In this document: positions 1-60,122 of the stretch, piece after piece
How positions within the stretch are numbered: the stretch's first letter is position 1
How the letters are laid out: every line of letters starts with the position of its first letter
IMG/VR virus record: IMGVR_UViG_3300046499_000358
Location: 1-60,122 of that record
Strand: one strand, 5' to 3'
DNA length: 60,122 nt
From: a virus
The notes under the pieces: model-generated
Told to the model about the DNA's origin: nothing
Database searches by the model: none
The model's input: only the letters and a program-made list of their open reading frames with translations
Program-made: the position numbers and the translations under genes

Positions 1-133
1 CCGGGAAGCACTGGAGCAGGCTGCGGAAACGGCGCGTACCGAGCGCATCGCCGCCGCCCTGGCCCCGCAAACCGCCACCCTGATCGACTGGGACGCCCCA
101 CCCACCCCATCCCCGCTGCCACTGCCAGAGCAT
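1..133. repeat. Terminal redundancy, left copy
   Basis: Bases 1-99 are identical to 59990-60088. Bases 100-133 still align without gaps to 60089-60122 but with ten substitutions, all in the right-hand copy, which there turns into a long C run. The split YqaJ gene continues in frame across this repeat. The simplest reading is an assembly overlap of a circular or circularly permuted genome, with a poor-quality tail on the right copy. Confidence 0.95.
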
Positions 134-316
134 GTCAGCGTACTGGACGAGCAAATCGACGCCAACCTGCTGCCAGCCGATGCCGACACCGCCCAGCGGT
201 TCAAGGATGCAGCAATGGAACTGTATGCCAGCCGGGGCGAGCAAGGCGTGCGCAACCTGCTGGACGAGGTGCTGGACGGGCTGGACAAGCAACGCGCGCG
301 GGACTTGGCCGCATGA
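2..316 (+). CDS. YqaJ-like viral exonuclease, C-terminal part (split by contig ends)
   Basis: This is the 3' part of the gene that begins at 58728. The frame is read through the terminal repeat, giving a joined protein of about 525 residues. This part is the end of the long C-terminal extension: Pro/Ala-rich linker, then an acidic helical end. It holds no catalytic residues, which lie in the other fragment. The TGA overlaps the ATG of the next gene (ATGA). Recombination context: Rad52-like protein upstream, NinB downstream. Confidence 0.9.
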   Translation, partial: REALEQAAETARTERIAAALAPQTATLIDWDAPPTPSPLPLPEHVSVLDEQIDANLLPADADTAQRFKDAAMELYASRGEQGVRNLLDEVLDGLDKQRARDLAA

Positions 317-462
317 GCGCCCCGACCTGCTGCACCCACGAATGCAATCAGGGACGGGGCTGCGCTTGCCGCCAGCCGCGCGAAATGGCCAAGTGGGAAC
401 AGGTCATCATCGGCGTCTTGATCGCGGTTTGGGTCGTGGTGATGGTGGTATCGCTGGCATGA
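313..462 (+). CDS. Small single-span membrane protein
   Basis: A 49-residue protein starting at the ATGA overlap with the exonuclease gene. The N-terminus is cysteine-rich (six Cys in the first 20 residues, including CCTHEC and GCAC), followed by one hydrophobic segment at about residues 27-48 of Val, Ile and Leu. It ends in a second ATGA overlap with ninB, so it is translationally coupled on both sides. Function unknown; it looks like a membrane-anchored metal- or disulfide-bearing knuckle. Confidence 0.6.
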   Translation: MSAPTCCTHECNQGRGCACRQPREMAKWEQVIIGVLIAVWVVVMVVSLA

Positions 463-755
463 CCGAGCGCGCCAGAACGTTGCCTCAGTCCGCGAAGTTC
501 CACGCCTTGTGCGGCGAAGTGGCGCGGCAGGCGACGTTCGGCGGGCGCAAGCTCAGCGGGCAACAGTGGAAGGTGCTGTTTTGCTCCGCGCTCGCGATCA
601 TCGACGGCGACGACCCCGACTTGGTGCAAGGCTTGGCGGGGGAATTCGTCGCCTTGCGCGAGTCCACCGCGCGCATGTCAGCCGCCCGCATGAACAACCT
701 GATCGAGTACGCAAGCTGTTGGGCCGCAGAGAACGGCATCAAGTTGACCAAGTAG
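459..755 (+). CDS. ninB: NinB-like recombination protein
   Basis: A 98-residue protein resembling lambda NinB (Orf), a mediator that helps RecA or annealing proteins load onto SSB-coated single strands. Recognised from the family pattern of a LSGQQWK-type segment (residues 33-39) and the C-terminal ESTARMSAARMNNLIEYA region followed by an E-x-G-I-K-L ending. It is shorter than lambda NinB (146 residues) and lacks the N-terminal part. The ATG at the ATGA overlap is preferred over upstream in-frame codons because those lie inside the exonuclease gene. It fits the Rad52-like/YqaJ recombination block. Confidence 0.78.
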   Translation: MTERARTLPQSAKFHALCGEVARQATFGGRKLSGQQWKVLFCSALAIIDGDDPDLVQGLAGEFVALRESTARMSAARMNNLIEYASCWAAENGIKLTK

Positions 756-787
756 CACAACAACTACAAAACCAAGAGGGGAACACC

Positions 788-970
788 GTGATAAAGACGT
801 TGAACGACATTCTTTTCCCGCCCGCCGAGAAAATTCGCGCTCGCGCCCTGAGCGAAGCGCGCCGCATGCTGGAGCACTACCTGCTTGCGCACGAGGAAAG
901 CGAGGCCATGATCGGCATGTACGAAAAGCGCATCGCCCGCCTCGAAGCCCAGCACAAGCGGGAGGCATGA
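788..970 (+). CDS. Small helical hypothetical protein
   Basis: A 60-residue, charged, largely alpha-helical protein starting at GTG behind a GAGGGG ribosome site. The leader contains CACAACAACTACAAAACC, one of the CAACAA-type leaders common in this genome. Probable short coiled coil at residues 15-58. No family recognised. Stop overlaps the next start (ATGATG). Confidence 0.6.
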   Translation: MIKTLNDILFPPAEKIRARALSEARRMLEHYLLAHEESEAMIGMYEKRIARLEAQHKREA

Positions 971-1152
971 TGCACGCCTGCTACATTACCCACCGCACCG
1001 CCGCCCCGGCCTTGGTGCGCCTGTCGCGCCGCCTTGCCGCCTGCCAAACCGTGCGCGATTGCGGATTCCTGGCGCTGTTCGCCGCTGGCTTCGTGGCCGT
1101 GCTGCGGCTGCTGTGGGTCATCAAAACCGCCGCGCTGCTGCTGGCGTCGTAG
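967..1152 (+). CDS. Small membrane protein
   Basis: A 61-residue basic protein with one hydrophobic segment at about residues 33-60 (Phe/Leu/Ala/Val-rich). It overlaps the preceding stop. Arg-rich segment before the membrane span suggests a cytoplasmic N-terminus. No family recognised. Confidence 0.5.
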   Translation: MMHACYITHRTAAPALVRLSRRLAACQTVRDCGFLALFAAGFVAVLRLLWVIKTAALLLAS

Positions 1153-1153
1153 T

Positions 1154-1171
1154 TGCACAACACAGCACAGC
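1154..1171 (+). repeat. Dispersed motif TGCACAACACA, copy 1
   Basis: TGCACAACACAGCA followed by CAGC lies in the 93-base gap before the gene at 1246. The 11-mer TGCACAACACA also occurs at 57275 (+), and on the minus strand at 53795-53805 and 54099-54109, always in the direction of transcription. Confidence 0.55.
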
Positions 1172-1245
1172 ATCACACAAAACGCCTGTTGCGTTATGCG
1201 GCATGTTGGCGTACGCTTGTCGGTATCAAACCACGGAGAACCAAC

Positions 1246-1416
1246 ATGCCTGCAAAAGAATCAGCCGAAGTTCGGGCGGCGCTCAAGCTGCTCGACAACG
1301 GCAAAGCCAAGACCATCAGCGAAGCGGCGCGCATGGCAGGCGTGAATCGCTCCACCATCCAGCGGGCAAAGCAGCGGCGCGCACAGAAGTCCAACAACAA
1401 CCAGACGGGGGAATGA
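1246..1416 (+). CDS. Small helix-turn-helix protein
   Basis: A 56-residue basic protein. Residues 24-45 read as a helix-turn-helix of the psq/Hin type: TISEAARMAGVNRSTIQRAK, with the typical E-A-A-x-x-x-G-V-x-x-S-T pattern. Start chosen at the ATG after CGGAGAA; an earlier in-frame ATG at 1153 would add 31 residues without a ribosome site. Likely a small DNA-binding regulator or recombination accessory protein. Its stop lies in the leader of the next gene. Confidence 0.6.
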   Translation: MPAKESAEVRAALKLLDNGKAKTISEAARMAGVNRSTIQRAKQRRAQKSNNNQTGE

Positions 1417-1417
1417 A

Positions 1418-1855
1418 ATGGAATCGACTACAACACTCGGCTATGCGGAAGGCGAAGTCTGCAACCGCAAAGGCTGCACGGGGCATATCGACACGCACCC
1501 ATCAGAGAACTGCTCGTGCCATATTGCACCGCCGTGCGGATCTTGCACCGCGCCGCGTAACTTCTGCGATGAGTGCGATTGGGAAGAGGTCAATGAGCCA
1601 GAAGAGCCAGCGCAACCGTTCACGTACCCACCAGAATTGGCCGCGATGTGGCGTCCGCGCACGCCGGCCGATCTGGACCCGACCAAGATCAGTTGGATAA
1701 ACAGCCCGCATTCGAGTTGCAGCATGATTAAGGAGGGCGTCTATCCTGAAACCATGACGAGAGCCGAAGTGGAAGCTGCCGTGCAAGGAACGTTCGGCGG
1801 GCGCTTCGAATACTTCGGCGGCGGGAAATTCAAGTACATCGCCTACACCGACTGA
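1418..1855 (+). CDS. Cysteine-rich, probably zinc-binding protein
   Basis: A 145-residue acidic protein. The N-terminal 55 residues hold eight cysteines (including CNRKGC, CSC, CGSC and CDEC) and two histidines, suggesting one or two zinc knuckles. The C-terminal part is aromatic- and Gly-rich (GGRFEYFGGGKFKYI). The ribosome site is in a GACGGGGGAATGAAATGG leader that recurs almost exactly before the gene at 1887. No family recognised. Confidence 0.6.
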   Translation: MESTTTLGYAEGEVCNRKGCTGHIDTHPSENCSCHIAPPCGSCTAPRNFCDECDWEEVNEPEEPAQPFTYPPELAAMWRPRTPADLDPTKISWINSPHSSCSMIKEGVYPETMTRAEVEAAVQGTFGGRFEYFGGGKFKYIAYTD

Positions 1856-1886
1856 GTTACCACAACAACGAAACGGGGGGAATGAA

Positions 1887-2252
1887 ATGGATATCGCAGC
1901 ACTGAAACAAGCGGCAGAAGCGGCAAAGGGCTGGGATTGGGAAACCGTTCGGGATGACCGATTCGGCCATGAAAACGAGGACGGCGTGTTTTACGAAATC
2001 GCTACTGTGGATGCTGACCAGTACGCAATGGATGCTGATTCCAATTTTAATGAAACTGTCCTCTCGTATCTGGTTAAGGTGCCGCCCGCAAAAGTGCTGG
2101 AACTGATCGCCTCGCACGAACGGCTGGTGGAAGCGTTAAGCGACCTGGCCGAGGTGGCCGCGCCGAACATCTACCCGCAGCCGGACAAGCCAAGGGCAGC
2201 ATGGACCAAGCTCCAAGCCGCCCGTGCTGCCCTTGCCGCTGCTGGTCAATAA
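1887..2252 (+). CDS. Hypothetical early protein (Ea-like)
   Basis: A 121-residue acidic protein. Residues 1-20 (DIAALKQAAEAAKGWDW) and the later L-E-L-I-A-S-H-E-R-L-V-E-A-L segment resemble the modular early phage proteins that start with ALKQAAEAA and carry an HERLVEAL helix. No enzymatic motif. The leader duplicates the one at 1403-1421. Confidence 0.55.
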   Translation: MDIAALKQAAEAAKGWDWETVRDDRFGHENEDGVFYEIATVDADQYAMDADSNFNETVLSYLVKVPPAKVLELIASHERLVEALSDLAEVAAPNIYPQPDKPRAAWTKLQAARAALAAAGQ

Positions 2253-2279
2253 CAACCACAACAAACGGAGAACCCCAAA

Positions 2280-4193
2280 ATGAGCGACAAAGACCTGGAA
2301 CACGTAGCGCCGCCCATGCGCGGCACCGGGAGCCAACATGATGCTGGCGCATCGGAGGCATGGGAGCCTGTGACGCGAGCCGGTCAAGTCAAGGTGGGCG
2401 ACAATCTGAGGTTCAAGGTTGGCGACAGCGATTGCAACACGCGCGCCAAGCTGATCCTGCACGCCGGAACGGATAAAGAAGAAGTCATCTACGACAAGGG
2501 CCGGAACTTCTACTTCATCACGTCGATGGTCGTCAGCGGCAAGAGCAACCACAAAGGCGTGCAAGTGTTAGCCAGCGGGTCCCGCGAAGGGCGGGAGGCA
2601 CAAGACAACCGCGCCACGCTCGCCACTCCTGCGGCTGATGTGGGCGGGCTGACGCCTGAGCGCGTGATGGCGCTGTACGACGAGGCCATCGGCAAAGGCG
2701 GCAGCGCCGACAATATCATCCTGAACACGGCCCGCGCCATTGAGCGCGAAGTGCTCGCTACCCGCCCATCGGTCGATCTGAGCGGGCTGACGGAAATCGC
2801 GGGCGTGAATATCGAGCGCCTGATGCGCAACCTCGAAGAAACCAGCTACAACGAAGGCTCCGAGGCGCTCGCCTGCCGCCTCTCGGACTGCCGCGAAGTC
2901 ATCAAGGCTATGCTCGCCACCAAGGCAGAAGAAGCAGTGCAGCCAGCCCGCAGTCCCGATTGGCTTGCCTACCATTCCGCCCTGAGCGCGAGTGCCGGAC
3001 TGCTGGACAACATGGCGGATGGTGACCCGATCACCGACCTGCCGAAGTTCCTGGCGGCGAAACTGGTCAATCAAAGCTGGATCATTGCCGACCCGCACGG
3101 CGTCATTGCCCGGCTGCGCACGGCCACGCAAAGCCTGCTGGATGAGGCGGGCAAGCATATCGGCTGGAAGGACGACAACGCGCTCTCCAAAGCTGCCGAG
3201 GAAGCGGATCAGGCATTGGCGGCGTGCGTCGGGATCGAGGACAGCATCCTGCCAGCCGATGAGCAGTCGAGCATGGCCGGTGCCGCAAAGGGCGGCGCTA
3301 CATGCAACGAAGCACTGCGCCTGTTCCTTGGTGCCGCTTACCCGGTGGCGCCGGAAATTAATCCGCGTGGCTATAACTGGTCCGAGGCGCATCTTGACCA
3401 AGCGCGCGCCGCAGCACTCGCCGCCCCAGTAGCGCAGGAAGACGACCCGATAGGCGAATTCCAAGCCGAGGCGCGGCAAGCGAAGCTGGAAGAGGCGGTG
3501 CGCGGGTGGACGGCGGGAGCGCAGGAAGGCGTGCAGAGCAGCACCGATGCCAGCGCACAGGCCGCGCTGTTTCCCGAGCGTGATCCGTCGAAGCCAGCCG
3601 ATCAGCAGGGGCTGTTCCGTAAGTTCGATGTCCGGCGCGTCGATGGCAGCGACCACCCCGGCTGCAAGCACTACGGTTGCTGCTATTACGTCCTTGACCT
3701 GACCCACGACCAGCACGCCCCGGCTGCAATGCGCGCCTACGCGGCAGCGTGCCAGTCCACTCACCCGCAACTTGCCGCCGACATCGTGGCTGAGTTCGGC
3801 ACCCAGCCCACCCCATCCGATAGCGGGAGCGTGGATACGGCGGAGCCGTTGTACCTTGACGGCGAATTGCACTCCCTGATTTCCGACCATCGATCGGCGC
3901 ATGGCCGGGAGAATGTGAAGGCTACGCGGAAGGCGCTTTTGGCCCACATCGAATCGATCCCTGCTCGGGTAGCTGGCGTGCGCAAGGATGCGGAGCGGTA
4001 TCAGTGGTTGCGAATGCAGGAGTGGTTCGATGGGCCGATGTGCGTTCTACGCGAGCCAAAGCGCGTACTGACATCCGGTATCGGGCTCGGTGCAGATTGC
4101 CCATCGCGTGACCGGCTCGACGCCGCCATCGACGCTGCAATGGCCGCCCACTCTCCCGCAACCAGCAGCAAGGAATCAGGAGGTGCAGCGTGA
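2280..4193 (+). CDS. Large modular early protein with repeated RAIE module
   Basis: A 637-residue protein with no recognised enzyme domain. Modules visible: an HVAPPMRGTGSQHDA segment at residues 7-21 shared with the protein at 5695; an LTPERV...TARAIEREVLA module near residues 123-158, of which two relatives occur in the same other protein; and a C-terminal RKDAERYQWLRM ... LDAAIDAAMAA segment (about residues 563-627) that recurs in many beta- and gammaproteobacterial phage early proteins. SD GGAGA lies 11 bases before the ATG. The gene ends GTGA, overlapping the next start. It looks like a mosaic built from shuffled small helical units. Confidence 0.6.
   Translation: MSDKDLEHVAPPMRGTGSQHDAGASEAWEPVTRAGQVKVGDNLRFKVGDSDCNTRAKLILHAGTDKEEVIYDKGRNFYFITSMVVSGKSNHKGVQVLASGSREGREAQDNRATLATPAADVGGLTPERVMALYDEAIGKGGSADNIILNTARAIEREVLATRPSVDLSGLTEIAGVNIERLMRNLEETSYNEGSEALACRLSDCREVIKAMLATKAEEAVQPARSPDWLAYHSALSASAGLLDNMADGDPITDLPKFLAAKLVNQSWIIADPHGVIARLRTATQSLLDEAGKHIGWKDDNALSKAAEEADQALAACVGIEDSILPADEQSSMAGAAKGGATCNEALRLFLGAAYPVAPEINPRGYNWSEAHLDQARAAALAAPVAQEDDPIGEFQAEARQAKLEEAVRGWTAGAQEGVQSSTDASAQAALFPERDPSKPADQQGLFRKFDVRRVDGSDHPGCKHYGCCYYVLDLTHDQHAPAAMRAYAAACQSTHPQLAADIVAEFGTQPTPSDSGSVDTAEPLYLDGELHSLISDHRSAHGRENVKATRKALLAHIESIPARVAGVRKDAERYQWLRMQEWFDGPMCVLREPKRVLTSGIGLGADCPSRDRLDAAIDAAMAAHSPATSSKESGGAA
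2301..2355 (+). repeat. 55-base repeat, copy A
   Basis: Aligns without gaps with 6211-6265; the central 22 bases GCCGCCCATGCGCGGCACCGGG are identical in both. It encodes the PPMRGTG-x-QHDA segment in two otherwise different early proteins. Confidence 0.8.
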
Positions 4194-4555
4194 GGACGAT
4201 CCCCATACTTCCTGAGCAATGGGCCGCGCTGAATCAGGTTGTTGCTGGCTCCAAGTACCGGCCTAGCAACGGTGCGGAAGGGGAAATCTTCATGTCGGCG
4301 TGGTGCTGCGAATGCGCCCGTGATCTAGCAATGAGCGAAGGAATGCCGCTCGAAGAGTGCGACGACAACCAGAAATGCGAAATCCTGGGCCGTAGCTTTC
4401 TCAAGCTGGACGACCCGGACTACCCGACCGAATGGCAGTACGGGCCTGACGGCCAGCCGCGCTGCACGGCGTTCGTGGAGAAGGGCCAGCCGATCCCGCC
4501 GTCAAGGGATGAGCGCACGATGGACCTGTTCGCCGCCACCCAACCCAAGGAATAA
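4190..4555 (+). CDS. Hypothetical early protein, cysteine-containing
   Basis: A 121-residue protein starting at GTG in a GTGA overlap, with a strong AGGAGG at 4178-4183. Conserved-looking features are a WCCEC knuckle near residue 36 and an FLKLDDPDYPTEWQYGPDGQ stretch with an acidic, aromatic character. No family recognised. Part of the rightward early operon. Confidence 0.55.
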   Translation: MRTIPILPEQWAALNQVVAGSKYRPSNGAEGEIFMSAWCCECARDLAMSEGMPLEECDDNQKCEILGRSFLKLDDPDYPTEWQYGPDGQPRCTAFVEKGQPIPPSRDERTMDLFAATQPKE

Positions 4556-4558
4556 GCC

Positions 4559-4927
4559 ATGACCATTAATTACATCGAATACCTGTACCCCGGCAGCTTC
4601 TTTGCCGAGTCGTCCGAAGTGCCAGTAGCCGAGCGCGTGTTGCCGCTGCCTGTGCAGCCGCGTGTCGCTGGCTACCGCTTCTTCTCGCGCACGGAAGTGC
4701 AAACGACTGACGGTGAAAAGCTCGTCGGCCCGAAGCACGACTTCTCGCCGTGGGTGTACTTCGGCCATGAGTACAGCGCCAAGGAAATCGGTGTGGTGCA
4801 TGGCACCGCCAGCATCCTGTACCAGAACATCGCAGGCAACGGCTACGAGCGCGCCGTTAAGACGATCTTCGGCAACTGGTATCCGCTGAGCCCAGGCGAA
4901 ATCGTTGTCACCCCTTCGGGAGCCTGA
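4559..4927 (+). CDS. Hypothetical early protein
   Basis: A 122-residue mixed alpha/beta protein with many aromatic residues and no low-complexity segment. The start follows AAGGAATAAGCC. No domain recognised and no cysteines. Confidence 0.5.
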   Translation: MTINYIEYLYPGSFFAESSEVPVAERVLPLPVQPRVAGYRFFSRTEVQTTDGEKLVGPKHDFSPWVYFGHEYSAKEIGVVHGTASILYQNIAGNGYERAVKTIFGNWYPLSPGEIVVTPSGA

Positions 4928-4930
4928 CCC

Positions 4931-5458
4931 ATGACTACAACACCTGAACAAGAAGCTATCCGCGCGCGCGTGCTTGCACTTTTCAAGCCGCCGTTCAAAT
5001 TTCATCGAGGATATATCTTCGACTCCGAGCAAAATATGGTGGCCGACCAGCACGAAGACGAAGACCTGCGCGTGCGAGGTTGGGGCCGCATCCAGAAGAT
5101 GCCGAATGCCGAAGCTCTTCAGGACGCTGCTGGCGCGCTGATTGCCGAGGCGCTGACTGAGTACTGGAACCGCCGCGCCACCATTCAGCCAGTAGCAGCA
5201 CCCGAGCCGGTGGCGTTGCCGTTGGTCTATCCATACGACCGCACCGCAGCACCCGCACAGGCCGCGCCGGACCGGCAGCAGATCGAATGGAGCCACGCTC
5301 TCCAATCGAGGCTGATTGCGGTCGGGAAAGAACAGGGCCATGACGTACAGAACATCATGGCCGAGGCTGCATGTCTGCTGGCTGCGCTTACCGGGCGCAC
5401 CACCGCAGCTTGCGCTGCTACCCCGGCAGATAGCCAGAAAGGGGGCGGCAATGCGTGA
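4931..5458 (+). CDS. Ea-like early phage protein
   Basis: A 175-residue protein. Residues 10-55 carry the GYIFDSEQNMVAD ... RVRGWGRIQ pattern seen in many temperate-phage early proteins, where the RGWGRIQ segment is conserved while the rest varies. The C-terminal half is Ala/Pro-rich. Function unknown; the family is usually found in early operons next to other modular proteins, as here. Confidence 0.6.
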   Translation: MTTTPEQEAIRARVLALFKPPFKFHRGYIFDSEQNMVADQHEDEDLRVRGWGRIQKMPNAEALQDAAGALIAEALTEYWNRRATIQPVAAPEPVALPLVYPYDRTAAPAQAAPDRQQIEWSHALQSRLIAVGKEQGHDVQNIMAEAACLLAALTGRTTAACAATPADSQKGGGNA

Positions 5459-5687
5459 TATTAAATGGTACGCCGACGCCTCGGCGCGGCAGATGCATGC
5501 TTTGCTGCAAACGGAACTGGCTGGGATTATTGCGCGAATTTGCCCGGGCCACGAACTGAGTCACTTGGGCATTAACCGCAATGAACATACCGAGGTCATT
5601 CTAAAACTGCACCTCAATCCTATCGGTAGTGTTCGCGTGGTGCCAGAACACAACCAAGATACTGCTGCGATTCTTTTGCCAAAGTGA
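5451..5687 (+). CDS. Hypothetical small protein
   Basis: A 78-residue protein starting eight bases inside the previous gene, behind AAAGGGGGCGG. An earlier in-frame ATG at 5316 is not used because it lies deep in the upstream gene. Mixed alpha/beta, no family recognised. Confidence 0.5.
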   Translation: MRDIKWYADASARQMHALLQTELAGIIARICPGHELSHLGINRNEHTEVILKLHLNPIGSVRVVPEHNQDTAAILLPK

Positions 5688-5694
5688 GGCAACC

Positions 5695-6738
5695 ATGACC
5701 ACCCCTACCACCCAAACCCCGGCGTGCGCCCGATGCAATGGCGAAGGCGTCATCCATACCGGCATTGATGAGGCGCCCACGACTGTCTGCACCAAATGCG
5801 ACGGCACCGGAACCACCCAAACCCCGGACAGCAGCGCAACGACCGGCGAAGCTCCGTACCCCTACGACGCACTGTTCCGTGCCATCGGTGACGCGGTTTC
5901 CATCGGGCCGACACAAGCAAAATCAATCTCCGTCAAGCAGTTTGTAGAAACGCTTGCCGCCAAGGGCTATGTTGTCGTCGCAGCACCACAAGCAGCCATC
6001 CCATCGCTGGGAGGGCTGGACGAGCGGACGCTTGAGGCGGCGCTGGATGCGGAATACCCGTTGCCGAACAGTCCGCACGCATCGGTCAACGACCGAGCCC
6101 ATAACAATCGTTCCGCGTTTGAACGTGGCTGGCTGCGAGCATCCCGCGCCGCTCTCACCCAGCAAGCCGCGCCCGTAGCACCGGCCAGCGAGCAGCAGAC
6201 CAATCAGGCGCACGTATTGCCGCCCATGCGCGGCACCGGGGGCCAACACGATGCGAGCACATCGGTACTGACGCCCGAGCAGGCTATGCAGATAGCGGCA
6301 GAGCAGGACTACGGCGACGAGGACCCGAAGTGCATCATGCGCCTTGTCCGCGCCATCGAAGACGAGGTGCTTGCACAGTTGCGGCTGGCGGGTTCCGCGA
6401 AGGGCGGAAATACGAACGCCGAATGGGGAAAGTGCCAACTCTACCGAGGCGACAGCACTGCGGCCACCACGGCAAGCGCGAGCGGGCGCAAGGAAATGGA
6501 CATATGGAATGCTGGCGCGAAGGCTCTTGCTGACCACGCTCCAGCACCCAGCCGTTCGGCTGCACCGCAAACCGTCCTGACGCGCGAGATAGTCCATCGC
6601 ATTGATGACGAGGTTATGCATAAGCCGCGCGACTATTGCTGGAAGTTTGCGCGTGCTATCGAGGATTACGTGCGCGCCGCCCTTGCCCAACAAGGCGCAG
6701 CCCAGGCAACTAAACGAGGAGATGGCGGTGTCGACTAA
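5695..6738 (+). CDS. Modular early protein with DnaJ-type zinc knuckle
   Basis: A 347-residue protein. Residues 11-43 hold two CxxC-x-G-x-G knuckles (CARCNGEG and CTKCDGTG), the arrangement of DnaJ-type zinc fingers. A segment near residues 125-155 (DERTLEAALDAEY ... AFERGWLRAS) resembles phage early-protein modules. Then come the PPMRGTG-x-QHDA repeat and two copies of the LT-x-E ... RAIEDEVLA helical module related to the protein at 2280. The ATG at 5695 is chosen because GTGAGG precedes it; an in-frame ATG at 5629 lies inside the upstream gene. Function unknown. Confidence 0.6.
   Translation: MTTPTTQTPACARCNGEGVIHTGIDEAPTTVCTKCDGTGTTQTPDSSATTGEAPYPYDALFRAIGDAVSIGPTQAKSISVKQFVETLAAKGYVVVAAPQAAIPSLGGLDERTLEAALDAEYPLPNSPHASVNDRAHNNRSAFERGWLRASRAALTQQAAPVAPASEQQTNQAHVLPPMRGTGGQHDASTSVLTPEQAMQIAAEQDYGDEDPKCIMRLVRAIEDEVLAQLRLAGSAKGGNTNAEWGKCQLYRGDSTAATTASASGRKEMDIWNAGAKALADHAPAPSRSAAPQTVLTREIVHRIDDEVMHKPRDYCWKFARAIEDYVRAALAQQGAAQATKRGDGGVD
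6211..6265 (+). repeat. 55-base repeat, copy B
   Basis: Partner of 2301-2355, in the same reading frame relative to the encoded PPMRGTG peptide. The two copies differ at roughly ten positions. Confidence 0.8.
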
Positions 6739-6901
6739 GAGCGCACTGTTCCGCAAGGCGTGCGAGCTGATCGCCTATGACCGGCGCGGCACCAGCAGGA
6801 ATGACGGCTATCACGCACTGCTTGCCTTGCAGTGCAACGCCGCCGCCCGCGCGATGAACATGGGCACTTGCGCATGTGGCTGCAAAGGCTGTGGCCGGTG
6901 A
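6722..6901 (+). CDS. Small cysteine-tailed protein
   Basis: A 59-residue basic protein overlapping the previous gene by 17 bases, with CGAGGAG just before the ATG. It ends in CACGCKGCGR, a possible metal-binding tail. No family recognised. Confidence 0.5.
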   Translation: MAVSTKSALFRKACELIAYDRRGTSRNDGYHALLALQCNAAARAMNMGTCACGCKGCGR

Positions 6902-6927
6902 ATAACTCGAGCGAGAAGGATAGAGCA

Positions 6928-7461
6928 ATGGCCGATGAACTGAAACCGTGCCCGTTTTGCGGTACTGCAGCACACCTGAATGAAGCAAAGACGCACGCGC
7001 GCGGAAGTGGCGATTGCAACTGTACACCTTGGCTGTTCGTTGAGGATTGGAACCGTCGCGCCGCGCCCGCTGCCAAGACAGTCGTCAAAATGGAGAATAC
7101 TGGCGCGGAAAATGGCGACGAGGACGAGCGAGATTACGGTGCGTTGTACGCTATCCGCATACAGGAGCACGATGGCGTGGCGGGCTACTGGATGATCGGC
7201 AAGCCAGGCTCCCCCGGCACATGGATGACCCGCGACGACCTGAGCTGGGTCGGTCCCGAGCGCCACGTTGTCGAGTGGCACAAGCTGGCTGACCCCGAGC
7301 GCAGCGTGCTTTTCTGCATTCCAGATGAGGGCGCAGCCCATCCGGCCTACAGCCCCCAAGACGGCGCACGCTGCGCAGACGAGCACAGCCAGTTGCGCGA
7401 GGGTGTCGAAGCCGACTTGGAGCGGATACGGCGCGAGGCGGGCAGCAAACCGCCCGGCTGA
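6928..7461 (+). CDS. Lar-like zinc-ribbon protein (possible restriction alleviation)
   Basis: A 177-residue protein. The N-terminal 45 residues read LKPCPFCGTAAHL ... CNC ... WNRRA, the hallmark of the Lar-type zinc ribbon (LKPCPFCG then a second Cys pair and a Trp-Asn-Arg-Arg end). Lar proteins of lambdoid prophages relieve type I restriction; many relatives are annotated only by this ribbon. The remaining 130 residues are unrelated to Lar and contain Trp-rich segments (YWMIGKPGSPGTW), so function is an inference. AAGGA ribosome site precedes the ATG. Confidence 0.55.
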   Translation: MADELKPCPFCGTAAHLNEAKTHARGSGDCNCTPWLFVEDWNRRAAPAAKTVVKMENTGAENGDEDERDYGALYAIRIQEHDGVAGYWMIGKPGSPGTWMTRDDLSWVGPERHVVEWHKLADPERSVLFCIPDEGAAHPAYSPQDGARCADEHSQLREGVEADLERIRREAGSKPPG

Positions 7462-7520
7462 CCTGCTGCAAGCCCGCTGGTACGGGTGCACACAACCAGC
7501 AACAGCAGCAAGCAACCCCC

Positions 7521-7560
7521 GAAGCCCCGCCCGGAGCCTTGCTCGTCTGGTCGGGGCTTC
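7521..7560 (+). terminator. Hairpin, possible terminator after the early operon
   Basis: Perfect 9-base arms GAAGCCCCG (7521-7529) and CGGGGCTTC (7552-7560) with a 22-base loop, followed by GCCTATTG rather than a true U tract. It sits between the Lar-like gene and the Tae4/Tai cassette, so it may insulate the cassette. Confidence 0.45.
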
Positions 7561-7669
7561 GCCTATTGCGGCCCAGCCGTTGCTGCTGGCGCGCGGCTTG
7601 ACTGGCACCAATAACTAGAAGGCACATCCATGCCATGCTGGTCCCATCCCGTCACCGATGGAGGACCGC

Positions 7670-8023
7670 ATGCGATACCTTGCCTGTTGGGCCGCGCTGG
7701 CGCTTTGCCTGCCCGCGCACGCCGCGCCCACGTACCAGTTCGACCTGACCGGCGACAAGTTCGCAGAAATGCTCGCCAAGCAGCCGACCAATGCCTTCGA
7801 GTACCGCGAACGGGACCGGGCCTACGCCTACCTTGACGGGGCCAAGGATGCGACCATCGGCAGCACTTGGTGCCCGCCGCAGCCGCGCAAGACGCATGAA
7901 CTGGCGTACGACGCCGCCGACTACATCAGGAGTCTGCGCGCGGAACTGCGGCGCGGCAACGCGGCCAAGCTGCTGCTGGCCTATTTGGCGCACCAGTACC
8001 CATGCAAGGGAGGGCGTCCATGA
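7670..8023 (+). CDS. Rap1a/Tai-type immunity protein (putative Tai4 role)
   Basis: A 117-residue protein with a clear Sec signal peptide (MRYLACWAALALCLPAHA, cleavage after residue 18). The mature part has the Rap1a/Tai pattern: an R-D-R-A-Y-A-Y-L-D-G-A-K-D-A helix, WCPP near residue 68, a helical R/E-rich middle and a second Cys (YPC, residue 112) near the end. Family members are periplasmic inhibitors of T6SS peptidoglycan amidases. It overlaps the Tae4-like gene by ATGA, the toxin-immunity arrangement. The ATG at 7670 follows GGAGGACC; an in-frame ATG at 7658 is possible but would spoil the signal peptide. Confidence 0.72.
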   Translation: MRYLACWAALALCLPAHAAPTYQFDLTGDKFAEMLAKQPTNAFEYRERDRAYAYLDGAKDATIGSTWCPPQPRKTHELAYDAADYIRSLRAELRRGNAAKLLLAYLAHQYPCKGGRP

Positions 8024-8490
8024 AACCGAGCTACAACGTGCTGCGCATGTACTACCCGCACCGGAGCCGCTATCCGCGCGGGATGCTGCTGGAGCTGCTG
8101 GGCTGGGATGACCTGCTGAACAATGACGCCTACGCGGATACATGCGCCATGCGGATGAGCTATGCACTAGCGCGCGCGGGCGTGCATCTGGCCGGTGCGC
8201 GCATGCTGGGCAGGGGGCAGAGCGTGAAAGGGGTTCCGATCGAGCCGGGGCAGGGCAAGCTGTCGCAGATCCTGCTCCGCATGTGGGGCGCACCGGAAAA
8301 ATATCGCTCAGAGGCGGCAGCACGCGCGGGGATCGGCCGGCGCACTGGCGTGGTGTCGTTTTTCCGCATCCACCCGAACGTGAATCAGGGTCACATCGAC
8401 CTGATCGAGCCGGGCGGAAACGGATTCGCGGAGTGCGCCATGTCGTGCTACTTCGGGTCGCGTGAGGTGTGGTTCTGGTCGCTAAAATAG
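8020..8490 (+). CDS. Tae4-type peptidoglycan amidase effector
   Basis: A 156-residue protein resembling T6SS amidase effector 4, which cuts the D-Glu-mDAP bond of peptidoglycan stems. Family marks seen: YP start region (residues 18-19), L-x-N...CAMRMSYAL with the putative nucleophile Cys42, TGVVSFFRI, GHIDL with the putative catalytic His125, the paired cysteines Cys139 and Cys143 (spacing four), and the VWFWSLK end. From memory, family members carry an Asp between these two cysteines; here the central residue is Met141, so activity needs checking. No signal peptide, as expected of this effector. Overlaps its immunity gene. The phage also has a separate endolysin at 38593. Confidence 0.75.
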   Translation: MKPSYNVLRMYYPHRSRYPRGMLLELLGWDDLLNNDAYADTCAMRMSYALARAGVHLAGARMLGRGQSVKGVPIEPGQGKLSQILLRMWGAPEKYRSEAAARAGIGRRTGVVSFFRIHPNVNQGHIDLIEPGGNGFAECAMSCYFGSREVWFWSLK

Positions 8491-8529
8491 GTGATGCGCG
8501 TCGTTGTCCTGCAACATTGCATAAATACT

Positions 8530-8558
8530 TTGACTTGTGGTAGTTGCTGAACGACAAT
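8530..8558 (+). promoter_or_regulatory. Predicted sigma-70 promoter after the toxin cassette
   Basis: TTGACT (8530-8535), 17-base spacer, GACAAT (8553-8558), in the AT-rich gap behind the Tae4 stop. It would transcribe the genes from 8593 on. Not experimentally supported. Confidence 0.4.
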
Positions 8559-8592
8559 TGAGCGTTACAACCACCACGATAAGGGGAACTGA

Positions 8593-9081
8593 ATGGACAA
8601 CCTGACCGGATCGCAAGAAGCCACGCTGCGTGAGCAAGAGAAACCCGTCGCTGTCGCGCAACTGCGCTTCACCGACAACCCGGACGGCAGCATGAGCATC
8701 GAGGCCACCCACGCGCCCGAAGTGTTCGAGCCGATGAACCAGAGCCACGCAATCCTGCGCGCCGTGACGCAATACCTGCCGGTGCTGTGCACGCCCATCG
8801 GGATCGACATCAAGGACGGCACCGGCTACAAGCTGCCGATCAACGATGGCGAACGCTATCAGGCGCTGCGGGCGCTGGCGTTCCTGCCCGACGCCGAGCG
8901 CGATGCGATCCTGGCCGCGATTGGCTTGGCCGAACCGGGCAGCGAAGCGGAGTTCGATGCCTACGCCGACAAGCTGGTGGAATATGCGCGCACCATCACC
9001 AAGGCCAATGCCGAGCAGTCGGCCATTGCGGGGGCGGAAGGAATCAAGCTGGCTAGCGCCAGCGGCGGCGTTCTTAACTGA
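8593..9081 (+). CDS. Hypothetical protein
   Basis: A 162-residue acidic protein with a GATAAGGGG ribosome site before the ATG. The N-terminal half looks beta-rich, the C-terminal half helical (residues 95-150). The text QYLPVLCTPIGIDIKDGTGY suggests a folded soluble protein. No domain recognised. Located in the cargo-like end of the rightward unit. Confidence 0.55.
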   Translation: MDNLTGSQEATLREQEKPVAVAQLRFTDNPDGSMSIEATHAPEVFEPMNQSHAILRAVTQYLPVLCTPIGIDIKDGTGYKLPINDGERYQALRALAFLPDAERDAILAAIGLAEPGSEAEFDAYADKLVEYARTITKANAEQSAIAGAEGIKLASASGGVLN

Positions 9082-9090
9082 GGCTAAGCA

Positions 9091-9468
9091 ATGTTCGATC
9101 ACCTTCATATCATCGACAACAGCGGGCCGCGGAATGTCACCGTCACCGAGCAACGCGCTCCTACCGATGCATCGGTAGCGCTGCTAAGGGAAATGGAAGC
9201 CGAGGCCCGCGCTAAGGTAGTGCAATCGGTGCGCACGCAGAATTGCCCTATCGAGTGCGTCATCCACCGAGCGCCCGATTACATCAATGCGAAGACCCAA
9301 TTTATGGTGCTCCTTACCGTAAATGGAAAGCGCATGGAAGTACGCCGCAGCGTCAATGATTGGATCGCCCCAAACGCCGTCGCGGATGAACTGGTCAAAG
9401 CTGTCTCTGATACCATTGCGGTCGTGGTTCTAGCGCAGCATTTGCATACCGCCTTACATGGCTTGTAG
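9091..9468 (+). CDS. Hypothetical protein
   Basis: A 125-residue protein immediately after the previous gene. Opens with a His-rich MFDHLHIIDN, has a central helix (ALLREMEAEARAKV) and a basic beta segment around residues 70-85. Local codon use is less GC-biased than in the virion genes. No family recognised. Confidence 0.5.
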   Translation: MFDHLHIIDNSGPRNVTVTEQRAPTDASVALLREMEAEARAKVVQSVRTQNCPIECVIHRAPDYINAKTQFMVLLTVNGKRMEVRRSVNDWIAPNAVADELVKAVSDTIAVVVLAQHLHTALHGL

Positions 9469-9523
9469 CATTTTACTGCCGAGCGGTTTGCGCTAGATCA
9501 ACAGCCGCAGCCTTTCCTGATGC

Positions 9524-9557
9524 CATGCTCTCCAGACGAACACGACTGGAGAGCATG
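9524..9557 (+). promoter_or_regulatory. Perfect inverted repeat hiding a ribosome site and start codon
   Basis: CATGCTCTCCAG (9524-9535), 10-base loop, CTGGAGAGCATG (9546-9557): a 12-base perfect stem. The right arm contains GGAGAG and the ATG at 9555 of the lipoprotein gene, so in mRNA the start site would be paired. Could act as translational control or, at the DNA level, as an operator. Confidence 0.7.
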
Positions 9558-10076
9558 ATGCGGAACATGATGATCGTTATCGGGCTGGTCCTGGCGCTGC
9601 AAGGCTGCGCCGCGACCGGCCCGAATCGCACCCTGCTAGGTGCCCAAGCCATGCAACAAGGAAACTACAGCACGGCGGAAGCCTCGATGCGGGCGGCGAT
9701 CCAGTCCGGCGAGCGGCCAGCGGACAACTGGTTCCATCTTGGCCTGCTGTACTATGTGCAGGCCGGGCAAGCGCCCGCCACACGCGATGCCATGCTGCTA
9801 CGCTCGCAATCGGCGTTCACGCTGGCCGCGCGCTACGGCAACCCCAAAGCACAGGATATTCTGCAACAGTGGGGCAAACCCGTGCCTGCGGCTGACCTCA
9901 TGGTGCAGGAACATGGCGATCAATCCGCCGCGCTCGCGCTGCTGATGGTTGGTGCTTCGGCCGCCATCACGGCGAAAAGCGCCGCGCCAGCCCCGATGCA
10001 ATTTGCCCCGGCGCAGTTGCAAGTCAACTGCACATCAATGGCGTTCGGCAAGATCGTCAACACGGATTGCCGCTAG
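9555..10076 (+). CDS. Outer-membrane lipoprotein with TPR/Sel1-like segment
   Basis: A 173-residue protein with a lipoprotein signal peptide: MMRNMM, hydrophobic IVIGLVLAL, lipobox LQGC with Cys18. After lipidation Ala follows, which favours outer-membrane sorting. Residues 35-120 form tandem helices of TPR/Sel1 type (AMQQGNYSTAEASMRAAI, NWFHLGLLYYVQAGQ). An ATG at 9558 is an alternative start. Last gene of the rightward unit; its stop shares CTAG with the stop of the converging virion gene. A cargo or exclusion lipoprotein is an inference. Confidence 0.65.
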   Translation: MMRNMMIVIGLVLALQGCAATGPNRTLLGAQAMQQGNYSTAEASMRAAIQSGERPADNWFHLGLLYYVQAGQAPATRDAMLLRSQSAFTLAARYGNPKAQDILQQWGKPVPAADLMVQEHGDQSAALALLMVGASAAITAKSAAPAPMQFAPAQLQVNCTSMAFGKIVNTDCR

Positions 10077-12604
10077 TTCAGGCTACTTTTCTTCGTGGCG
10101 CGCGCCGTGTCGATAATGCTTTTCTTGAACTCGGCCAGCGCCTTGCGCTCCCCGATGTGGTCGATAATCTTGCTACCGACCGCATCGCCCAGCAGCGCCC
10201 CCGCGCCCGCGCCTGCCGGGCCGAATAGCGCCCCCGCCCCGCCGCCGATGGCTGCTGTCGCCTTGCCTGCCACGCGCGACATCATCCCGCGCTTGAGTGC
10301 CTGCGCCGCCTGCGCCGACGCCCCCGGATAGCTCGCGTTCACCGCCAGGATATTGCCGGCGTCGACCAGATCGCGGAGCTGCGCCAGCTCGTGCGCATCG
10401 AACACCAGCGGCAGCTTGGCCGAATTGTTGCGCACGAGATTGTTGATGCCGCCCCGGTTCCACAACTGGCGCGCGTTGCCGTAATTCGTCGCCGTGCCTG
10501 CATTCAGGAACTTGTCGGCATAGTGGGCGCGCAGGGTCGCCAGCGCCTTTTGCGCCGCTGGCTGCAAGGCTGGCGGCAGGTTCTTGTACGTGTCAACGAT
10601 GTGCGCAAATTGGTCGGGCGACAGGTTGATGATCGCATCGGGGATTTTGTTGTACGGCGTGGCGCGGTTGATCGGCGTGTACGGGTCCGAGTCGAACAGG
10701 TGGGAAATTCCGTGCGGGTCTTCAAAGACACGCTTTTCCAGCATGTGCAGGCCACGCGCCGCCTGATACACGTCAGTGCCCGCCGCCTTGAACACGCCTT
10801 CGTCCAGTGCCACCTTGACCTGCCCGAGCGCATGGCTCTTGTCGGGAGACCAGACCGCATTGAGCCATTTTCGGAAGCGCTCGGCGTTGGTCATGGTCAT
10901 CTGCCCATCCGGCCCGAGCGCCTTGAAGCGCTGGTACTGGCTTTCGATGGTGTGCAGCAGCCCATGCTGGTCCTTCGCCATCAGCGTGGCCTTGAAATCG
11001 GGGTCGGCCAGCAGCGCATCCAGTGGCCCTGTGGCCACGGGTGCCTTGCTGGCGGCGGCGCGCTGGTTGGCGATATCGTACAACGAGTTCTTGGCGTTCT
11101 CGAAATACTCGCGCGCCGCATCGTAGGGTGCGGCAATATCCTGCCCCTTGGCCTGCAACGCCGACTCGTCCAGCCCGCTCACGGCCCCGGTGCGGTCGAT
11201 CATCCCTTGCACATGCGCAGCGAGGGCATCACGTTCGTGGGCGAACTGGTCGAGCGCGGCCATGCCGGCCGGTTCGCTGGTGTATTTCGACAGCTGGTAA
11301 TCGGTCGCGGCGGCTGCCTCGTTGGCATCGATCGCACTCTTTCGCATGCGCGTGACGCCGACATTGCCCAATACCTGTTGGCGCTGGGTAGGATCGAGCG
11401 GGCCGGTATGGTCGAACGCCATTTCGGGCGGGGGCGGCAGCGGCGGCTCGCCCGCACCACCGGCCGCAGCGCTGGGCGCGGCACCGGATACGGGCGCTTC
11501 CTTGCCCGGCAGCTTGATCCCGTACTGGTCCAGCACCGCCTGGATGTCGCTGGTGTCGGCCATCTGTGCAATCAGCGCGTCAGCCGGTGGGGTTGGTGCG
11601 GCAACCGGAGCTGGGGCTATCGCCGTTTCCGGCAGGCGCATTTCATTGGCCAGCGGATGCACGGCAGGCGCGGCGCCTTGCTGGGCCGCCGCGAACTGGT
11701 CGAGCGCCGTTTGCGGGGCGCTGGCGGGTAGCGGAACAGGCTCGTTCAGCGCGCCATACGGGGCGGCTGCTGGCTGGCTGGCATAGGCTTCCAGCGCGGT
11801 CTGCGGCGCGGCAGGCGTAGCCGGTGGCAATGCGGGCAGCGCGTCGGCGGGCGGCACTGGCAGCGCGGTCGGATCGGTGCCGCGTCGCAGGTAGGCCGGC
11901 ACATCGTAATTGACGGGCGCGGCGGCCGGAATATCGGCAGGCGGCGGCAACAGCGGCGGGTGGCCCGCGCGCGCGGCTGCATCGGCAGCGTCAGCCGCTG
12001 CGGCATTGGCCCGTGCCAGCCCGCCAATCGCAGCACGCGAGGACGACGCAGCGCGCGACAATGCCTCCAGTTCAGGGATCGGAATACCGACGATGCCGGA
12101 GCTTTCCATCGCATCGCCAGCACGTTGCGTGTACTCAGCCCCCTTTGCGGTCTTAGGCTGATAGGCGTACTTGCTCAGTGCCGCCGTAGCGTCGGCAGCA
12201 TGCTGCTCGACATTGCGCGCGCCTTCCGCTGTGCCATAGGTGCCGGATGCGATGGACGATGCCAGCCCACCAATCGTGCCGCCAGCCTGACCAAGGCCGC
12301 CGAGAATGCCGCTCGTCACCAGTGCGCGCCCAGCCTCGATGCCACCCGTTACCTTGTCCAGCAGTGAGGAATTATCTGCGGCCGGCTGGGTGGCGACAAT
12401 GCTGCTGCCCGCATTGTCGAAGCCGGGCAGCCCGGCATTGGCCGAGTCGGCCGCGTGAATCTGGCTCGACAGGTCAGTGCTTGGCGGTGCGCTCAGTTTG
12501 CCGATGTCGTAGCCGTTGCTGGCGAGCTTGGCCGTCAGGTCGGCCTTCGACATCCCGTCAGGGACGTTGCGCACAATCGTGCCATCTGGTAAGCGAACGT
12601 CCAT
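10073..12604 (-). CDS. Large internal virion (ejection) protein
   Basis: An 843-residue protein, last gene of the leftward unit. The N-terminus (VRLPDGTIVRNVPDGMSKADL) matches a short motif common at the start of podovirus ejection and tail-associated proteins. A long Ala/Pro linker spans about residues 190-390, and the C-terminal half is helical. A Gly/Ala-rich hydrophobic patch near residues 785-815 (AAIGGGAGALFGPAGAGAGALLGDAVG) could contact or cross membrane. Probably carried in the head and injected. Confidence 0.6.
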   Translation of the reverse strand: MDVRLPDGTIVRNVPDGMSKADLTAKLASNGYDIGKLSAPPSTDLSSQIHAADSANAGLPGFDNAGSSIVATQPAADNSSLLDKVTGGIEAGRALVTSGILGGLGQAGGTIGGLASSIASGTYGTAEGARNVEQHAADATAALSKYAYQPKTAKGAEYTQRAGDAMESSGIVGIPIPELEALSRAASSSRAAIGGLARANAAAADAADAAARAGHPPLLPPPADIPAAAPVNYDVPAYLRRGTDPTALPVPPADALPALPPATPAAPQTALEAYASQPAAAPYGALNEPVPLPASAPQTALDQFAAAQQGAAPAVHPLANEMRLPETAIAPAPVAAPTPPADALIAQMADTSDIQAVLDQYGIKLPGKEAPVSGAAPSAAAGGAGEPPLPPPPEMAFDHTGPLDPTQRQQVLGNVGVTRMRKSAIDANEAAAATDYQLSKYTSEPAGMAALDQFAHERDALAAHVQGMIDRTGAVSGLDESALQAKGQDIAAPYDAAREYFENAKNSLYDIANQRAAASKAPVATGPLDALLADPDFKATLMAKDQHGLLHTIESQYQRFKALGPDGQMTMTNAERFRKWLNAVWSPDKSHALGQVKVALDEGVFKAAGTDVYQAARGLHMLEKRVFEDPHGISHLFDSDPYTPINRATPYNKIPDAIINLSPDQFAHIVDTYKNLPPALQPAAQKALATLRAHYADKFLNAGTATNYGNARQLWNRGGINNLVRNNSAKLPLVFDAHELAQLRDLVDAGNILAVNASYPGASAQAAQALKRGMMSRVAGKATAAIGGGAGALFGPAGAGAGALLGDAVGSKIIDHIGERKALAEFKKSIIDTARATKKSSLN

Positions 12605-13974
12605 TAGTGCAGGCTCCCGAAATCAATTACGCCACCAGTTTGTGCAACGGGATTCGGCACGGTTGCGCCGCCTGCGCCCTGATCTGCCAACCCCCAATTG
12701 GATGGCTTGCCTGCTGGCGGCTGGATACCCGTCACTGAGCGCGTTCCGGCAGTCAGGAACCGGGCAAAATCGCTCTTGCTCGGGTCTTTCACATAGACGG
12801 GGTTGCTTGAATTGTATTGCTGTTGCATGCCGTGCACCTGTGTCGCGAGCAGCGGGATGTAGGTATTCGCGGCACCGAGAATCTGCCCCGGCGCGCCACT
12901 GGTTGCAAACGCATTCGCAGCGGCTTCGCGCTCCTTCTCGCCGCCAGCGCCCGGCACGATTGCCTTGACGACTTCCTGACCAACCAATTGCCGCGCCGTG
13001 TCGAAGTTCGTCACTGCCGCATTGCCCGTCTGCTTTGCCAGCGCGTTTGCCAGTTTGTTATACAGCACGGTATCTTTGTTATTCAGGGCATCTGCCATGC
13101 CTTTGAGCGTGTTCAGGTGCTCCAGCGCGTTGTTCGTGAACCGCACCTGGTCGGCCTGATGCCCGCTGACCCATGCCTGCTTGGCATGGTATGCCGCCTT
13201 GTAATCGCCCTCGTTGTAATCCGGGTTGATCTTCTTCGCTGCGGCCAGAATTTCGCTGCGGTCCGGGTCGCGCAGCCCAATCGTCGCATCGCCATCGGCC
13301 ACCATCTGGGCCGTCGCTTGAACGACTTTCGGGTCTGACTTGTCGGCATTCGTGCGCGCTTGCAACAACTTGAGTTGCTGCCCGAATTGGCGGTCCTGCA
13401 AGCTCAACTGCTGATCGAACTGGCGCGACTGCTTGGCGTCATCGTGGTCATGGTTGGCTTGCACTTGTGCTGCCGCCCGCTTGTATTCGTCCTCGTGCAT
13501 CGCCAGTTCCGCCACCTTGGAAGGGTCGATATAGCCTTTGCTCATCGCTGCCGTGATATAGGTGTGCGGGTCGGCGGCAAGGTGCGCGAGGCTGGACGCT
13601 TTTTCATCCTGCACCATCGGCGCGGCCTTTTGGATCACGGCTTGCTGTTCGGGCGTCAAGGGCGTGCCGCTGTTCGGCGTACCCGACAATGCCGCGTCAT
13701 AGTCGCCGTAGGTCTGCCCCATCTGCCCATTGATGACGCCCTGCTGCGCTTGCGCGATGGAGTCGGCCATCGTCTGGCGCTCGCGCTGTGCCGCCGCCGA
13801 TTTCATATCGAGCACCGCCTGTTCCTTCTGCAAGGCGAGGTCGTTTTGCATCTGGAGCAGGTCTTTCTGCCCGGCCAGTTGCTGGTCCTGCATGGCCGAT
13901 GCGTTCAGCGCCTGCCCGGTGGCCTGCATGCCCTGCCCGAGCCCGCCCAGCGCGCCAATAATGATGCCGCTCAT
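12604..13974 (-). CDS. Internal virion protein
   Basis: A 456-residue, Gln- and Ala-rich helical protein. It starts MSGIIIGALGGLGQGMQATGQ, a Gly-rich hydrophobic N-terminus typical of podovirus ejection proteins, then long coiled-coil-like helices with repeated SLQDRQFGQQLKL and RQFDQQLSL units near residues 185-205. Adjoins neighbours by one-base stop/start overlaps. Confidence 0.6.
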   Translation of the reverse strand: MSGIIIGALGGLGQGMQATGQALNASAMQDQQLAGQKDLLQMQNDLALQKEQAVLDMKSAAAQRERQTMADSIAQAQQGVINGQMGQTYGDYDAALSGTPNSGTPLTPEQQAVIQKAAPMVQDEKASSLAHLAADPHTYITAAMSKGYIDPSKVAELAMHEDEYKRAAAQVQANHDHDDAKQSRQFDQQLSLQDRQFGQQLKLLQARTNADKSDPKVVQATAQMVADGDATIGLRDPDRSEILAAAKKINPDYNEGDYKAAYHAKQAWVSGHQADQVRFTNNALEHLNTLKGMADALNNKDTVLYNKLANALAKQTGNAAVTNFDTARQLVGQEVVKAIVPGAGGEKEREAAANAFATSGAPGQILGAANTYIPLLATQVHGMQQQYNSSNPVYVKDPSKSDFARFLTAGTRSVTGIQPPAGKPSNWGLADQGAGGATVPNPVAQTGGVIDFGSLH

Positions 13975-14516
13975 TATGCAGCCCCCCGCGCACCCGCGAC
14001 GATGCCGCCAGCCGCAGGCGGTGGCGCACCCGCTCCCGCATCGGCAGATGCGGGCATGGTGCCTTGGCTTGCGCTGTGGTCCATGCCCGCCTGGATGAAC
14101 TGCTGAATCTTGGCCTGCGAGAAGCCGAACACTTGCAGCAGGTACGTGACCATTTCCTTGGTGGTCTGCGCGATGGTGTCGCTCGACACCTGCATGATCC
14201 CGGCCTTGGCCGCGAAGTCGATGGCCTCGCAGGTCAGCACTTGCGCGGCGGGGATTGCCGCCTTCATCGGCATCGTGCCCTTGCTCTGCTGATACAGGAT
14301 ACCCATCAGCTTGGCGATGCCCTCGCCCACGATCTGTGCCGGGTCGCCCGGCTGCTTGAGTTGGTTGGCCAGCATCTGGCGCGTTTCTGGCGCGTACATC
14401 ACTTTCAGGCCCGCCGTGACGATCCGTTCAAACGCGGGCATCAGGTCGGGCGGCACCTTGGCCTGCACCGCCTGCTCGACCTGCTCCAGTTGGGGATTGG
14501 TGGTTTGTCCGAGCAT
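13974..14516 (-). CDS. Virion-associated helical protein
   Basis: A 180-residue helical protein, mostly amphipathic helices in residues 10-140, with a Pro/Ala/Gly tail. It ends in GGIVAGARGAA, resembling the PGIIAGARGG end of the adjacent protein at 14518. The ATG at 14516 is chosen; a longer in-frame start at 14585 would overlap the upstream gene. Probably an internal virion or tail component. Confidence 0.55.
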   Translation of the reverse strand: MLGQTTNPQLEQVEQAVQAKVPPDLMPAFERIVTAGLKVMYAPETRQMLANQLKQPGDPAQIVGEGIAKLMGILYQQSKGTMPMKAAIPAAQVLTCEAIDFAAKAGIMQVSSDTIAQTTKEMVTYLLQVFGFSQAKIQQFIQAGMDHSASQGTMPASADAGAGAPPPAAGGIVAGARGAA

Positions 14517-14517
14517 C

Positions 14518-15465
14518 TTAGCCTCCGCGTGCGCCGGCAATGATGCCGGGGTAGGTTTGGGCGGGCTTCGAGAACACCGCCGCATTCGGGTTGACCGTCA
14601 TGTTGATCCGTGGCTGCGCGTTGGCGTTGGTGCGCTGGGTGTCGATGATCTGCTGTTGCAGGTTGAAGTTGCGGTCTGCCGCATAGCCATTGGCCGCGCC
14701 CTGCGCCAGCCCGCCCGCCATGTTCATCACGCCCGCCGCCAGCGTCTTGTTGCTGTTCATCCAGTTACCCACCTTGCCGAAGGTGTCGCCAAAGAACGAC
14801 GAGGACGACTGCGCCGGGGCGCTGGAATTGGCAATCGCATGCTGGATCGACTGCTCCAGCGGCGACGGGCCGCTGGGTGTCCACGGCGCGGCCGGGGCGG
14901 TGGGCGATACCGGGCCGAGCGGGGCCGATGCGCCAGCCGGGGCCGCGATGCCGCCCGCATCCGTGGCGGCCGTGGCGGCAGGTGAAGCGCCGGACGCGGC
15001 GCTGTTGATGATGCCCGAGCCGCCCGCCGCATCGGTTCCCGCAATGCCAGCGGTGGGCGCGGTGGCCAGATCCGGCAGCGGGTAGGTTGTCGCCGCCGTG
15101 CCGCCCACACTGCCGGTCACGGCCCCCGCATCGGCGGCACCGCTGGCCGCGCCGGTCGCTGCCGCATCGGTTGCACTGGCGCCCGCTGCCCCGGCATCCG
15201 CTGCCGCCGCGCCGCCCGAGGCCGCGCCCGATCCTGCCGCGCCGGCCGTCCCGGCTGCTGTCTCCGCTGCCGTGCCCAGCCCCATGATACCGGCACCCAG
15301 CGCACCCAGCGCCATGCCGGAACCGATATGCTTGAGTTCCTTACTGTCCGTCACCATGCCGACAACGGTTGTCACCGCCGCGATGGTGGCGAGGGTTTCC
15401 ACGGCCACCACGCCGGTGGCGACGGCCCCCATGCTTGCGACTGCTGCCACGGCTGTAAAGGCCAT
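14518..15465 (-). CDS. Ala/Gly-rich virion protein with hydrophobic N-terminus
   Basis: A 315-residue protein. Residues 1-70 are strongly hydrophobic (several Ala/Val/Gly segments that could form membrane helices), residues 70-200 are low-complexity Ala/Gly/Thr, and the end contains a Gln/Asn-rich helix. This resembles podovirus ejection proteins that enter the cell envelope at infection. C-terminus PGIIAGARGG. Confidence 0.55.
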   Translation of the reverse strand: MAFTAVAAVASMGAVATGVVAVETLATIAAVTTVVGMVTDSKELKHIGSGMALGALGAGIMGLGTAAETAAGTAGAAGSGAASGGAAAADAGAAGASATDAAATGAASGAADAGAVTGSVGGTAATTYPLPDLATAPTAGIAGTDAAGGSGIINSAASGASPAATAATDAGGIAAPAGASAPLGPVSPTAPAAPWTPSGPSPLEQSIQHAIANSSAPAQSSSSFFGDTFGKVGNWMNSNKTLAAGVMNMAGGLAQGAANGYAADRNFNLQQQIIDTQRTNANAQPRINMTVNPNAAVFSKPAQTYPGIIAGARGG

Positions 15466-15941
15466 CAGACACCTCCTTTGTGCGTTGCGGGGAACATGCG
15501 CGCCATCATCACTTCCTCGCGCGCATAGTCCATTTTTTCGAGAATCTGGGCGAAGTAATTGCTGTACTTCGCATGCCAGACAAGTTTGAATTCGGGCAGT
15601 TGCTTGGCCAGCTCCTGCTCGCAGAACCGGATCAACCTGACCCCGGTGCGGCCGGTGCGGTAGTCGGGATGCAGGAACAGCACGTCATTGGTCGCCAGCG
15701 TCAGGCCCACATAATGCATATGCTGGTCGATGAAGAACGCGCTGTAACCGATCAACTGTCCATCCTCGCGCGCCGTGAACAGCACGAAGTTCCCCGCCGC
15801 TTCCAGCGCCCGGTAGCTGGCCCAGCGCGGTTGCAGCGCGATCCGGTCGCGGTTCAGCGTCAGTTCCTCGTAATGCAGACGCAGCAGGCCATCCACTTCC
15901 TCCACTACATCGAACAGGGTTTCGCGCGCGTAGGCGATCAT
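15465..15941 (-). CDS. GNAT-family acetyltransferase
   Basis: A 158-residue protein with the GNAT layout: beta strands around NFVLFTAREDGQLIGYSAFFID (residues 50-71), then LTLATNDVLFLHPDYRTGRTGVRLI where the R-T-G-R-T-G segment matches the acetyl-CoA pyrophosphate loop (Q/R-x-x-G-x-G/A), then a helix. It overlaps its neighbour by ATGA and lies between ejection-protein genes, a position where other podoviruses also keep such an enzyme. Substrate unknown; it may modify a host protein. Confidence 0.75.
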   Translation of the reverse strand: MIAYARETLFDVVEEVDGLLRLHYEELTLNRDRIALQPRWASYRALEAAGNFVLFTAREDGQLIGYSAFFIDQHMHYVGLTLATNDVLFLHPDYRTGRTGVRLIRFCEQELAKQLPEFKLVWHAKYSNYFAQILEKMDYAREEVMMARMFPATHKGGV

Positions 15942-17179
15942 GGATGGCCAGCCTGATTCATGGCGTCTTGGATCGACTGCCCGACTGGCCCGGACGGCGT
16001 GATTGCGCTGCCGGGTTCGCTCGCACTGCCAGCAGTTTGCCCTGACATGTCCGAGAAATTCAGCAGCGAGCCGAGATTCAGGTTCGAGACCGCGCCGTTG
16101 ATCTGCATGCCGTTTTTCAGCAGTTGCAACTGGTTGTCGACCGCCGCCTGCTTGGCCGCGCCGTCCATGTCCTTGCTCATCGAAATGGTGGCGACGTTCT
16201 GCGTGATCTGCCGGAACAGGTCGGATGCCGACGCGTTGCTCTGCATGAGTACGTGGTAGTTCGCCTCGATGGTCGCCAGGTTGGTGCGCGTGCCCGCGTC
16301 GAGGTTGGCCAGGTTGGTCTTGGTCTGGCTGTCCAGATAGCCAAGGTTGGTTTGGGTCTGCGCCTGCAACTGGGCAATCGCGGCCTGCGTCTGCGCCGAC
16401 AGTTGCGCCTGCCCCATCTGGTTCGTCTGATTGGCGTTGAACGCGCCCGCCGTGTTGGTCGCGTCCTGATTGCGCGCAGCAAACTGGTTCGACTGGTCGG
16501 CGTTGTAGCCTGCTGCCTTGGAGTAGGTCGCGGCGTCGGCGCTGGCAATCGGTAGCGCCGCGTTGTAGGCCGAATTCAGCGCCGCCGACTCGCCAATGGA
16601 CGAGTTCAGCAGGCCTCGCTCGTTGGCCAGTTCCAGCCCCTGCGTGCGGGCCTGCTGGATGATCGGGCTGTTCGGGTCCATGATGCCGGCCAGTTGCCCC
16701 TGCATGGTCTGGTTGCCGGTCACGTTCCATGCGGTCGGCGTGCCCAAGGTGGCCGGTGTGTAGGTGGCAGTGGCGGGCGCGGCGGGCGGTGCCATCGAGG
16801 GCGCGGGCGGGGCCGATGGGGCAGGTGCCTGCGGCAGCGCGTGCATTGCTTGGTACTCGGACGAGCTGTCAATGGCGCTCTTGACCTGTGCGGCGGTCTC
16901 GCCGTTGGTCATGTTGCTCTTCCAGTAGTCGAGCCCGGCAGCATCCGGTGCGCGTCCCAGTTCGCTCTGGTAAAGCCCGGTCAACTGGCCGGTGTAGTCG
17001 GTCGGGGCGGCGGTGGGTGCGGGCGTCGGGGCCGTGGTCGGCTGCGGTGGTGTCGCGCCCGGCTGGGCCTGCGTCGGCAGTGCCGCCACGCCCTGCGGCG
17101 GGGCCGCGCCGGTCGCGTTCAGCGATGCAGCCGGGTCGTTCGACTCGCGCACTGAATTGATGATGCTGGAATTTGCCAT
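15938..17179 (-). CDS. Virion protein with DUF4214-like segment
   Basis: A 413-residue protein. The first 60 residues are Pro/Ala/Thr-rich. Residues 65-110 (GLYQSELGRAPDAAGLDYWKSNM) match the DUF4214 repeat found in surface and allergen-like proteins. The rest is Gln/Asn/Ala-rich helix with short repeats such as AQLQAQTQTNLGYLDSQTKTNLANLD. Probably a structural or internal virion protein. Confidence 0.55.
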   Translation of the reverse strand: MANSSIINSVRESNDPAASLNATGAAPPQGVAALPTQAQPGATPPQPTTAPTPAPTAAPTDYTGQLTGLYQSELGRAPDAAGLDYWKSNMTNGETAAQVKSAIDSSSEYQAMHALPQAPAPSAPPAPSMAPPAAPATATYTPATLGTPTAWNVTGNQTMQGQLAGIMDPNSPIIQQARTQGLELANERGLLNSSIGESAALNSAYNAALPIASADAATYSKAAGYNADQSNQFAARNQDATNTAGAFNANQTNQMGQAQLSAQTQAAIAQLQAQTQTNLGYLDSQTKTNLANLDAGTRTNLATIEANYHVLMQSNASASDLFRQITQNVATISMSKDMDGAAKQAAVDNQLQLLKNGMQINGAVSNLNLGSLLNFSDMSGQTAGSASEPGSAITPSGPVGQSIQDAMNQAGHP

Positions 17180-17248
17180 TGTCTCGCCCTTTTCTGTGCC
17201 GGATCGCTACTCCGTATTGTCCTTGATTAGTTACTAAAAGTCACTAAA

Positions 17249-17464
17249 CTACTGCGCTATCCTGCTGCCGTTGCTAATCGTCCAGCCGTCGCACGCGGCC
17301 CAGATGGTGCGGGCGCGGTCTTTCGGCTTTCGATACCACAGGCTCGCGCCCTCCAGCCCACAGGCGCAGATGATGCGCAATTCGTGGTAGTCGTCCTGCG
17401 TGCCCTCGTACAGGGTGGCCATGCGCCCGCACTGGCAGGGCAGGACCAGTGGTGCGGGGCTCAT
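17249..17464 (-). CDS. Small zinc-ribbon protein
   Basis: A 71-residue protein with CQC (residues 10-12) and CAC (residues 34-36) pairs and a Trp-rich C-terminal half, a minimal zinc ribbon. It begins at an ATGA overlap with the metallophosphoesterase gene. Its presence inside the virion block is odd; it may be a cofactor of its upstream neighbour. Confidence 0.5.
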   Translation of the reverse strand: MSPAPLVLPCQCGRMATLYEGTQDDYHELRIICACGLEGASLWYRKPKDRARTIWAACDGWTISNGSRIAQ

Positions 17465-18636
17465 GCTGCCGCCAGCATCGCCACATCGCAACGGTGTCTC
17501 TCGGTCTCGCCGTGCTCCTTGTGCAGCACGATCAGGCGCATGTCGCGTCCGGCGCGGTAGCCCTGGCCCGCGTGCCATGCATCGCGCGCGGCCAAGGTGC
17601 GGAAGTATTCGACCACGCCACCCCGGTATTCCTTGAGGTCCTGATGGTGTACGTGCCCGACATAGACGTAGCGGTGCGCGGTCGCGCCCCAGTCCTCGGG
17701 CCGGTCAGCCGCCATCACCGGCACCATGTCCGGCCCCTTGATCGTGTCGCCGTGGGTCGAGCCGATCAGCACCTTGCCGAAGCGGTAGTACCACATGGTA
17801 GCGGGCGACAGGTCAACTTCGATGCGCGGCTCGTTGTGGAAGTAGCAGGATAGCATCAGCGACAGCGCATAGGCCGAGTGGCCGTCATGGTTGCCGCGAT
17901 TGATCCGCAGGATGACTTTCTGGTGCTTTTCCAGCAGCCGGCGCGCGCAGTGGATCATCGCCATCAGGCCCACTTTCTGCACCTTGGCCCAGCGCCCGTC
18001 CACGTCGAGCTGGTGGCCGGACTGGCTCTGGTTCTTCTGGTTGTCGGCATGAAACATATCGCCAAGGTTCAGCAGCAGCGCGGTTGCGGCAGGCGGGGCG
18101 CTCGCCACCAGCCGGTCGACCGCGCCGCAGGTCAACGCCTCCGCTTTCTTGAGGTCGAAATCGTCGCCCGCGTCCTGCCACCACGCATGCATGCCGAAGT
18201 GCGGGTCGCCCATCGGGTACACGCACATCAGGTCGGCGTCGGCGCGCTTGGGTGGCTTGGTCAGCGGGGCCAGCCCCATCACGCCCAGCGCCAGGTCGGT
18301 CGCGGCTTCGCGCAGCAGTTCCAGTGCGCGCTCCTGATCGGGGCTTTGGCGCTCCCATGTGCGCTCGACTTCCCCCGCAGGCCCGCGCTGCACCGTGACC
18401 TTGCCCATGTTGAAGCCGGGAGCCACGCCATTGTCGAAGTGGCCGGGTGCGTAGCCCTGCCGCGCGGCCTGCGCCCTGACTGCCCGCACCGCCTTTTGTA
18501 CCGAACTCTTGGCCACTTTCAGGGCGCGCGCGGCGGCATGGTTCGAGCCGTGCTCGATGATCGCGGCAAGGTAGCGCGCCTGCCCTTCGTTGGCGTAGTC
18601 AAGCAGCTTGGGGTCTATCTTGACGGCTTCGGTCAT
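17461..18636 (-). CDS. Metallophosphoesterase with N-terminal helix-turn-helix
   Basis: A 391-residue protein. Residues 18-60 look like a helix-turn-helix (ARYLAAIIEHGSNHAAARAL then VAKSSVQKAVRAVRA). The rest is a calcineurin-like phosphoesterase: GDPHFG (143-148), LGDMFH (191-196), GNHD (248-251), then STHGD and GHVHHQ metal ligands. All five canonical motif sets are present, so it should be an active Mn/Fe/Zn phosphodiesterase or nuclease. The ATG at 18636 follows AGGAG. A DNA-binding phosphoesterase among tail genes suggests a role in DNA processing or in the virion. Confidence 0.8.
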   Translation of the reverse strand: MTEAVKIDPKLLDYANEGQARYLAAIIEHGSNHAAARALKVAKSSVQKAVRAVRAQAARQGYAPGHFDNGVAPGFNMGKVTVQRGPAGEVERTWERQSPDQERALELLREAATDLALGVMGLAPLTKPPKRADADLMCVYPMGDPHFGMHAWWQDAGDDFDLKKAEALTCGAVDRLVASAPPAATALLLNLGDMFHADNQKNQSQSGHQLDVDGRWAKVQKVGLMAMIHCARRLLEKHQKVILRINRGNHDGHSAYALSLMLSCYFHNEPRIEVDLSPATMWYYRFGKVLIGSTHGDTIKGPDMVPVMAADRPEDWGATAHRYVYVGHVHHQDLKEYRGGVVEYFRTLAARDAWHAGQGYRAGRDMRLIVLHKEHGETERHRCDVAMLAAA

Positions 18637-18667
18637 CAACGGCTCCTATGGAATGGCTGGACTTCGT

Positions 18668-19126
18668 TCAGGCGGCAATCGCCAGCAGCGCGGTTTCGCC
18701 AATGTGGGACAGGCAGGGAAACACGTCCAGCCCGCCCGCCCTGAGCGCGCCAGCAGCCAGTTCGTAGCAGTACCAGCGGTCATCCTGCGCCCAGTCGCGG
18801 TACGGCGACAGGCCCAGCCCGAGCGCGCCGCCCCAGTCGTAGGGCTTGCCCGGCACGCATTGCGTTCCCAGCCAGTCCAGCGCCGCCGCCTTGTCCGGCA
18901 CCGGGTAATCGACCTGCCGCTGCACCGTCAGCCCCTTGAGCGCGGTCGCCTTGTCGGTCTTGCGGCAGCCGTGCAGCATGTTCGCTTCATAGGCCGTTTC
19001 GCCGTCTAGGATGATGGCGTGCGAGGACAGGGACAGCGCGAAGCGCGAGCGCGGCACGGCCCAGCGGATCAACCATGAGACCGGGTTCCAGCGGCGACTG
19101 GTGAAGACGACGGTGAGCGTGTCCAT
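18668..19126 (-). CDS. Papain-like (permuted NlpC/P60-type) tail-region protein
   Basis: A 152-residue protein. It has SHAIILDG with a putative catalytic His near residue 36, then YDWGGALG, then DDRWYCYELAAGAL with a Cys near residue 119. This order (His before Cys, with a W-x-C-x-E-L segment) is that of permuted NlpC/P60-like enzymes. It could remodel peptidoglycan during entry. Assigned from motif order only. Confidence 0.45.
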   Translation of the reverse strand: MDTLTVVFTSRRWNPVSWLIRWAVPRSRFALSLSSHAIILDGETAYEANMLHGCRKTDKATALKGLTVQRQVDYPVPDKAAALDWLGTQCVPGKPYDWGGALGLGLSPYRDWAQDDRWYCYELAAGALRAGGLDVFPCLSHIGETALLAIAA

Positions 19127-19137
19127 GCGGGTTCCTT

Positions 19138-19722
19138 TCAGGAGCCGGTGTAGCGTTCTTCGGCGGCAATGACTGTATCGAGAATCTGCACCGCGCGCCC
19201 GGCTGCCAGCAATCCGCCCGCTTCCAGGCTCTGCACGGCCGCGCGCGTGTCGGGCCGGTCGAGGTCGATGTAGCGCGCCGTGTCGCAGTCCTTCACGTTG
19301 GCGCGCAGCGCCGCCGCCTGCTGGCGCGCGGTCATGGGCGCAGCCGGGTCATCGAGCGCAGCGATTTCCAGCGCCACCTTTTCGGCCGTGGTGTAGCGGT
19401 TGCGGAACGCCAGTACCGTGATGTGGCGCGCGGGCTGGCTGGCCGCGACCTGTTCGGCGCTCCAGTCGGTCACGGCGCGCACGCGCACGACCACCTGCCG
19501 GGCGGCGTCGATGGTCAGCGCCTCGTCGCCGTAGCTCTGGTGCTGGCCCAGCGCGGGCGACTGGTCTTCGAGCGGCCACCATGCGCAGCCCTGCACCTGC
19601 GCGGCCAGCGTCGGGTCGGTAATCCACGACAGGTCGGCCAGCGATTCCGGCGCGAGGCCGGTCAGGAAATCGGGCAGCGGGTCGCGGGTCGCCGTGCCGT
19701 CCTGTACTTTGATGAGTTCCAT
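19138..19722 (-). CDS. Hypothetical tail-region protein
   Basis: A 194-residue protein opening MELIKVQDGTATRDPLPDFL. Residues 20-80 are mixed and Trp-containing (CAWWPLEDQSP); residues 115-190 are helical and Ala-rich. The start follows AGGAGG. Possibly a tail fibre or assembly protein by position. Confidence 0.45.
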   Translation of the reverse strand: MELIKVQDGTATRDPLPDFLTGLAPESLADLSWITDPTLAAQVQGCAWWPLEDQSPALGQHQSYGDEALTIDAARQVVVRVRAVTDWSAEQVAASQPARHITVLAFRNRYTTAEKVALEIAALDDPAAPMTARQQAAALRANVKDCDTARYIDLDRPDTRAAVQSLEAGGLLAAGRAVQILDTVIAAEERYTGS

Positions 19723-19729
19723 GTTCCTC

Positions 19730-20443
19730 CTACTTGTAATAGGTAATCGTGATTGAGCCGCCTGCCGGGATGACCAGCACATTCCCGGCCCCCGGCGTGA
19801 CCGTCACCTTGGTGGCGGTGGACGGAGTGGCCGCGCCGCCAACGCCGCCCGTGAACGTCAGCCCGAAGCCGGTGGTGCTCGCGCCGGTCGTAGCGTCCAC
19901 GGTGTACTGGTAACTGATGAATGACTGCCCATAGTCGGATGCCAGCACCGAACCGCTGAACTTCCAGCCCGCCGAATAACTGGCGCTGGCCGAACCTTGT
20001 ATGTAAGGCGCTAAGATGACACCAGTGTTGATGGAGTCGTCATAGGTACTGCTGTTGGGATATTCTGTGTAATTGATGAAGCTGAACGTGGCGCCTTGCG
20101 TGCCGTTATTAATGTTCGTCACGATCATGGCAGCATCGTTGAACCCGCTCCAGCCGCTGAGAGAGCCGGCATGTGCCCCGGTGCCGGTGGCGCTGCCTTG
20201 GACGGTGTCGACCAGGACATTGTTCGCGCTGGCGGTCGAGGACGGCGAGCCGCTGCCACCCCTGCCTGTCACGCTCTCCAGCACGCTCACGCCGGGCGGG
20301 GCGGTCCATGTGGTATTGACAGTGAATGGCCCTTCGGTAACGAGCGTGCGGCCCCGGTTGTTGGTAGCGGTGGCTGCGGCCAGATGCCGCCGTGGCAGCC
20401 CGGCCATGTAGGGCGCGACCGAGCGTTTCGGGAGCGATGCCAT
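19730..20443 (-). CDS. Beta-rich tail fibre or decoration-like protein
   Basis: A 237-residue protein rich in Gly, Ser, Thr and Val with alternating beta-type sequence after residue 35; typical of fibre or surface proteins. The N-terminus is basic (KRSVAPYMAGLPRRH). It ends with an ITYYK strand. No specific family recognised. Confidence 0.45.
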   Translation of the reverse strand: MASLPKRSVAPYMAGLPRRHLAAATATNNRGRTLVTEGPFTVNTTWTAPPGVSVLESVTGRGGSGSPSSTASANNVLVDTVQGSATGTGAHAGSLSGWSGFNDAAMIVTNINNGTQGATFSFINYTEYPNSSTYDDSINTGVILAPYIQGSASASYSAGWKFSGSVLASDYGQSFISYQYTVDATTGASTTGFGLTFTGGVGGAATPSTATKVTVTPGAGNVLVIPAGGSITITYYK

Positions 20444-20446
20444 GCC

Positions 20447-20857
20447 TTAGAAGTCGGTATATTCGGCGTTGAACACGATGCCCGCCGCCAGCGCCACCTG
20501 CGAGCCGACATACAGCCGGTCGTTCGCACCCAAGCGCAGCGGCGTCGTTTCGCTGTACTCGGAAAACGCCGTCACCGGGACTGCCGTGGTGGTCGCGGCC
20601 GTATTCGCCGCCATCAGTTTCGAGTTCTTCAGGCGCTGGGTCACGCCGCCGTCATTGCTGACGAACAGCACGAGGCTGGAGGCGGTTACGGTGCCGCGCG
20701 GGATCGCGGACAGGTTGGTGACGATGGCACCGTCCGGGCCTGCCGTCAGCAGCAGAATGGTATTGGCGGGCGTATCGGTCAGCGTGGCCGCGCCGGTAAC
20801 GACAGCGGACGCCGTGTGCGGCGTTTGGGCGAACGGGGCGGTAAAGGTCTTGGTCAT
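20447..20857 (-). CDS. Beta-rich virion protein
   Basis: A 136-residue Thr/Ala/Val-rich protein with a predicted all-beta fold and almost no charged residues in the first 50. Three bases from its downstream neighbour. Likely a small tail or fibre-associated protein; no family recognised. Confidence 0.45.
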   Translation of the reverse strand: MTKTFTAPFAQTPHTASAVVTGAATLTDTPANTILLLTAGPDGAIVTNLSAIPRGTVTASSLVLFVSNDGGVTQRLKNSKLMAANTAATTTAVPVTAFSEYSETTPLRLGANDRLYVGSQVALAAGIVFNAEYTDF

Positions 20858-20866
20858 GGGGCGTCC

Positions 20867-21277
20867 TTAGAAAGAGAGCGCGACGGCGTGCGCCTGCGCG
20901 AGCTTGGTGGTGTCGGTAAAGGTCGTGGTGCGCAGCGTCCAGCCCAGCGCGCCGTTGGTGGCAACGAAGTCATACACGCCGCTCGCCGGGCCGGGCGGCA
21001 GCGCCGCGCTGTAGGCCACCGCATTGACGTAATCGAGCGTGGCAAATGCCGCGCCGGACGAACCGGGCGAAGCCGTGACGCCGTAGGTGGTGGCCGGGAA
21101 GCTGTGGGTGCCGCTCCACGTTTGCCCGCTGGCCGCGCCCTTGGCGGCAACGGCGGTATTGACCGCATCAAAGCCCGCCTGGATGGTGCCGAACTCGGTA
21201 CGGATCGCCGCTGAACTGGCGCGCGAGGTGGCCACCGGCTGGCCGCTGGTGAACTGATAGTAGGGATTGGATGGCAT
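20867..21277 (-). CDS. Tail fibre-like protein
   Basis: A 136-residue protein starting MPSNPYYQFTSGQPVATSRASS, followed by an IRTEFGTIQAGFDAVNTAV helix. This start (short proline motif, a R-x-x-F helix, then Gly/Ser beta region) is common in short phage fibre or fibre-assembly proteins. Confidence 0.5.
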   Translation of the reverse strand: MPSNPYYQFTSGQPVATSRASSAAIRTEFGTIQAGFDAVNTAVAAKGAASGQTWSGTHSFPATTYGVTASPGSSGAAFATLDYVNAVAYSAALPPGPASGVYDFVATNGALGWTLRTTTFTDTTKLAQAHAVALSF

Positions 21278-21278
21278 G

Positions 21279-23345
21279 CTAGTACCTCTCGATTCGTCGT
21301 TGGCTGGAAATGAGCGTGATCCCCTGAGCGGTATGGGAGGCGTCCTGCGCGCGGTTGCTGTAGAAAACGAAGCTGATGTTCTTCTCGGTGCCTTCGAGCG
21401 ACATCGAGGGGGTCAGCACCGCCTGTGTGTCCCATGTGTAGCTGTCCCATGCCGCGCTGTCCCAGTAGCCGCCCGCGCCGTTCATCGTGGTAGCCGGTGC
21501 CCCCGCCGAAGGCTGCACATCGGGCGAGCCATAGCCGAGGTCATAGCCGATCTGCACCTGCGCATAGGTCGCCACCACCACCTCGAACACCGCGCGCCGC
21601 ATGCGCTTCCTGAGCAGCGGCGATTGCAGGCTGTTGAAGTGCATGCGCAACCACGCCTCGATGGGCTGGCCGTCAAAGCTGGTGCCGGTGCTGTCCTGAT
21701 ACACGTAGCCGTCGTCCGAACCGAAGTAAGTCACTTCGCGGCCGGTGGACAGTTCAGCGGTTACGATGCAGCGCACCGCGCGCCCGTAGTTCAGCGGCAG
21801 CAGGCCCGATACCTTGTCGCCGGTCAGCCCCACCGCGATGGCCGAGCCGTCCGAGAAGAACACCCGGTACTGGTTCTTGTTGCGCAGCGTGGTCGAGGCC
21901 GTTTCAAGCCCGCGCTTGGCCGTCATCAGCGGCTGGATCTGGTGGCTGATCGAGGCGTAGTCGAAATCGCCGTAGTCAAGCGTCGTGGTCAGCGCCTGGA
22001 TGCCGCGCGCGGTCACGCCGTAGATATCGTTGCTGACCGGCTGTGCGGTGAAGGCCGAGAAGCCCATGTCCCACTTGGAAGTGACCAGCTTGAACGACGC
22101 CGAGGATGCCCCGTACAGGATGAAGGCTTTGCCCTTGGTGAAGATCGCCAGCGACGAATCGCCCACCGACGAACCGGCAGCAGGCATGAAGCCCGTCACC
22201 GGGTCGCCCACCGCGATTTCGTTCGCACCCAGCACCACCGTCCACGCATACGGGTTGCCCAGCGCGGACAGTTGCACGCTGCCGAGGAAGGCGTAGATCA
22301 GGTAGTTCTTGTGCCCGACCACATGGCTTGGCGTATCAACCGCCATCCCGGTATGGATCGGGATGTAGTTGGTGCCGTCGAACTCGAAGCCGGGGTTCAC
22401 GCCGTCCACGCCGTACATTTTCTTGGTCGCGGTCGAGCCGGTGAAGTTGATGTTGGCGAACTCCATCTTGCCGCCCGGTGCGCGCGTGATCTGGCCTGAT
22501 GCCACCGATACCGTCGCCTTCTGCGTGCTGCCGGTGAAGATGCCGCCACCGACGAGGAAGCCGGGGCCGGTGGGCGCGGTCACGATCAGCGACCCTGCGC
22601 CCGCGCTGGTCCACGTCCCGGTGCGCAGCAGCGCCGCCACCACGGTACAGGTCGAGGTCGCTGCGGTGCCGAGGTTGGCGATTACGTCGCCCGCGTTGAT
22701 TTGCGCCGTAGCCCCACTGAACTGGATTTCCCAGCCGAAGCTGACCGCCTGCCAGCCCGACGCCGTGGCCTTGTACATCAGCCCGGCCGTGCCGCCCGCG
22801 TTGTCGCGGAACGCATACACGATGTCGTTGTAGACCCACACGCCCCGGATCGGCCCCGACCCCGGCACCTGCCCGATGTCGGCGCGCAGGTCGTTGGCCG
22901 CGAGCAGCAGGTAGTCAGCATGGTCCGACAGCGCGGCGGCGGCGTTCTGCGTCACCGCGCCGCTCAGGGTAGCCACCGTTCCCGAGCTGGTCAGGTTCTC
23001 GCCCGCCGTGAAGGTGCCGGACGCGCGCCCGAGCACGAATCCGGTGGGCAGTATCGCCAGCACCTTGCCGCTCGCGCCGGAACTGGCCCCGGTCACGGTA
23101 TAGCCCACCGCCACCATGCCGCTGATGGCGCAAGGCGCAATCCAGTACGGCGCGGCAGACGGCGAGGCATGGCCGTCGAAGCGTTCGTAGCCGTCAATCC
23201 GCCGATAGCCGCCGCTGATTTCCGGCTCGTAGTTCTGCGCGTCCGACACCCGGCCCGGTGGCACGGAAATGGCGGGCGACATCAAATCGAGGCCACCGGC
23301 CAGCGCATAGTGCTTCTGGTCGGTCGGTGCGAATTTGACCGTCAT
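21279..23345 (-). CDS. Tail nozzle-type structural protein
   Basis: A 688-residue beta-rich protein. It opens with YALAGGLDLMSPAISVPPGR then SDAQNYEPEISGGYRRIDGYERFDG, a pattern typical of the large tail-tube/nozzle proteins of many podoviruses, the functional counterparts of T7 gp12 or P22 gp10. It is located directly after the adaptor gene with an ATGA overlap, the usual order. Confidence 0.65.
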   Translation of the reverse strand: MTVKFAPTDQKHYALAGGLDLMSPAISVPPGRVSDAQNYEPEISGGYRRIDGYERFDGHASPSAAPYWIAPCAISGMVAVGYTVTGASSGASGKVLAILPTGFVLGRASGTFTAGENLTSSGTVATLSGAVTQNAAAALSDHADYLLLAANDLRADIGQVPGSGPIRGVWVYNDIVYAFRDNAGGTAGLMYKATASGWQAVSFGWEIQFSGATAQINAGDVIANLGTAATSTCTVVAALLRTGTWTSAGAGSLIVTAPTGPGFLVGGGIFTGSTQKATVSVASGQITRAPGGKMEFANINFTGSTATKKMYGVDGVNPGFEFDGTNYIPIHTGMAVDTPSHVVGHKNYLIYAFLGSVQLSALGNPYAWTVVLGANEIAVGDPVTGFMPAAGSSVGDSSLAIFTKGKAFILYGASSASFKLVTSKWDMGFSAFTAQPVSNDIYGVTARGIQALTTTLDYGDFDYASISHQIQPLMTAKRGLETASTTLRNKNQYRVFFSDGSAIAVGLTGDKVSGLLPLNYGRAVRCIVTAELSTGREVTYFGSDDGYVYQDSTGTSFDGQPIEAWLRMHFNSLQSPLLRKRMRRAVFEVVVATYAQVQIGYDLGYGSPDVQPSAGAPATTMNGAGGYWDSAAWDSYTWDTQAVLTPSMSLEGTEKNISFVFYSNRAQDASHTAQGITLISSQRRIERY

Positions 23346-24061
23346 GCGAGGCTCGCGCCGTAGCCGATGGTGGGCGTCTGGTCGATGATGAGCCGCGCCA
23401 GCATGCGCTTGTACTCGCCTTCGCCCCGGCTGTACACCTCCGGCGCGTTCTCGTAGGCACCGTACGACATCATGGCCTTGTACACAATCGCCATGTGGAA
23501 CTGCGGCGGCATGCGCGGGATGTCGATGTCGTTGGCGAACTCCTGCGGCTGGGCGAACACTTCGCCGTCGATGATGAACGGCTCGTTCGGGATCGGGCCG
23601 ACAAGGAAGTTCTTCTGCGGGTCCACGCTACACAGCACCGGGCGCGCTTGCTGGCTACGGTTCGCGCCGAACAGGTACAGGTTGCGGAACTGGTCGTAAG
23701 GCAGGAACGGCAAAATCTGCTCGTTGCCCACGCCCAGCGCCACGGAGTAGGCGCGGAAGCTGTCCTTCTTGTAGCCCGCCAGCATCGGCTCGCCCACTTG
23801 GGCCGGGGTGTAGCTGCCGCCGAGGTCGGGCGTAACCTGAAAGCTCACCGCATCGCGCATGAACAGCCAGTCCTGCCGCTGCGACTGGATATCCACCCAT
23901 GCCTGCTGCGCCCAGCCCACGAGGCGGTTGATCTCGGCCACCTGCCCGATGGTCGTGATCGGGTTGGCACCGGATACCCCGCATTCCTGGCGCAGTTGCT
24001 GCACCAGTTGCAGGAAGGTTTTGCCAGACTGCGAAGCCGTGGCTTGTACGACTAGGGTCAT
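23342..24061 (-). CDS. Head-tail adaptor protein
   Basis: A 239-residue protein with a helical first half (FLQLVQQLRQECG ... INRLVGWAQQAWVDIQSQRQDWLFM), the signature of podovirus adaptor/tail tubular A-like proteins, which form a ring between portal and nozzle. The second half is mixed, ending with a helix (EGEYKRMLARLII). Confidence 0.65.
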   Translation of the reverse strand: MTLVVQATASQSGKTFLQLVQQLRQECGVSGANPITTIGQVAEINRLVGWAQQAWVDIQSQRQDWLFMRDAVSFQVTPDLGGSYTPAQVGEPMLAGYKKDSFRAYSVALGVGNEQILPFLPYDQFRNLYLFGANRSQQARPVLCSVDPQKNFLVGPIPNEPFIIDGEVFAQPQEFANDIDIPRMPPQFHMAIVYKAMMSYGAYENAPEVYSRGEGEYKRMLARLIIDQTPTIGYGASLA

Positions 24062-24122
24062 GTCAGCCTTTCGTGCGCTGGGTGGCGCTGGGGATGGTGG
24101 GGGTGGTTGGTCATGAGTGCCT

Positions 24123-26270
24123 TTATGCGTACAGCGGGAAGGTGCCGTTCATGTAGATCGAACCGGATACCGGTACAGCGGGTGTCGCTGCGGCCCTTGA
24201 GGTGCCGTCCACTGAATACACGGTAAATTCATCGCCCTGCCCGGTAATCAGAGCGCCAATCTGTGCGCCAGCTGCGCCAAATCCGCTCGCGAGCACTGCG
24301 GCGACGGGGTTGCCGATCGTGGCCGATGTGATCGCCTTGACTGGCAGCGGGGTAACGTACATGTTGCCGGTGCCGGTATGCCCGGACCATGACAGCGAGA
24401 TTGAATACGACGCCACACCGTTGTCGATGCTCATCATCGCTTTCTGGACCGAATAGGCTGCTGCCCCGGCGCTAGTCCTGCCAAAAACGCCCGGGGTAAA
24501 GGACAGCGTTTTAGCCCCGCGCATCACCTTGAAATAAAACCACTGGTTGAAGTTGGTCAGCAGAGCGGTAACGCCGCGCCCCAAGGATATCGAGGACACT
24601 TGCGTGGCAGGAAGCGACAGCATGTTCATGCTGCTTCCCGAAATGGTGCCGAGCACATCGCAGTCGATGTCGAGATTGTCCCATGTGCGGGCAGTCGTAC
24701 CAAGGTTCGCCCCCGAGGTGTTTTCATGCCCGAACCCAAACACGTTCGTTGCCCCGACGCTCGCATCTTTCCCGGTGACGTTCAGGTTGTCGAGTGTCAC
24801 GCGGGCGCGCACGTTGCCGATTGACCCGGCAGCTTCGTTCTGTTGGTGGTAGAAATAGACGATGTTGCTGTGCGCCTCGCAGCCCGTGACCTTGACGCGC
24901 ACATCAATGTCCTGGACGTTGCCAGTGGTCTGCCCTTCGCAGGCGATTTCAACAAAGGCGTTCGACCCGACAAAGCCGGATGAGCACTCCAGCGTCAGGT
25001 CGAAGTTCCCCTTCTTGTGGCCGTAGGTAACAACCCCGCGCCGCACATCGCGGCAGACCAGCTTGGCATCAGTATCGACTGCGCCATACACGCTGGAGAA
25101 GCCATAAAAAATGCGTTCGCACACGCCCGTTACCTTGACGTTTCGCATGGCATAGAAAACCGGGCTGACTGCGCCAAGCTGGGTCGTGGCGTCCACCGTC
25201 ACAAAGCCCGCGCAGTCGCGCGCGGCTCCGTTGATCGTGACGTTGCCACAGGGCGCATCTGCCGTGAACGGGGCGCTGGCGAACAGCAGGAAGCCATAGG
25301 TGCCATTAGCCGAACTGGAAGTTCCGCCCGTCGATCCGATCAGGTAGCCCGGCTGCGAAAACTCCAGCCCGTCCGACGAAAAGCCGAGCGGATTCTTGAC
25401 TGCGAACGCGCTGGCGCGGCCCGCGGTGCAGGTGCAGTGGATTTGCGCGCCGTTGCCGATGAGTCGCATGCCTACCGGGCTGTCGATCAGAACGGCCCAC
25501 GTTGCCGACGCGACGGTGCCGAGGTCATAGGTAAGGTTGCCGAAGTCGAGCGTGCCGCCAACTTTGCAGGCATTGACCGCTGCTTGCACGATGGTGCGAT
25601 CATTGCCCGCGCCGATTACGCCGAACCATGACACCCGAGCATTGCCCGAGAATTGCCGCTTCCAGCGCACGCTGCCCGCTGTGACGATGACCGTGCCGCC
25701 ATTATCGGCGGTCGTGGTGTCGTGATCGTCGCGCACGAACAGCCCCGCAATCCCCGATGGCGCAGCCGCCCCAAGGTAACCCGTTACATACACGCTCTTG
25801 CGCGCCCCCGCATACGCCCGCAGCGCCGTATAGTCTGCCAGTTGCAGGGCCGAGAGGTCGGCGGCGTTGGCGGTGATGTTGCCGGTGTTCGCGTTGATCG
25901 CCGCCGCGTTGGCATCAATCTTGGCCTGCACGGTCGAACCGTCCGAGGTGCCTACCGTCGCCGCCCCGCCCGCTGCCGCCAGTTGCGCCAGCGTGGCAGG
26001 CAGTGCATCTGCCGGGTCGTACAGGGAGAAATCAGTAACGCCTCCCGCCGTGAAGCCGACACCCGATGCGCTCCACGAATAGCGCCCATTGGCAGCATAA
26101 AAGGAGAAGTTCGACAGCGCATCGGTCATCAGCGGGTTGGCCATCGGCTTCGTTACGTCATTGGCCGAGTAAAGCTGCGCCAGCGCCCCGGTGCTATCCG
26201 TGACCGCCACCGTGGCGAATGCAAACGCATTGCCGCGCGAATCCGCGATGTTCGAACTGTACTTTTGCAT
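24123..26270 (-). CDS. Tailspike / receptor-binding protein
   Basis: A 715-residue protein. The N-terminal 75 residues (QKYSSNIADSRGNAFAFATV ... AANGRYSWSASG) form the head-binding type domain seen in many tail fibres. Residues 150-600 show repeated short beta strands with NVTINGAARDC-like turns, consistent with a right-handed beta-helix (pectate-lyase-like) spike. The C-terminal 110 residues are probably a trimerisation or receptor domain. Likely decides host range and may degrade surface polysaccharide. Confidence 0.7.
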   Translation of the reverse strand: MQKYSSNIADSRGNAFAFATVAVTDSTGALAQLYSANDVTKPMANPLMTDALSNFSFYAANGRYSWSASGVGFTAGGVTDFSLYDPADALPATLAQLAAAGGAATVGTSDGSTVQAKIDANAAAINANTGNITANAADLSALQLADYTALRAYAGARKSVYVTGYLGAAAPSGIAGLFVRDDHDTTTADNGGTVIVTAGSVRWKRQFSGNARVSWFGVIGAGNDRTIVQAAVNACKVGGTLDFGNLTYDLGTVASATWAVLIDSPVGMRLIGNGAQIHCTCTAGRASAFAVKNPLGFSSDGLEFSQPGYLIGSTGGTSSSANGTYGFLLFASAPFTADAPCGNVTINGAARDCAGFVTVDATTQLGAVSPVFYAMRNVKVTGVCERIFYGFSSVYGAVDTDAKLVCRDVRRGVVTYGHKKGNFDLTLECSSGFVGSNAFVEIACEGQTTGNVQDIDVRVKVTGCEAHSNIVYFYHQQNEAAGSIGNVRARVTLDNLNVTGKDASVGATNVFGFGHENTSGANLGTTARTWDNLDIDCDVLGTISGSSMNMLSLPATQVSSISLGRGVTALLTNFNQWFYFKVMRGAKTLSFTPGVFGRTSAGAAAYSVQKAMMSIDNGVASYSISLSWSGHTGTGNMYVTPLPVKAITSATIGNPVAAVLASGFGAAGAQIGALITGQGDEFTVYSVDGTSRAAATPAVPVSGSIYMNGTFPLYA

Positions 26271-26300
26271 GGGTTCTCCTTGTATGCTGCCGGGTTGGTG

Positions 26301-26744
26301 TTAGGCCGCTTCCATGCGCACCGCACGCAGCCATGCATTGCCCTTGGGCGTGTCGGTCAGCACCTGGAACGGGTAGGTCAGGGCGGTTGCGCCGATCAGC
26401 TGGTTGCCCGATTCCGGGTTGCCCATGTCGCGGGTCGGCTGCTTGTATTTGGTTTCCTTGCAGCGCGCCAGCACTTCGACGTACTTGCGCTTCACGCGCA
26501 CCGGCACGCCGCGCAGGATCGGCATGCTGGTGCCGTTCACGTTCAGCAGCACATGCGGCGGCTGGTTCTCGTCGGTGGTCTCGGCAATCTCGATCTCGAC
26601 TACCTCGTTCATGAACGCTTCTTCGGAAATCGTCTTGTCGGCGTTGCCCATTTCGAGGTTCAGGACCGGCTCGACTTCCTGATCGTGGAACACTTCCACT
26701 TGTTCTGCCGGGGTGGTGCCGCCGATGGTGTCTTTGCGTGCCAT
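26301..26744 (-). CDS. Virion-region hypothetical protein
   Basis: A 147-residue acidic-then-basic protein. Middle segment (ILRGVPVRVKRKYVEVLARCKETKY) resembles small phage proteins found beside capsid genes and thought to be head-associated. Directly downstream of a terminator hairpin, so its expression may be attenuated. Confidence 0.5.
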   Translation of the reverse strand: MARKDTIGGTTPAEQVEVFHDQEVEPVLNLEMGNADKTISEEAFMNEVVEIEIAETTDENQPPHVLLNVNGTSMPILRGVPVRVKRKYVEVLARCKETKYKQPTRDMGNPESGNQLIGATALTYPFQVLTDTPKGNAWLRAVRMEAA

Positions 26745-26774
26745 GTTGTTTTCTCGCTTTGTGTGGTGGGAATG

Positions 26775-26801
26775 AAAAAGGGCACCTTGTTATAGGTGCC
26801 C
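26775..26801 (-). terminator. Intrinsic terminator inside the virion block
   Basis: On the minus strand: GGGCACCT, loop ATAACA, AGGTGCCC, then TTTTT. Perfect 8-base stem with a U tract. It separates the head genes from the tail genes and would set a high head-to-tail transcript ratio. Confidence 0.85.
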
Positions 26802-26828
26802 TTCGGGTACTACCGGACTACAGTGACG

Positions 26829-27362
26829 TTACGCAGTCACGGGCGGGGTGGCAGGCAGCACGCCCACGTTCACCGGGGTGTCGATGGTGATGCCGGTCGC
26901 GTTCCAGTTGCCAGTGCCGAAGGCCCACGTAGCGGCTGTGGCCGAGGTCAGTTTGATGACGGCATACGCGAACACGGTCATGGTGTCCGGCACCTGCGGC
27001 AGTTGCAGGACGGTCGAGTTGGGCGAGGTGTCGCTGTAGTTCGCCACCGGGCCTTGCACGACACGGGTGTTGCCGGCAGCATCGAGGCCGAACGCGAACA
27101 CGCAGGCCGAGCCGGTGTAGATCGTGGTCAGGCCAGCCGGAGCCTGTTGCGCGACCAGCAGGCGGAATGCTGCGCCAGTGGCAAAGTCGGTGGTCGGGGT
27201 TGCGCCGCCACTGATGGCCGTCTTGGTGTAGGCCTTACCCTGCACCAGATAGTCAATCGACTTGCCGGTGCTGATGGTGGTGGCAGCGCCCGACAGGCCG
27301 GTGAGACCGGCATTGCCGAGGGTGATGTTGCCGCCAGCGAGTGCGCCAGTGATGTTTTGCAT
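26829..27362 (-). CDS. Head decoration or fibre protein
   Basis: A 177-residue Gly/Thr/Ala-rich beta protein lying two genes after the capsid gene. The N-terminus NITGALAGGNITLGNAGLTG is repetitive. The central region (LLVAQQAPAGLTTIYTGSACVFAFGLDAAGNT) suggests a compact beta domain. Position and composition suggest a capsid surface protein. Confidence 0.5.
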   Translation of the reverse strand: MQNITGALAGGNITLGNAGLTGLSGAATTISTGKSIDYLVQGKAYTKTAISGGATPTTDFATGAAFRLLVAQQAPAGLTTIYTGSACVFAFGLDAAGNTRVVQGPVANYSDTSPNSTVLQLPQVPDTMTVFAYAVIKLTSATAATWAFGTGNWNATGITIDTPVNVGVLPATPPVTA

Positions 27363-27374
27363 AATGGTGTTCCT

Positions 27375-27602
27375 TTACGGTTGGGTATTGATGGTCACGG
27401 CCGTGGCGGTGGTGGTCGCGGCAGCGGTGGTGCCCGCGCCGGTCGTCACGCCGCCGTGCGTGTGGTTGTTGAAGTCGGTGCGCAACTGGTTGAACTGCGC
27501 GCCAAGCGCCGCCAGATCGCTCTGGATCGACAGCATCAACTTGACCGCATCGTGGCTGTTGAACAGGGGCGCTTTCGCGCGGGCGAGGACGGATTCAGTC
27601 AT
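27375..27602 (-). CDS. Small head-associated protein with NHTHGGV motif
   Basis: A 75-residue protein: an N-terminal helix (AVKLMLSIQSDLAALGAQFNQL) then NHTHGGV and a Thr/Ala tail. The N-H-T-H-G motif recurs in phage fibre and decoration proteins, where it can bind metal in a trimer axis. By position it may be a capsid fibre. Confidence 0.5.
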   Translation of the reverse strand: MTESVLARAKAPLFNSHDAVKLMLSIQSDLAALGAQFNQLRTDFNNHTHGGVTTGAGTTAAATTTATAVTINTQP

Positions 27603-27614
27603 GGCTGGCCCCCG

Positions 27615-28670
27615 TTACAGGTTCGAAGCGCAGACTTCGAGGCGCACCATGAACGACTCGTTCAGGCGCACCGCGTTGAACCAGGTCGAGGCGCCCACGT
27701 AGCCGAACATGCCCAGCGGGTTGGCGTGGTTGATGTCGCTCGGCTTGAGCACGGTCGGGGTGATCGCGCTCATGCCTTTCAGTGCGATTTGGCCCCATGC
27801 CGATTCAGCCACGATCAGCATCGGGTACACGTCGGCGTTGCTGCCGCCCACGGACACCATGCCGTTCAGGGTCGCGGAACCAGCACCGTAGAACGGGGTC
27901 AGCAGCGGCGAGGTGATGAAGCGGTAGCCTTCCATCGCGCCGATCTCGCGGTCGTGGATCGGCTTGAAGCTGCCGTAGTCCTCGACGCGGGTGAAGCCCG
28001 GCAGGTTGCGGCAGTCCGATTCGAGGTCGGTGTGGACAAACACGATGAACGCCGGCTGCACCGACTTGGTGCCGAAGTTCACGGACGGCGACAGGCGCTG
28101 GGTGACGCGCTTGGCACGGTTCGATTCCAGCACGCGGCCGCACTTGCGCAGCGCATTTTGCGTGACGGTGGTGTTCACCGACGAGCGCGAGGAACCGTTG
28201 GCGTATACCACCTGCGTACCGGCTTTCAGCACGCCGTAGCGAACCAGCTCCAGCACTTCGCCCATCGTCTCGCCCACCAGCTTGACCATTTCGTCGCTCA
28301 CCTTGTCCTGGTACATCAGGTCGGTCTTGCTGGTCAGCTTGAACAGGATGCCGAAGTTCTGCAGCGTCACGCTCACGTCCTGGAAGCTGATCGTGTTGGC
28401 GTTCGGGGTCACGCCTTCCTGCAGGACGAAGTTGTTGGCGTTGATCTGCGGGGTGCCGATGTACTGGCCGTTACCGATGCCCGAGCCCACGGTCGATGCG
28501 CCGAACGGCAGGGTGCGGCGGAACACGGTGGTATCGGTCGAGTTCTTCGGCTGCTCCTTCTGGTCGCCAAAGTCGCCCAAGGTGATGATCGGCTGGGCGT
28601 GCGAGAGCATGCCTTGGGCCGCGAGGATCAGGTTGCGGCTGCTGATGGTGCCGTATTGTTGTTGGCTCAT
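27615..28670 (-). CDS. Major capsid protein, N4-gp56-like
   Basis: A 351-residue protein with the N4 gp56 family pattern: FQDVSVTLQNFGILFKLTSKTDLMYQD near residues 95-121, then ATLNGMVSVGGSNADVYPMLIVAESAWG near the end. Starts behind GGAGTAACAC. Downstream of the scaffold gene, in the usual head-gene order. Forms the icosahedral shell. Confidence 0.85.
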   Translation of the reverse strand: MSQQQYGTISSRNLILAAQGMLSHAQPIITLGDFGDQKEQPKNSTDTTVFRRTLPFGASTVGSGIGNGQYIGTPQINANNFVLQEGVTPNANTISFQDVSVTLQNFGILFKLTSKTDLMYQDKVSDEMVKLVGETMGEVLELVRYGVLKAGTQVVYANGSSRSSVNTTVTQNALRKCGRVLESNRAKRVTQRLSPSVNFGTKSVQPAFIVFVHTDLESDCRNLPGFTRVEDYGSFKPIHDREIGAMEGYRFITSPLLTPFYGAGSATLNGMVSVGGSNADVYPMLIVAESAWGQIALKGMSAITPTVLKPSDINHANPLGMFGYVGASTWFNAVRLNESFMVRLEVCASNL

Positions 28671-28699
28671 GTGTTACTCCTTCAGGATTGATTGATGGG

Positions 28700-29548
28700 T
28701 TAGCCCCGGAACCGCTTTTCGGTGCGCGCGGCCTCGTAGTCCCACAGCTCCTGCGGCGTCATGTCTGCCGGGTCTTTGCTGCGGGGTGCTCGCTGGCCAC
28801 GCGGGACACCAGCGGCGGCGTCCAGCTTTGCGCTACGTTGTTGCAGGATTTGCTGTGCGGGATTGGCTTGCTTGGACTTGACGAACAGGCGCAGCATCTT
28901 GGCCGCGTCGGTCAGCTTGGCCGACTCGCCCAGCGCCTGAATGTCGGCCGGCTGGCCCTGCATCCATTTGTTGAAGTCGTCGGTTTTCACTTCCGCGCGC
29001 CAGTCGCCGTCCACGATGCCGTCCAGATGGGCGTCCACCGCTTCGGTGCGCACGGTTGCCGTTTCCTTGGCCACGAGTTCGGCCACGATCTTGTCAATCG
29101 CTGCCGGGTCGAGGGCTGCCGGTGGCTGGCCCGGATCGGCCAGCGCGGCACCATCAGGGCTTGGCGGTGCATCCTTCGCGGCTGCCATCGCCGCATTGGC
29201 GGCATTGAGCATTTCGCGCAGTTGCTTCTGCCCGTCATTGAGCCCGCCGATGTGGCCGGATGCGTTGCGCAGTTGCCCTTCGAGCTTGCTGATCTTCTCG
29301 GCCAGTTCCGCAATCGGGTCGGGCTTCGCTTCGGCGGCAGCAGGGGCTGCGGTCGGCGCGGGCGTCGGCTCGGTGTTGGTGGCGTCGGTGTTCAGCGGTT
29401 CGGTGGCGGCAGGTTCTGCGGGGGCAGGCGCGGGCGTGGGTTCCGGTTCAGCAGCAAGCGGCACGGATGCGGCCTGCAAATCCCCTTCTTCACGGCTCGA
29501 TGCCAGTTCGTCCCACAGTTTCTGGTCTGCGTCGTTTGACAAGTCCAA
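28700..29548 (-). CDS. Scaffold protein
   Basis: A 282-residue acidic protein, Ala/Pro/Glu-rich N-terminal third (residues 20-95), a coiled-coil section near residues 80-120 and a basic C-terminus (EARTEKRFRG), the classical scaffold profile. Immediately upstream of the capsid gene. The start codon is TTG at 29548 behind AGGGAGAAGCAAA; no ATG precedes in frame within the gap. Confidence 0.75.
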   Translation of the reverse strand: MDLSNDADQKLWDELASSREEGDLQAASVPLAAEPEPTPAPAPAEPAATEPLNTDATNTEPTPAPTAAPAAAEAKPDPIAELAEKISKLEGQLRNASGHIGGLNDGQKQLREMLNAANAAMAAAKDAPPSPDGAALADPGQPPAALDPAAIDKIVAELVAKETATVRTEAVDAHLDGIVDGDWRAEVKTDDFNKWMQGQPADIQALGESAKLTDAAKMLRLFVKSKQANPAQQILQQRSAKLDAAAGVPRGQRAPRSKDPADMTPQELWDYEAARTEKRFRG

Positions 29549-29565
29549 TTTGCTTCTCCCTAGTT

Positions 29566-29596
29566 ACTACAGCGGCTTGCGCCGCAAAGCTGTCAA
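29566..29596 (-). promoter_or_regulatory. Possible promoter before scaffold/capsid genes
   Basis: Minus-strand TTGACA (29591-29596) with TGTAGT (29566-29571), spacer 19 bases, which is longer than optimal. The intervening GCGGC-GCAA-GCCGC is a small hairpin. Weak candidate for a head-gene promoter. Confidence 0.3.
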
Positions 29597-29602
29597 CCGG
29601 GG

Positions 29603-29806
29603 CTAGGCCGGGTCAACGTTCCTTGCCAGGGCTTCCAGCTTCTTGGGAAGCGCCAGCAATTCCTTGAATGCGGAGATACGCCCCCGCGATACATTCGTTT
29701 GGTCGATGTTGGCTTTCGGGTCTTCGAGGCGGGCGCGCTCGTTGACGAGGCATGCCTCTATCTCGGCTTTAACCCGATGCCATGTTTCGTCGTTCAGTTG
29801 GGCCAT
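29603..29806 (-). CDS. Small charged helical protein
   Basis: A 67-residue protein, mostly helical and charged (ETWHRVKAEIEACLVNERARLED; AFKELLALPKKLEALA). Between portal and scaffold genes. Function unknown. Confidence 0.5.
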   Translation of the reverse strand: MAQLNDETWHRVKAEIEACLVNERARLEDPKANIDQTNVSRGRISAFKELLALPKKLEALARNVDPA

Positions 29807-29813
29807 GCCGGGG

Positions 29814-30101
29814 TCAGAAGCCTTCCCACACGATCAGGCTTGAACCCGTTGCGGCAGCGATGCACTGGAACGTGTTGGCCGGTGCGCCATTCGGGAACTC
29901 ATGCTTGTTCGCGCCAGCAGCCGGATAGACGAAGCCCTGCCCGACCACTGCAGCAGTCGATCCCACCGACACGGTTACGTCAGCGGTGCCGACAACCATC
30001 CACGCCAGATAGCGCCGCGCGCCGTTGGCTGCTATGGCCTGTGCCGACGATGCGGTAACGGGGACGATGGTCTGCGTGATCGAATACGGGGTAGTGGCCA
30101 T
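29814..30101 (-). CDS. Small beta-rich head-region protein
   Basis: A 95-residue, Val/Ala/Thr-rich, nearly uncharged protein predicted all-beta. ANGARRYLAWMVVGTADVTVSVG and NTFQCIAAATGSSLIVWEGF resemble short strand-rich phage proteins with a C-terminal VWEG strand found near portal genes. Possibly a decoration protein. Confidence 0.5.
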   Translation of the reverse strand: MATTPYSITQTIVPVTASSAQAIAANGARRYLAWMVVGTADVTVSVGSTAAVVGQGFVYPAAGANKHEFPNGAPANTFQCIAAATGSSLIVWEGF

Positions 30102-30104
30102 GCG

Positions 30105-32513
30105 TCAGGCTCCTTGTGCTGGTTGTACGGGTTGCGCTGCTGCTGCGGTATCGACGGCATGCTTGTGCACGTCCACCGCCAGCGTGGCGTGGTGCTGGCT
30201 CTGCTCCAGTTGCGCACTGGCGGCGGCAAGCTGGCGCTTGGTCTGCTCCTGAATCGCCGTCTTGGCGAGGTCGGCGCGGATTTGTTCGAGCGACAGCTTG
30301 TTCTGGTTGGCGTACTTAATCATTTCCAGTTGCAGCTCGTCCTGCCGCTCCTGACGCCGCGCTTCGGCGTTCTGCGTCTCGATTTCGCGCATCTTCTCGG
30401 CGTAGGCCAGTTCGCCCTGCACCTTGGCGTCGGCGGCTTCCTTGACCGCCCCGGCGCGCACCTGCGCCACTTGAAGCTGCGCATTGGCGCGGATCTGTTC
30501 CGGCGTGGCCTGCGGAGGTTGTGCCCCGGCTGCGGCAATCTCGGCGTCCGTCTTCATCACGGAATCCGGGTCGATGCGCTGTGCCTTCAAGACTTCCTTG
30601 AACCAGTTCTCCCAGTTCACCATCGGGGCGATCAGGCCATTGCCCGAGAACTGCCCAAGCTGGATCAGGGCTTGGCTCTGGATGTCGCGCACCAAGAGCG
30701 CGGAGGTGCCGCGCGCATCCACCTGGAAGTCGCCCTTGATCGCGTCGTCGTCCGCGTAGCACATATTCCAGTCGTAGTACCGGCGAATGTGCGGGCGAGT
30801 CAGCGAGTCATCGAAGCCCTTTACCTGCCGCGTGAGCACCACGTTCGAGGTGTTCTGCAACATAATCATGCCGCCCAGCGTTTCAGGCGCGTTGCCCTTC
30901 TCGCCCTGCATCAGTTCCGGCGTGCTGCTCTCCATGTCCATGAACTTCATGGTCATGTCGATGACCTTCAGCAGTTCTTCGCCGTTGTTCTCCACGTCGA
31001 AGGTGGCGAACGCCTTTTCAGCTTCCGCCATCGGGTCCGTCAGATACCACAGCTTGCGGCCCGTGATTTCGTTGCGCCCGTCCACCGGCACCACCTTGGT
31101 CGGGTCGAACACCACTTGCGGCCCGACCGACAGCGCCGCGTTATCCATCAACTGGCGCCATGCGGCATTGAGCACGCGCTGCTGGCTCTTGAGCAGGTGC
31201 GGCACGCCATAGCCCCAGCACGAATCGTCGGCGCGCTCCCACACCACGAAGTCGAACGGCAGGTCGCCTGTATCGAGCGGGTTCAAAAAGCCCTTGATGA
31301 CATGGCGGTTCACCACGATCACGCAGCCCGATACCAGACCGGTTGCGCCATCCTCGATCTTCACGCCGGCCGCGCGCAGGTCGTCGGGGGTGAACTCGCC
31401 CCAGTACTCCCACGCCTCGAACGACTCGTCGCGGGTCGCGCCGCCTTCGCGCCGCCGCTGCGCATCATGCTCATTCTCGGTGGCCTTGGTCTGCGGGCCT
31501 TCTTCGAGCACCAGCGAAATGTTCTCGGCAATGTAGCCCGGCTGCTTGGCCAGGTCGCGCAACTGCTTGCTGGTCAAGCCCTTTTTCTGGAACAGGCCGA
31601 TGCCGTTATGGACGTTCTCGCCGCATGCAGGGTCGGGGTAGATATCCCACGGGCTGACACGCTCGGAAGCGGGCTGCTTTTCCTCGACAATCTCCAGCGC
31701 CCACACGGGCGGGTTCGAGTCCGGCACCTTGCGCCATGCCTTGCGCACCCGGTTGACCACAATCGGGCCTTTCAGCACGCCCGTGCCCAGCACCGCCGCA
31801 TCGTGCAGCACCATGCGCAACTGGCCGTTGTAGTCGCACTCGGTCAGTTGGTCGTCAATGTGGTCCTGCATCGCACTGGCGCGCTGTTTGGCTTCTTCCA
31901 GCACCGCCGTAGCCGAAGCGACCGCCTGCGCGCCCGGAGTCAGTTGCGGCAATGCCTGCCCCGGCGCTGCCGTCATCGGCGGCTGGCCCGGCGCTGCTTG
32001 GGCTGGCTGCGGCTGTTGCGGCGCGCTCTGCGCCTGCACTGCGGCCAGCGCCTGCTGCTTGGCTTCCTCGTTGGCCTGCTTGACCAGCTTCGGATCGGGC
32101 GTCGGCTTGATGCCCCAGTTGCGGTCGTCGGTCGGCAGCAGCATGTTGGCCAGCCGCGCTTCTGCCGTATTCGTCTTCGGGCGCGTGATGTTGACGAACA
32201 CGCGCGAGCGGGTCGGCTTCTGGCCTGCCTCGGTGCTCGGGAAGCCGCCTGCGGCCACCGTGTCCATCATCGAGGTTCCGCCGTCGCGGTTGGCCGAGTC
32301 GCGCCCGTTGTACTGGTCGGTGTCCTCGGTCCAGCGCTTCTCGACGCCGCCCGCCGCACGTGCCGCCACCCATTCATCGCGGCGCTTGGCAAGCGACGCA
32401 CCCAACAGCTCCAGGCGCTCGGGCGCGATTTCCGTCATTTCGCCATCGGTCAGCGGATCGACGCCAAGCGGTTCGCCGGCATCCTCAATCGCTGCGTCGT
32501 CGTAGATGCTCAT
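30105..32513 (-). CDS. Portal protein
   Basis: An 802-residue protein in the P22-type size class, next after TerL and the HNH gene. Central region (residues 280-560) carries portal-like sequence (DSCWGYGVPHLLKSQQRVLNAAWRQLMDN; DLPFDFVVW), and the last 200 residues form the long charged coiled-coil barrel (EAKQQALAAVQ, EKMREIETQNAEARRQERQDELQLE) that ends in a Gln/Ala tail. Forms the dodecameric DNA gate at one capsid vertex. Confidence 0.85.
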   Translation of the reverse strand: MSIYDDAAIEDAGEPLGVDPLTDGEMTEIAPERLELLGASLAKRRDEWVAARAAGGVEKRWTEDTDQYNGRDSANRDGGTSMMDTVAAGGFPSTEAGQKPTRSRVFVNITRPKTNTAEARLANMLLPTDDRNWGIKPTPDPKLVKQANEEAKQQALAAVQAQSAPQQPQPAQAAPGQPPMTAAPGQALPQLTPGAQAVASATAVLEEAKQRASAMQDHIDDQLTECDYNGQLRMVLHDAAVLGTGVLKGPIVVNRVRKAWRKVPDSNPPVWALEIVEEKQPASERVSPWDIYPDPACGENVHNGIGLFQKKGLTSKQLRDLAKQPGYIAENISLVLEEGPQTKATENEHDAQRRREGGATRDESFEAWEYWGEFTPDDLRAAGVKIEDGATGLVSGCVIVVNRHVIKGFLNPLDTGDLPFDFVVWERADDSCWGYGVPHLLKSQQRVLNAAWRQLMDNAALSVGPQVVFDPTKVVPVDGRNEITGRKLWYLTDPMAEAEKAFATFDVENNGEELLKVIDMTMKFMDMESSTPELMQGEKGNAPETLGGMIMLQNTSNVVLTRQVKGFDDSLTRPHIRRYYDWNMCYADDDAIKGDFQVDARGTSALLVRDIQSQALIQLGQFSGNGLIAPMVNWENWFKEVLKAQRIDPDSVMKTDAEIAAAGAQPPQATPEQIRANAQLQVAQVRAGAVKEAADAKVQGELAYAEKMREIETQNAEARRQERQDELQLEMIKYANQNKLSLEQIRADLAKTAIQEQTKRQLAAASAQLEQSQHHATLAVDVHKHAVDTAAAAQPVQPAQGA

Positions 32514-32563
32514 GCGCCGCCAATCCCGTCTTGAATGGGTTTCGTCATCAGGTTGTGCTCCAT
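32510..32563 (-). CDS. Possible 17-residue leader peptide of the portal gene
   Basis: A short reading frame MEHNLMTKPIQDGIGGA whose TGA overlaps the portal ATG (ATGA). It could couple portal translation to upstream genes, but it has no clear ribosome site and might be chance. Confidence 0.2.
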   Translation of the reverse strand: MEHNLMTKPIQDGIGGA

Positions 32564-32567
32564 GTGT

Positions 32568-33113
32568 TTAGTAGCTAATCCCGGCGCGCGGGAAATACCA
32601 ATCCATATTCGTGTTCATCTTTTTGTTATTCCACTTGGCCGGAACGACCTGAAAGTTGTATGCGTTATGAAGGCCGGATGCCTTCCGATGATTTATCGGA
32701 ACGACGTGGTCAAGTTCCCACTTTCCGTGATCCATTTCCCCTCGCATTACACATAAGCGCCGCGCCTCACAGAATGCGAAATCATCTAGCTCGTTATCCC
32801 ATACGGGATGATTTAACAGTGCTACCCGGCGCTTGTGGGCATACTTCACAGATGCAATCCGACGATTTGTCTTGTCGGGGTTGGGGCCGAGACCATTTGG
32901 CCGGCGCCTCAATCCCCTTGCGCGTCTCTCTGCGCCCTGCCCTTTGGAATATTCTTCGGCGCGAACGCCAGGATTCCTCTCACGCCATTCCGCGATGTAT
33001 TCGACAACGCATTTCTTGCACTTATTGATGCGCCCATCTTTCATCTGCGCGTGTTTGTGAAACTGCTCCGCTGGCTTTTCGATACCGCATCTAATACATT
33101 TCTTCACGCTCAC
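32568..33113 (-). CDS. HNH endonuclease beside the terminase gene
   Basis: A 181-residue protein. N-terminal zinc knuckle CIRCGIEK ... CKKC (residues 6-35), basic middle, and an HNH core: WELDHVVPINHR (His-x-x-x-x-x-x-His) followed by HNAYNFQVVPAKWNNKK. The start is GTG in a GTGA overlap with terL (an earlier GTG three bases upstream is also possible). Local composition is more AT-rich than its neighbours. HNH proteins next to terL can be packaging cofactors or homing endonucleases; its free-standing position and composition fit either. Confidence 0.75.
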   Translation of the reverse strand: MSVKKCIRCGIEKPAEQFHKHAQMKDGRINKCKKCVVEYIAEWRERNPGVRAEEYSKGQGAERRARGLRRRPNGLGPNPDKTNRRIASVKYAHKRRVALLNHPVWDNELDDFAFCEARRLCVMRGEMDHGKWELDHVVPINHRKASGLHNAYNFQVVPAKWNNKKMNTNMDWYFPRAGISY

Positions 33114-34678
33114 CACCCTGCAACACTATCTAACGGGTTACTCATAATTGGCTTGGGTGGCACGAAGACTTTCTGCGCGCTCACCGGCACGGCAAAGGTC
33201 AGCATCAGCGAATCGGCGCGGTCGGGCGACTTGATGCCGCGCTTCTTGGCGTCGGCCTTTGCCTCGATCAGCCTCAGATTTGCCTTGAACTTGTATTTCA
33301 GCGCGGTCAGGTCGGTTTTCAGTTCCGGGTTGTTGGGCAGCGACACCGGCCCGTTTCTCAGCCAGTCAAGGCCATTCGCCCACATCTGCGCGCGCAGGTT
33401 GTAGTTCTCGCCGTCATCCACGATCAGGGACGAATTCACATCCACCACGATTGAGGCCGCGATAATCTGGCCCATGCCGTTGCGCGAATCCGGGTAAAAC
33501 ATGCGCAGCCGGTCGGCCACGCCCGAGCCCACGCCGATGGTGTCCACCGCGATTTGCTCGACGCGCTGGCCTGCCGCCTTGAATGCGTCCACTTCGTTCT
33601 TGACCTTCTGCGCCAGCGCCATCGTGTCCAGCCCGGAGAACACGCGCTGCCACAGCACCACCCGGCCACGGCGCGCGGTAATCGCGCTCTTGTCGTCGCC
33701 AAAGCGCGCCACGTCCACGCCCAGTTGCAGCGGCCCGACTGCTTCCACATCGGCCGGCCCAAGCCGCATCGCTGCTTCCACCAGCACGCCGGGGATGAAC
33801 GCATCGCCCATCGAGGCCGAATAGTCGATGTCGATTTCCTGCGCCACGATTACCGGGTCATCAATCTTCTCGACCTGCGCCTTGTACCAGTCATCGCCCT
33901 TCCTCGGGTCGTCGCGCCAGTTGAAGGTGAACACCTTCATCTTGCCGCCGTGGCGCTTGCGGTGGAACGGGTTGCCGGGTCCGTTCGGCGTGCTCACGCT
34001 CAGCTTGCAGTTGGCCGTTTGCGACAGTGCCGCGTCAATCGCTTCCGGGTGCTCCAGGAACGCAGCTTCATCCAGAAAGTACAGCGAGGCCCGGTTGCCG
34101 CGCCCGATGTTGCTGCCAGCCTCACCGATGATCGCGCTGCCGTTCTCCGGGTTGGTGATCTTCATGTAGGGCGCATGCTTCTTCTCGTCCCACCCTGCCG
34201 GACGGAACTCCACCGGCAGCAGGGCGATGAACTGGCGCACCTTCCAGAACAGCGACTTTGGGTCGCCAATCTTGTCGACGTACTCTTCCTTGCGCGAGCC
34301 GAAGCCCACGACCGTCCCGGCATGGAACAGCCACATCCATACCGCGAACGCCACGCATAGCCAGCTCACACCCATGTCGCGCGACTTCTCGGCTAAGCCA
34401 TCCTCTCGCCCCAGCCAGCGCGCCCGGCACCATTCGATGAACTCGGACTGCTTCGGGAACAGCAGGAACGGCACCACGGACGGCAGGCCAATTTCGACGT
34501 TACGCGGGTCGAACGTCATGCCCCAATCGTCTATGAAGGCAACCGGGTTATCCTTGTAGTACGCCTTCACCCCTTCCAGCAGTTCGGGATTCGCGCGCAG
34601 GTTTTGCAGCTTGCGCATGCGCTCCTGATAGACATGGGCGTAATCCGGTGCCCGGAAGTCGAACCCCTCCGGGATCAT
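33110..34678 (-). CDS. Terminase large subunit
   Basis: A 522-residue ATPase-nuclease that pumps DNA into the capsid. The Walker A variant is at residues 98-106 (EKSRDMGVSW, with R/K and G-x-S typical of TerL), Walker B at 199-204 (LYFLDE), and the nuclease domain begins near LGVDVARFGDDKSAI (about residue 320), where the acidic cluster binds metal. ATGA overlap with TerS. Confidence 0.92.
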   Translation of the reverse strand: MIPEGFDFRAPDYAHVYQERMRKLQNLRANPELLEGVKAYYKDNPVAFIDDWGMTFDPRNVEIGLPSVVPFLLFPKQSEFIEWCRARWLGREDGLAEKSRDMGVSWLCVAFAVWMWLFHAGTVVGFGSRKEEYVDKIGDPKSLFWKVRQFIALLPVEFRPAGWDEKKHAPYMKITNPENGSAIIGEAGSNIGRGNRASLYFLDEAAFLEHPEAIDAALSQTANCKLSVSTPNGPGNPFHRKRHGGKMKVFTFNWRDDPRKGDDWYKAQVEKIDDPVIVAQEIDIDYSASMGDAFIPGVLVEAAMRLGPADVEAVGPLQLGVDVARFGDDKSAITARRGRVVLWQRVFSGLDTMALAQKVKNEVDAFKAAGQRVEQIAVDTIGVGSGVADRLRMFYPDSRNGMGQIIAASIVVDVNSSLIVDDGENYNLRAQMWANGLDWLRNGPVSLPNNPELKTDLTALKYKFKANLRLIEAKADAKKRGIKSPDRADSLMLTFAVPVSAQKVFVPPKPIMSNPLDSVAGW

Positions 34679-35361
34679 TGCCCCAGCATCCGCTTGTAGG
34701 CTTCGTCCGGTGCCACATCAGCACCAGTCTCCTGTTCTTGCGGCTTGCCAGATTCCGGCGCCCCGACAATGCCGTAAGCCTCCCGCTCCAGCGCGATCAG
34801 CGTTTTCAAGGTGTCGGCCAGCTTCTTCATGCTGTCGATCCGCCCAACGCTGGAAATCACCTTGCGGTAAATGTCGTTGCGTGCATCGCGGCCCTTGTCG
34901 TCCTCGGCACGCAGCATTTCGCCTAGTTCCTCGAACAATGCCGGGTCGCCGGTTTCCGCCTCCAACTCCGACAGCAGCGCCATCGCCAGGCGACGGAAGC
35001 GCCGGATATCGTCCCGGTGCCCCATGCGTACATTGGCAATAACCTGCGCCGATGCCTCGACAACCTGACGCTCGGTTTCCACTTTTTCAGTGGCAACCAT
35101 CGCGGAAACCTCACGCTTGGCAACCATCGCGTCGGCCCGTGCTTTCACCTTGGCGTTCAGGTCACGGTCCCAGCCCTCGGCCTTGGCACGCTTGTTGATC
35201 GCGGTATGCGACAGGCCATGCTTTGCGCCGATCTCGCGCACCGACAGCACGCCGGCGCGGAAATCAATCTCAATGCGCTCCCAGTCGGAAGTCTTGCGGT
35301 CTACCTTTTGCTTTTCCCCGTCCTGCGCAGCCTTTCCGGCTTGCTTGTTATTGGTGGGCAT
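34675..35361 (-). CDS. Terminase small subunit
   Basis: A 228-residue protein. A basic N-terminal segment, then a helix-turn-helix (REIGAKHGLSHTAINKRAKAEGW, residues 42-64) for recognising the packaging site, then long charged helices (residues 70-190) for oligomerisation, and an acidic tail. The position just before TerL supports it. The HTH pattern REIG...LS.TAI..R is standard for TerS. Confidence 0.85.
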   Translation of the reverse strand: MPTNNKQAGKAAQDGEKQKVDRKTSDWERIEIDFRAGVLSVREIGAKHGLSHTAINKRAKAEGWDRDLNAKVKARADAMVAKREVSAMVATEKVETERQVVEASAQVIANVRMGHRDDIRRFRRLAMALLSELEAETGDPALFEELGEMLRAEDDKGRDARNDIYRKVISSVGRIDSMKKLADTLKTLIALEREAYGIVGAPESGKPQEQETGADVAPDEAYKRMLGQ

Positions 35362-35422
35362 GTGGTTATCCTTGGGTGGCTTTACGCGTGCCGGGCGTTA
35401 TGGCACACGGCACGCTGCGACT

Positions 35423-35797
35423 TCACATCGCGCCCCGTTTGGCGTCGGTCTTCTTGGCGAGCTGGTTCCAGACCGCTTGCGGGTCGGAGCCGTCAGCCGG
35501 TTCCTGGCTGTCCTCGCCCGCTTCCTCTTGCAGCATCTGGCCGGCGATTTTCAGCGCGTCTTCGAGGCTTTGGGCGGTTTGCGGGCCGCTGTCGTCGCCG
35601 CCCGGCGCAGGTGCGCTGCCTTGGGCTGCATCATCTTGGTCGTCGTCGCTGTCCTGTGCGTACACGGAGTACGTACCGTCAGGCTGGGCCGCGATGCAGA
35701 CCACGAACTGCTCTTGCGATTCGTCGGCAGGCGCGGCGCTCGGGTCGCTGGCAGGCGCTTGTGCGGCCGGGTCCATCGGTGCGGTCGGCGCGGTCAT
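35423..35797 (-). CDS. Acidic hypothetical protein
   Basis: A 124-residue very acidic protein (Asp/Glu/Ala/Pro-rich), with one recognisable strand-forming core FVVCIAAQPDGTYSVYAQD near residues 32-50 and a helix DALKIAGQMLQEE. It overlaps the previous gene by ATGA. Possibly a head- or packaging-associated protein; no family recognised. Confidence 0.5.
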   Translation of the reverse strand: MTAPTAPMDPAAQAPASDPSAAPADESQEQFVVCIAAQPDGTYSVYAQDSDDDQDDAAQGSAPAPGGDDSGPQTAQSLEDALKIAGQMLQEEAGEDSQEPADGSDPQAVWNQLAKKTDAKRGAM

Positions 35798-36099
35798 TGT
35801 GCTTGCTCCGGTGCGGCGGCGATGGCGGCGGCTTCTGCCGGGACTTCGACGGTGGTGGCAGCATCCTGCTCGGCGGGCGATTGCAGCGGCAGCGGGGTTA
35901 CGCCGGTTGCGCTCGAACCATCGGTGTAGCCCACGGTCGTGACGGCCAGCTCGGGCGTGAACAGTTCTTCGACCGCATCCACGGCTTCGCCCACGACATG
36001 CTCGACCCAATGGGCGGCGTTTTCGATGTTAGCCAGGAAGTGCGCGGCATCCACGCCTTCCACGATTTGCTCGGTGATCTTGTTAATCAGGTTTGCCAT
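35794..36099 (-). CDS. Hypothetical protein
   Basis: A 101-residue protein. The first 60 residues are amphipathic helices (ANLINKITEQIVEGVDAAHFLANIENAAHWVEHVV); the C-terminus is Ala/Glu/Pro-rich. The start at 36099 sits directly behind a terminator, so a new transcript or read-through must supply it. Confidence 0.5.
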   Translation of the reverse strand: MANLINKITEQIVEGVDAAHFLANIENAAHWVEHVVGEAVDAVEELFTPELAVTTVGYTDGSSATGVTPLPLQSPAEQDAATTVEVPAEAAAIAAAPEQAQ

Positions 36100-36111
36100 G
36101 TGCGGCTCCAT

Positions 36112-36142
36112 AAAAAAAGCCCCCGGCCTTACGGTCAGGGGC
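36112..36142 (-). terminator. Intrinsic terminator before the packaging genes
   Basis: Minus strand: GCCCCTGACC, loop GTAA, GGCCGGGGGC then seven T. One mismatch in a 10-base stem. It follows the 45-residue gene at 36183. Confidence 0.75.
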
Positions 36143-36182
36143 AAAGGTTCGCCACCACAAGGGCGAACGGGGAGAAACGGGG

Positions 36183-36320
36183 TTAATCTGGAGTGCTATC
36201 GGGCTCGGGCAGTTGCTGCAATGCCTCGTCCAGTTCCTTTTGCATGGCACGGCGCAGCTCGGCGCGCGTCGGCGGGCGCTTTTTCGGCGCTTTCTCGGGC
36301 GGCGGGTCGGGCTGTTCCAT
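36183..36320 (-). CDS. Small proline-rich protein
   Basis: A 45-residue protein, N-terminus PDPPPEKAPKKRPP, then a helix RAELRRAMQKELDEALQQL and PEPDSTPD. It starts four bases after the stop of the preceding gene; only weak ribosome site. Kept because the spacing matches operon style. Confidence 0.4.
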   Translation of the reverse strand: MEQPDPPPEKAPKKRPPTRAELRRAMQKELDEALQQLPEPDSTPD

Positions 36321-36323
36321 ACG

Positions 36324-36530
36324 TTACTTTCGCAGCACCAGCTTGGCGGTCGCGGCGATCCCCATGCCGTGCAGGCCGTAGCCCTTGGCGCGCAGGATCG
36401 ACAAGCCTTCTTCGGATTCGCGCAGTTGTTCGGCAAGCGCGGCCAGCATGGCGTCGTCCGCTATCTCTGCCACCGCATCCGGGCCGAGCACGGCGCGCAC
36501 GATCAGGTCGCGGTAGTAGCGGGCTTCCAT
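36324..36530 (-). CDS. Small conserved-looking phage protein
   Basis: A 68-residue protein, helical and acidic in the first half, ending ILRAKGYGLHGMGIAATAKLV, a segment resembling short helical proteins seen near phage lysis genes. GAGG ribosome site 7 bases before the ATG. Confidence 0.5.
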   Translation of the reverse strand: MEARYYRDLIVRAVLGPDAVAEIADDAMLAALAEQLRESEEGLSILRAKGYGLHGMGIAATAKLVLRK

Positions 36531-36542
36531 GCGGATACCTCG

Positions 36543-36577
36543 AAATAAAATGCCCCGCGTCCAGCATGTGCCGGGGC
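36543..36577 (-). terminator. Intrinsic terminator-like hairpin
   Basis: Minus strand: GCCCCG, loop GCACATGCTGGACG, CGGGGC followed by ATTTTATTT. Second of two tandem hairpins between genes at 36723 and 36530. Confidence 0.55.
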
Positions 36578-36616
36578 GGGGCTACCTTCAGGGGAGAAGG
36601 AAAAGAAACCGGATGT

Positions 36617-36648
36617 AGAAAAGCCCGCGATCCTTGCGGGGCGGGCTT
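36617..36648 (-). terminator. Intrinsic terminator-like hairpin
   Basis: Minus strand: AAGCCCGC, loop, GCGGGCTT then TTCT. Perfect 8-base arms. First of two tandem hairpins; the pair encloses GCCCCTGAAGG and probably separates the lysis operon from packaging genes. Confidence 0.6.
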
Positions 36649-36722
36649 GGGTGCCTCCGTGCTATCTGCGCGGTAGGCTTTGGGCGCAACTCGGCCCATT
36701 GGCAAGGATTTTGGACCAAGAA

Positions 36723-36962
36723 TTACATGGTGTCAACTACTTTACGGGTGCTTGGCGGCAAGGCAAGGCGCAGCTCGTTTTCAGTGACTGGCCCCACTAC
36801 TTCCGCGAGCCTGACGAACTCGGCCATATGGGCGCGCACATGGTCGCGCGAGCTGTTCAGCCAGTCTATTGCGGCGGGGTACGTGGTGCGCGGGACGCTT
36901 GCCGCCTTCATCACGTTGACGAGCGCCAGCATGGACAGCTTTATGAGGTGTGATTTCTCCAT
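36723..36962 (-). CDS. Hypothetical helical protein
   Basis: A 79-residue protein with helices KLSMLALVNVMKAASV and YPAAIDWLNSSRDHVRAHMAEF. GAGG precedes the ATG; a TTG further upstream would extend it by six residues into the previous gene. No family recognised. Confidence 0.5.
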   Translation of the reverse strand: MEKSHLIKLSMLALVNVMKAASVPRTTYPAAIDWLNSSRDHVRAHMAEFVRLAEVVGPVTENELRLALPPSTRKVVDTM

Positions 36963-36969
36963 GTCGTCC

Positions 36970-37374
36970 TCAGCACGCAATCCGGTTCTTCAGGATGCCG
37001 TGCAGCGCCTCCACCGCCTGCTCGAACTGGGCGTCGAAGTCGGCCCGCCATGCGCGCGCCTTTTGCAGCCCGTAGTGCAGCAGCACGGCTTCGCGCTGCA
37101 ACACCGGCAGTTCGTACACGGCGGTATGCACGGCGCGCACGGTGCGCTTGTCGGCCTCGATTTCCATGTCCTCGACCGAATGGATGCGCGCGTCAGGGGC
37201 ACCGATGCACTGGCGCGGGTAGTCGCGCGTTATGTTGCTGTCTTGTAGCATCCACTCGGCCCAGTGGTCCAGCCAGCCCTTGACGCGGGCCAGGTGCGCG
37301 CCGGTTGCAGGCGGCTGGGCGGGTACGACTGGTGCGCGGCGCAAGTTGCTGCCGTAGATTTCTGCCATGTTCAT
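36970..37374 (-). CDS. Putative late regulator, sigma-4/ArpU-like
   Basis: A 134-residue protein. The middle and end (RTVRAVHTAVYELPVLQREAVLLHYGL ... FEQAVEALHGILKNRI) have the shape of sigma-70 region 4-like phage regulators such as the ArpU/RinA group: ELP-x-x-Q-R-x-x-L-x-x-x-Y helix then a second helix. Such proteins usually control late transcription. The start ATG ATG-like at 37374 follows GGGGAGAAGC. Assigned from pattern only; it lies downstream of the proposed pR'-like promoter. Confidence 0.5.
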   Translation of the reverse strand: MNMAEIYGSNLRRAPVVPAQPPATGAHLARVKGWLDHWAEWMLQDSNITRDYPRQCIGAPDARIHSVEDMEIEADKRTVRAVHTAVYELPVLQREAVLLHYGLQKARAWRADFDAQFEQAVEALHGILKNRIAC

Positions 37375-37411
37375 GCTTCTCCCCTGTTGAAACTTTTCAG
37401 CCTGTGCCGCG

Positions 37412-37633
37412 CTATTCCTCGACCTCGATCCCCTTGACGCCCGGCAGGATCGCTTCGCGCAAGTAGCGCAGGATCGAGCGCGCATTGCCCAGCGCCTCGT
37501 ATTGCTTGGTGGTCACGCCCGGATAGCGCACCAGCCGCCCATCGTGGTAGCGCACGAACAGCGTGTTGTCGGCGTGGCCCACTTGCCGCACGCTGGAGGA
37601 ATCGACGGTAATCAGGGGCGGGATTTGGGTCAT
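37412..37633 (-). CDS. KTSC-domain protein
   Basis: A 73-residue protein. SSSVRQVGHADNTLFVRYHDGRLVRYPGV then a helix matches the KTSC domain (S-S-x-V/I-x-x-x-G-Y/H ... L-x-V/I-x-F/Y-x-x-G-x-x-Y-x-Y-x-x-V), a small domain at the C-terminus of some lysyl-tRNA synthetases and alone in phages. Overlaps the Rz stop by ATGA. Function of the free-standing form unknown. Confidence 0.75.
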   Translation of the reverse strand: MTQIPPLITVDSSSVRQVGHADNTLFVRYHDGRLVRYPGVTTKQYEALGNARSILRYLREAILPGVKGIEVEE

Positions 37634-38211
37634 GGGGTTGCGTCCACGGCAGTTTTCAGGGCGTCGTAACGGATAATGCAGGCTTGCAATCCGTCGAGGG
37701 CGGTGTTGCGGGTTGCCCGCACCCACTCAAGATCGCTTGCCACGCGGGGATCGAGAGTGGCGCTGCTTGCGCCGCTGCCCGAATCCACGGCTCCAGCGGT
37801 GGCGCTTGCAGCTTGTCCGCCCGCACCAGCTTGACTTGGGCCGGGGATGGCACGGATGAGCACCCGCTCGCGCTCAGTGCCAGCCAGCAAACGCTGCTGG
37901 CGGTCAGTAGAAATCGTTTTTTCATGGTCTACCTCGGCTTGAAGTTGGTCGACGCGGGCGCGCGCCGCATCCAGTTGGGCCTGCGCTTGCGCCACCAGCC
38001 GGTCCAGGCGCAGCCGTTCGGCCTCGGCCTGCGCGCTGCTGGCGGCGTCGAGCACATCGCGCCGGGATTTCTCCTGCGCCACGCCTTGTGCGAATACGCG
38101 GTGGTCGTGCCATGCGAGCGCTGCCCACAGGCCCAGCACCAGCGCGGCAATGCCGGCCAGTTTCGCGGCCCAGCTTGGAATGCCGTAGCGCAGCAGCAGG
38201 GCGGCGATCAT
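37630..38211 (-). CDS. Rz: Rz-type inner-membrane spanin
   Basis: A 193-residue protein with an N-terminal membrane anchor (residues 15-34, LAGIAALVLGLWAALAW) and a periplasmic coiled coil (residues 45-95, EAERLRLDRLVAQAQAQLD). Encloses the Rz1 gene in another frame. Forms the outer-membrane disruption complex with Rz1 in the last step of lysis. Confidence 0.85.
   Translation of the reverse strand: MIAALLLRYGIPSWAAKLAGIAALVLGLWAALAWHDHRVFAQGVAQEKSRRDVLDAASSAQAEAERLRLDRLVAQAQAQLDAARARVDQLQAEVDHEKTISTDRQQRLLAGTERERVLIRAIPGPSQAGAGGQAASATAGAVDSGSGASSATLDPRVASDLEWVRATRNTALDGLQACIIRYDALKTAVDATP
37656..37925 (-). CDS. Rz1: Rz1-type outer-membrane spanin lipoprotein, nested in Rz
   Basis: An 89-residue protein entirely inside the Rz gene in a different frame. 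MKKRFLLTASSVCWLALSASGC has a basic start, hydrophobic core and lipobox ending at Cys22. The mature part is Pro/Ala-rich. The nesting is the classical Rz/Rz1 arrangement, so it is probably the lipoprotein partner. Confidence 0.85.
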   Translation of the reverse strand: MKKRFLLTASSVCWLALSASGCSSVPSPAQVKLVRADKLQAPPLEPWIRAAAQAAPLSIPAWQAILSGCGQPATPPSTDCKPALSVTTP

Positions 38212-38438
38212 TTGTGCGCCAGGTCGGCGGTCGTCTTGAAACGCAACAGCAGGTTGCCCACGATCAGCACCACCATCGCCTTCTGGAACAGGTCGGCGGG
38301 GATATAGGGCTGGAGCTGCGGGAAGCTGTCCTGCGCCAGCGGCAGCCCACCGATCAGCATGCCACACCAGACGTTGAAGTGGATGGTCCACGAGCGCCAT
38401 GCGCCCTTGAGCTTGTCGATCATTGCCTGTCCTTTCAT
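38208..38438 (-). CDS. Putative holin
   Basis: A 76-residue protein with hydrophobic segments near residues 20-33 (FNVWCGMLIGGLPLA) and 50-64 (AMVVLIVGNLLL), ending with a basic-to-charged tail. It overlaps its neighbours by ATGA on both sides between endolysin and spanin genes. A two-span small protein in a lysis cassette is the standard holin picture. Confidence 0.6.
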   Translation of the reverse strand: MKGQAMIDKLKGAWRSWTIHFNVWCGMLIGGLPLAQDSFPQLQPYIPADLFQKAMVVLIVGNLLLRFKTTADLAHK

Positions 38439-38596
38439 CCAACCACGAGATCGTCAGCAAACCCCATCGCCCACAGCCCGACGAACGCTAGCAGGTAGCA
38501 GGGCTTCCAGAGGAAAGACAGCAGCCAGCCGAGCGCCATCAGCGGCACGGCGAACCAGAAGGTCAGGGCGATGCGGATCACTTTGCGTATGGTCAT
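38435..38596 (-). CDS. Small two-span membrane protein of the lysis cassette
   Basis: A 53-residue protein overlapping the endolysin stop and the next start (ATGA each). Hydrophobic at residues 8-28 (RIALTFWFAVPLMALGWLL) and 34-50 (CYLLAFVGLWAMGF). May be a holin, antiholin or second membrane factor; which of the three membrane proteins here is the holin cannot be decided from sequence. Confidence 0.55.
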   Translation of the reverse strand: MTIRKVIRIALTFWFAVPLMALGWLLSFLWKPCYLLAFVGLWAMGFADDLVVG

Positions 38597-39051
38597 GCGA
38601 GTTGTCCTCCTGCTTGGGTGTATGCCGCGCGCAAGTCGGCAAGGCGGTTTTCATGCTGGCCATAATTAGCACCGGGCAGCGAAGCCCAACGGCTCTTGCA
38701 TAGGCTGATCGCCTCATCGAAGCGCCCGGCTTCCACGGCATCGAGCGCATGGCATTCACGGATAAGTTGGGTAGCCCACTTGTCTTGCGCAGCGGGGCCG
38801 AAGTCGGGCAGGTTCAGGCTTTGCTTGTAGGCCAGCCAGTAGCGGCCCATGAACTGGTAGCGCCCGGCCGCATCCGAATTCAGCGCATCGCAGCGCAGGC
38901 GCGGGTGCATCGCATACGAGCGGAACAGGATCGGGTGCTCAGGGGTCGATCCGACACAGACGTTGTAGCCGTTGTCCGACACCGACAGCAGGCGCGGCCC
39001 CAGCTCGGATGCGGCGATGGTGTCGAGGAATGCTTTCAGGTTGGGGGCCAT
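38593..39051 (-). CDS. Lambda R-type endolysin (GH104 lytic transglycosylase)
   Basis: A 152-residue protein close in length and pattern to lambda R: KAFLDTIAASELG with the catalytic Glu16, DNGYNVCVG, SDAAGRYQFMGRYW, DFGPAAQDKWA, then IRECHALDAVEAG and WASLPGANYGQHE. Cleaves the MurNAc-GlcNAc bond. It has no signal peptide, so it needs a holin. Overlaps neighbours. Confidence 0.92.
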   Translation of the reverse strand: MAPNLKAFLDTIAASELGPRLLSVSDNGYNVCVGSTPEHPILFRSYAMHPRLRCDALNSDAAGRYQFMGRYWLAYKQSLNLPDFGPAAQDKWATQLIRECHALDAVEAGRFDEAISLCKSRWASLPGANYGQHENRLADLRAAYTQAGGQLA

Positions 39052-39053
39052 GC

Positions 39054-39314
39054 CTACCTCGTCGGCAAGTGCTGCACCAGCCATGCCAGCCCGGCGCCAG
39101 CCGTCGAAGCGGCCCCACCCACCACCATCAGGGTGCGCCAGCCGCCGCGCGCCTCCGACAGGGTAATCAGCACTTGGTCGAGCTTGGCGGTCAGTTGCTG
39201 ATTGCTCTCTTGCAGGTCGGCCATGCCCTGCGTCAGGTTGCCCACCTGCACTTCCAGTCGGGCAATGTTGATGCGCGCCGTTGCCAGCGCCTCGGCATGG
39301 GCCAGGTCGCTCAT
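39054..39314 (-). CDS. Coiled-coil single-span protein, lysis-related
   Basis: An 86-residue protein with an N-terminal coiled coil (residues 8-50, ARINIARLEVQVGNLTQGMADLQESNQQL) and one C-terminal membrane span (residues 62-82, RTLMVVGGAASTAGAGLAWLV). This is the XhlA-like or class III holin-partner shape. First gene after the proposed late promoter-terminator pair. Confidence 0.55.
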   Translation of the reverse strand: MSDLAHAEALATARINIARLEVQVGNLTQGMADLQESNQQLTAKLDQVLITLSEARGGWRTLMVVGGAASTAGAGLAWLVQHLPTR

Positions 39315-39376
39315 TGCCGGCATCCGGTCGGCTGGGTCGGGTGTTTGAACATGGCCTTGGCTTTCGGTCGCTGGTT

Positions 39377-39415
39377 AAAAAAAAGCCCCGTCGCACCGGG
39401 GAAAGGCGATGGGGC
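39377..39415 (-). terminator. Strong terminator just after the late promoter (tR'-like)
   Basis: Minus strand: GCCCCATCGC, loop CTTTCCCCGGT, GCGACGGGGC with one mismatch, then eight T. About 115 nt after the predicted start of the promoter at 39500-39528, and before the lysis genes. Confidence 0.88.
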
Positions 39416-39499
39416 GCTGGAAAGACAACAGGGAGAGAGAGCATGCGCTAGATCAAATCTCCACACCGGACTATGTGATCTGGCGCACGGACAGGACCG

Positions 39500-39528
39500 A
39501 TGCTATGTGCTCTATTACGAATTGTCAA
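39500..39528 (-). promoter_or_regulatory. Consensus sigma-70 promoter before the lysis genes (pR'-like)
   Basis: Minus strand: TTGACA (39523-39528), exactly 17-base spacer, TAGCAT (39500-39505). The -35 box is perfect. It lies directly after the stop of the gene at 39532. Confidence 0.75.
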
Positions 39529-39531
39529 CCA

Positions 39532-39873
39532 TTAGTGTTGCTTTTTGGTAGCTATTTGGGCGCTATCTTTCCTTGGGCGGCCGGGCGGGCGGCGGGTGGC
39601 GGTGATCTTGGCGGCGCGGATCGTCGGCTTCTTGTGTTCGTCCAGCTCTTGCCCGAGTGCATCCAGCAGCGCGTGGCGCGTGGCGTGGTCCGGCTCGGCC
39701 TTTGCTGCCTGCCACTGCTTGTACAGGCGCGCGCGGTAGAGGGTATCGGGCTTGAGCCCGGCTTGCGTTGCGGCAGCGCGACCGCTCAGCTTGTCCGATT
39801 CGGCCTGTTGCTCATCGCTGGCCATCAGTGCCAGGATTGCCGCGATCAGGCGCGTGCTGGGTCTTCCTGCCAT
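39532..39873 (-). CDS. DNA-binding protein with AT-hook-like tail, candidate Q-type antiterminator
   Basis: A 113-residue protein. Residues 30-55 are HTH-like (SGRAAATQAGLKPDTLYRARLYKQW). The tail has KPTIRAAKITATRRPPGRPRKDS, where PGRPRK is an AT-hook core. It is immediately upstream of the pR'-like promoter, the place of gene Q in lambda, so it may act there; this is position-based inference only, and it does not look like lambda Q. The ATG start overlaps the previous gene by 28 bases. Confidence 0.45.
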   Translation of the reverse strand: MAGRPSTRLIAAILALMASDEQQAESDKLSGRAAATQAGLKPDTLYRARLYKQWQAAKAEPDHATRHALLDALGQELDEHKKPTIRAAKITATRRPPGRPRKDSAQIATKKQH

Positions 39874-40100
39874 ACGATTCTCCCTTGATATTGTCGTTGG
39901 TCGTCTTCTGCGATGCGCAGCCATGCATGGGCGCGCGCCTGTTCTTGCTCGGTCAGGAACGGCAGTGCGCCATAGACCTGCTCGATGCGCATCCGTATGC
40001 CCAGCGCGCGGGTGCAGGCCGCATGCGGGTTCGGCGGGGGCAGCGGCATCAGCAGCAGTTCGAGCGAGCTGGTGCGGCTCATTTCCGGGTTGGCGGTCAT
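39846..40100 (-). CDS. Hypothetical protein
   Basis: An 84-residue protein, helical at the end (FLTEQEQARAHAWLRIAEDDQRQYQ) with a proline-rich start. It overlaps both neighbours (ATGA upstream, 28 bases downstream). No family recognised. Confidence 0.45.
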   Translation of the reverse strand: MTANPEMSRTSSLELLLMPLPPPNPHAACTRALGIRMRIEQVYGALPFLTEQEQARAHAWLRIAEDDQRQYQGRIVWQEDPARA

Positions 40101-40402
40101 GCGGTGCCCGCTTCGTTAAATTGGGCCTGATCGATGTTGTCCCCGTTTTCGTCTTCCCATTCGCACCAGTCTGGCTCGTCAACGTCTTCGCCCGGCCCAT
40201 ACTGCTGGAAGCACTCCAGCCCGCCCGCGTTGGCGTAATCCGGCTTGATCTTGTGCGCGAGTTGGAACAGATCATACTGCGCCAGCACGTCAAGGATTCT
40301 CTTGCCCTCGACCGGCGTTGCGACCGGCACATGAAACGGTGTTCCGGGGATTTGCGGAATCCACCATACGCGCAGGTCGCCTTGCTTGGGATTTGTTTTC
40401 AT
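40097..40402 (-). CDS. Conserved-type phage protein, WIPQIPG...PVA pattern
   Basis: A 101-residue protein. RVWWIPQIPGTPFHVPVATP, then KRILDVLAQYDLFQLAHKI and KPDYANAGGL resemble a conserved small protein of many temperate phages of enterobacteria and pseudomonads, function unassigned. Acidic tail (EDVDEPDWCEWEDENGD). Starts behind GAGGAGAAGAACC with a CAACAACGAG leader. Confidence 0.55.
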   Translation of the reverse strand: MKTNPKQGDLRVWWIPQIPGTPFHVPVATPVEGKRILDVLAQYDLFQLAHKIKPDYANAGGLECFQQYGPGEDVDEPDWCEWEDENGDNIDQAQFNEAGTA

Positions 40403-40422
40403 GGTTCTTCTCCTCGTTGTTG

Positions 40423-40569
40423 TTATCGCCCGGCCTTCGCCGGAACGATCAGGTGCCAACCCAGCTCTCGCCGGATTTGCTCGGGCGTCTTGGGTGGCGT
40501 GGTCGCCTTTTGGCGTGCCGCCATGAGTGCGCGGACTTGCTCTTTTTGAGGCTTGGTCGTCTGCGTCAT
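40423..40569 (-). CDS. Small basic protein
   Basis: A 48-residue protein: TQTTKPQKEQVRALMAARQK, a basic helix, then PEQIRRELGWHLIVP. AAGGGG ribosome site. The pattern of E-Q-I-R-R-E-L-G-W suggests a small DNA-binding or adaptor peptide. Confidence 0.45.
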   Translation of the reverse strand: MTQTTKPQKEQVRALMAARQKATTPPKTPEQIRRELGWHLIVPAKAGR

Positions 40570-40622
40570 GGCGAACCCCTTTCGTGGGTTACTGGTGCCT
40601 GTCGGTTATTAAATTACGGTAA

Positions 40623-40844
40623 CTAATTGTGCGCCCATAGCGATACATAACGCAATGCGGGATGGGCAGGCTGGACCCGTGCGCGGCGGTCGAAGCCGGT
40701 GCGGCGCTCCGTTTTGCGGCGCTCGGTGCGCAGCAGGCGCGGGTCGCGCAGCGTTCCGAGCCAGCCTGGGGTGCGCCGCTCGGACGGCTGCGCCCCGTTG
40801 CGCAATTCGAGCTGGCGGCGGTCTGTGGCGTGGATGCGGCTCAT
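40623..40844 (-). CDS. Small arginine-rich protein
   Basis: A 73-residue protein rich in Arg, with RRKTERRTGFDRRARVQP, resembling the short R-x-x-E-R-R-x-G-x-D-R-R motif seen at the ends of some bacterial and phage proteins. Probably nucleic-acid or membrane binding. Overlaps its upstream neighbour by ATGA. Confidence 0.4.
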   Translation of the reverse strand: MSRIHATDRRQLELRNGAQPSERRTPGWLGTLRDPRLLRTERRKTERRTGFDRRARVQPAHPALRYVSLWAHN

Positions 40845-41050
40845 GCCTGCCTCGCAATCGCCAGCGCAATCGCGCCGTGCAGCTTGGGGGCCATCTTGCG
40901 GTGGAGCGTGCGGCGCGCGCTGCTCACGCGCAGTTCGCCATCGGGGTAGGCCGTGACGTGGTAGACCATGGGATACGCGGGGCGCCTGACCGTGACCGCC
41001 CATTCCGTCCGGTCGGCGTGGCAGGCGGTTTGCCGAAGGGTGAGCTTCAT
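40841..41050 (-). CDS. Small hypothetical protein
   Basis: A 69-residue basic beta/alpha protein. ATGA overlap at its stop with the Arg-rich gene and ATGA overlap at its start with the gene at 41047. No family recognised. Confidence 0.45.
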   Translation of the reverse strand: MKLTLRQTACHADRTEWAVTVRRPAYPMVYHVTAYPDGELRVSSARRTLHRKMAPKLHGAIALAIARQA

Positions 41051-41391
41051 CCTTGCCTCGCCATCATGTCGTCGGCGTAGGACCAGCGCCAAGCGAAGTA
41101 GCGTTCCTTGTCGTGCTCGACCTGCCATGCGTCCCGTTCGGCCACGGCGGCCACGTAGCGGCGGTGGTGGGCCAGCACTTCCAGGTCGACTTCGCCTTCG
41201 CTCTTGCGCCTCTTCTTGAGGTCGTCCCATTGCAGCATCCACGCCGTATACATGCTCGGGCGGGATTCGCTCAGCTCTTTGTCGTCGGGCAGCTTCGGGG
41301 CCGGGCGCAAGTCCTTGATCTGGAACCAGTCAGGGATTTCCTTCGGGGCGCGGGCCGCGAAGTAGGCGCGCAAAGTGAGCTTGTCGTCCAT
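41047..41391 (-). CDS. Hypothetical protein
   Basis: A 114-residue charged protein rich in Trp and Tyr (AWMLQWDDLKKRRKSEGEVD; YFAWRWSYADDMM). Helical. Single-base overlap with the gene upstream. No family recognised. Confidence 0.5.
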   Translation of the reverse strand: MDDKLTLRAYFAARAPKEIPDWFQIKDLRPAPKLPDDKELSESRPSMYTAWMLQWDDLKKRRKSEGEVDLEVLAHHRRYVAAVAERDAWQVEHDKERYFAWRWSYADDMMARQG

Positions 41392-41627
41392 TACCAGTCC
41401 TTTCTGCGTTCAACGGGTTGGGCCTCGATGGCGGGGCCGGGGATGATCTGCGGCAGCGGGGCCGGGCGGTGCGGCATGCCGGCCAGTTCCAGCGCGCTTT
41501 GCGCTTCCGCCAGCAGGCGCGTGACTTCCGGCGCGTCCGCTTCTGCCGTGTGGATCTTGCCTTCGCGCGCCAACCGCAGCAGCCGGGTGACGGTCTGGTG
41601 CAGCGCGTCGTGGGCCAGGTCGCTCAC
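41391..41627 (-). CDS. Hypothetical protein
   Basis: A 78-residue protein: two helices (LHQTVTRLLRLAREG and APEVTRLLAEAQSALELAG) then a proline-rich tail. ATGA overlap upstream. Confidence 0.45.
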   Translation of the reverse strand: MSDLAHDALHQTVTRLLRLAREGKIHTAEADAPEVTRLLAEAQSALELAGMPHRPAPLPQIIPGPAIEAQPVERRKDW

Positions 41628-41884
41628 GATCCACCCCCGGCCGCGTCATAGTCGGCTGGGCGCGGCCACTCGATCCCGTCGAGCAGCCGCAATGCCTTTT
41701 GAATGTGGCGCTGCGCGTCGAGCAGCTTGTAGCGCAACTGGTGCTGGTCGTGGTGCACGCCATAGCCGTTCGTGTTGATCGAGCCGCCGATGTCGGCAGC
41801 AGCCGCGCGCCACTCCTTCTCAGCGGCAGCGCAACCGCTGGCGGCGGCGCTGATCTTGTCCTTGGCGTCCTGTTGGGTGCTCAT
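41624..41884 (-). CDS. Hypothetical protein
   Basis: An 86-residue helical protein, Ala-rich N-terminus, then HHDQHQLRYKLLDAQRHIQKALRLLDG; ends Gly-rich. Overlaps both neighbours, part of a tightly coupled chain. Confidence 0.45.
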   Translation of the reverse strand: MSTQQDAKDKISAAASGCAAAEKEWRAAAADIGGSINTNGYGVHHDQHQLRYKLLDAQRHIQKALRLLDGIEWPRPADYDAAGGGS

Positions 41885-42132
41885 GCTGCACCAGCGGCGG
41901 TAAGGGCGGTGTCGATGCGCTTAACAAGTTCAGCCGGAAGATTGGAATGAATCGAAAACGGATGCGTGCCACCAACTTCGTGCCGGACTGCTTTCAGCGC
42001 GGCCACCAGTTGCTCGTGTGCATTGCAGGCGCGGGCAACAAATTCGGCCTGCTCTTCGGTGCGGAAGTCAGCCGCCCACTCGACCCCATCGTCGGTTACG
42101 ACCACGCAATCATAGCGTTGCTCGAATTGCAT
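41881..42132 (-). CDS. Ea-like early protein
   Basis: An 83-residue protein. AADFRTEEQAEFVARACNAHEQLVAALKAV has the TEEQAEFVARACNAH-E-x-L-x-x-AL signature that recurs in small phage early proteins. Leader contains ACAACAGGAGAAG. Function unknown. Confidence 0.6.
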   Translation of the reverse strand: MQFEQRYDCVVVTDDGVEWAADFRTEEQAEFVARACNAHEQLVAALKAVRHEVGGTHPFSIHSNLPAELVKRIDTALTAAGAA

Positions 42133-42180
42133 TTTCTTCTTCTCCTGTTGTCTAGTTATGGGAACTGCTGTACTACCAAA

Positions 42181-42197
42181 GCCCCGTCATGCGGGGC
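42181..42197 (-). terminator. Weak terminator-like hairpin
   Basis: GCCCCG, loop CATGA (minus sense), CGGGGC followed by TTTGGTAG. Six-base arms with a short U run. It follows the gene at 42223. Confidence 0.4.
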
Positions 42198-42222
42198 GAT
42201 GGGTGGTGCTGGGCGGGTGGTG

Positions 42223-42420
42223 TCAGGCGGCGAGGTTGGCGGCAAGCTGGCGGAAGACATGCGCTTCATCGGCGGCGATGTCGGCGCGGATTGCATCTGC
42301 CGTTTTGCTGCTAACGGTGTGGCGCGTGCCGCCGAACAGGACGACGGTGTTGCCGTTGACCGAGGCGATCAGCCCACCGGAAATGTTGTCGCCGAATGCG
42401 TCGCTGTAGCTCGATTTCAT
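42223..42420 (-). CDS. Small hypothetical protein
   Basis: A 65-residue protein: beta-type first half with ASVNGNTVVLFGGTRHTV, then a helix (TADAIRADIAADEAHVFRQLA). No family recognised. Confidence 0.45.
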   Translation of the reverse strand: MKSSYSDAFGDNISGGLIASVNGNTVVLFGGTRHTVSSKTADAIRADIAADEAHVFRQLAANLAA

Positions 42421-42529
42421 CCTCTACCCCTTGTCATCTATCGCCGTGCCCCATGCCCGGCTTCTACTGCCAAAGCCAGCTCTTGGCTGGCATGGGGTGG
42501 TGCTGGGTGCCCGCTGGCGGGCGGGCAGT

Positions 42530-42787
42530 TTAGGTTATGGATACGGGAGCAATTTCGACTTCGGGCATTCGGTTTTTGTACGCGTTTGCGCCCGCTCCAC
42601 CATATGAATGTTTCGGGGAAAGCAACGCCATTGCGGCCCTTCTTGCGCCCGTTTCGCTGGAAGAAAAGCCGCTGTCGATGGCGGTCTTTCCACCGTCTAC
42701 CGTAACCATGTATGCGTGCGAATAAGCGCGCTTGCTGCTTCGGGTAATCACTCGGCCATTTTTAAATTCTGCCCTGTAGTTATTCAT
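42530..42787 (-). CDS. Small hypothetical protein
   Basis: An 85-residue basic beta/alpha protein (VITRSSKRAYSHAYMVTVDGG). Ribosome site GGGAGAAGAAAATA. It is the first gene after a predicted promoter. An in-frame extension upstream would run through that promoter and is not used. Confidence 0.5.
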   Translation of the reverse strand: MNNYRAEFKNGRVITRSSKRAYSHAYMVTVDGGKTAIDSGFSSSETGARRAAMALLSPKHSYGGAGANAYKNRMPEVEIAPVSIT

Positions 42788-42838
42788 TATTTTCTTCTCC
42801 CGTCCTTGCCGCGCCCCATGCGCTGCATCCATGAACGT

Positions 42839-42867
42839 AATATATGCCAAACTTCCATATACGTAAA
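42839..42867 (-). promoter_or_regulatory. Predicted sigma-70 promoter
   Basis: Minus strand: TTTACG (42862-42867), 17-base spacer, TATATT (42839-42844), in a strongly AT-rich island. It would start transcription about 45 bases before the gene at 42787 and lies just after a terminator. Confidence 0.65.
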
Positions 42868-42917
42868 GATGTATTTGATTTTCTTCAAATTGATACGGAA
42901 CAGTGTTGTATTTGCGC

Positions 42918-42955
42918 AAAGAAAAGCGCCGCGCTCCTGCATGGATACGCGGCGC
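42918..42955 (-). terminator. Intrinsic terminator
   Basis: Minus strand: GCGCCGCG, 14-base loop, CGCGGCGC, then TTTTCTTT. Perfect 8-base arms. Ends transcription of the gene at 42976. Confidence 0.85.
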
Positions 42956-42975
42956 ACGGGGCGAAAGATGGCGGT

Positions 42976-43281
42976 TCAGTCTTCGTTATCGCCGCGCCTG
43001 CGCCTCGGGTGGTCGGGCTCGCGCAGCTTGAGGGCGTTGCCGCGATTGCTCGGGGTCATCGGGTCGTATTTGCGCTCCAGGTCGAACGTCATGGTGGCCG
43101 GGTCGGGCCAGATAACTGTAGTCGCGCGCGGTTCTTGTGCAGTGCTGTGCTGTGTGGTGTCGTCTAGTTGTGCATCACGCTGGCCCAGCAGGCGCTCGGC
43201 GGTATGCAGCGCGGCTTTGAGGTTGTCGTTTTCGGTGCGCAGCGCGTCGAGTTCCAGATTCAGTTGTTCGCTCTCTTGCAT
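42976..43281 (-). CDS. Coiled-coil protein
   Basis: A 101-residue protein: N-terminal coiled coil (residues 4-40, LNLELDALRTENDNLKAALH), then a DDTTQHSTAQEP segment encoded by the dispersed CACAGCACAG repeat, and an Arg/Asp-rich tail. Function unknown. Confidence 0.5.
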   Translation of the reverse strand: MQESEQLNLELDALRTENDNLKAALHTAERLLGQRDAQLDDTTQHSTAQEPRATTVIWPDPATMTFDLERKYDPMTPSNRGNALKLREPDHPRRRRGDNED

Positions 43282-43363
43282 GACTTTCCCCTAATTAGTG
43301 GCGTGAAATCGGGCGGTTGCAAAACTTCGTGCGTCACAAAGGCGCGGCTGGCCCGAAGATTGT

Positions 43364-43597
43364 TCAGTTGCAGCGGTCGTGATGCACGCAAGCCTCGGCC
43401 CCGACCTGCTCGCCCGCTTCGTCAATGGCTTGGCGCTCGGTTTCCTTCTTGCGATTGAAGCGGGCGTCGATCCACAGCAGCGCGGCCAGGATCAGCAGTG
43501 CCAGCGCGCACATCATCATCAGGCCAACGTCGAGGTCGTTGGGGTTCGGGGTTGGGTAGTTGGGCGCTGGGTAGTTGGGGGCCTGGTATTCGTGCAT
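43364..43597 (-). CDS. Small membrane protein with Pro-Asn repeats
   Basis: A 77-residue protein. The N-terminus has repeated NYPAPNYPTPNPN, then a membrane span (residues 25-43, LMMMCALALLILAALLWI), then a charged tail ending in CVHHDRCN. The leader has AACAACAAAGGAGAC. Function unknown; topology suggests an outside N-terminus. Confidence 0.55.
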   Translation of the reverse strand: MHEYQAPNYPAPNYPTPNPNDLDVGLMMMCALALLILAALLWIDARFNRKKETERQAIDEAGEQVGAEACVHHDRCN

Positions 43598-43624
43598 TGC
43601 TGTCTCCTTTGTTGTTATTGGGGT

Positions 43625-43646
43625 GCGCCCCTTGGGGTAGGGGCGC
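43625..43646 (-). other. GC-rich hairpin in gene gap
   Basis: GCGCCCCT, loop ACCCCA, AGGGGCGC: perfect 8-base arms, no U tract. Sits between the genes at 43654 and 43597, so more likely RNA processing or stability than termination. Confidence 0.45.
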
Positions 43647-43653
43647 GGGTGTG

Positions 43654-43821
43654 CTACTTCACCGAATCCTGAACGTTCTTGACCACTTCGCGCAGCGCGG
43701 TAGCGGTGTACGGCTCGTCCTTGTCCGTCATCGCACCGCCCATCGTGAAAACATCAGCCACCAGCGAAACAGGCGTTACCACGGCCACACCAACAACTGC
43801 CTTCAGCAGTTCTCCGAACAT
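43654..43821 (-). CDS. Small conserved-type hydrophobic phage protein
   Basis: A 55-residue protein, MFGELLKAVVGVAVVTPVSLVADV, then MGGAMTDKDEPYTATALREVV. The phrase 'PVSLVADV...GGAMTDKDEPYTATAL' pattern recurs in many short phage proteins. GGAGG ribosome site before ATG. Probably peripheral membrane. Confidence 0.6.
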   Translation of the reverse strand: MFGELLKAVVGVAVVTPVSLVADVFTMGGAMTDKDEPYTATALREVVKNVQDSVK

Positions 43822-43912
43822 GTTGCCTCCGTTCAAATGCCGCGCAACGCGGGGCGCGGCTGCCCCGTCAAACCTTGCTAGCCTGCTCAGGCGGGTAGGG
43901 GCGCGGGCCGGA

Positions 43913-44434
43913 TTAGCCCTGTTCGTGCAGCTTTTGCTTGAGCGCGTAACCCATCAGTGGCCACAGCTTTTGCACCGCATTGCCGTAGGCGATCTTGCGG
44001 CCCAGCTCGGCGTCGAAGTTCTCCGGGCTGGCGCAGGCCGATTCGCCGGTCACGGTGAAGCCGTTGCGCAGCACCAGCACACAGAAGGTCAGGAGGCCGA
44101 GCGATTGCGGCACTTCCGGCTTGCCGATGGCGTGCTCGAACATTTCCTTTGCCTGCCCGGCGTGCAGGAGGTTGGTGCCGGTCGGCCACGTTTTGTTCTT
44201 GTTCCACTCGTCGTCCTTGCGGCCATCGAAGCTGATGCCGCAATCCGGGTAGAAGTCCTCGGGCAGCTTCCAGCCGAGAAAGCGGTCGACCATCTTGCCC
44301 ACTGGCGGCGCGATGGCATCGGCGGCCGTGAAGTAGTGCACGCTGGCGATGTTCGCCTCGATGTCGGCGGGCGTCACGCGCGGCGCGGTCAGCCCCTTGG
44401 CTTGGATTTCCTGCTCGATTGCTTGGTCGTTCAT
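43913..44434 (-). CDS. Gp49-like conserved phage protein
   Basis: A 173-residue protein. The C-terminal 60 residues (LLTFCVLVLRNGFTVTGESACASPENFDAE ... AVQKLWPLMGYALKQKL) match the Gp49-type phage family (as in P22-like Sf6 and others), function unknown. The N-terminal part, with IASVHYFTAADAI and FYPDC, adds the usual extension. SD GAGGGG. Confidence 0.75.
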   Translation of the reverse strand: MNDQAIEQEIQAKGLTAPRVTPADIEANIASVHYFTAADAIAPPVGKMVDRFLGWKLPEDFYPDCGISFDGRKDDEWNKNKTWPTGTNLLHAGQAKEMFEHAIGKPEVPQSLGLLTFCVLVLRNGFTVTGESACASPENFDAELGRKIAYGNAVQKLWPLMGYALKQKLHEQG

Positions 44435-44521
44435 GTGAGCCCCTCGTTTTGATGCTGCGGTTATGCGCTTGCGCGCGAATTAAAATTTTCGGGTATCCGG
44501 ATTAGTGTGTGGAACCGGCAT

Positions 44522-44866
44522 CTATTGGGCGGCTGGGTCTTGTGTAGAACGAGGAGGTAAGCCGATGTCTGTCAGCCATTTATCCATGCATGGCACACAG
44601 ACCTTGTAGGTGCCCCAGTAATCGCCATCAACGAGAGCGCGCTCGTAGCGATAAACGTCACCACGGCCAATCGGATGCCCGTCTCCGTAGGGCCCAGCAC
44701 CAAAAAAGCAGGGATGCTCCTTACGGGCCGTTACCAGGCGAACCGTCCTGCAGCTCACTTGGCCCTCATCGCCCTCGCATGGGTCGAACTGGATGTAGTC
44801 CGAATCGTTGAATTTGAGGGACTGACTTTCAACACGTTGTTCCGGTTTTTGCATTTCAGTATTCAT
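44522..44866 (-). CDS. Hypothetical cysteine-containing protein
   Basis: A 114-residue protein with four cysteines; CFFGAGPYGDGHPIGRGDVYRYERALVDGDYW suggests a folded beta domain, then KVCVPCMDKW, a CxxC. Possibly a zinc protein of the early set. An alternative GTG start four codons upstream exists. Confidence 0.5.
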   Translation of the reverse strand: MNTEMQKPEQRVESQSLKFNDSDYIQFDPCEGDEGQVSCRTVRLVTARKEHPCFFGAGPYGDGHPIGRGDVYRYERALVDGDYWGTYKVCVPCMDKWLTDIGLPPRSTQDPAAQ

Positions 44867-44903
44867 GGTCGTTTCCACACGTTATTCCGGATAGCCAAAT
44901 TTT

Positions 44904-45329
44904 CTACACTCTCAGCGCGCCGTGGCGGTCGAATTCCGCCAGCGCCTCTTGTGCTGCCCTTGCAATCGCCACGTTCGGCACCGTGCGCAGGTAGTCCATC
45001 GTGCGGCCCACGCCTTCGCGCAACACGCGCAATTCGTCGCCCGTCACCAGCAATTTGCCGTGCTGCTGGGCGCGCTCTTGGATCGCCGATACTGCTTCCA
45101 CCATGTCTTGCGCCACCGGCAGGATGGGATGCCCGTCAGGCGCGATGCGGCGCGTCATGTCGGCATTCGATAGCAGGTCGTAGACGTGCTGCTCGCAAAA
45201 GTGAGGCTGGCCCAGCGCGAGGCTCGCCACGTAGCCGGGCAGCTCGAATTTGGCCTCGTTGCGCATCCCCAGCGGTAGGACGGTGGGCTTGGCGCGGTGG
45301 GGCTTGCGCGGGGCTTTTGACTTAGCCAT
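44904..45329 (-). CDS. Hypothetical protein
   Basis: A 141-residue protein with a basic N-terminus (AKSKAPRKPHRAKP) and a helical rest (VAQDMVEAVSAIQERAQQHGKLLVTGDELRVLREG). One-base overlap with the DUF1064 gene upstream. No family recognised. Confidence 0.5.
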   Translation of the reverse strand: MAKSKAPRKPHRAKPTVLPLGMRNEAKFELPGYVASLALGQPHFCEQHVYDLLSNADMTRRIAPDGHPILPVAQDMVEAVSAIQERAQQHGKLLVTGDELRVLREGVGRTMDYLRTVPNVAIARAAQEALAEFDRHGALRV

Positions 45330-45766
45330 CAGAATTCCTCGAGTTTCCATCCGCCGCCATCCTTCTTCGGCAGCGCCTGCACGGCCACGAAGCGCAGCGG
45401 GTACAGGTCGGCGGCAATCTTGATCTTGGCGCGCGCGTCGTCCTGCCAGAAGCCCTTCACTTCGTGCGCCTCAAGCGAGCCATCGGCCAGCATCACGGCG
45501 AAATCGGGCGTGTAGAACGTGTTATCTGCAAGCCGGAATTTCAGCCCCTCGAACTTGAACCAGACCACTTCGCCCGCCTGCTTGCGCTGCTCGAGCGTGG
45601 CGGCGTAGGCGGCTTCCGTCTTGTTCATGGTGCCGGTTTTCAGCCTGCCAAGCGCCTGCATTGCGGCTTTTCTGGCCGTTCCCGTTTGCGCGGGAACGGG
45701 GGCGCGCTTGGCCTCGTAGTCCGCTAGCCGCTCCGGCGTCCAGCGGATTGCGCCGCCCTTGCTCAT
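45329..45766 (-). CDS. DUF1064-type phage nuclease
   Basis: A 145-residue protein. NKTEAAYAATLEQ, then FKLRLAD-like FEGLKFRLADNTFYTPDFAVMLADG and HEVKGFWQDDARAKIKIAADLYP fit DUF1064: a PD-(D/E)xK nuclease fold with PD (TPDF) and E-x-K (EVK), similar to the VRR-NUC/Holliday-junction nuclease group. Probably processes branched DNA during replication or recombination. Confidence 0.75.
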   Translation of the reverse strand: MSKGGAIRWTPERLADYEAKRAPVPAQTGTARKAAMQALGRLKTGTMNKTEAAYAATLEQRKQAGEVVWFKFEGLKFRLADNTFYTPDFAVMLADGSLEAHEVKGFWQDDARAKIKIAADLYPLRFVAVQALPKKDGGGWKLEEF

Positions 45767-46137
45767 GCCGCCACCTTGCCCGCAATGCCCTGCGGCTCTC
45801 GCATATAGGCATCATCCGCAACCTGCCCCAGCGTTACCGGAACGAATGCCGGGGCGCGTGCGAATTCCGCCTCGAACTGGCCGGGGCCGAAGTAGGCCGT
45901 TTTGCCGTCCTGCTCGCGCACGAACCAGCCGCCCGCCACCGGGGCATGTTGCGCAACGTACTCGCGCGCTACCGGCTGCAAAACGAAGGAACCTGGCGCT
46001 GCGCCTTCGAGGTACAGGTGCCAGATGCGGCTACCTTCTGCTGCGGGCGGCTCGATCTGGAAGATTTTCCCGGCCTGCACGCGGCGGGTGCAGACGTATT
46101 CGGGGAGCTGGTCGCGGTCAGGCTGGTTCGGTTTCAT
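45763..46137 (-). CDS. Hypothetical protein
   Basis: A 124-residue protein, mixed alpha/beta. The start ATG is preferred over an upstream in-frame candidate that has no ribosome site. Overlaps the DUF1064 gene by ATGA. No family recognised. Confidence 0.5.
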   Translation of the reverse strand: MKPNQPDRDQLPEYVCTRRVQAGKIFQIEPPAAEGSRIWHLYLEGAAPGSFVLQPVAREYVAQHAPVAGGWFVREQDGKTAYFGPGQFEAEFARAPAFVPVTLGQVADDAYMREPQGIAGKVAA

Positions 46138-46160
46138 CTTGCGGTTCCTTTGCGGTTGTT

Positions 46161-46571
46161 TTAGCCGACAATCTTTTGAACCGCCATGTGCGCCAGCCAC
46201 AGCTCGGGCGAAAACAGCTTTACCCACAGCCAGACGTTAAAAAGATTCAGCGCGGTGATGAATACGGTGGCACCGACCACCAGGCTGCCGATGAAGTGCG
46301 GGATACCCAGCGCAGGGAGATAATCGGTCACGTCCCGAAAGCCGCTCTTTTGTTTCTCGTGGAGGGCGCGTGCGGTAGTCCAATCCGCAGCGATTTTTCT
46401 GGAAACGAAAAATGCCACGAGCAGGAAAAACACGCAGGTCACAACGGTGCTGATGGCATCAATGCGCAGCGTCATCACCCCGATTTCGTATGCTTGCTTG
46501 GCGATTGGCGTTGCCGCTTCGATGAACTTTTTGGTGTATTCCACAATCTGGTCAATTTCAGGCGTGTTCAT
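46161..46571 (-). CDS. Two-span membrane protein, possible exclusion function
   Basis: A 136-residue protein. Helix (residues 1-30), membrane span 1 (about 38-58, ISTVVTCVFFLLVAFFV), a charged cytoplasmic or periplasmic loop, then span 2 (about 93-117, FIGSLVVGATVFITALNLF). Short leader AGGAAAAAAA. Position among DNA-modification genes is compatible with a superinfection-exclusion role, but only by analogy. Confidence 0.5.
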   Translation of the reverse strand: MNTPEIDQIVEYTKKFIEAATPIAKQAYEIGVMTLRIDAISTVVTCVFFLLVAFFVSRKIAADWTTARALHEKQKSGFRDVTDYLPALGIPHFIGSLVVGATVFITALNLFNVWLWVKLFSPELWLAHMAVQKIVG

Positions 46572-46618
46572 TTTTTTTCCTATTTCGTCGCGCACATCGG
46601 GGCGCGAATCCCGTCTTG

Positions 46619-46816
46619 CTATTCCGGTTTCAGTTCCATCAGCCTTGCCACCAGCGGGCGGCGAACTGCTATATCCTTGGCTCGGTTGTACAGAACACAA
46701 GATTCATCATCGAATCGCGCTGGTCGCTCGTAGCCTTCGCATTCACCGTTTCCATCCGATTCCAGAGCGGCTTTCGGGAAACGGGCGCAACTGGCGCAGG
46801 TCTGTTTGCGGGTCAC
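46619..46816 (-). CDS. Small cysteine-rich protein
   Basis: A 65-residue protein: CASCARF, then C in GECEGYERPARFDDESCVLY. Four cysteines suggest one zinc site of the pattern found in many phage small zinc proteins (CxxC...C...C). Starts at GTG in a GTGA overlap with the methylase gene. Confidence 0.55.
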   Translation of the reverse strand: MTRKQTCASCARFPKAALESDGNGECEGYERPARFDDESCVLYNRAKDIAVRRPLVARLMELKPE

Positions 46817-47469
46817 AGCAGCGATTCCTGGACTTGCTTGACAGGCTCGGGCGCGAATAACTGCCCTTGCGCCACCGCCTGCTCGATGCGCTTCACCGCA
46901 ATCTCGAAATAACGTTCATCGCGCTCAATTCCAATGAACTTGCGGCCAAGCTGGATTGCGGCTACGCCAGTGGTGCCAGAGCCCATGAAGGGGTCGAGAA
47001 TCGTTTGCGCTGCCGCTCCCGCCTGCTCAATGCTCCACGCCATAACGCGCAGCGGCTTCTGTGTCGGGTGCCCTACGCGCTCTGGATTCGTGGAGGAAAT
47101 CGAGCATGACAACTGCCGTGTGTTCTGGTCGATGTTCGTCCAGCCCATTTCAAAATGACCCATCGACGGCGGCGCGTCGGGCTTGTACCAAGTCAGCCAC
47201 CCACGCGATGGCGGCAGCGAATAGTAATTACCGCCCCAAATGATCTGTACCGTACCGAGCGCGCGCAGCGCATCAATGTCGACCGCCAACTCATCATCCC
47301 AGCCGACCGCCACCATGCCAGCTTTACGCTGTCCTTTCGTGGGCTGCGCTGCGAAGCTGATGCCGAACGGCGGGTCGGTAATTACCGCATCAACGGGCTT
47401 AAGGATCGGCAGAACGTGCATGCAGTCGGAAAGGTACAGCGTTGCATCTCCAATAACGACCGGCTTCAT
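46813..47469 (-). CDS. N4/N6 DNA methyltransferase (beta class)
   Basis: A 218-residue methylase. DPPF at residues 32-35 (catalytic motif IV) precedes PFMGSGTT at 161-168 (S-adenosylmethionine motif I), so the motif order is that of the beta class. HPTQKP at 135-140 supports it. No restriction enzyme is adjacent, so it is an orphan. Probably protects phage DNA. Flanked by GTGA and ATGA overlaps. Confidence 0.88.
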   Translation of the reverse strand: MKPVVIGDATLYLSDCMHVLPILKPVDAVITDPPFGISFAAQPTKGQRKAGMVAVGWDDELAVDIDALRALGTVQIIWGGNYYSLPPSRGWLTWYKPDAPPSMGHFEMGWTNIDQNTRQLSCSISSTNPERVGHPTQKPLRVMAWSIEQAGAAAQTILDPFMGSGTTGVAAIQLGRKFIGIERDERYFEIAVKRIEQAVAQGQLFAPEPVKQVQESLL

Positions 47470-47906
47470 GCCTTAGCTCCCATAATTGCCCCGCTCACGT
47501 TACGCCGCGCCTTGCCGCACTGGATCAGCTTCACATACGTGTCAGAAACGCCGTACTTCCTTCCAATGACGGTATAGGGCTCCCGCATCGCGCGGATTTC
47601 CAGCACCTGCACATCGGTGATCTTCAGGCGCGCTTTTCGCATGGGCTTAGCATCGCCAGCAGGCAACCCAGCCAACTCGCGCACTTTCCTGATGGTCCAT
47701 TCGGTGCGATCCATGATGAGCACCATCATCCGGTAGCTGATCGGGTCTTTCCGCTGGCGCATGCGGGAAATCTGTGCTTGGGCGCAGTTCAGCGCGCGGG
47801 CCAGATCCGCATCGGTATCCGCGCCAAGGCATTCCGCCACCTTCCCGAACAGCCGGTTCGGCGTATAGGTCGGCGCTTGCAGGTCGATTCCCGGCTCGGC
47901 GCTCAC
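47466..47906 (-). CDS. Mosaic DNA-binding regulator A
   Basis: A 146-residue protein. The N-terminal domain (residues 7-80; LQAPTYTPNRLFGKV ... DLARALNCAQAQISRM ... VLIMDRTEWTIRKVRELAGLP) is shared with the protein at 54088. The C-terminal half has a second HTH (YTVIGRKYGVSDTYVKLIQCGKARR). GTG start in a GTGA overlap. Likely a transcriptional regulator. Confidence 0.65.
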   Translation of the reverse strand: MSAEPGIDLQAPTYTPNRLFGKVAECLGADTDADLARALNCAQAQISRMRQRKDPISYRMMVLIMDRTEWTIRKVRELAGLPAGDAKPMRKARLKITDVQVLEIRAMREPYTVIGRKYGVSDTYVKLIQCGKARRNVSGAIMGAKA

Positions 47907-48151
47907 GGCTGCACCCCGCGCACCGTCACCGGCACCGGCACCGCACATTCCGCAACAGGCTCTGCCAGCACTTTCACCCCGCAGCGCATCATCGTTTTCA
48001 TGGTTTCCAAGTTCGCCACTTGCTGGTGGTGGTAGCTCTCTTTTGCCAGCGCGGGAATCGCCATCTTCGTTTCAATCGCCGCGCGCCGGTTCGCCATAGC
48101 TTCCCGGTGCAACTGTTCGTGGTCGGTGGTGGTGAGGCGGCGCGCTTTCAT
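47903..48151 (-). CDS. Hypothetical protein
   Basis: An 82-residue protein: helical, His/Gln/Met-rich (HEQLHREAMANRRAAIETKM, YHHQQVANLETMKTMMRCG). Upstream of regulator A by GTGA. Function unknown. Confidence 0.45.
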   Translation of the reverse strand: MKARRLTTTDHEQLHREAMANRRAAIETKMAIPALAKESYHHQQVANLETMKTMMRCGVKVLAEPVAECAVPVPVTVRGVQP

Positions 48152-48184
48152 GGGGACTGGCTCCAGGTGATTGGTTGGTGAGGG

Positions 48185-49390
48185 CTAGACTCGGCCATTA
48201 GCCGAAGACCCCTGATCTGCGAATAAGGACGACAACTGCCGTTGCAGCGCAGAGCGGTACAACGCCGTTGCCGCCGGCCCGCAGTCGGGCTGCTCGACAG
48301 GAGAAGTCCAGCCTTGGCGCCAGCCCATCAGCCACTCCACGAAGTAGCTGTTCAGCTTCTTGGTCTGTGATGGCGGGGGCGAGCCAAGGGAATCGGGCAA
48401 GGATTCCTGTCCAGCGGGCGTCGCTTGGCCCAGGGGCGAAAACACTGCGGCATTCGCTAATTGATCCATACGTGATTTCCCATCCATTCTGGTTAGCCCC
48501 CCCTCGGCGCTTGAGCCCTTGAAGTCGCGCGCTGTCGGCGTCGGCCAGTGTTGTGCCGATTCCTGCAAGTCCGGCCCGCCCGCACCCCTCTCCGCCCGAT
48601 TGCAGTTCGCGCCGCCCGTTATCGTCTTGGGCGTCGGCCAGTTCGTCGCCTGCTTCGCAAACTCCCCGCCCGCTCCCAGCTTGCCGGTCGTGTCCATCCC
48701 GCCCATGCCGTGCGGGGTCATCCAGTTGTTTGCCTGCCCTTTCAGCTTCGGCTCGCCGCGCGAATTCAGGCCGCTGCCCGACTCTTCCTCGCTGGCCTTT
48801 GGCGTCTGCCATCTGTCGCCATGCGAAGCAGAACCAGCGGGCGCGACCGTGGCTGGCGCCCACATCGGACGCTGAAAGAGTGATCCATTCCGCATTCCAC
48901 CCACGGTCGGCCAGTTCTCCCATGACGCGGGCAGCGGCGCGCTCTTCGAGTTCTCCTTCTTCTTCGTCCACAACGGTGGCGGTGGCAGAAGCGATGCCTG
49001 CGACGTTCTCCAGAACGAGGAACCACGCACCGCTAACGTCTGCGATGTCGAGCACGTTGAAGAACAGGCCGGATCGCTTGCCGTCGAGGCCGGCGCGTCT
49101 GCCCGCAACTGACAAATCTTGGCAGGGGAATCCCGCAACGACGCCATCCACCACGCCGCGAAATCGTCCTGCCGGGAGTTCGGTGAAATCGCCAAACCAG
49201 ACAGGCGCTGGAGCGAGTGATCCTTCTTCCATGCGCGCAGCCAGGACGCTGACGGGGAAAGCTTCCCGCTCAGCGTAGATGACCGTGCGGCTTCGGATGC
49301 CCAGGAATTCAAGTCCGGCATGCACTCCTTCGTCGAGCATTGCGACGCCAGTGCAAAGGCTGATTGTATTGAGGATGGCGTTATCCACAC
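48185..49390 (-). other. Overlapping open frame inside the C5 methylase gene (WPTP-ARD frame)
   Basis: A second minus-strand frame is open for 401 codons across nearly the whole methylase gene. It encodes repeated WPTP / NWPTP units, PTPTARDFKG, and LNSYFVEWLMGWRQGWT, motifs that look like real protein and are known to me from annotated proteins. The corresponding methylase-frame text is LADADSARLQGL. Whether this frame is translated cannot be settled here. Confidence 0.4.
48198..49388 (-). CDS. DNA (cytosine-5) methyltransferase
   Basis: A 396-residue protein. Motifs: LCTGVAMLDEGV (S-adenosylmethionine binding), VDGVVAGFPCQDLS (motif IV, Cys89), FLVLENVAG (motif VI, ENV 127-129), QRGR segments in the target region, and LRAGGNGVVP (motif X). 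No neighbouring restriction gene, so probably orphan. Starts at GTG; an ATG 13 bases upstream opens a six-codon frame, so the exact start is uncertain. Confidence 0.88.
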   Translation of the reverse strand: MDNAILNTISLCTGVAMLDEGVHAGLEFLGIRSRTVIYAEREAFPVSVLAARMEEGSLAPAPVWFGDFTELPAGRFRGVVDGVVAGFPCQDLSVAGRRAGLDGKRSGLFFNVLDIADVSGAWFLVLENVAGIASATATVVDEEEGELEERAAARVMGELADRGWNAEWITLSASDVGASHGRARWFCFAWRQMADAKGQRGRVGQRPEFARRAEAERAGKQLDDPARHGRDGHDRQAGSGRGVCEAGDELADAQDDNGRRELQSGGEGCGRAGLAGIGTTLADADSARLQGLKRRGGANQNGWEITYGSISECRSVFAPGPSDARWTGILARFPWLAPAITDQEAEQLLRGVADGLAPRLDFSCRAARLRAGGNGVVPLCAATAVVVLIRRSGVFG

Positions 49391-49476
49391 ATGCGCTCCA
49401 TTTTTCTTCTCTCCCAGTTGTCAGTTTGTTGTTGTGATCTAAACTCGGTTACACAGGTCAATGCGAAGCGGGCCGA

Positions 49477-50244
49477 TTACATCGCCTGCTGGCTGCGCCG
49501 GTAGTCGCCCCAGCCGAACGCGCAGGGGAAGGCGTTTTCGTGCAGGCGGCTGTGCACGCGGGCGCCCACGAACTTGACCAGGTTGTCGAACGGCTGGTTG
49601 CTAATCACGATCACTGGCTTGTTTTCGTTGTAGCGGCGGTTGATGATCTCGGTCAGCAGCAGCGCCGAGTTTTCCTTTGCCGCCAGTGCGTCGATTTCAT
49701 CGATAATCAGCACGTCGAACCGCACGAAGCGTTCGATCTCGTCGGCCTCGCTCTTGCCCTCGGTGCCGTAGATGGCTTGAATTTCCCCGATCATGCCCTT
49801 GGCGGTCACGTAGCGCACCGAACGAAAGGCGCGCGCCATGAGCTTTTGCGCGAACTCGCACGCCAGCAGCGTCTTGCCGGTGCCCGTTTCTCCGATCAGG
49901 ATCAGTGCGGCCCAGGTAGGCTCGGCCAGAATCAGGTCGCGGAAGTGCTGCACCGTCACGCGCACGGTGCGCTGCTCTTCGGTCGTGGCCATGAAGCGCG
50001 CGCCAAGGTACTTCTTCGGGATCGTGGCACCAGCAATCAGATCGGCGGTGCGCTGCGCTTCCCACTTGGCGCGGGTATCGGCAGCAATCGACGCCTCCAT
50101 GCAGCGCGGGCATTGCCACAGCAGGCCCGCGCGGGTCAGCACATCGGCCGCGCCGTGCTGCTCGCAGATCCCGGCCACCATCCCCAGCTTCGCACCGAAC
50201 CCGGCCACCAAGCCAGAAACCGGCTGCATCGCATCGTCGCTCAT
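49477..50244 (-). CDS. DnaC-like replicative helicase loader
   Basis: A 255-residue AAA+ ATPase. Walker A GETGTGKT at 118-125, Walker B VLIIDEID at 178-185, SNQP sensor-1-like segment, and an N-terminal zinc-type CEQHG...CPRC. Downstream of the DUF1376 gene, as in lambda O/P-type systems. Loads the host DnaB helicase at the phage origin. Confidence 0.88.
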   Translation of the reverse strand: MSDDAMQPVSGLVAGFGAKLGMVAGICEQHGAADVLTRAGLLWQCPRCMEASIAADTRAKWEAQRTADLIAGATIPKKYLGARFMATTEEQRTVRVTVQHFRDLILAEPTWAALILIGETGTGKTLLACEFAQKLMARAFRSVRYVTAKGMIGEIQAIYGTEGKSEADEIERFVRFDVLIIDEIDALAAKENSALLLTEIINRRYNENKPVIVISNQPFDNLVKFVGARVHSRLHENAFPCAFGWGDYRRSQQAM

Positions 50245-51203
50245 ATCTCGATTTCCTCGTCGTTGTCCGGCACCGTGATGCCGCGCCGCCTCATGTTCTC
50301 GTCCATCGCGCGCTGGTCGCCTGAGCGGTCCAGGTGGTCAAACACGAACTTGTCTCCCAGCCCTCCGCCGCGTGCTTGAACCGGCTTGGCCGGGTCCGGG
50401 TTGCGCAGCTTTTGCAGGATCGGCACCAGGTAGCCGGGCGCGATCTTCTCCGGTTCCGGTTTGTTTTCGCGCGCCACGGAAACCGCCTCGGTTATCAGTT
50501 CGAACGCGATGCCATCGGCCACCCATTGCAGCAGGTACGGGTTGGTCGACATCACGTTGACCCCCAGCCGGCGCAGCTTGACCGACAGCACGACCGCAGG
50601 GTCGTCGGAAACGGGCGGCTGCTCGCGCATCGGCAGCGGCGCTTCTTTGGGCACCGCAAAACCGCCATCATCGAAACCGGCAGGAACCGACGACGACGCG
50701 CTACCACCTACCGTTGAGTCGTCGTCGGCCTGATCTGGTTCTTGGTTAATGGTTCTTGGTTCTTGGTTAGCTTGTAATCCGGTTGCTACCGGGTCGCCAG
50801 TAGCTACCGGATCGGAACCGGGTAGAAACCCGCTGGGTTTTTTACCGATCCCAATTGGTTGCTCAGGGCTAGGCTTGGGTTTGCGTGGCCTCCCGCCCTT
50901 GGCACCGTTGGCGCGCGCCGTGTCGGCCTTGGTGTGGTATTCGGTAATCACGCGGTCGCAGATGTCGTTGCGGTAGCCGTCCTCGCCTTTGGTGAACTTG
51001 AGGCGCAAGACGCGCTCGACGGTGCGGCGCTCGTCTTCGGCCTCGACGCCGAGCATGTCGCACAGCTTGTCCAGGTCGAGCGGCAAGGGCTTTTCCTTGT
51101 CGTAGTACACGTCCAGCATGTCGCGGTAGATCCAGCGGGCCATACGGCTCATGTTGACCGTGCCCGACCTGAAATCACCGATGTGGAAAGGGTAGTAGTT
51201 CAA
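50241..51203 (-). CDS. DUF1376 (YdaU-like) replication initiation protein
   Basis: A 320-residue protein. Residues 1-105 match DUF1376: YYPFHIGDFRSGTVNMSRMARWIYRDMLDVYYDKEKPLPLD. A low-complexity linker (QANQEP-type repeats, residues 140-165) follows, then a C-terminal winged-helix-like region. Probably an initiator binding the repeats within its own gene. Pairs with DnaC by ATGA. Confidence 0.8.
   Translation of the reverse strand: MNYYPFHIGDFRSGTVNMSRMARWIYRDMLDVYYDKEKPLPLDLDKLCDMLGVEAEDERRTVERVLRLKFTKGEDGYRNDICDRVITEYHTKADTARANGAKGGRPRKPKPSPEQPIGIGKKPSGFLPGSDPVATGDPVATGLQANQEPRTINQEPDQADDDSTVGGSASSSVPAGFDDGGFAVPKEAPLPMREQPPVSDDPAVVLSVKLRRLGVNVMSTNPYLLQWVADGIAFELITEAVSVARENKPEPEKIAPGYLVPILQKLRNPDPAKPVQARGGGLGDKFVFDHLDRSGDQRAMDENMRRRGITVPDNDEEIEI
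50737..50768 (-). repeat. GGTTCTTGGTT direct repeats in the initiator gene, candidate origin
   Basis: On the plus strand GGTTCTTGGTT begins at 50737, 50751 and 50758 (last two overlapping). This lies inside the DUF1376 gene, the position of the lambda origin iterons in gene O. It encodes the NQEP repeats, so the sequence may simply be a coding repeat. Confidence 0.45.
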
Positions 51204-51214
51204 AGCGGCTCAGC

Positions 51215-51667
51215 CTAGAACGGGATATCGTCAGAATTAGAGAAATTGCGTGCCGGCGGCCAGAAAATCGGGTCGGCGCATTGCGACTCAAAGTGAGCAA
51301 TCTTCCAGCGGATATCCTCTTTCCGCTCCTCGTCGTCAGCGAAGCACTCCAGTAGGGTCGTATAAAAAAGGTCGCATGGATCACCATACTGGCGGCAAAT
51401 ATCCAGCGCATGAGCAGCAGTCAGGCGGAAAAATTCGCGTGAGCTGTTCACTCGGTAATCGCTCAGATCACGGTGGATTTCCTGCTCGGTTTCATGCGGA
51501 TTCTCCGTCCCGAAAGCCGCAGCCATTTCAAACGGCGTTGGGCACGAAGTCGAGGCCGAGAGTTGGTCCGCGCGCGCAAGCGGGTGATTGGTGGTGAAGC
51601 CGATCTTGAATATCCCAGGCATGCACGGGTTGCTCAGGAAATAGATGAAGCCGTATTCGGTCGCCAT
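51215..51667 (-). CDS. GIY-YIG-like nuclease-family protein (T5orf172 type)
   Basis: A 150-residue protein. YGFIYFLSNPCMPGIFKIGFT has the GIY-YIG-type core (Y-x-Y-x-x-x-N ... K-I-G), and NPHETEQEIHRDLSDYRVNSSREFFRL supplies the conserved E and H. This is the T5orf172/MUG113 group of GIY-YIG domains. Function unknown, may cut DNA or RNA. Confidence 0.7.
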   Translation of the reverse strand: MATEYGFIYFLSNPCMPGIFKIGFTTNHPLARADQLSASTSCPTPFEMAAAFGTENPHETEQEIHRDLSDYRVNSSREFFRLTAAHALDICRQYGDPCDLFYTTLLECFADDEERKEDIRWKIAHFESQCADPIFWPPARNFSNSDDIPF

Positions 51668-51677
51668 TTTCTTAGCC

Positions 51678-51989
51678 TTATCCTGCCTTGGCGGCGCGCA
51701 ACTGCAAGAACTGCTCGATCAGGCCGTCGCAGCTCGGGCACAGGTCATCCGCGCGCAGGTCGCCTTTGGTAGCCACCTCGAAGCGAATGGCGGACTCCAG
51801 CGTGATCGCGGTCGGGCCGGTGCTGATGCCGGAAATCGTGGTTTGCGACAGCCCCGTATCGCGCGCCAGAATCGCCTGGTTGCCCTGCTTGGCGCGGCAA
51901 TAGCTGTTGAACTTCGCCTTGCCCGCCCGCTCGCGCTCGACCAGTTCGGGCGATTTACTGCCATCCCCTTTTTTCGTTGCAGCTCGCAT
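51678..51989 (-). CDS. YdaS/Cro-like regulator
   Basis: A 103-residue protein. KFNSYCRAKQGNQAILARDTGLSQTTISGISTG is a Cro/YdaS HTH (Q-A-x-L-A-x-x-x-G-L-S-x-x-T-I-S), residues 27-58, followed by a CPSC knuckle (residues 85-88). AGGGAAATCAAG ribosome site. Immediately downstream of a 288-base regulatory-looking gap; likely an early repressor. Confidence 0.75.
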   Translation of the reverse strand: MRAATKKGDGSKSPELVERERAGKAKFNSYCRAKQGNQAILARDTGLSQTTISGISTGPTAITLESAIRFEVATKGDLRADDLCPSCDGLIEQFLQLRAAKAG

Positions 51990-52277
51990 CTTGATTTCCC
52001 TCAATGGTGTGGGTTGATATGGGTCAATTGTACAATGGAAAAATAGAAATGTGCGCTTATTTTTCGCGCGGCTGAATAACAACAGGTTATTAAAGCCGGT
52101 TACGGCTCAGTTACAAAAATCTGACAACTCGTAGGAATAGTCCGACAAGAATTTAATGTAATGCCGTTTAGAGCGGTTGTACAGGGGAAATTTGGAACAG
52201 TGCCGGGCGACACTATGCTGTGCAGGATTGTGTTGCGCGGAAGTTACAAGCGGAAAGGCGTGTTGCCCTAGAGTCGG
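51990..52277 (-). promoter_or_regulatory. Regulatory gap with palindrome ATTGTACAAT
   Basis: The longest gene-free stretch here. AT-rich, contains the perfect palindrome ATTGTACAAT at 52026-52035 (which includes TACAAT), a related GTTGTACA at 52176-52183, and GGTTATTAAAGCCGGTTAC. No gene seen. The palindrome shares the ATTG-NN-CAAT plan with ATTGCGCAAT at 57138-57147. Confidence 0.55.
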
Positions 52278-52784
52278 TTACATGCCCAGCAGTGCGCGCA
52301 GGCGGGCCAGCAGTTCAAGCTCGGTGCCGTAGCGGGCGGTGAAGGTGGCCTTGCGGCCGTGCACGGACACGCGCCCGAGCGGGTCGCTGTCGTCCTGCAT
52401 GTGGTGTTGCGCGCACAATGGCAGGGTCAGGAAGTGCGCGCCTGGTGCCGTGCGGCCTTGGATGTGGTGCAGGCTGATGTGATGGTTCTCGCGCCCGTCG
52501 ATCAGGCAGGCCAGGCACGGCAGCGCGCCGGCCGCATCCATGAAGGCCCGTTCGGCAGCCGTGGGCGTGCGCCCCTTCATGCCGCGCGTGGTGCGCTTCC
52601 GGGGTGGCTGGGCGGGGTCGGGCGGCTTGCGCTGGAATGGCGTGCGCGCGAGCTGGCTATTGCCCCTTTGCAGCGGCTTGGAAGTGCTCAGGGTGGAAGT
52701 GCGCGCCATCGGCTCGGAACGCGGCCCGAAGCCTTTGCCGGGCTTCAAGGGCGTTCGTTGCTTCAATGGCGCGCTGCGCTTCAT
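52278..52784 (-). CDS. Ref-like HNH nuclease (RecA-dependent type)
   Basis: A 168-residue protein. After a long basic N-terminus (KRSAPLKQRTPLK and PRKRTTRGMKGRT) comes a Cys/HNH core: ALPCLACLIDG, ENHHISLHHIQGR, then LPLCAQHHM, and VSVHGRKATFTARYGTELELL. This is the pattern of P1 Ref, a RecA-dependent DNA-cutting enzyme that makes lesions in displaced loops. ATG at 52784 is used as the basic start is needed. Confidence 0.78.
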   Translation of the reverse strand: MKRSAPLKQRTPLKPGKGFGPRSEPMARTSTLSTSKPLQRGNSQLARTPFQRKPPDPAQPPRKRTTRGMKGRTPTAAERAFMDAAGALPCLACLIDGRENHHISLHHIQGRTAPGAHFLTLPLCAQHHMQDDSDPLGRVSVHGRKATFTARYGTELELLARLRALLGM

Positions 52785-53089
52785 TCGTCGCCCGGTTTGT
52801 AGTGCTTCTCGATCAGATCCCGGCACACCACATCGCAGCCGCGGCGCAGGATTTCCAGATACGAAATACCACCCGGCACGCTGTTCTTGCACCACGTTGC
52901 CATTGCGTACAGTTCGGGCGTGAAGGTGAAGTTAATCGACTTCTTGCCCGCGCTCAGGTCTTGCCACGGGTGCAGCGGTTCTGTGCTGTGCTGTGCAATG
53001 CTGTGCGCATCGGTCTGCACCTTGGCCGCGTCCACGAATTCCGCAGCGGCGGGCGTGAGGCGGAACCTGTTGTTCTTGCGCTCGCTCAC
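52781..53089 (-). CDS. Small ParA partner (possible centromere-binding protein)
   Basis: A 102-residue protein starting GTG in a GTGA overlap with ParA. NNRFRLTPAAAEFVDAAKV, then KSINFTFTPELYAMATWCKNSVPGG, then ISYLEILRRGCDVVCRDLIEKHYKPGDE. The beta-strand INFTFT followed by helices is compatible with a ribbon-helix-helix, as in small plasmid partition partners. Not a classical ParB. Overlaps the Ref gene. Confidence 0.45.
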   Translation of the reverse strand: MSERKNNRFRLTPAAAEFVDAAKVQTDAHSIAQHSTEPLHPWQDLSAGKKSINFTFTPELYAMATWCKNSVPGGISYLEILRRGCDVVCRDLIEKHYKPGDE

Positions 53090-53739
53090 TGGTAAATCTC
53101 CTGTTCCAGCGCCAGCATTTCCTCGATGGCCTTGCGGGTGAACTCGTCCACCGGGTATTCCACCACGCCCAGCCCGTCGCGCAGTGCATGCCGGAACGCC
53201 TTGCGCAAGCCGATCACGGTATCCAATAACGTCAGGTGCTCGAAGCCGGCGCAGAACTCGCGCATTTCCAGCAGTTCGGCGCCTGCGTGGTTCGGGACCA
53301 TCGTCGCGAACAAATAGGCGTGCAGGGCGCGGTTCTCGATCTTGGCGCGGCCGATCAGAGAATTGACGTGCTCCAACGTTTCCACATCCGCCTGGCTGGG
53401 CGCGCACGGGCACAGCGCGATATCGGCCAGCATCAGGGCAACCCGCATTCCGTCCGAATCGGCCCCGCCCGTGTCGAGCAGGATGTGGTCGTAATCGTCT
53501 GCGTGCCGTTCGAGGAATTCGAGCAGGCCGCGCGCCGTCACTTCGCGCACTTCGATGGCCGGTTCGGTCTTGTCTTCGCGCCGGCGCTGGCCCCACTTGC
53601 GGGTGGTGCCCTGCGGGTCGAGTTCGGCCAACAGTACCCGGTAGTCGCGCCGGGCGAGCTGCACCGCGAAGTTCTGGATGGTGGTGGATTTCCCTGTGCC
53701 GCCTTTCTCTGCTGCTGCGGCTGTAATCTTTGCTGACAA
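53086..53739 (-). CDS. parA: ParA-type partition ATPase
   Basis: A 217-residue protein with deviant Walker A EKGGTGKST (residues 11-19), a switch I region LLAELDPQGTTRKWG (DPQ at 41-43), and switch II HILLDTGGAD. Length and pattern are those of small plasmid/phage ParA proteins. TTG start behind CAGGGAGAAACAG. It suggests active segregation of an extrachromosomal form. Confidence 0.8.
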   Translation of the reverse strand: MSAKITAAAAEKGGTGKSTTIQNFAVQLARRDYRVLLAELDPQGTTRKWGQRRREDKTEPAIEVREVTARGLLEFLERHADDYDHILLDTGGADSDGMRVALMLADIALCPCAPSQADVETLEHVNSLIGRAKIENRALHAYLFATMVPNHAGAELLEMREFCAGFEHLTLLDTVIGLRKAFRHALRDGLGVVEYPVDEFTRKAIEEMLALEQEIYQ

Positions 53740-53794
53740 CTGTTTCTCCCTGTTGATGATGTGTAAAACTACGCAGCCCTATTTTGAGCTGTAG

Positions 53795-53805
53795 TGTGTT
53801 GTGCA
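53795..53805 (-). repeat. Dispersed motif TGCACAACACA, copy 3
   Basis: Exact 11-mer in minus sense, in the gap between the genes at 53812 and 53739. Confidence 0.55.
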
Positions 53806-53811
53806 GCGCGC

Positions 53812-54063
53812 CTAGGCATACCAGTCAGCGATGCCATCCCATATATTGTTGAGCCAGTAGCCGACATCGTTGGTGTTGCCTACCAGCTTCTCGGCAGCGT
53901 CGTGCACTTGCTTCATCCCATCATAGCCACCGAAGAACGCGGCGGTCTGGCCGATGGTCTTCAGTTCCTTGAGGATGGCTTGGGCGCGCGCGCTGTCGCG
54001 CCGGTTGGTGATTGCCTCGAATTCTTTGACGAGGTCGACAATATGCTGTTCAATCCGCTCCAT
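53812..54063 (-). CDS. Small helical protein
   Basis: An 83-residue protein; helical throughout (RIEQHIVDLVKEFEAITNRRDSARAQAILKELKT) then VHDAAEKLVGNTNDVGYWLNNIWDGIADW. Leader AACAACAGGAGAGAG. Function unknown. Confidence 0.5.
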   Translation of the reverse strand: MERIEQHIVDLVKEFEAITNRRDSARAQAILKELKTIGQTAAFFGGYDGMKQVHDAAEKLVGNTNDVGYWLNNIWDGIADWYA

Positions 54064-54087
54064 TGCTCTCTCCTGTTGTTAATGATG

Positions 54088-54753
54088 CTAGTTTGTACTG
54101 TGTTGTGCAGCGGTGGGCTGCATGATTCGGTTGCGCAGTCGGCGCGGCCGGTCCCGGTGGTGCGGCAGCGCATAGGTCGCATCTTCTCCCGGCCCCGCCC
54201 CGTGAACTGCGAGATAGACGCCCCCGCCATTGTGCGCGGCTGGCGGCAACCAATCTTCTATGTGGCTGGCGCGGGTTGCCGGGTCGCCTGCGCGCAGCAC
54301 CTTAAGCCATATTTGAACCGTGTTGCGGTGGTAGCCGCTTCGTTTCGCCAGTTCGTCCACCGTCCCCGGCATGGCCTGCAAGATGTGCTCTTTGGCCAGA
54401 TGGTAGTCGCGCGGCTTTTTCGGCAGGATGATGACGCCATGCGGGTTCGCCCCCGACTTGGGCATGACGCTGACCGTACGCGGACGCGGCGGGTAGAAAT
54501 CACCCTCAAACGGCATCCCGGCCAGTTCGCGCACGTAGGCGATGCTCCACCCAGTCCGGTCCATGATCCGCACGAAAACCCCGTAGGTCAGCGGTGCCTT
54601 GTGGTTCCAGATGCGCGAGATCAGCCCCGTATCCAGGTCGAGCGCCCGCGCCAACTGCTCGCGGCGCGGCGCATGCAGTACCCACATGAGTTCCTCAAGT
54701 AACCGGCGCGGCGTGTAGGTGGGCGATTGCAGGTTGACCGGGGCGTCATTCAT
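54088..54753 (-). CDS. Mosaic DNA-binding regulator B
   Basis: A 221-residue protein. Residues 1-90 share the LQSPTYTPRRLLEEL ... LARALDLDTGLISRI ... IMDRTGWSIAYVRELAGMP domain with regulator A (47466). Residues 125-200 have a winged-HTH (HILQAMPGTVDELAKRSGYHRNTVQIWLKVL ... HIEDWLPP ... GPGEDA) shared with regulator C (55998). Dispersed motif copy 4 is at its 3' end. Confidence 0.65.
   Translation of the reverse strand: MNDAPVNLQSPTYTPRRLLEELMWVLHAPRREQLARALDLDTGLISRIWNHKAPLTYGVFVRIMDRTGWSIAYVRELAGMPFEGDFYPPRPRTVSVMPKSGANPHGVIILPKKPRDYHLAKEHILQAMPGTVDELAKRSGYHRNTVQIWLKVLRAGDPATRASHIEDWLPPAAHNGGGVYLAVHGAGPGEDATYALPHHRDRPRRLRNRIMQPTAAQHSTN
54099..54109 (-). repeat. Dispersed motif TGCACAACACA, copy 4
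   Basis: Exact 11-mer in minus sense near the 3' end of regulator B, encoding part of its AAQHST tail, 36 bases before the next start. Confidence 0.55.
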
Positions 54754-55136
54754 GGCATGGCCTTACCGATGACAGCAGCAAGCATGACACCAGCGCGCCG
54801 ATAAGCTGCTGCCGAGTGAACATCTTCTACAGAATAGCGGTAGAAGATTTCCGTTTCATGCCCGCCAAGGACATGCCCCAGCCGCCCCTGCTCAATGCAT
54901 GACGCCCTCAATTCGCGGTCGGCAAAGTCCCATCGGAAGTCAATGCAGAGCACCGCAGCAAGGCGCAAAAGGTCGCCGTCATTGGTTAATGGGTTCCAGC
55001 CTTGCCCTTGGCCCGGATCACGCGGACTGCGTTCGACTAGCAGCATGTCGCGGAAAATCGGGTCTTCCAAGCGACTGCGCTGAATGGCAATGCCCGCCGC
55101 TTTCGCCGCCAATTCCAACAGTTCACGGTCGTTCAT
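54750..55136 (-). CDS. Early phage protein (WNPLTNDGD pattern)
   Basis: A 128-residue protein. WNPLTNDGDLLRLAAVLCIDF is a signature seen in phage early proteins; ELLELAAKAAGI precedes it, and a C-terminal helix YRRAGVMLAAVIGKAM follows. Function unknown. Overlaps regulator B by ATGA. Confidence 0.65.
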   Translation of the reverse strand: MNDRELLELAAKAAGIAIQRSRLEDPIFRDMLLVERSPRDPGQGQGWNPLTNDGDLLRLAAVLCIDFRWDFADRELRASCIEQGRLGHVLGGHETEIFYRYSVEDVHSAAAYRRAGVMLAAVIGKAMP

Positions 55137-55306
55137 TTCACCCCCTGCTTAGCCCAGCCCAGGCAGCGCGGGCACTGGTAATGCATCACCCCGGCCTTGT
55201 ACTTGCGCGGGAACTTGGGGTGCGGCTTGGCGTGGCCGAACAGGCAGGCCAGGCTATCTACAGCGCGGGCCAAAGCCACCTTCACGCCTTCCAGATGCGC
55301 GCTCAT
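55133..55306 (-). CDS. Small zinc-knuckle protein
   Basis: A 57-residue protein: SAHLEGVKVALARAVDSLACLFGH then YQCPRCLGWAKQG, a CxxC. Its first codons (HLEGVKV) share a 25-base identical stretch with the gene at 56498. Overlaps both neighbours. Confidence 0.5.
   Translation of the reverse strand: MSAHLEGVKVALARAVDSLACLFGHAKPHPKFPRKYKAGVMHYQCPRCLGWAKQGVK
55276..55300 (-). repeat. 25-base coding repeat, copy 1
   Basis: Identical to 56813-56837. Encodes the AHLEGVKV start of two otherwise unrelated proteins (55306 and 56842). Confidence 0.8.
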
Positions 55307-55986
55307 GCTGGCACCACCTTGGCGATAATGGCGGCAAGGTCGATGCTGATAAGCTGCATCAGCGGATTTGGATATCCGATAGTTCCTGCACATGCGTTGC
55401 GCACCGCTTCCGCAATCGCCATGTCGCGGGCTGCATTGCGCGCTTCCGCTGCCAGCAAATCGGCGCGCAGTTGGTCGTAGGCTTCCTTGGTAGGCAACTG
55501 GCCGCTGTCTATGGCATGGCGCAAAGCGGCGTTTGCGATATTGCGCGCCCGGCCAAGAACGGATTGATCGGGGATGCTGACGGCGTCCTGTAGCTCCGGT
55601 TCGCTCATCCCTGTTACTGGATACTGCTTTGCAGGAGCGGGCCAGCGGCATCCGTCGAAGTCGCGCGAGTGCACAGGAACCGCGACCTCAAAGCCATAAG
55701 CGTTGATGATCTTGTCCCCCACGAACACCGGCTTGCCATCGAGGTAGCCGAGAGGGAGCATCACGAGGTCGGCGCGGGATTCGCCGCGCGCCGATGCGCA
55801 CCCGAGCTTCGTCCAGCTTTCCGGCACTTCGCTCCCGTTGTGCCTCGTGTAGCCGATCAAATTGAACGGGCCGCCCTGTGCGTCCCACTTCAACACTTCG
55901 GCCTTACTGCCATCGCGGCAAGCATACGGTGCCCCTGCTTTTGCATCGGCGAGGCAGAACGGTCTGGTGTCTTTCGGTGCATTCAT
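55303..55986 (-). CDS. Ea-like early protein
   Basis: A 227-residue protein. The first half (MNAPKDTRPFCLADAKAGAPYACRDG ... VLKWDAQGGPFNLIGYTRHNG) is a phage early module with W-D-x-x-x-x-P-F-x-L/I-x-G; the second half is helical. AAGGAACGAGACC ribosome site decides the ATG at 55986. Function unknown. Confidence 0.6.
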   Translation of the reverse strand: MNAPKDTRPFCLADAKAGAPYACRDGSKAEVLKWDAQGGPFNLIGYTRHNGSEVPESWTKLGCASARGESRADLVMLPLGYLDGKPVFVGDKIINAYGFEVAVPVHSRDFDGCRWPAPAKQYPVTGMSEPELQDAVSIPDQSVLGRARNIANAALRHAIDSGQLPTKEAYDQLRADLLAAEARNAARDMAIAEAVRNACAGTIGYPNPLMQLISIDLAAIIAKVVPA

Positions 55987-55997
55987 GGTCTCGTTCC

Positions 55998-56495
55998 TTA
56001 TAGTTGGTCTACAACATCGGGCCTGCGCCCTGTCAGGTTGAATACATCGGCATACAGCAGCGCCGTTTCCGCTTTGGGCTTGAGCTTCTTGGTGCGCTCG
56101 TAGACGCGGCGGTTCTCGCGCTTGTTTTCGCGCCGCTGCCGTGGCGTGAGCTTGGCGTCGATGCCTGGACCTGCCGCGAACACCCACACATAGCGCCCCT
56201 TCGATGCCTCGCCCGGTGGCAGGATGTCTTCGATGTGCGCCTTGCCAGCAGCATGCAGCTTGTTGATCGCACGACGCGCGCCTTCACTGGTCAATCCCAC
56301 CTTGGCCGCGATCTGCTTGGCTGAACCGGGCATCGCTTTCAGGATGGCGTCGTGGCTGTTGGTCGTGCCGAGCAGCTTGGGCAAGCGCTGGTGCCACGCT
56401 TCGTAATGGCTATGGCACAGGCCGCGCGCAACTACCTTGCGGTCGCAGCCGTCGCGGGAGCAGGACTTAAGGGCGGGCGGTTCGGTGCGCGTCAT
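55998..56495 (-). CDS. Mosaic DNA-binding regulator C (zinc knuckle plus winged helix)
   Basis: A 165-residue protein. Residues 9-36 form a knuckle C-SRDGCDRKVVARGLCHSHY, as in phage HNH and transcription proteins. Residues 55-120 have the winged-HTH ILKAMPGSAKQIAAKVGLTSEGARRAINKLHAAGKAHIEDILPPGEA shared with regulator B. A basic helical tail follows (RENKRENRRVYERTKKLK). ATG at 56495 chosen since an upstream in-frame start would overlap its neighbour. Confidence 0.65.
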   Translation of the reverse strand: MTRTEPPALKSCSRDGCDRKVVARGLCHSHYEAWHQRLPKLLGTTNSHDAILKAMPGSAKQIAAKVGLTSEGARRAINKLHAAGKAHIEDILPPGEASKGRYVWVFAAGPGIDAKLTPRQRRENKRENRRVYERTKKLKPKAETALLYADVFNLTGRRPDVVDQL

Positions 56496-56497
56496 GG

Positions 56498-56842
56498 CTA
56501 GGCTGTTTTCGGCTGGCTCGCCGCAATGAAAGCTTCGGCAGCTTCGAGGTTGTCGGCGGTGACGACACACTTGGCAAGCTTGGCCTGCGCGCTGCGGATC
56601 GCGGTTTCAAGAGTGATGCGGGCGATGTCGTCGGCGCTGGCGATGCGGCCGTAGCGCCTGCCGTAACTGTCGCTGCCGGTGCCGATCATAAGGCCCGAGT
56701 CGATGCGGAACGATTCGCCGCCCGAGCAACGGACAATGTTCGCGCCTACTCTTTCAACTAAGAACAGGTCTTCCTTGCGGTGAAAGCGTCCCGCGCACTT
56801 GATGGTATCGCCCACCTTCACGCCTTCCAGATGCGCCTTCAT
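56498..56842 (-). CDS. Beta-rich hypothetical early protein
   Basis: A 114-residue protein: GVKVGDTIKCAGRFHRKEDLFLVERVG has a small beta barrel look, then helices (RITLETAIRSAQAKLAKCVV). Overlaps the XRE gene by ATGA. Starts with the 25-base repeat shared with 55306. Confidence 0.5.
   Translation of the reverse strand: MKAHLEGVKVGDTIKCAGRFHRKEDLFLVERVGANIVRCSGGESFRIDSGLMIGTGSDSYGRRYGRIASADDIARITLETAIRSAQAKLAKCVVTADNLEAAEAFIAASQPKTA
56813..56837 (-). repeat. 25-base coding repeat, copy 2
   Basis: Identical to 55276-55300, near the 5' end of this gene. Confidence 0.8.
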
Positions 56843-57105
56843 TGTCCCTCCGTAGTTTGATGTTGTTGACTCTCGGTATCAGGCGACTCGCTATCTGCCT
56901 CGCCCAACTTCTTCTTGCGCACGTTGTTTTTCAGATACACCTGCAATTTCTCGGCAGTCTCGAAGTGCGAGGCGCGACCGCCAATGATGTAGGTCAGGGT
57001 GCGCTTGCTTACATCCGCCCCCTTGGCGACCGCGCCCAACTGCCGCTCGCGCTTGCGGCGCTCCAGTTGTTCGCGGATGAATTCAAAGTCTATTTGCATG
57101 GTCAT
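56839..57105 (-). CDS. XRE-type regulator at the divergent control region
   Basis: An 88-residue protein. EFIREQLERRKRERQLGAVAKGADVSKRTLTYIIGGR is an XRE HTH (residues 7-43), followed by FETAEKLQVYLKNN and an acidic tail (GEADSESPDTESQQHQ). First gene of the leftward unit, facing the rightward unit, where a lambda-type Cro would sit. SD AAAGGAC. Confidence 0.75.
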   Translation of the reverse strand: MTMQIDFEFIREQLERRKRERQLGAVAKGADVSKRTLTYIIGGRASHFETAEKLQVYLKNNVRKKKLGEADSESPDTESQQHQTTEGQ

Positions 57106-57134
57106 GTCCTTTAGACGGGAAGGCCCGCCCGCAT

Positions 57135-57163
57135 ATTATTGCGCAATTCCAAAACAAAAACAA
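57135..57163 (-). promoter_or_regulatory. Predicted leftward promoter
   Basis: Minus strand TTGTTT (57158-57163), 17-base spacer, AATAAT (57135-57140). The palindrome ATTGCGCAAT (57138-57147) overlaps the -10 box, an arrangement suitable for repression. Confidence 0.55.
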
Positions 57164-57164
57164 T

Positions 57165-57176
57165 GCACATTTGTGC
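57165..57176. promoter_or_regulatory. Candidate operator GCACA-TT-TGTGC
   Basis: A 5-base inverted repeat between the leftward -35 box and the rightward -35 box. Possibly bound by the XRE protein. Confidence 0.4.
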
Positions 57177-57187
57177 GTATTTTCCGC

Positions 57188-57239
57188 TTGACGAACTGTT
57201 CTGTGTTGGATTACGCTGTTTCCGTTCACTACCTACAAT
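57188..57239 (+). promoter_or_regulatory. Predicted rightward promoter region
   Basis: TTGACG (57188-57193) with TTACGC at 17 bases, or TACAAT (57234-57239) as a better -10 with a poor -35 box. One of these probably starts the rightward unit. Confidence 0.4.
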
Positions 57240-57259
57240 CACTCCACGGAGTAACCGAC

Positions 57260-57655
57260 ATGCGAGATAAAAATTGCACAACACAGCATAGTGCTGATGA
57301 ACAAATCGGCGAGCTGATACTGAGGATCCCAGCGGCGTTCCATGACGGGCTGCTGGTCAAGCAACCGCACTTCGCGGAGCTGGTGGCGACGGAGTTCAGC
57401 GTCAAAGTGGAGTTCAGCTACACGCCGGGCGATGCTGGGCAGTTGCACGGGCGCTTTGAGGATGCGGTCGAACCGACCCCGGCAGAAGTGACGATCAAAG
57501 CCATCAAGGCAGATGCATCCGTGCATTTCGATGGCGACGGGGTAAGCCTGACGGCAGAACGCAACACGGATTTGCTGCCGCTGTTTTCGCATTACCAAAT
57601 CGCGGCGCTGGAAGACAAGCTGCTGGCACGCGCTGCGGTCGGCGTGCTGGAATGA
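57260..57655 (+). CDS. First gene of the rightward unit, hypothetical
   Basis: A 131-residue acidic protein. The first dozen residues (MRDKNCTTQHSADEQ) contain the TGCACAACACAG motif (copy 2 at 57275). Beta-type middle (EFSVKVEFSYTPGD, KADASVHFDGDGVSL). No family recognised. Confidence 0.55.
   Translation: MRDKNCTTQHSADEQIGELILRIPAAFHDGLLVKQPHFAELVATEFSVKVEFSYTPGDAGQLHGRFEDAVEPTPAEVTIKAIKADASVHFDGDGVSLTAERNTDLLPLFSHYQIAALEDKLLARAAVGVLE
57275..57288 (+). repeat. Dispersed motif TGCACAACACA, copy 2
   Basis: TGCACAACACAGCA in coding sequence, 15 bases after the start codon of the first rightward gene, followed by a small CAGCA-TAG-TGCTG hairpin. Confidence 0.6.
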
Positions 57656-57697
57656 GCGTAACGAAATAACCACACCACCCACAAGGAGAGAGTCACC

Positions 57698-58024
57698 ATG
57701 CAAATCACCACCGAAGCAAAAGCGTTCCTCGAAAAAAAATCCGGCGTCACCCCCGCCGACCTGCGCACCGAAGAGGGCGCGCGGCGACTGTCTTTCTTCC
57801 GCGCCGACATGAGCGCCTACGGCTTTCTGTACATCGGCAAGGCAACCATCACGGTCGAAATCCCGGACGAGAAGGAGCTGGTGGAGAACGCTGTCGCTTC
57901 GTTGCGCGAGCAGGCCGCGCACATCCGTGCCAAGGCGACGGCGGAATGCACGGAAATCGAAGGGCAGATTCAGCAGTTGCTTGCAATCACCTACCAGCCC
58001 GCCACGGAAGGGGATCACGAATAA
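57698..58024 (+). CDS. Hypothetical early protein
   Basis: A 108-residue protein: N-terminal helix (TEAKAFLEKKSGVTPADL), strands around FLYIGKATITVEIPDE, then a long helix (LREQAAHIRAKATAECTEIEGQIQQLL). SD AAGGAGAGAG. TAATG overlap with the Rad52-like gene. Possibly an accessory of recombination. Confidence 0.55.
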   Translation: MQITTEAKAFLEKKSGVTPADLRTEEGARRLSFFRADMSAYGFLYIGKATITVEIPDEKELVENAVASLREQAAHIRAKATAECTEIEGQIQQLLAITYQPATEGDHE

Positions 58025-58713
58025 TGAAACAGGACCCCGATACCAAGACGATGGAACTGCCGGTCGGCCCGCTGGCCCAGCTGCGCGCGCCGTTCGCGCC
58101 CAACCAGATCAGCCTGTTGCCCAAGCCGTACAACAAGGATGCAGAAAAAGGATGGTGCAAAGAGTGCAATAGCAGTCACGGTTTGCCCGCCATGCACCTG
58201 GAGTACGTGGGCCACGCGGCCCTGACCGACCGCCTGCTGGACGTAGACCCGCTGTGGTCGTGGGAGCCGCTGTCGTTCGACGCGCACGGCCTGCCGACGC
58301 TGGACGCAGATGGTGGCATGTGGATCAGGCTGACCGTGTGCGGCGTGACCCGGCTGGGCTATGGCGATGCGCAGGGCAAGAAAGGGCCGAACGCCACCAA
58401 GGAGCGGATTGGCGATGCGCTGCGTAATGCCGCCATGCGCTTCGGTTGCGCGCTCGACCTGTGGCACAAGGGCATCTTGCACATGGACAGCGACGAGCCG
58501 GACGACGCGCCGCCCGCCCAGCAAGCCCAGCCGCAGGCGCGCGCGGAGCGCGAACTGTGCGGTCAAGAGAAATTCGCCACCAACAGCAAGGCATGGCAGG
58601 CGGTCGTCGCGAGCGGCAAGAAAACCCCGGACGAACTGATTGCCTTCCTTGGCACCAAGCTGGACTTTACCGAGCAGCAAACCACCACGATCCGGTCGTG
58701 GAAGAAAAACTAA
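58024..58713 (+). CDS. Rad52-superfamily single-strand annealing protein
   Basis: A 229-residue protein with YVGHAALTDRLLDVDPLWSWEPL, GGMWIRLTVCGVTRLGYGDA, and KERIGDALRNAAMRFGCALDLWHKG, the pattern of Sak/Rad52-like phage recombinases (beta-sheet with a conserved K-E-x-x-x-D-A-L-x-R/N-A-A-x-x-F-G helix). Paired directly with YqaJ exonuclease as an annealing/exonuclease pair. The last 60 residues are a basic/helical C-terminal domain (EKFATNSKAWQAVV). Confidence 0.72.
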   Translation: MKQDPDTKTMELPVGPLAQLRAPFAPNQISLLPKPYNKDAEKGWCKECNSSHGLPAMHLEYVGHAALTDRLLDVDPLWSWEPLSFDAHGLPTLDADGGMWIRLTVCGVTRLGYGDAQGKKGPNATKERIGDALRNAAMRFGCALDLWHKGILHMDSDEPDDAPPAQQAQPQARAERELCGQEKFATNSKAWQAVVASGKKTPDELIAFLGTKLDFTEQQTTTIRSWKKN

Positions 58714-58727
58714 ACAGGGAGAACCAC

Positions 58728-60122
58728 TTGATTACCCATCAACTAGTTCAAGGCAGCCCCGAATGGGCGCAATTCCGCAAGACCAAGAACGGCGCCAGCG
58801 AGGCGGCAGCCATGCTGGGCCTGTCCAAGAAAGTCGCGCGCAACGAGCTGCTGCACATGAAGCAGACCGGCACCGCGCAGGAGTTCAGCGACTGGGTGCA
58901 GAAGAACATCCTCGATCACGGCCACGAAGTCGAGGCGCTGGCCCGCCCGCTGTTCGAGCTGATGCTGGGCGAAGAACTGTTCCCGGTCACGGTGTCGGAC
59001 GGCAACCTGTCGGCGTCGTGCGACGGCCTGACGCTGGACGGCAAGACCGCATGGGAGCACAAGCAGTGGAACGAGGAACTGGCGCGCATCGTCAGTGACG
59101 GCGATGTACCGCCCGAGCACATGCCGCAATGCCAGCAAGTACTGATGCTGACCAAGGCCGAGCGCCTGCTGTTCGGCATGTCGGATGGGACCGGCGAGCG
59201 CCTGGTGTGGTGCGAAGTGTGGCCCGATGAAGCGTGGTTCGCCCGCCTGCGCGCCGGCTGGGAGCAGTTCGACCGCGATGTGGCCGGATACGTGCATGTG
59301 GTGGACGTGCCCAAGCCTGCCGCCGACGCGATCCGTGAATTGCCTGCGCTGGTCGTGCACCTGAAAGGCGAAGTCACCAACAGCAACCTGCCGCTATTCA
59401 AGGCCGAGGCCGAGCGCTTCATTGCTGCGATCAAGACCGAGCTGGCGACCGACGAGGATTTCGTCAATGCCGATGCGACCGTCAAGTTCTGCCAGCGTGC
59501 CGAGGACCAGCTTGAACTGGCGAAGGCGCAGGCCATTGCCCAGACCGCCAGCATTGACGAGCTGATGCGCACCGTGAACCAGATCCAGGACCAGTTGCGC
59601 GGCAAGCGCCTGACCCTGTCCAAACTGGTCGATACCAAGAAAAAGGAGCTCAAGGACGGCATCTGCGCCAAGGGCTTGGCCGTGTGGCGCGGGCACCTGG
59701 CCGCGCTGGAAGCGGAAACCGCCCCGCTCAAGCTGGCCTGCGCCGCGCCCGATCTGGCGGCAGCCACCAAGGGCAAGCGCACCCTGTCCACGCTGCGCGA
59801 TGCAGTTGACACTGCCGTGGCGAACGCCAAGATTGCCGCCAACGATGCCGCCGCCGATGTGCGCGCCAAGCTGGCTTGGTACCAGACCGCCGCAGCCGGC
59901 CATGAACTCCTGTTTGCCGACCTGCAGCAGATCATCGCCAAGCCGCGCGCCGACTTTGAACTGGCCGTGACCGCGCGCCTGACCGCGCACCGGGAAGCAC
60001 TGGAGCAGGCTGCGGAAACGGCGCGTACCGAGCGCATCGCCGCCGCCCTGGCCCCGCAAACCGCCACCCTGATCGACTGGGACGCCCCCCCCCCCCCCAC
60101 CCCCCAGGCACAGCCCGAGCCT
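58728..60122 (+). CDS. YqaJ-like viral exonuclease, N-terminal part (continues at 2-316)
   Basis: TTG start after AACAGGGAGAACC. EWAQFRKTKNGASEAAAMLG, GHEVEAL near residue 68, CDG at 98-100, and AWEHK at 108-112 give the D ... E-x-K nuclease signature of YqaJ/lambda-exonuclease-fold 5'-3' exonucleases. A long C-terminal helical extension from about residue 210 is unlike the typical short YqaJ. The last 34 bases are error-prone; the correct end reads on at position 2. Digests one strand to give ssDNA for the Rad52-like partner. Confidence 0.82.
   Translation, partial: MITHQLVQGSPEWAQFRKTKNGASEAAAMLGLSKKVARNELLHMKQTGTAQEFSDWVQKNILDHGHEVEALARPLFELMLGEELFPVTVSDGNLSASCDGLTLDGKTAWEHKQWNEELARIVSDGDVPPEHMPQCQQVLMLTKAERLLFGMSDGTGERLVWCEVWPDEAWFARLRAGWEQFDRDVAGYVHVVDVPKPAADAIRELPALVVHLKGEVTNSNLPLFKAEAERFIAAIKTELATDEDFVNADATVKFCQRAEDQLELAKAQAIAQTASIDELMRTVNQIQDQLRGKRLTLSKLVDTKKKELKDGICAKGLAVWRGHLAALEAETAPLKLACAAPDLAAATKGKRTLSTLRDAVDTAVANAKIAANDAAADVRAKLAWYQTAAAGHELLFADLQQIIAKPRADFELAVTARLTAHREALEQAAETARTERIAAALAPQTATLIDWDAPPPPTPQAQPEP
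59990..60122. repeat. Terminal redundancy, right copy
   Basis: Identical to bases 1-99 over its first 99 positions. Positions 60089-60122 match 100-133 at 24 of 34 positions; the changes are mostly A to C and T to A, with a C run at 60085-60098, typical of low-quality read tails. Confidence 0.95.

Follow-up and report, generated by a model that had tools for sequence, protein, structure and literature searches.

The window analysed here is the whole of virus record IMGVR_UViG_3300046499_000358 (60,122 bases), in which a predicted promoter and a predicted terminator follow one another directly ahead of a lysis cassette. What does this pair do, and which protein, if any, would carry RNA polymerase past it? 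The promoter, P1 (39500-39528), is of the sigma70 type and has 10 of 12 consensus matches, with TTGACA from 39528, a spacer of 17 nt and TAGCAT ending at 39500. The terminator, T1 (39377-39415), is predicted as intrinsic: a GC-rich hairpin at about 39415-39386 precedes 8-9 T at 39385-39377, and the 31 nt before the U-tract have an MFE of -16.6 kcal/mol. Both lie on the minus strand, as do the gene beside P1, the lysis genes, the Q candidate, the second promoter-terminator pair and terS, all described below. The predicted P1 start is at about 39493, from where 107 nt lead to the U-tract, so that an RNA of about 115 nt is predicted. No plausible gene was found between P1 and T1, and the ORFs crossing this region look like frame accidents. 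An earlier note on this DNA had described TTGACA-17-TAGCAT, a strong U-tract terminator, a gene-free interval and then the lysis cassette, and we confirm this layout with its coordinates.

To evaluate how easily such a pair could arise by chance, we searched 60 dinucleotide shuffles of the 60-kb minus strand for a promoter of at least 10/12 with a strong terminator within 200 nt, and no pair was found; taken singly, 0.95 such promoters and 0.12 strong terminators are expected per shuffled strand. A single promoter of this kind is no rarity over 60 kb; what is rare is its pairing with a terminator inside a gene gap. When the gap holding P1 was shuffled, a 10/12 promoter appeared in 0.65% of cases and one with a perfect TTGACA in 0.1%, figures valid for this gap alone in a genome with many gaps. 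P1 is probably a real promoter, and on the minus strand between 36400 and 40700 no good sigma70-type promoter was found other than P1 and the P2 described below.

Concerning relatives of the P1 region at the DNA level, only fragments of endolysin and exclusion genes were matched; the gene at 40100-40402 is related to the GP17 superinfection exclusion family (PF17420, 5.7e-21). P1-T1 was not found in phages with close terminases, where the upstream regions differ, and two of these, L003 and L004, have their own promoter-terminator pairs ahead of the packaging genes. In L003, the phage with the closest terminase, a small HTH gene is followed, 13 nt on, by a promoter-terminator pair (6369-6663).

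The leader between P1 and T1 folds better than its shuffles (z -3.4) and contains a 12-bp inverted repeat with one mismatch and a 20-nt loop (39444-39487; z about -3.2 as an RNA hairpin), a shape that would suit a regulatory small RNA composed of a 5' hairpin and a terminator. We consider such a role improbable, since nine inverted repeats comparable to this one occur in the window, while an Rfam search gave no match and no relatives were available for covariation. The sequence CACATAG occurs twice, at 39509 and 39477, and is a weak candidate for a pause sequence resembling a -10 element near the start of the transcript.

The gene upstream of P1 (39532-39873) ends 3 nt before the -35 element and does stand in what the earlier note called the Q position; many Q genes likewise adjoin their promoter. 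Its product, 113 aa long, is predicted to be helical and has a basic tail with the motif GRPRK, and such a short protein might be a novel kind of antiterminator, loading at P1 and opening T1. No family match was obtained in Pfam, PHROGs, NCBIfam or PADLOC, however, and no Q signature was found. Homologues were absent from phage records, from 295 bacterial genomes and from viral contigs, where the negative is weak evidence of absence because the scan uses exact short peptides, and hence no conserved tie to any promoter-terminator pair was seen. A fold search with its structure model, which is of low confidence, also gave no significant match. We judge it quite unlikely that this protein opens T1, and its identification as a known Q was dismissed for want of a family match or homologue. 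From the reading of the locus as similar to lambda pR'-tR', the order of promoter, terminator some 100-200 nt on and lysis genes therefore stands, the short terminated RNA is its natural prediction and antitermination of late genes is likely, but the neighbouring gene is neither a recognisable Q nor, with no homologue or family found, a supported antiterminator.

The lysis cassette that follows T1 opens with a gene at 39054-39323 (real start probably 39314, judged by homologues) which we take to be XhlA-like, no library match having been obtained; its homologues, at 67-86%, are in L179, L180, L182-L184 and L197. It is followed by an endolysin (38593-39051; phrog_90, E 3.1e-44), a holin (38208-38438; phrog_1356, PF25612), an Rz spanin (37630-38211; phrog_2466, E 1.7e-8) with a nested Rz1 at 37925-37656 and homologues in related loci, and a KTSC-domain protein (37412-37633; PF13619, E 2.7e-10). 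We compared this module with 43 viral loci encoding endolysin relatives. The six closest of them, L179-L184, carry a terminator 278-315 nt upstream of the endolysin (T1 at 334 nt), in the position of T1 directly before the XhlA-like gene or its equivalent, against a background of 0.17 terminators per kb in related endolysin loci. Among the other loci, terminators are found at scattered positions or not at all, and L197, which has the closest holin and Rz, possesses no such terminator before its cassette. No good promoter adjoins this terminator in any of the six. The layout is thus shared with related phages in its terminator but not in its promoter, from which it follows that T1 is probably a part of the lysis module and travels with it, and that P1-T1 is not necessarily a pR'-tR' unit.

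The same promoterless cassettes could be explained if T1 closed the early operon and guarded the lysis genes, P1 being a chance match (about one promoter of its score is expected per 60-kb strand) and a termination-resistant polymerase arriving from upstream. This explanation is possible but, in our opinion, doubtful, since, in the right gap, a perfect TTGACA at a spacing of 17 nt is as rare in local shuffles as reported above, and transcription running in from the early genes would switch the lysis genes on early.

The gene preceding the terminator in L179-L184 looks, by eye, late structural or of peptidase type. An exonuclease-like gene is found in the window at 17461-18639 (phrog_704), and a similar gene comes after the lysis cassette in these six loci, suggesting that the cassette was relocated in the window phage, apparently to a place before Q. 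Among 30 records of phages with related lysis cassettes, a search for the Q family described below returned a single marginal partial match.

A far better candidate for Q than the gene beside P1 lies behind the lysis genes, at 36970-37374, and encodes 134 aa; with its accompanying control element it is 2-3 kb beyond P1-T1, beside the genes for DNA packaging; the earlier note had called it ArpU-like and mentioned it as an alternative. Its product is 33% identical over 75 residues (E 1e-3) to the annotated antitermination Q in MW202481.1. Q proteins comprise the Q21, lambda-Q and Q82 families (PMC7171158). The candidate has no match to the lambda-Q family in Pfam and none to PF06530 (Q21) even at E 10, and a relative in MT375522.1 reaches 16.4 bits with PF06530, below the cut-off of 26. 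When a profile of the wider family (A2) was aligned by hhalign with five PF06530-search hits, of which three are over the cut-off, the probability was 86% with a pairwise E of 5e-6, in the N-terminal W..W..GYP part; a profile of the close relatives (A3, the window-type subset) gave 2% against the same hits. The structure model (pLDDT 69) gave no significant match in a fold search, sigma region 4 included (SigR region 4: TMt 0.56 but E 5.5), and nothing significant was found in the PDB by sequence search with the Q profile. We take the product for a probable distant branch of the Q21 type and only a putative member of PF06530.

Its setting, on the other hand, is Q-like. A promoter-terminator pair is present within about 560 nt downstream in 46 of 57 distinct Q-family loci, compared with 54 of 953 other ORF ends in the same loci, although neither this count nor the dyad count given below is made of independent cases, because the Q-family relatives are related to one another. 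In many of these loci TTGACA begins at the Q stop codon, and in EBPR podovirus 1 the Q relative is directly before terS with a promoter-terminator pair between. Proteins 55-59% identical to the candidate are encoded at seven loci in bacterial genomes from the family of a Herbaspirillum assembly. Five of the seven (four distinct) carry TTGACA-16-TAGAAT 1.2-2.0 kb downstream of the Q relative and then a terminator hairpin, which in L152 and L154/L155 was not flagged by the terminator scan and was called from reading the sequence; this promoter was not seen in L156 and L157. Inspection of three of the bacterial loci showed the promoter and hairpin to be followed by an HNH gene and packaging genes.

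A second pair of this kind, absent from the earlier note, is present in the window (36736-36545), 238 nt past the Q-candidate gene and about 1.2 kb before the terminase small subunit gene (terS, 34675-35361; phrog_1206, E 3.9e-70) of the downstream late operon, with a small gene between the candidate and the promoter. The predicted promoter, P2 (36708-36736), is TTGACA-17-CAAAAT with a weak -10, and two terminators are predicted after it, T2a (36620-36645; 36640-36624 in the scan) and T2b (36545-36580, U-tract at 36551).

Most leaders of the Q family share a short inverted repeat from 6-11 nt past the -10, with arms such as TGGG/CCCA, TGGA/TCCA, AGGCA/TGCCT, GGAC/GTCC, GGGC/GCCC, CGGG/CCCG and others. 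It occurs in 33 of 40 Q-family leaders, in 11 of 767 other promoter-like sites of the fetched DNA and in 2.4% of shuffled leaders, counts that describe rather than test the element, because it was seen by eye first, the settings were chosen afterwards and many leaders are close relatives. The only held-out case is the window itself. With an nhmmer model built without window sequence, the best site in the window was 36712-36678, at P2 (E 0.011; next best, E 2), where the dyad TGGGC-8 nt-GCCCA stands just past the -10; P1 gave no site and has no dyad at the family position. We call the element a dyad rather than a hairpin because RNAalifold predicts no consensus structure. The recognisable leader of the Q candidate is therefore P2-T2, before terS, and not P1-T1.

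It could still be supposed that Q acts at P1 as well: some leak through T1 would produce Q, Q would open T1, and the lysis proteins and Q would rise together in a self-amplifying operon. Q does lie in the operon behind P1-T1 without another good promoter, and P1 and P2 have in common TTGACA and, four bases after it in the spacer, GTAAT. The shared GTAAT by itself has an estimated chance of about 1%. In the prophage leaders, nevertheless, the dyad hardly changes, whereas the spacers vary and are without GTAAT, and it is the dyad that is missing from the leader of P1. We regard an action of Q at P1 as rather unlikely.

The reading that we prefer, with somewhat better than even confidence, is that of two leaders, in which P2-T2 would be the Q leader and P1-T1 a gate on the lysis genes and Q, its T1 deriving from the lysis module. 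If the predicted elements work, Q would load onto polymerase near P2, probably through the leader dyad, and the Q-bearing polymerase would read past T2 and on into the genes for packaging and structure. T1 would be the guard terminator of the lysis module, keeping stray transcription from lethal genes; most P1 transcripts would stop there as the short RNA, and the lysis genes, with Q behind them, would be expressed solely through read-through. This might come from leak, from Q, from the neighbouring protein or from polymerase modified upstream. Since Q sits behind the lysis genes and T1, its early synthesis would call for leak, for a promoter that went undetected or for some further factor. 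We give only a slim chance to a more specific version, in which P1-T1 gates lysis plus Q and P2-T2 gates structure, the Q family reads the dyad at the very beginning of the transcribed region rather than the spacer, and a different protein opens P1.

Among known systems, lambda Q/pR'/tR' is resembled by P2-T2 too, in having an antiterminator gene upstream of a late operon, but in the window the Q candidate is behind the lysis genes and before terS. The resemblance to phage 21 Q (Q21, PF06530) consists of a short Q, the W..W..GYP-like N-terminal pattern, distant profile similarity and a promoter-terminator pair downstream; the candidate differs in being under the Pfam threshold and in having as conserved feature a dyad after the -10. 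In phage 21 the QBE is a 6-bp direct repeat between -35 and -10 (PMC6606751), and by-eye inspection found no direct repeats of this type in the P1 and P2 spacers. AlpA of Pseudomonas aeruginosa, a promoter-loaded protein unlike Q, opens a terminator directly before lysis genes (PMC7969949). T1 is also directly ahead of lysis genes, a likeness of layout, and the AlpA site differs in lying in the promoter spacer. In the open-access literature we found nothing pertinent on a leader dyad of this kind or on a guard terminator of lysis genes.

From these observations comes a model of late control that can be tested in a little-studied group of phages, with a probable Q21-like branch beneath the standard family thresholds, whose shared leader dyad may be its loading site, and with an unusual gene order that places the lysis genes before Q. 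They also advise caution, because a terminator before lysis genes and beside a promoter does not always make a pR'-tR' unit.

Elsewhere in the window, a very stable terminator-like hairpin (about -22 kcal/mol) is found at 42926 (42839-42926), with a promoter-like TTTACG-17-TATATT just downstream. The gene at 53086-53739 encodes a ParA-like partition protein (phrog_164), possibly for plasmid-like maintenance.
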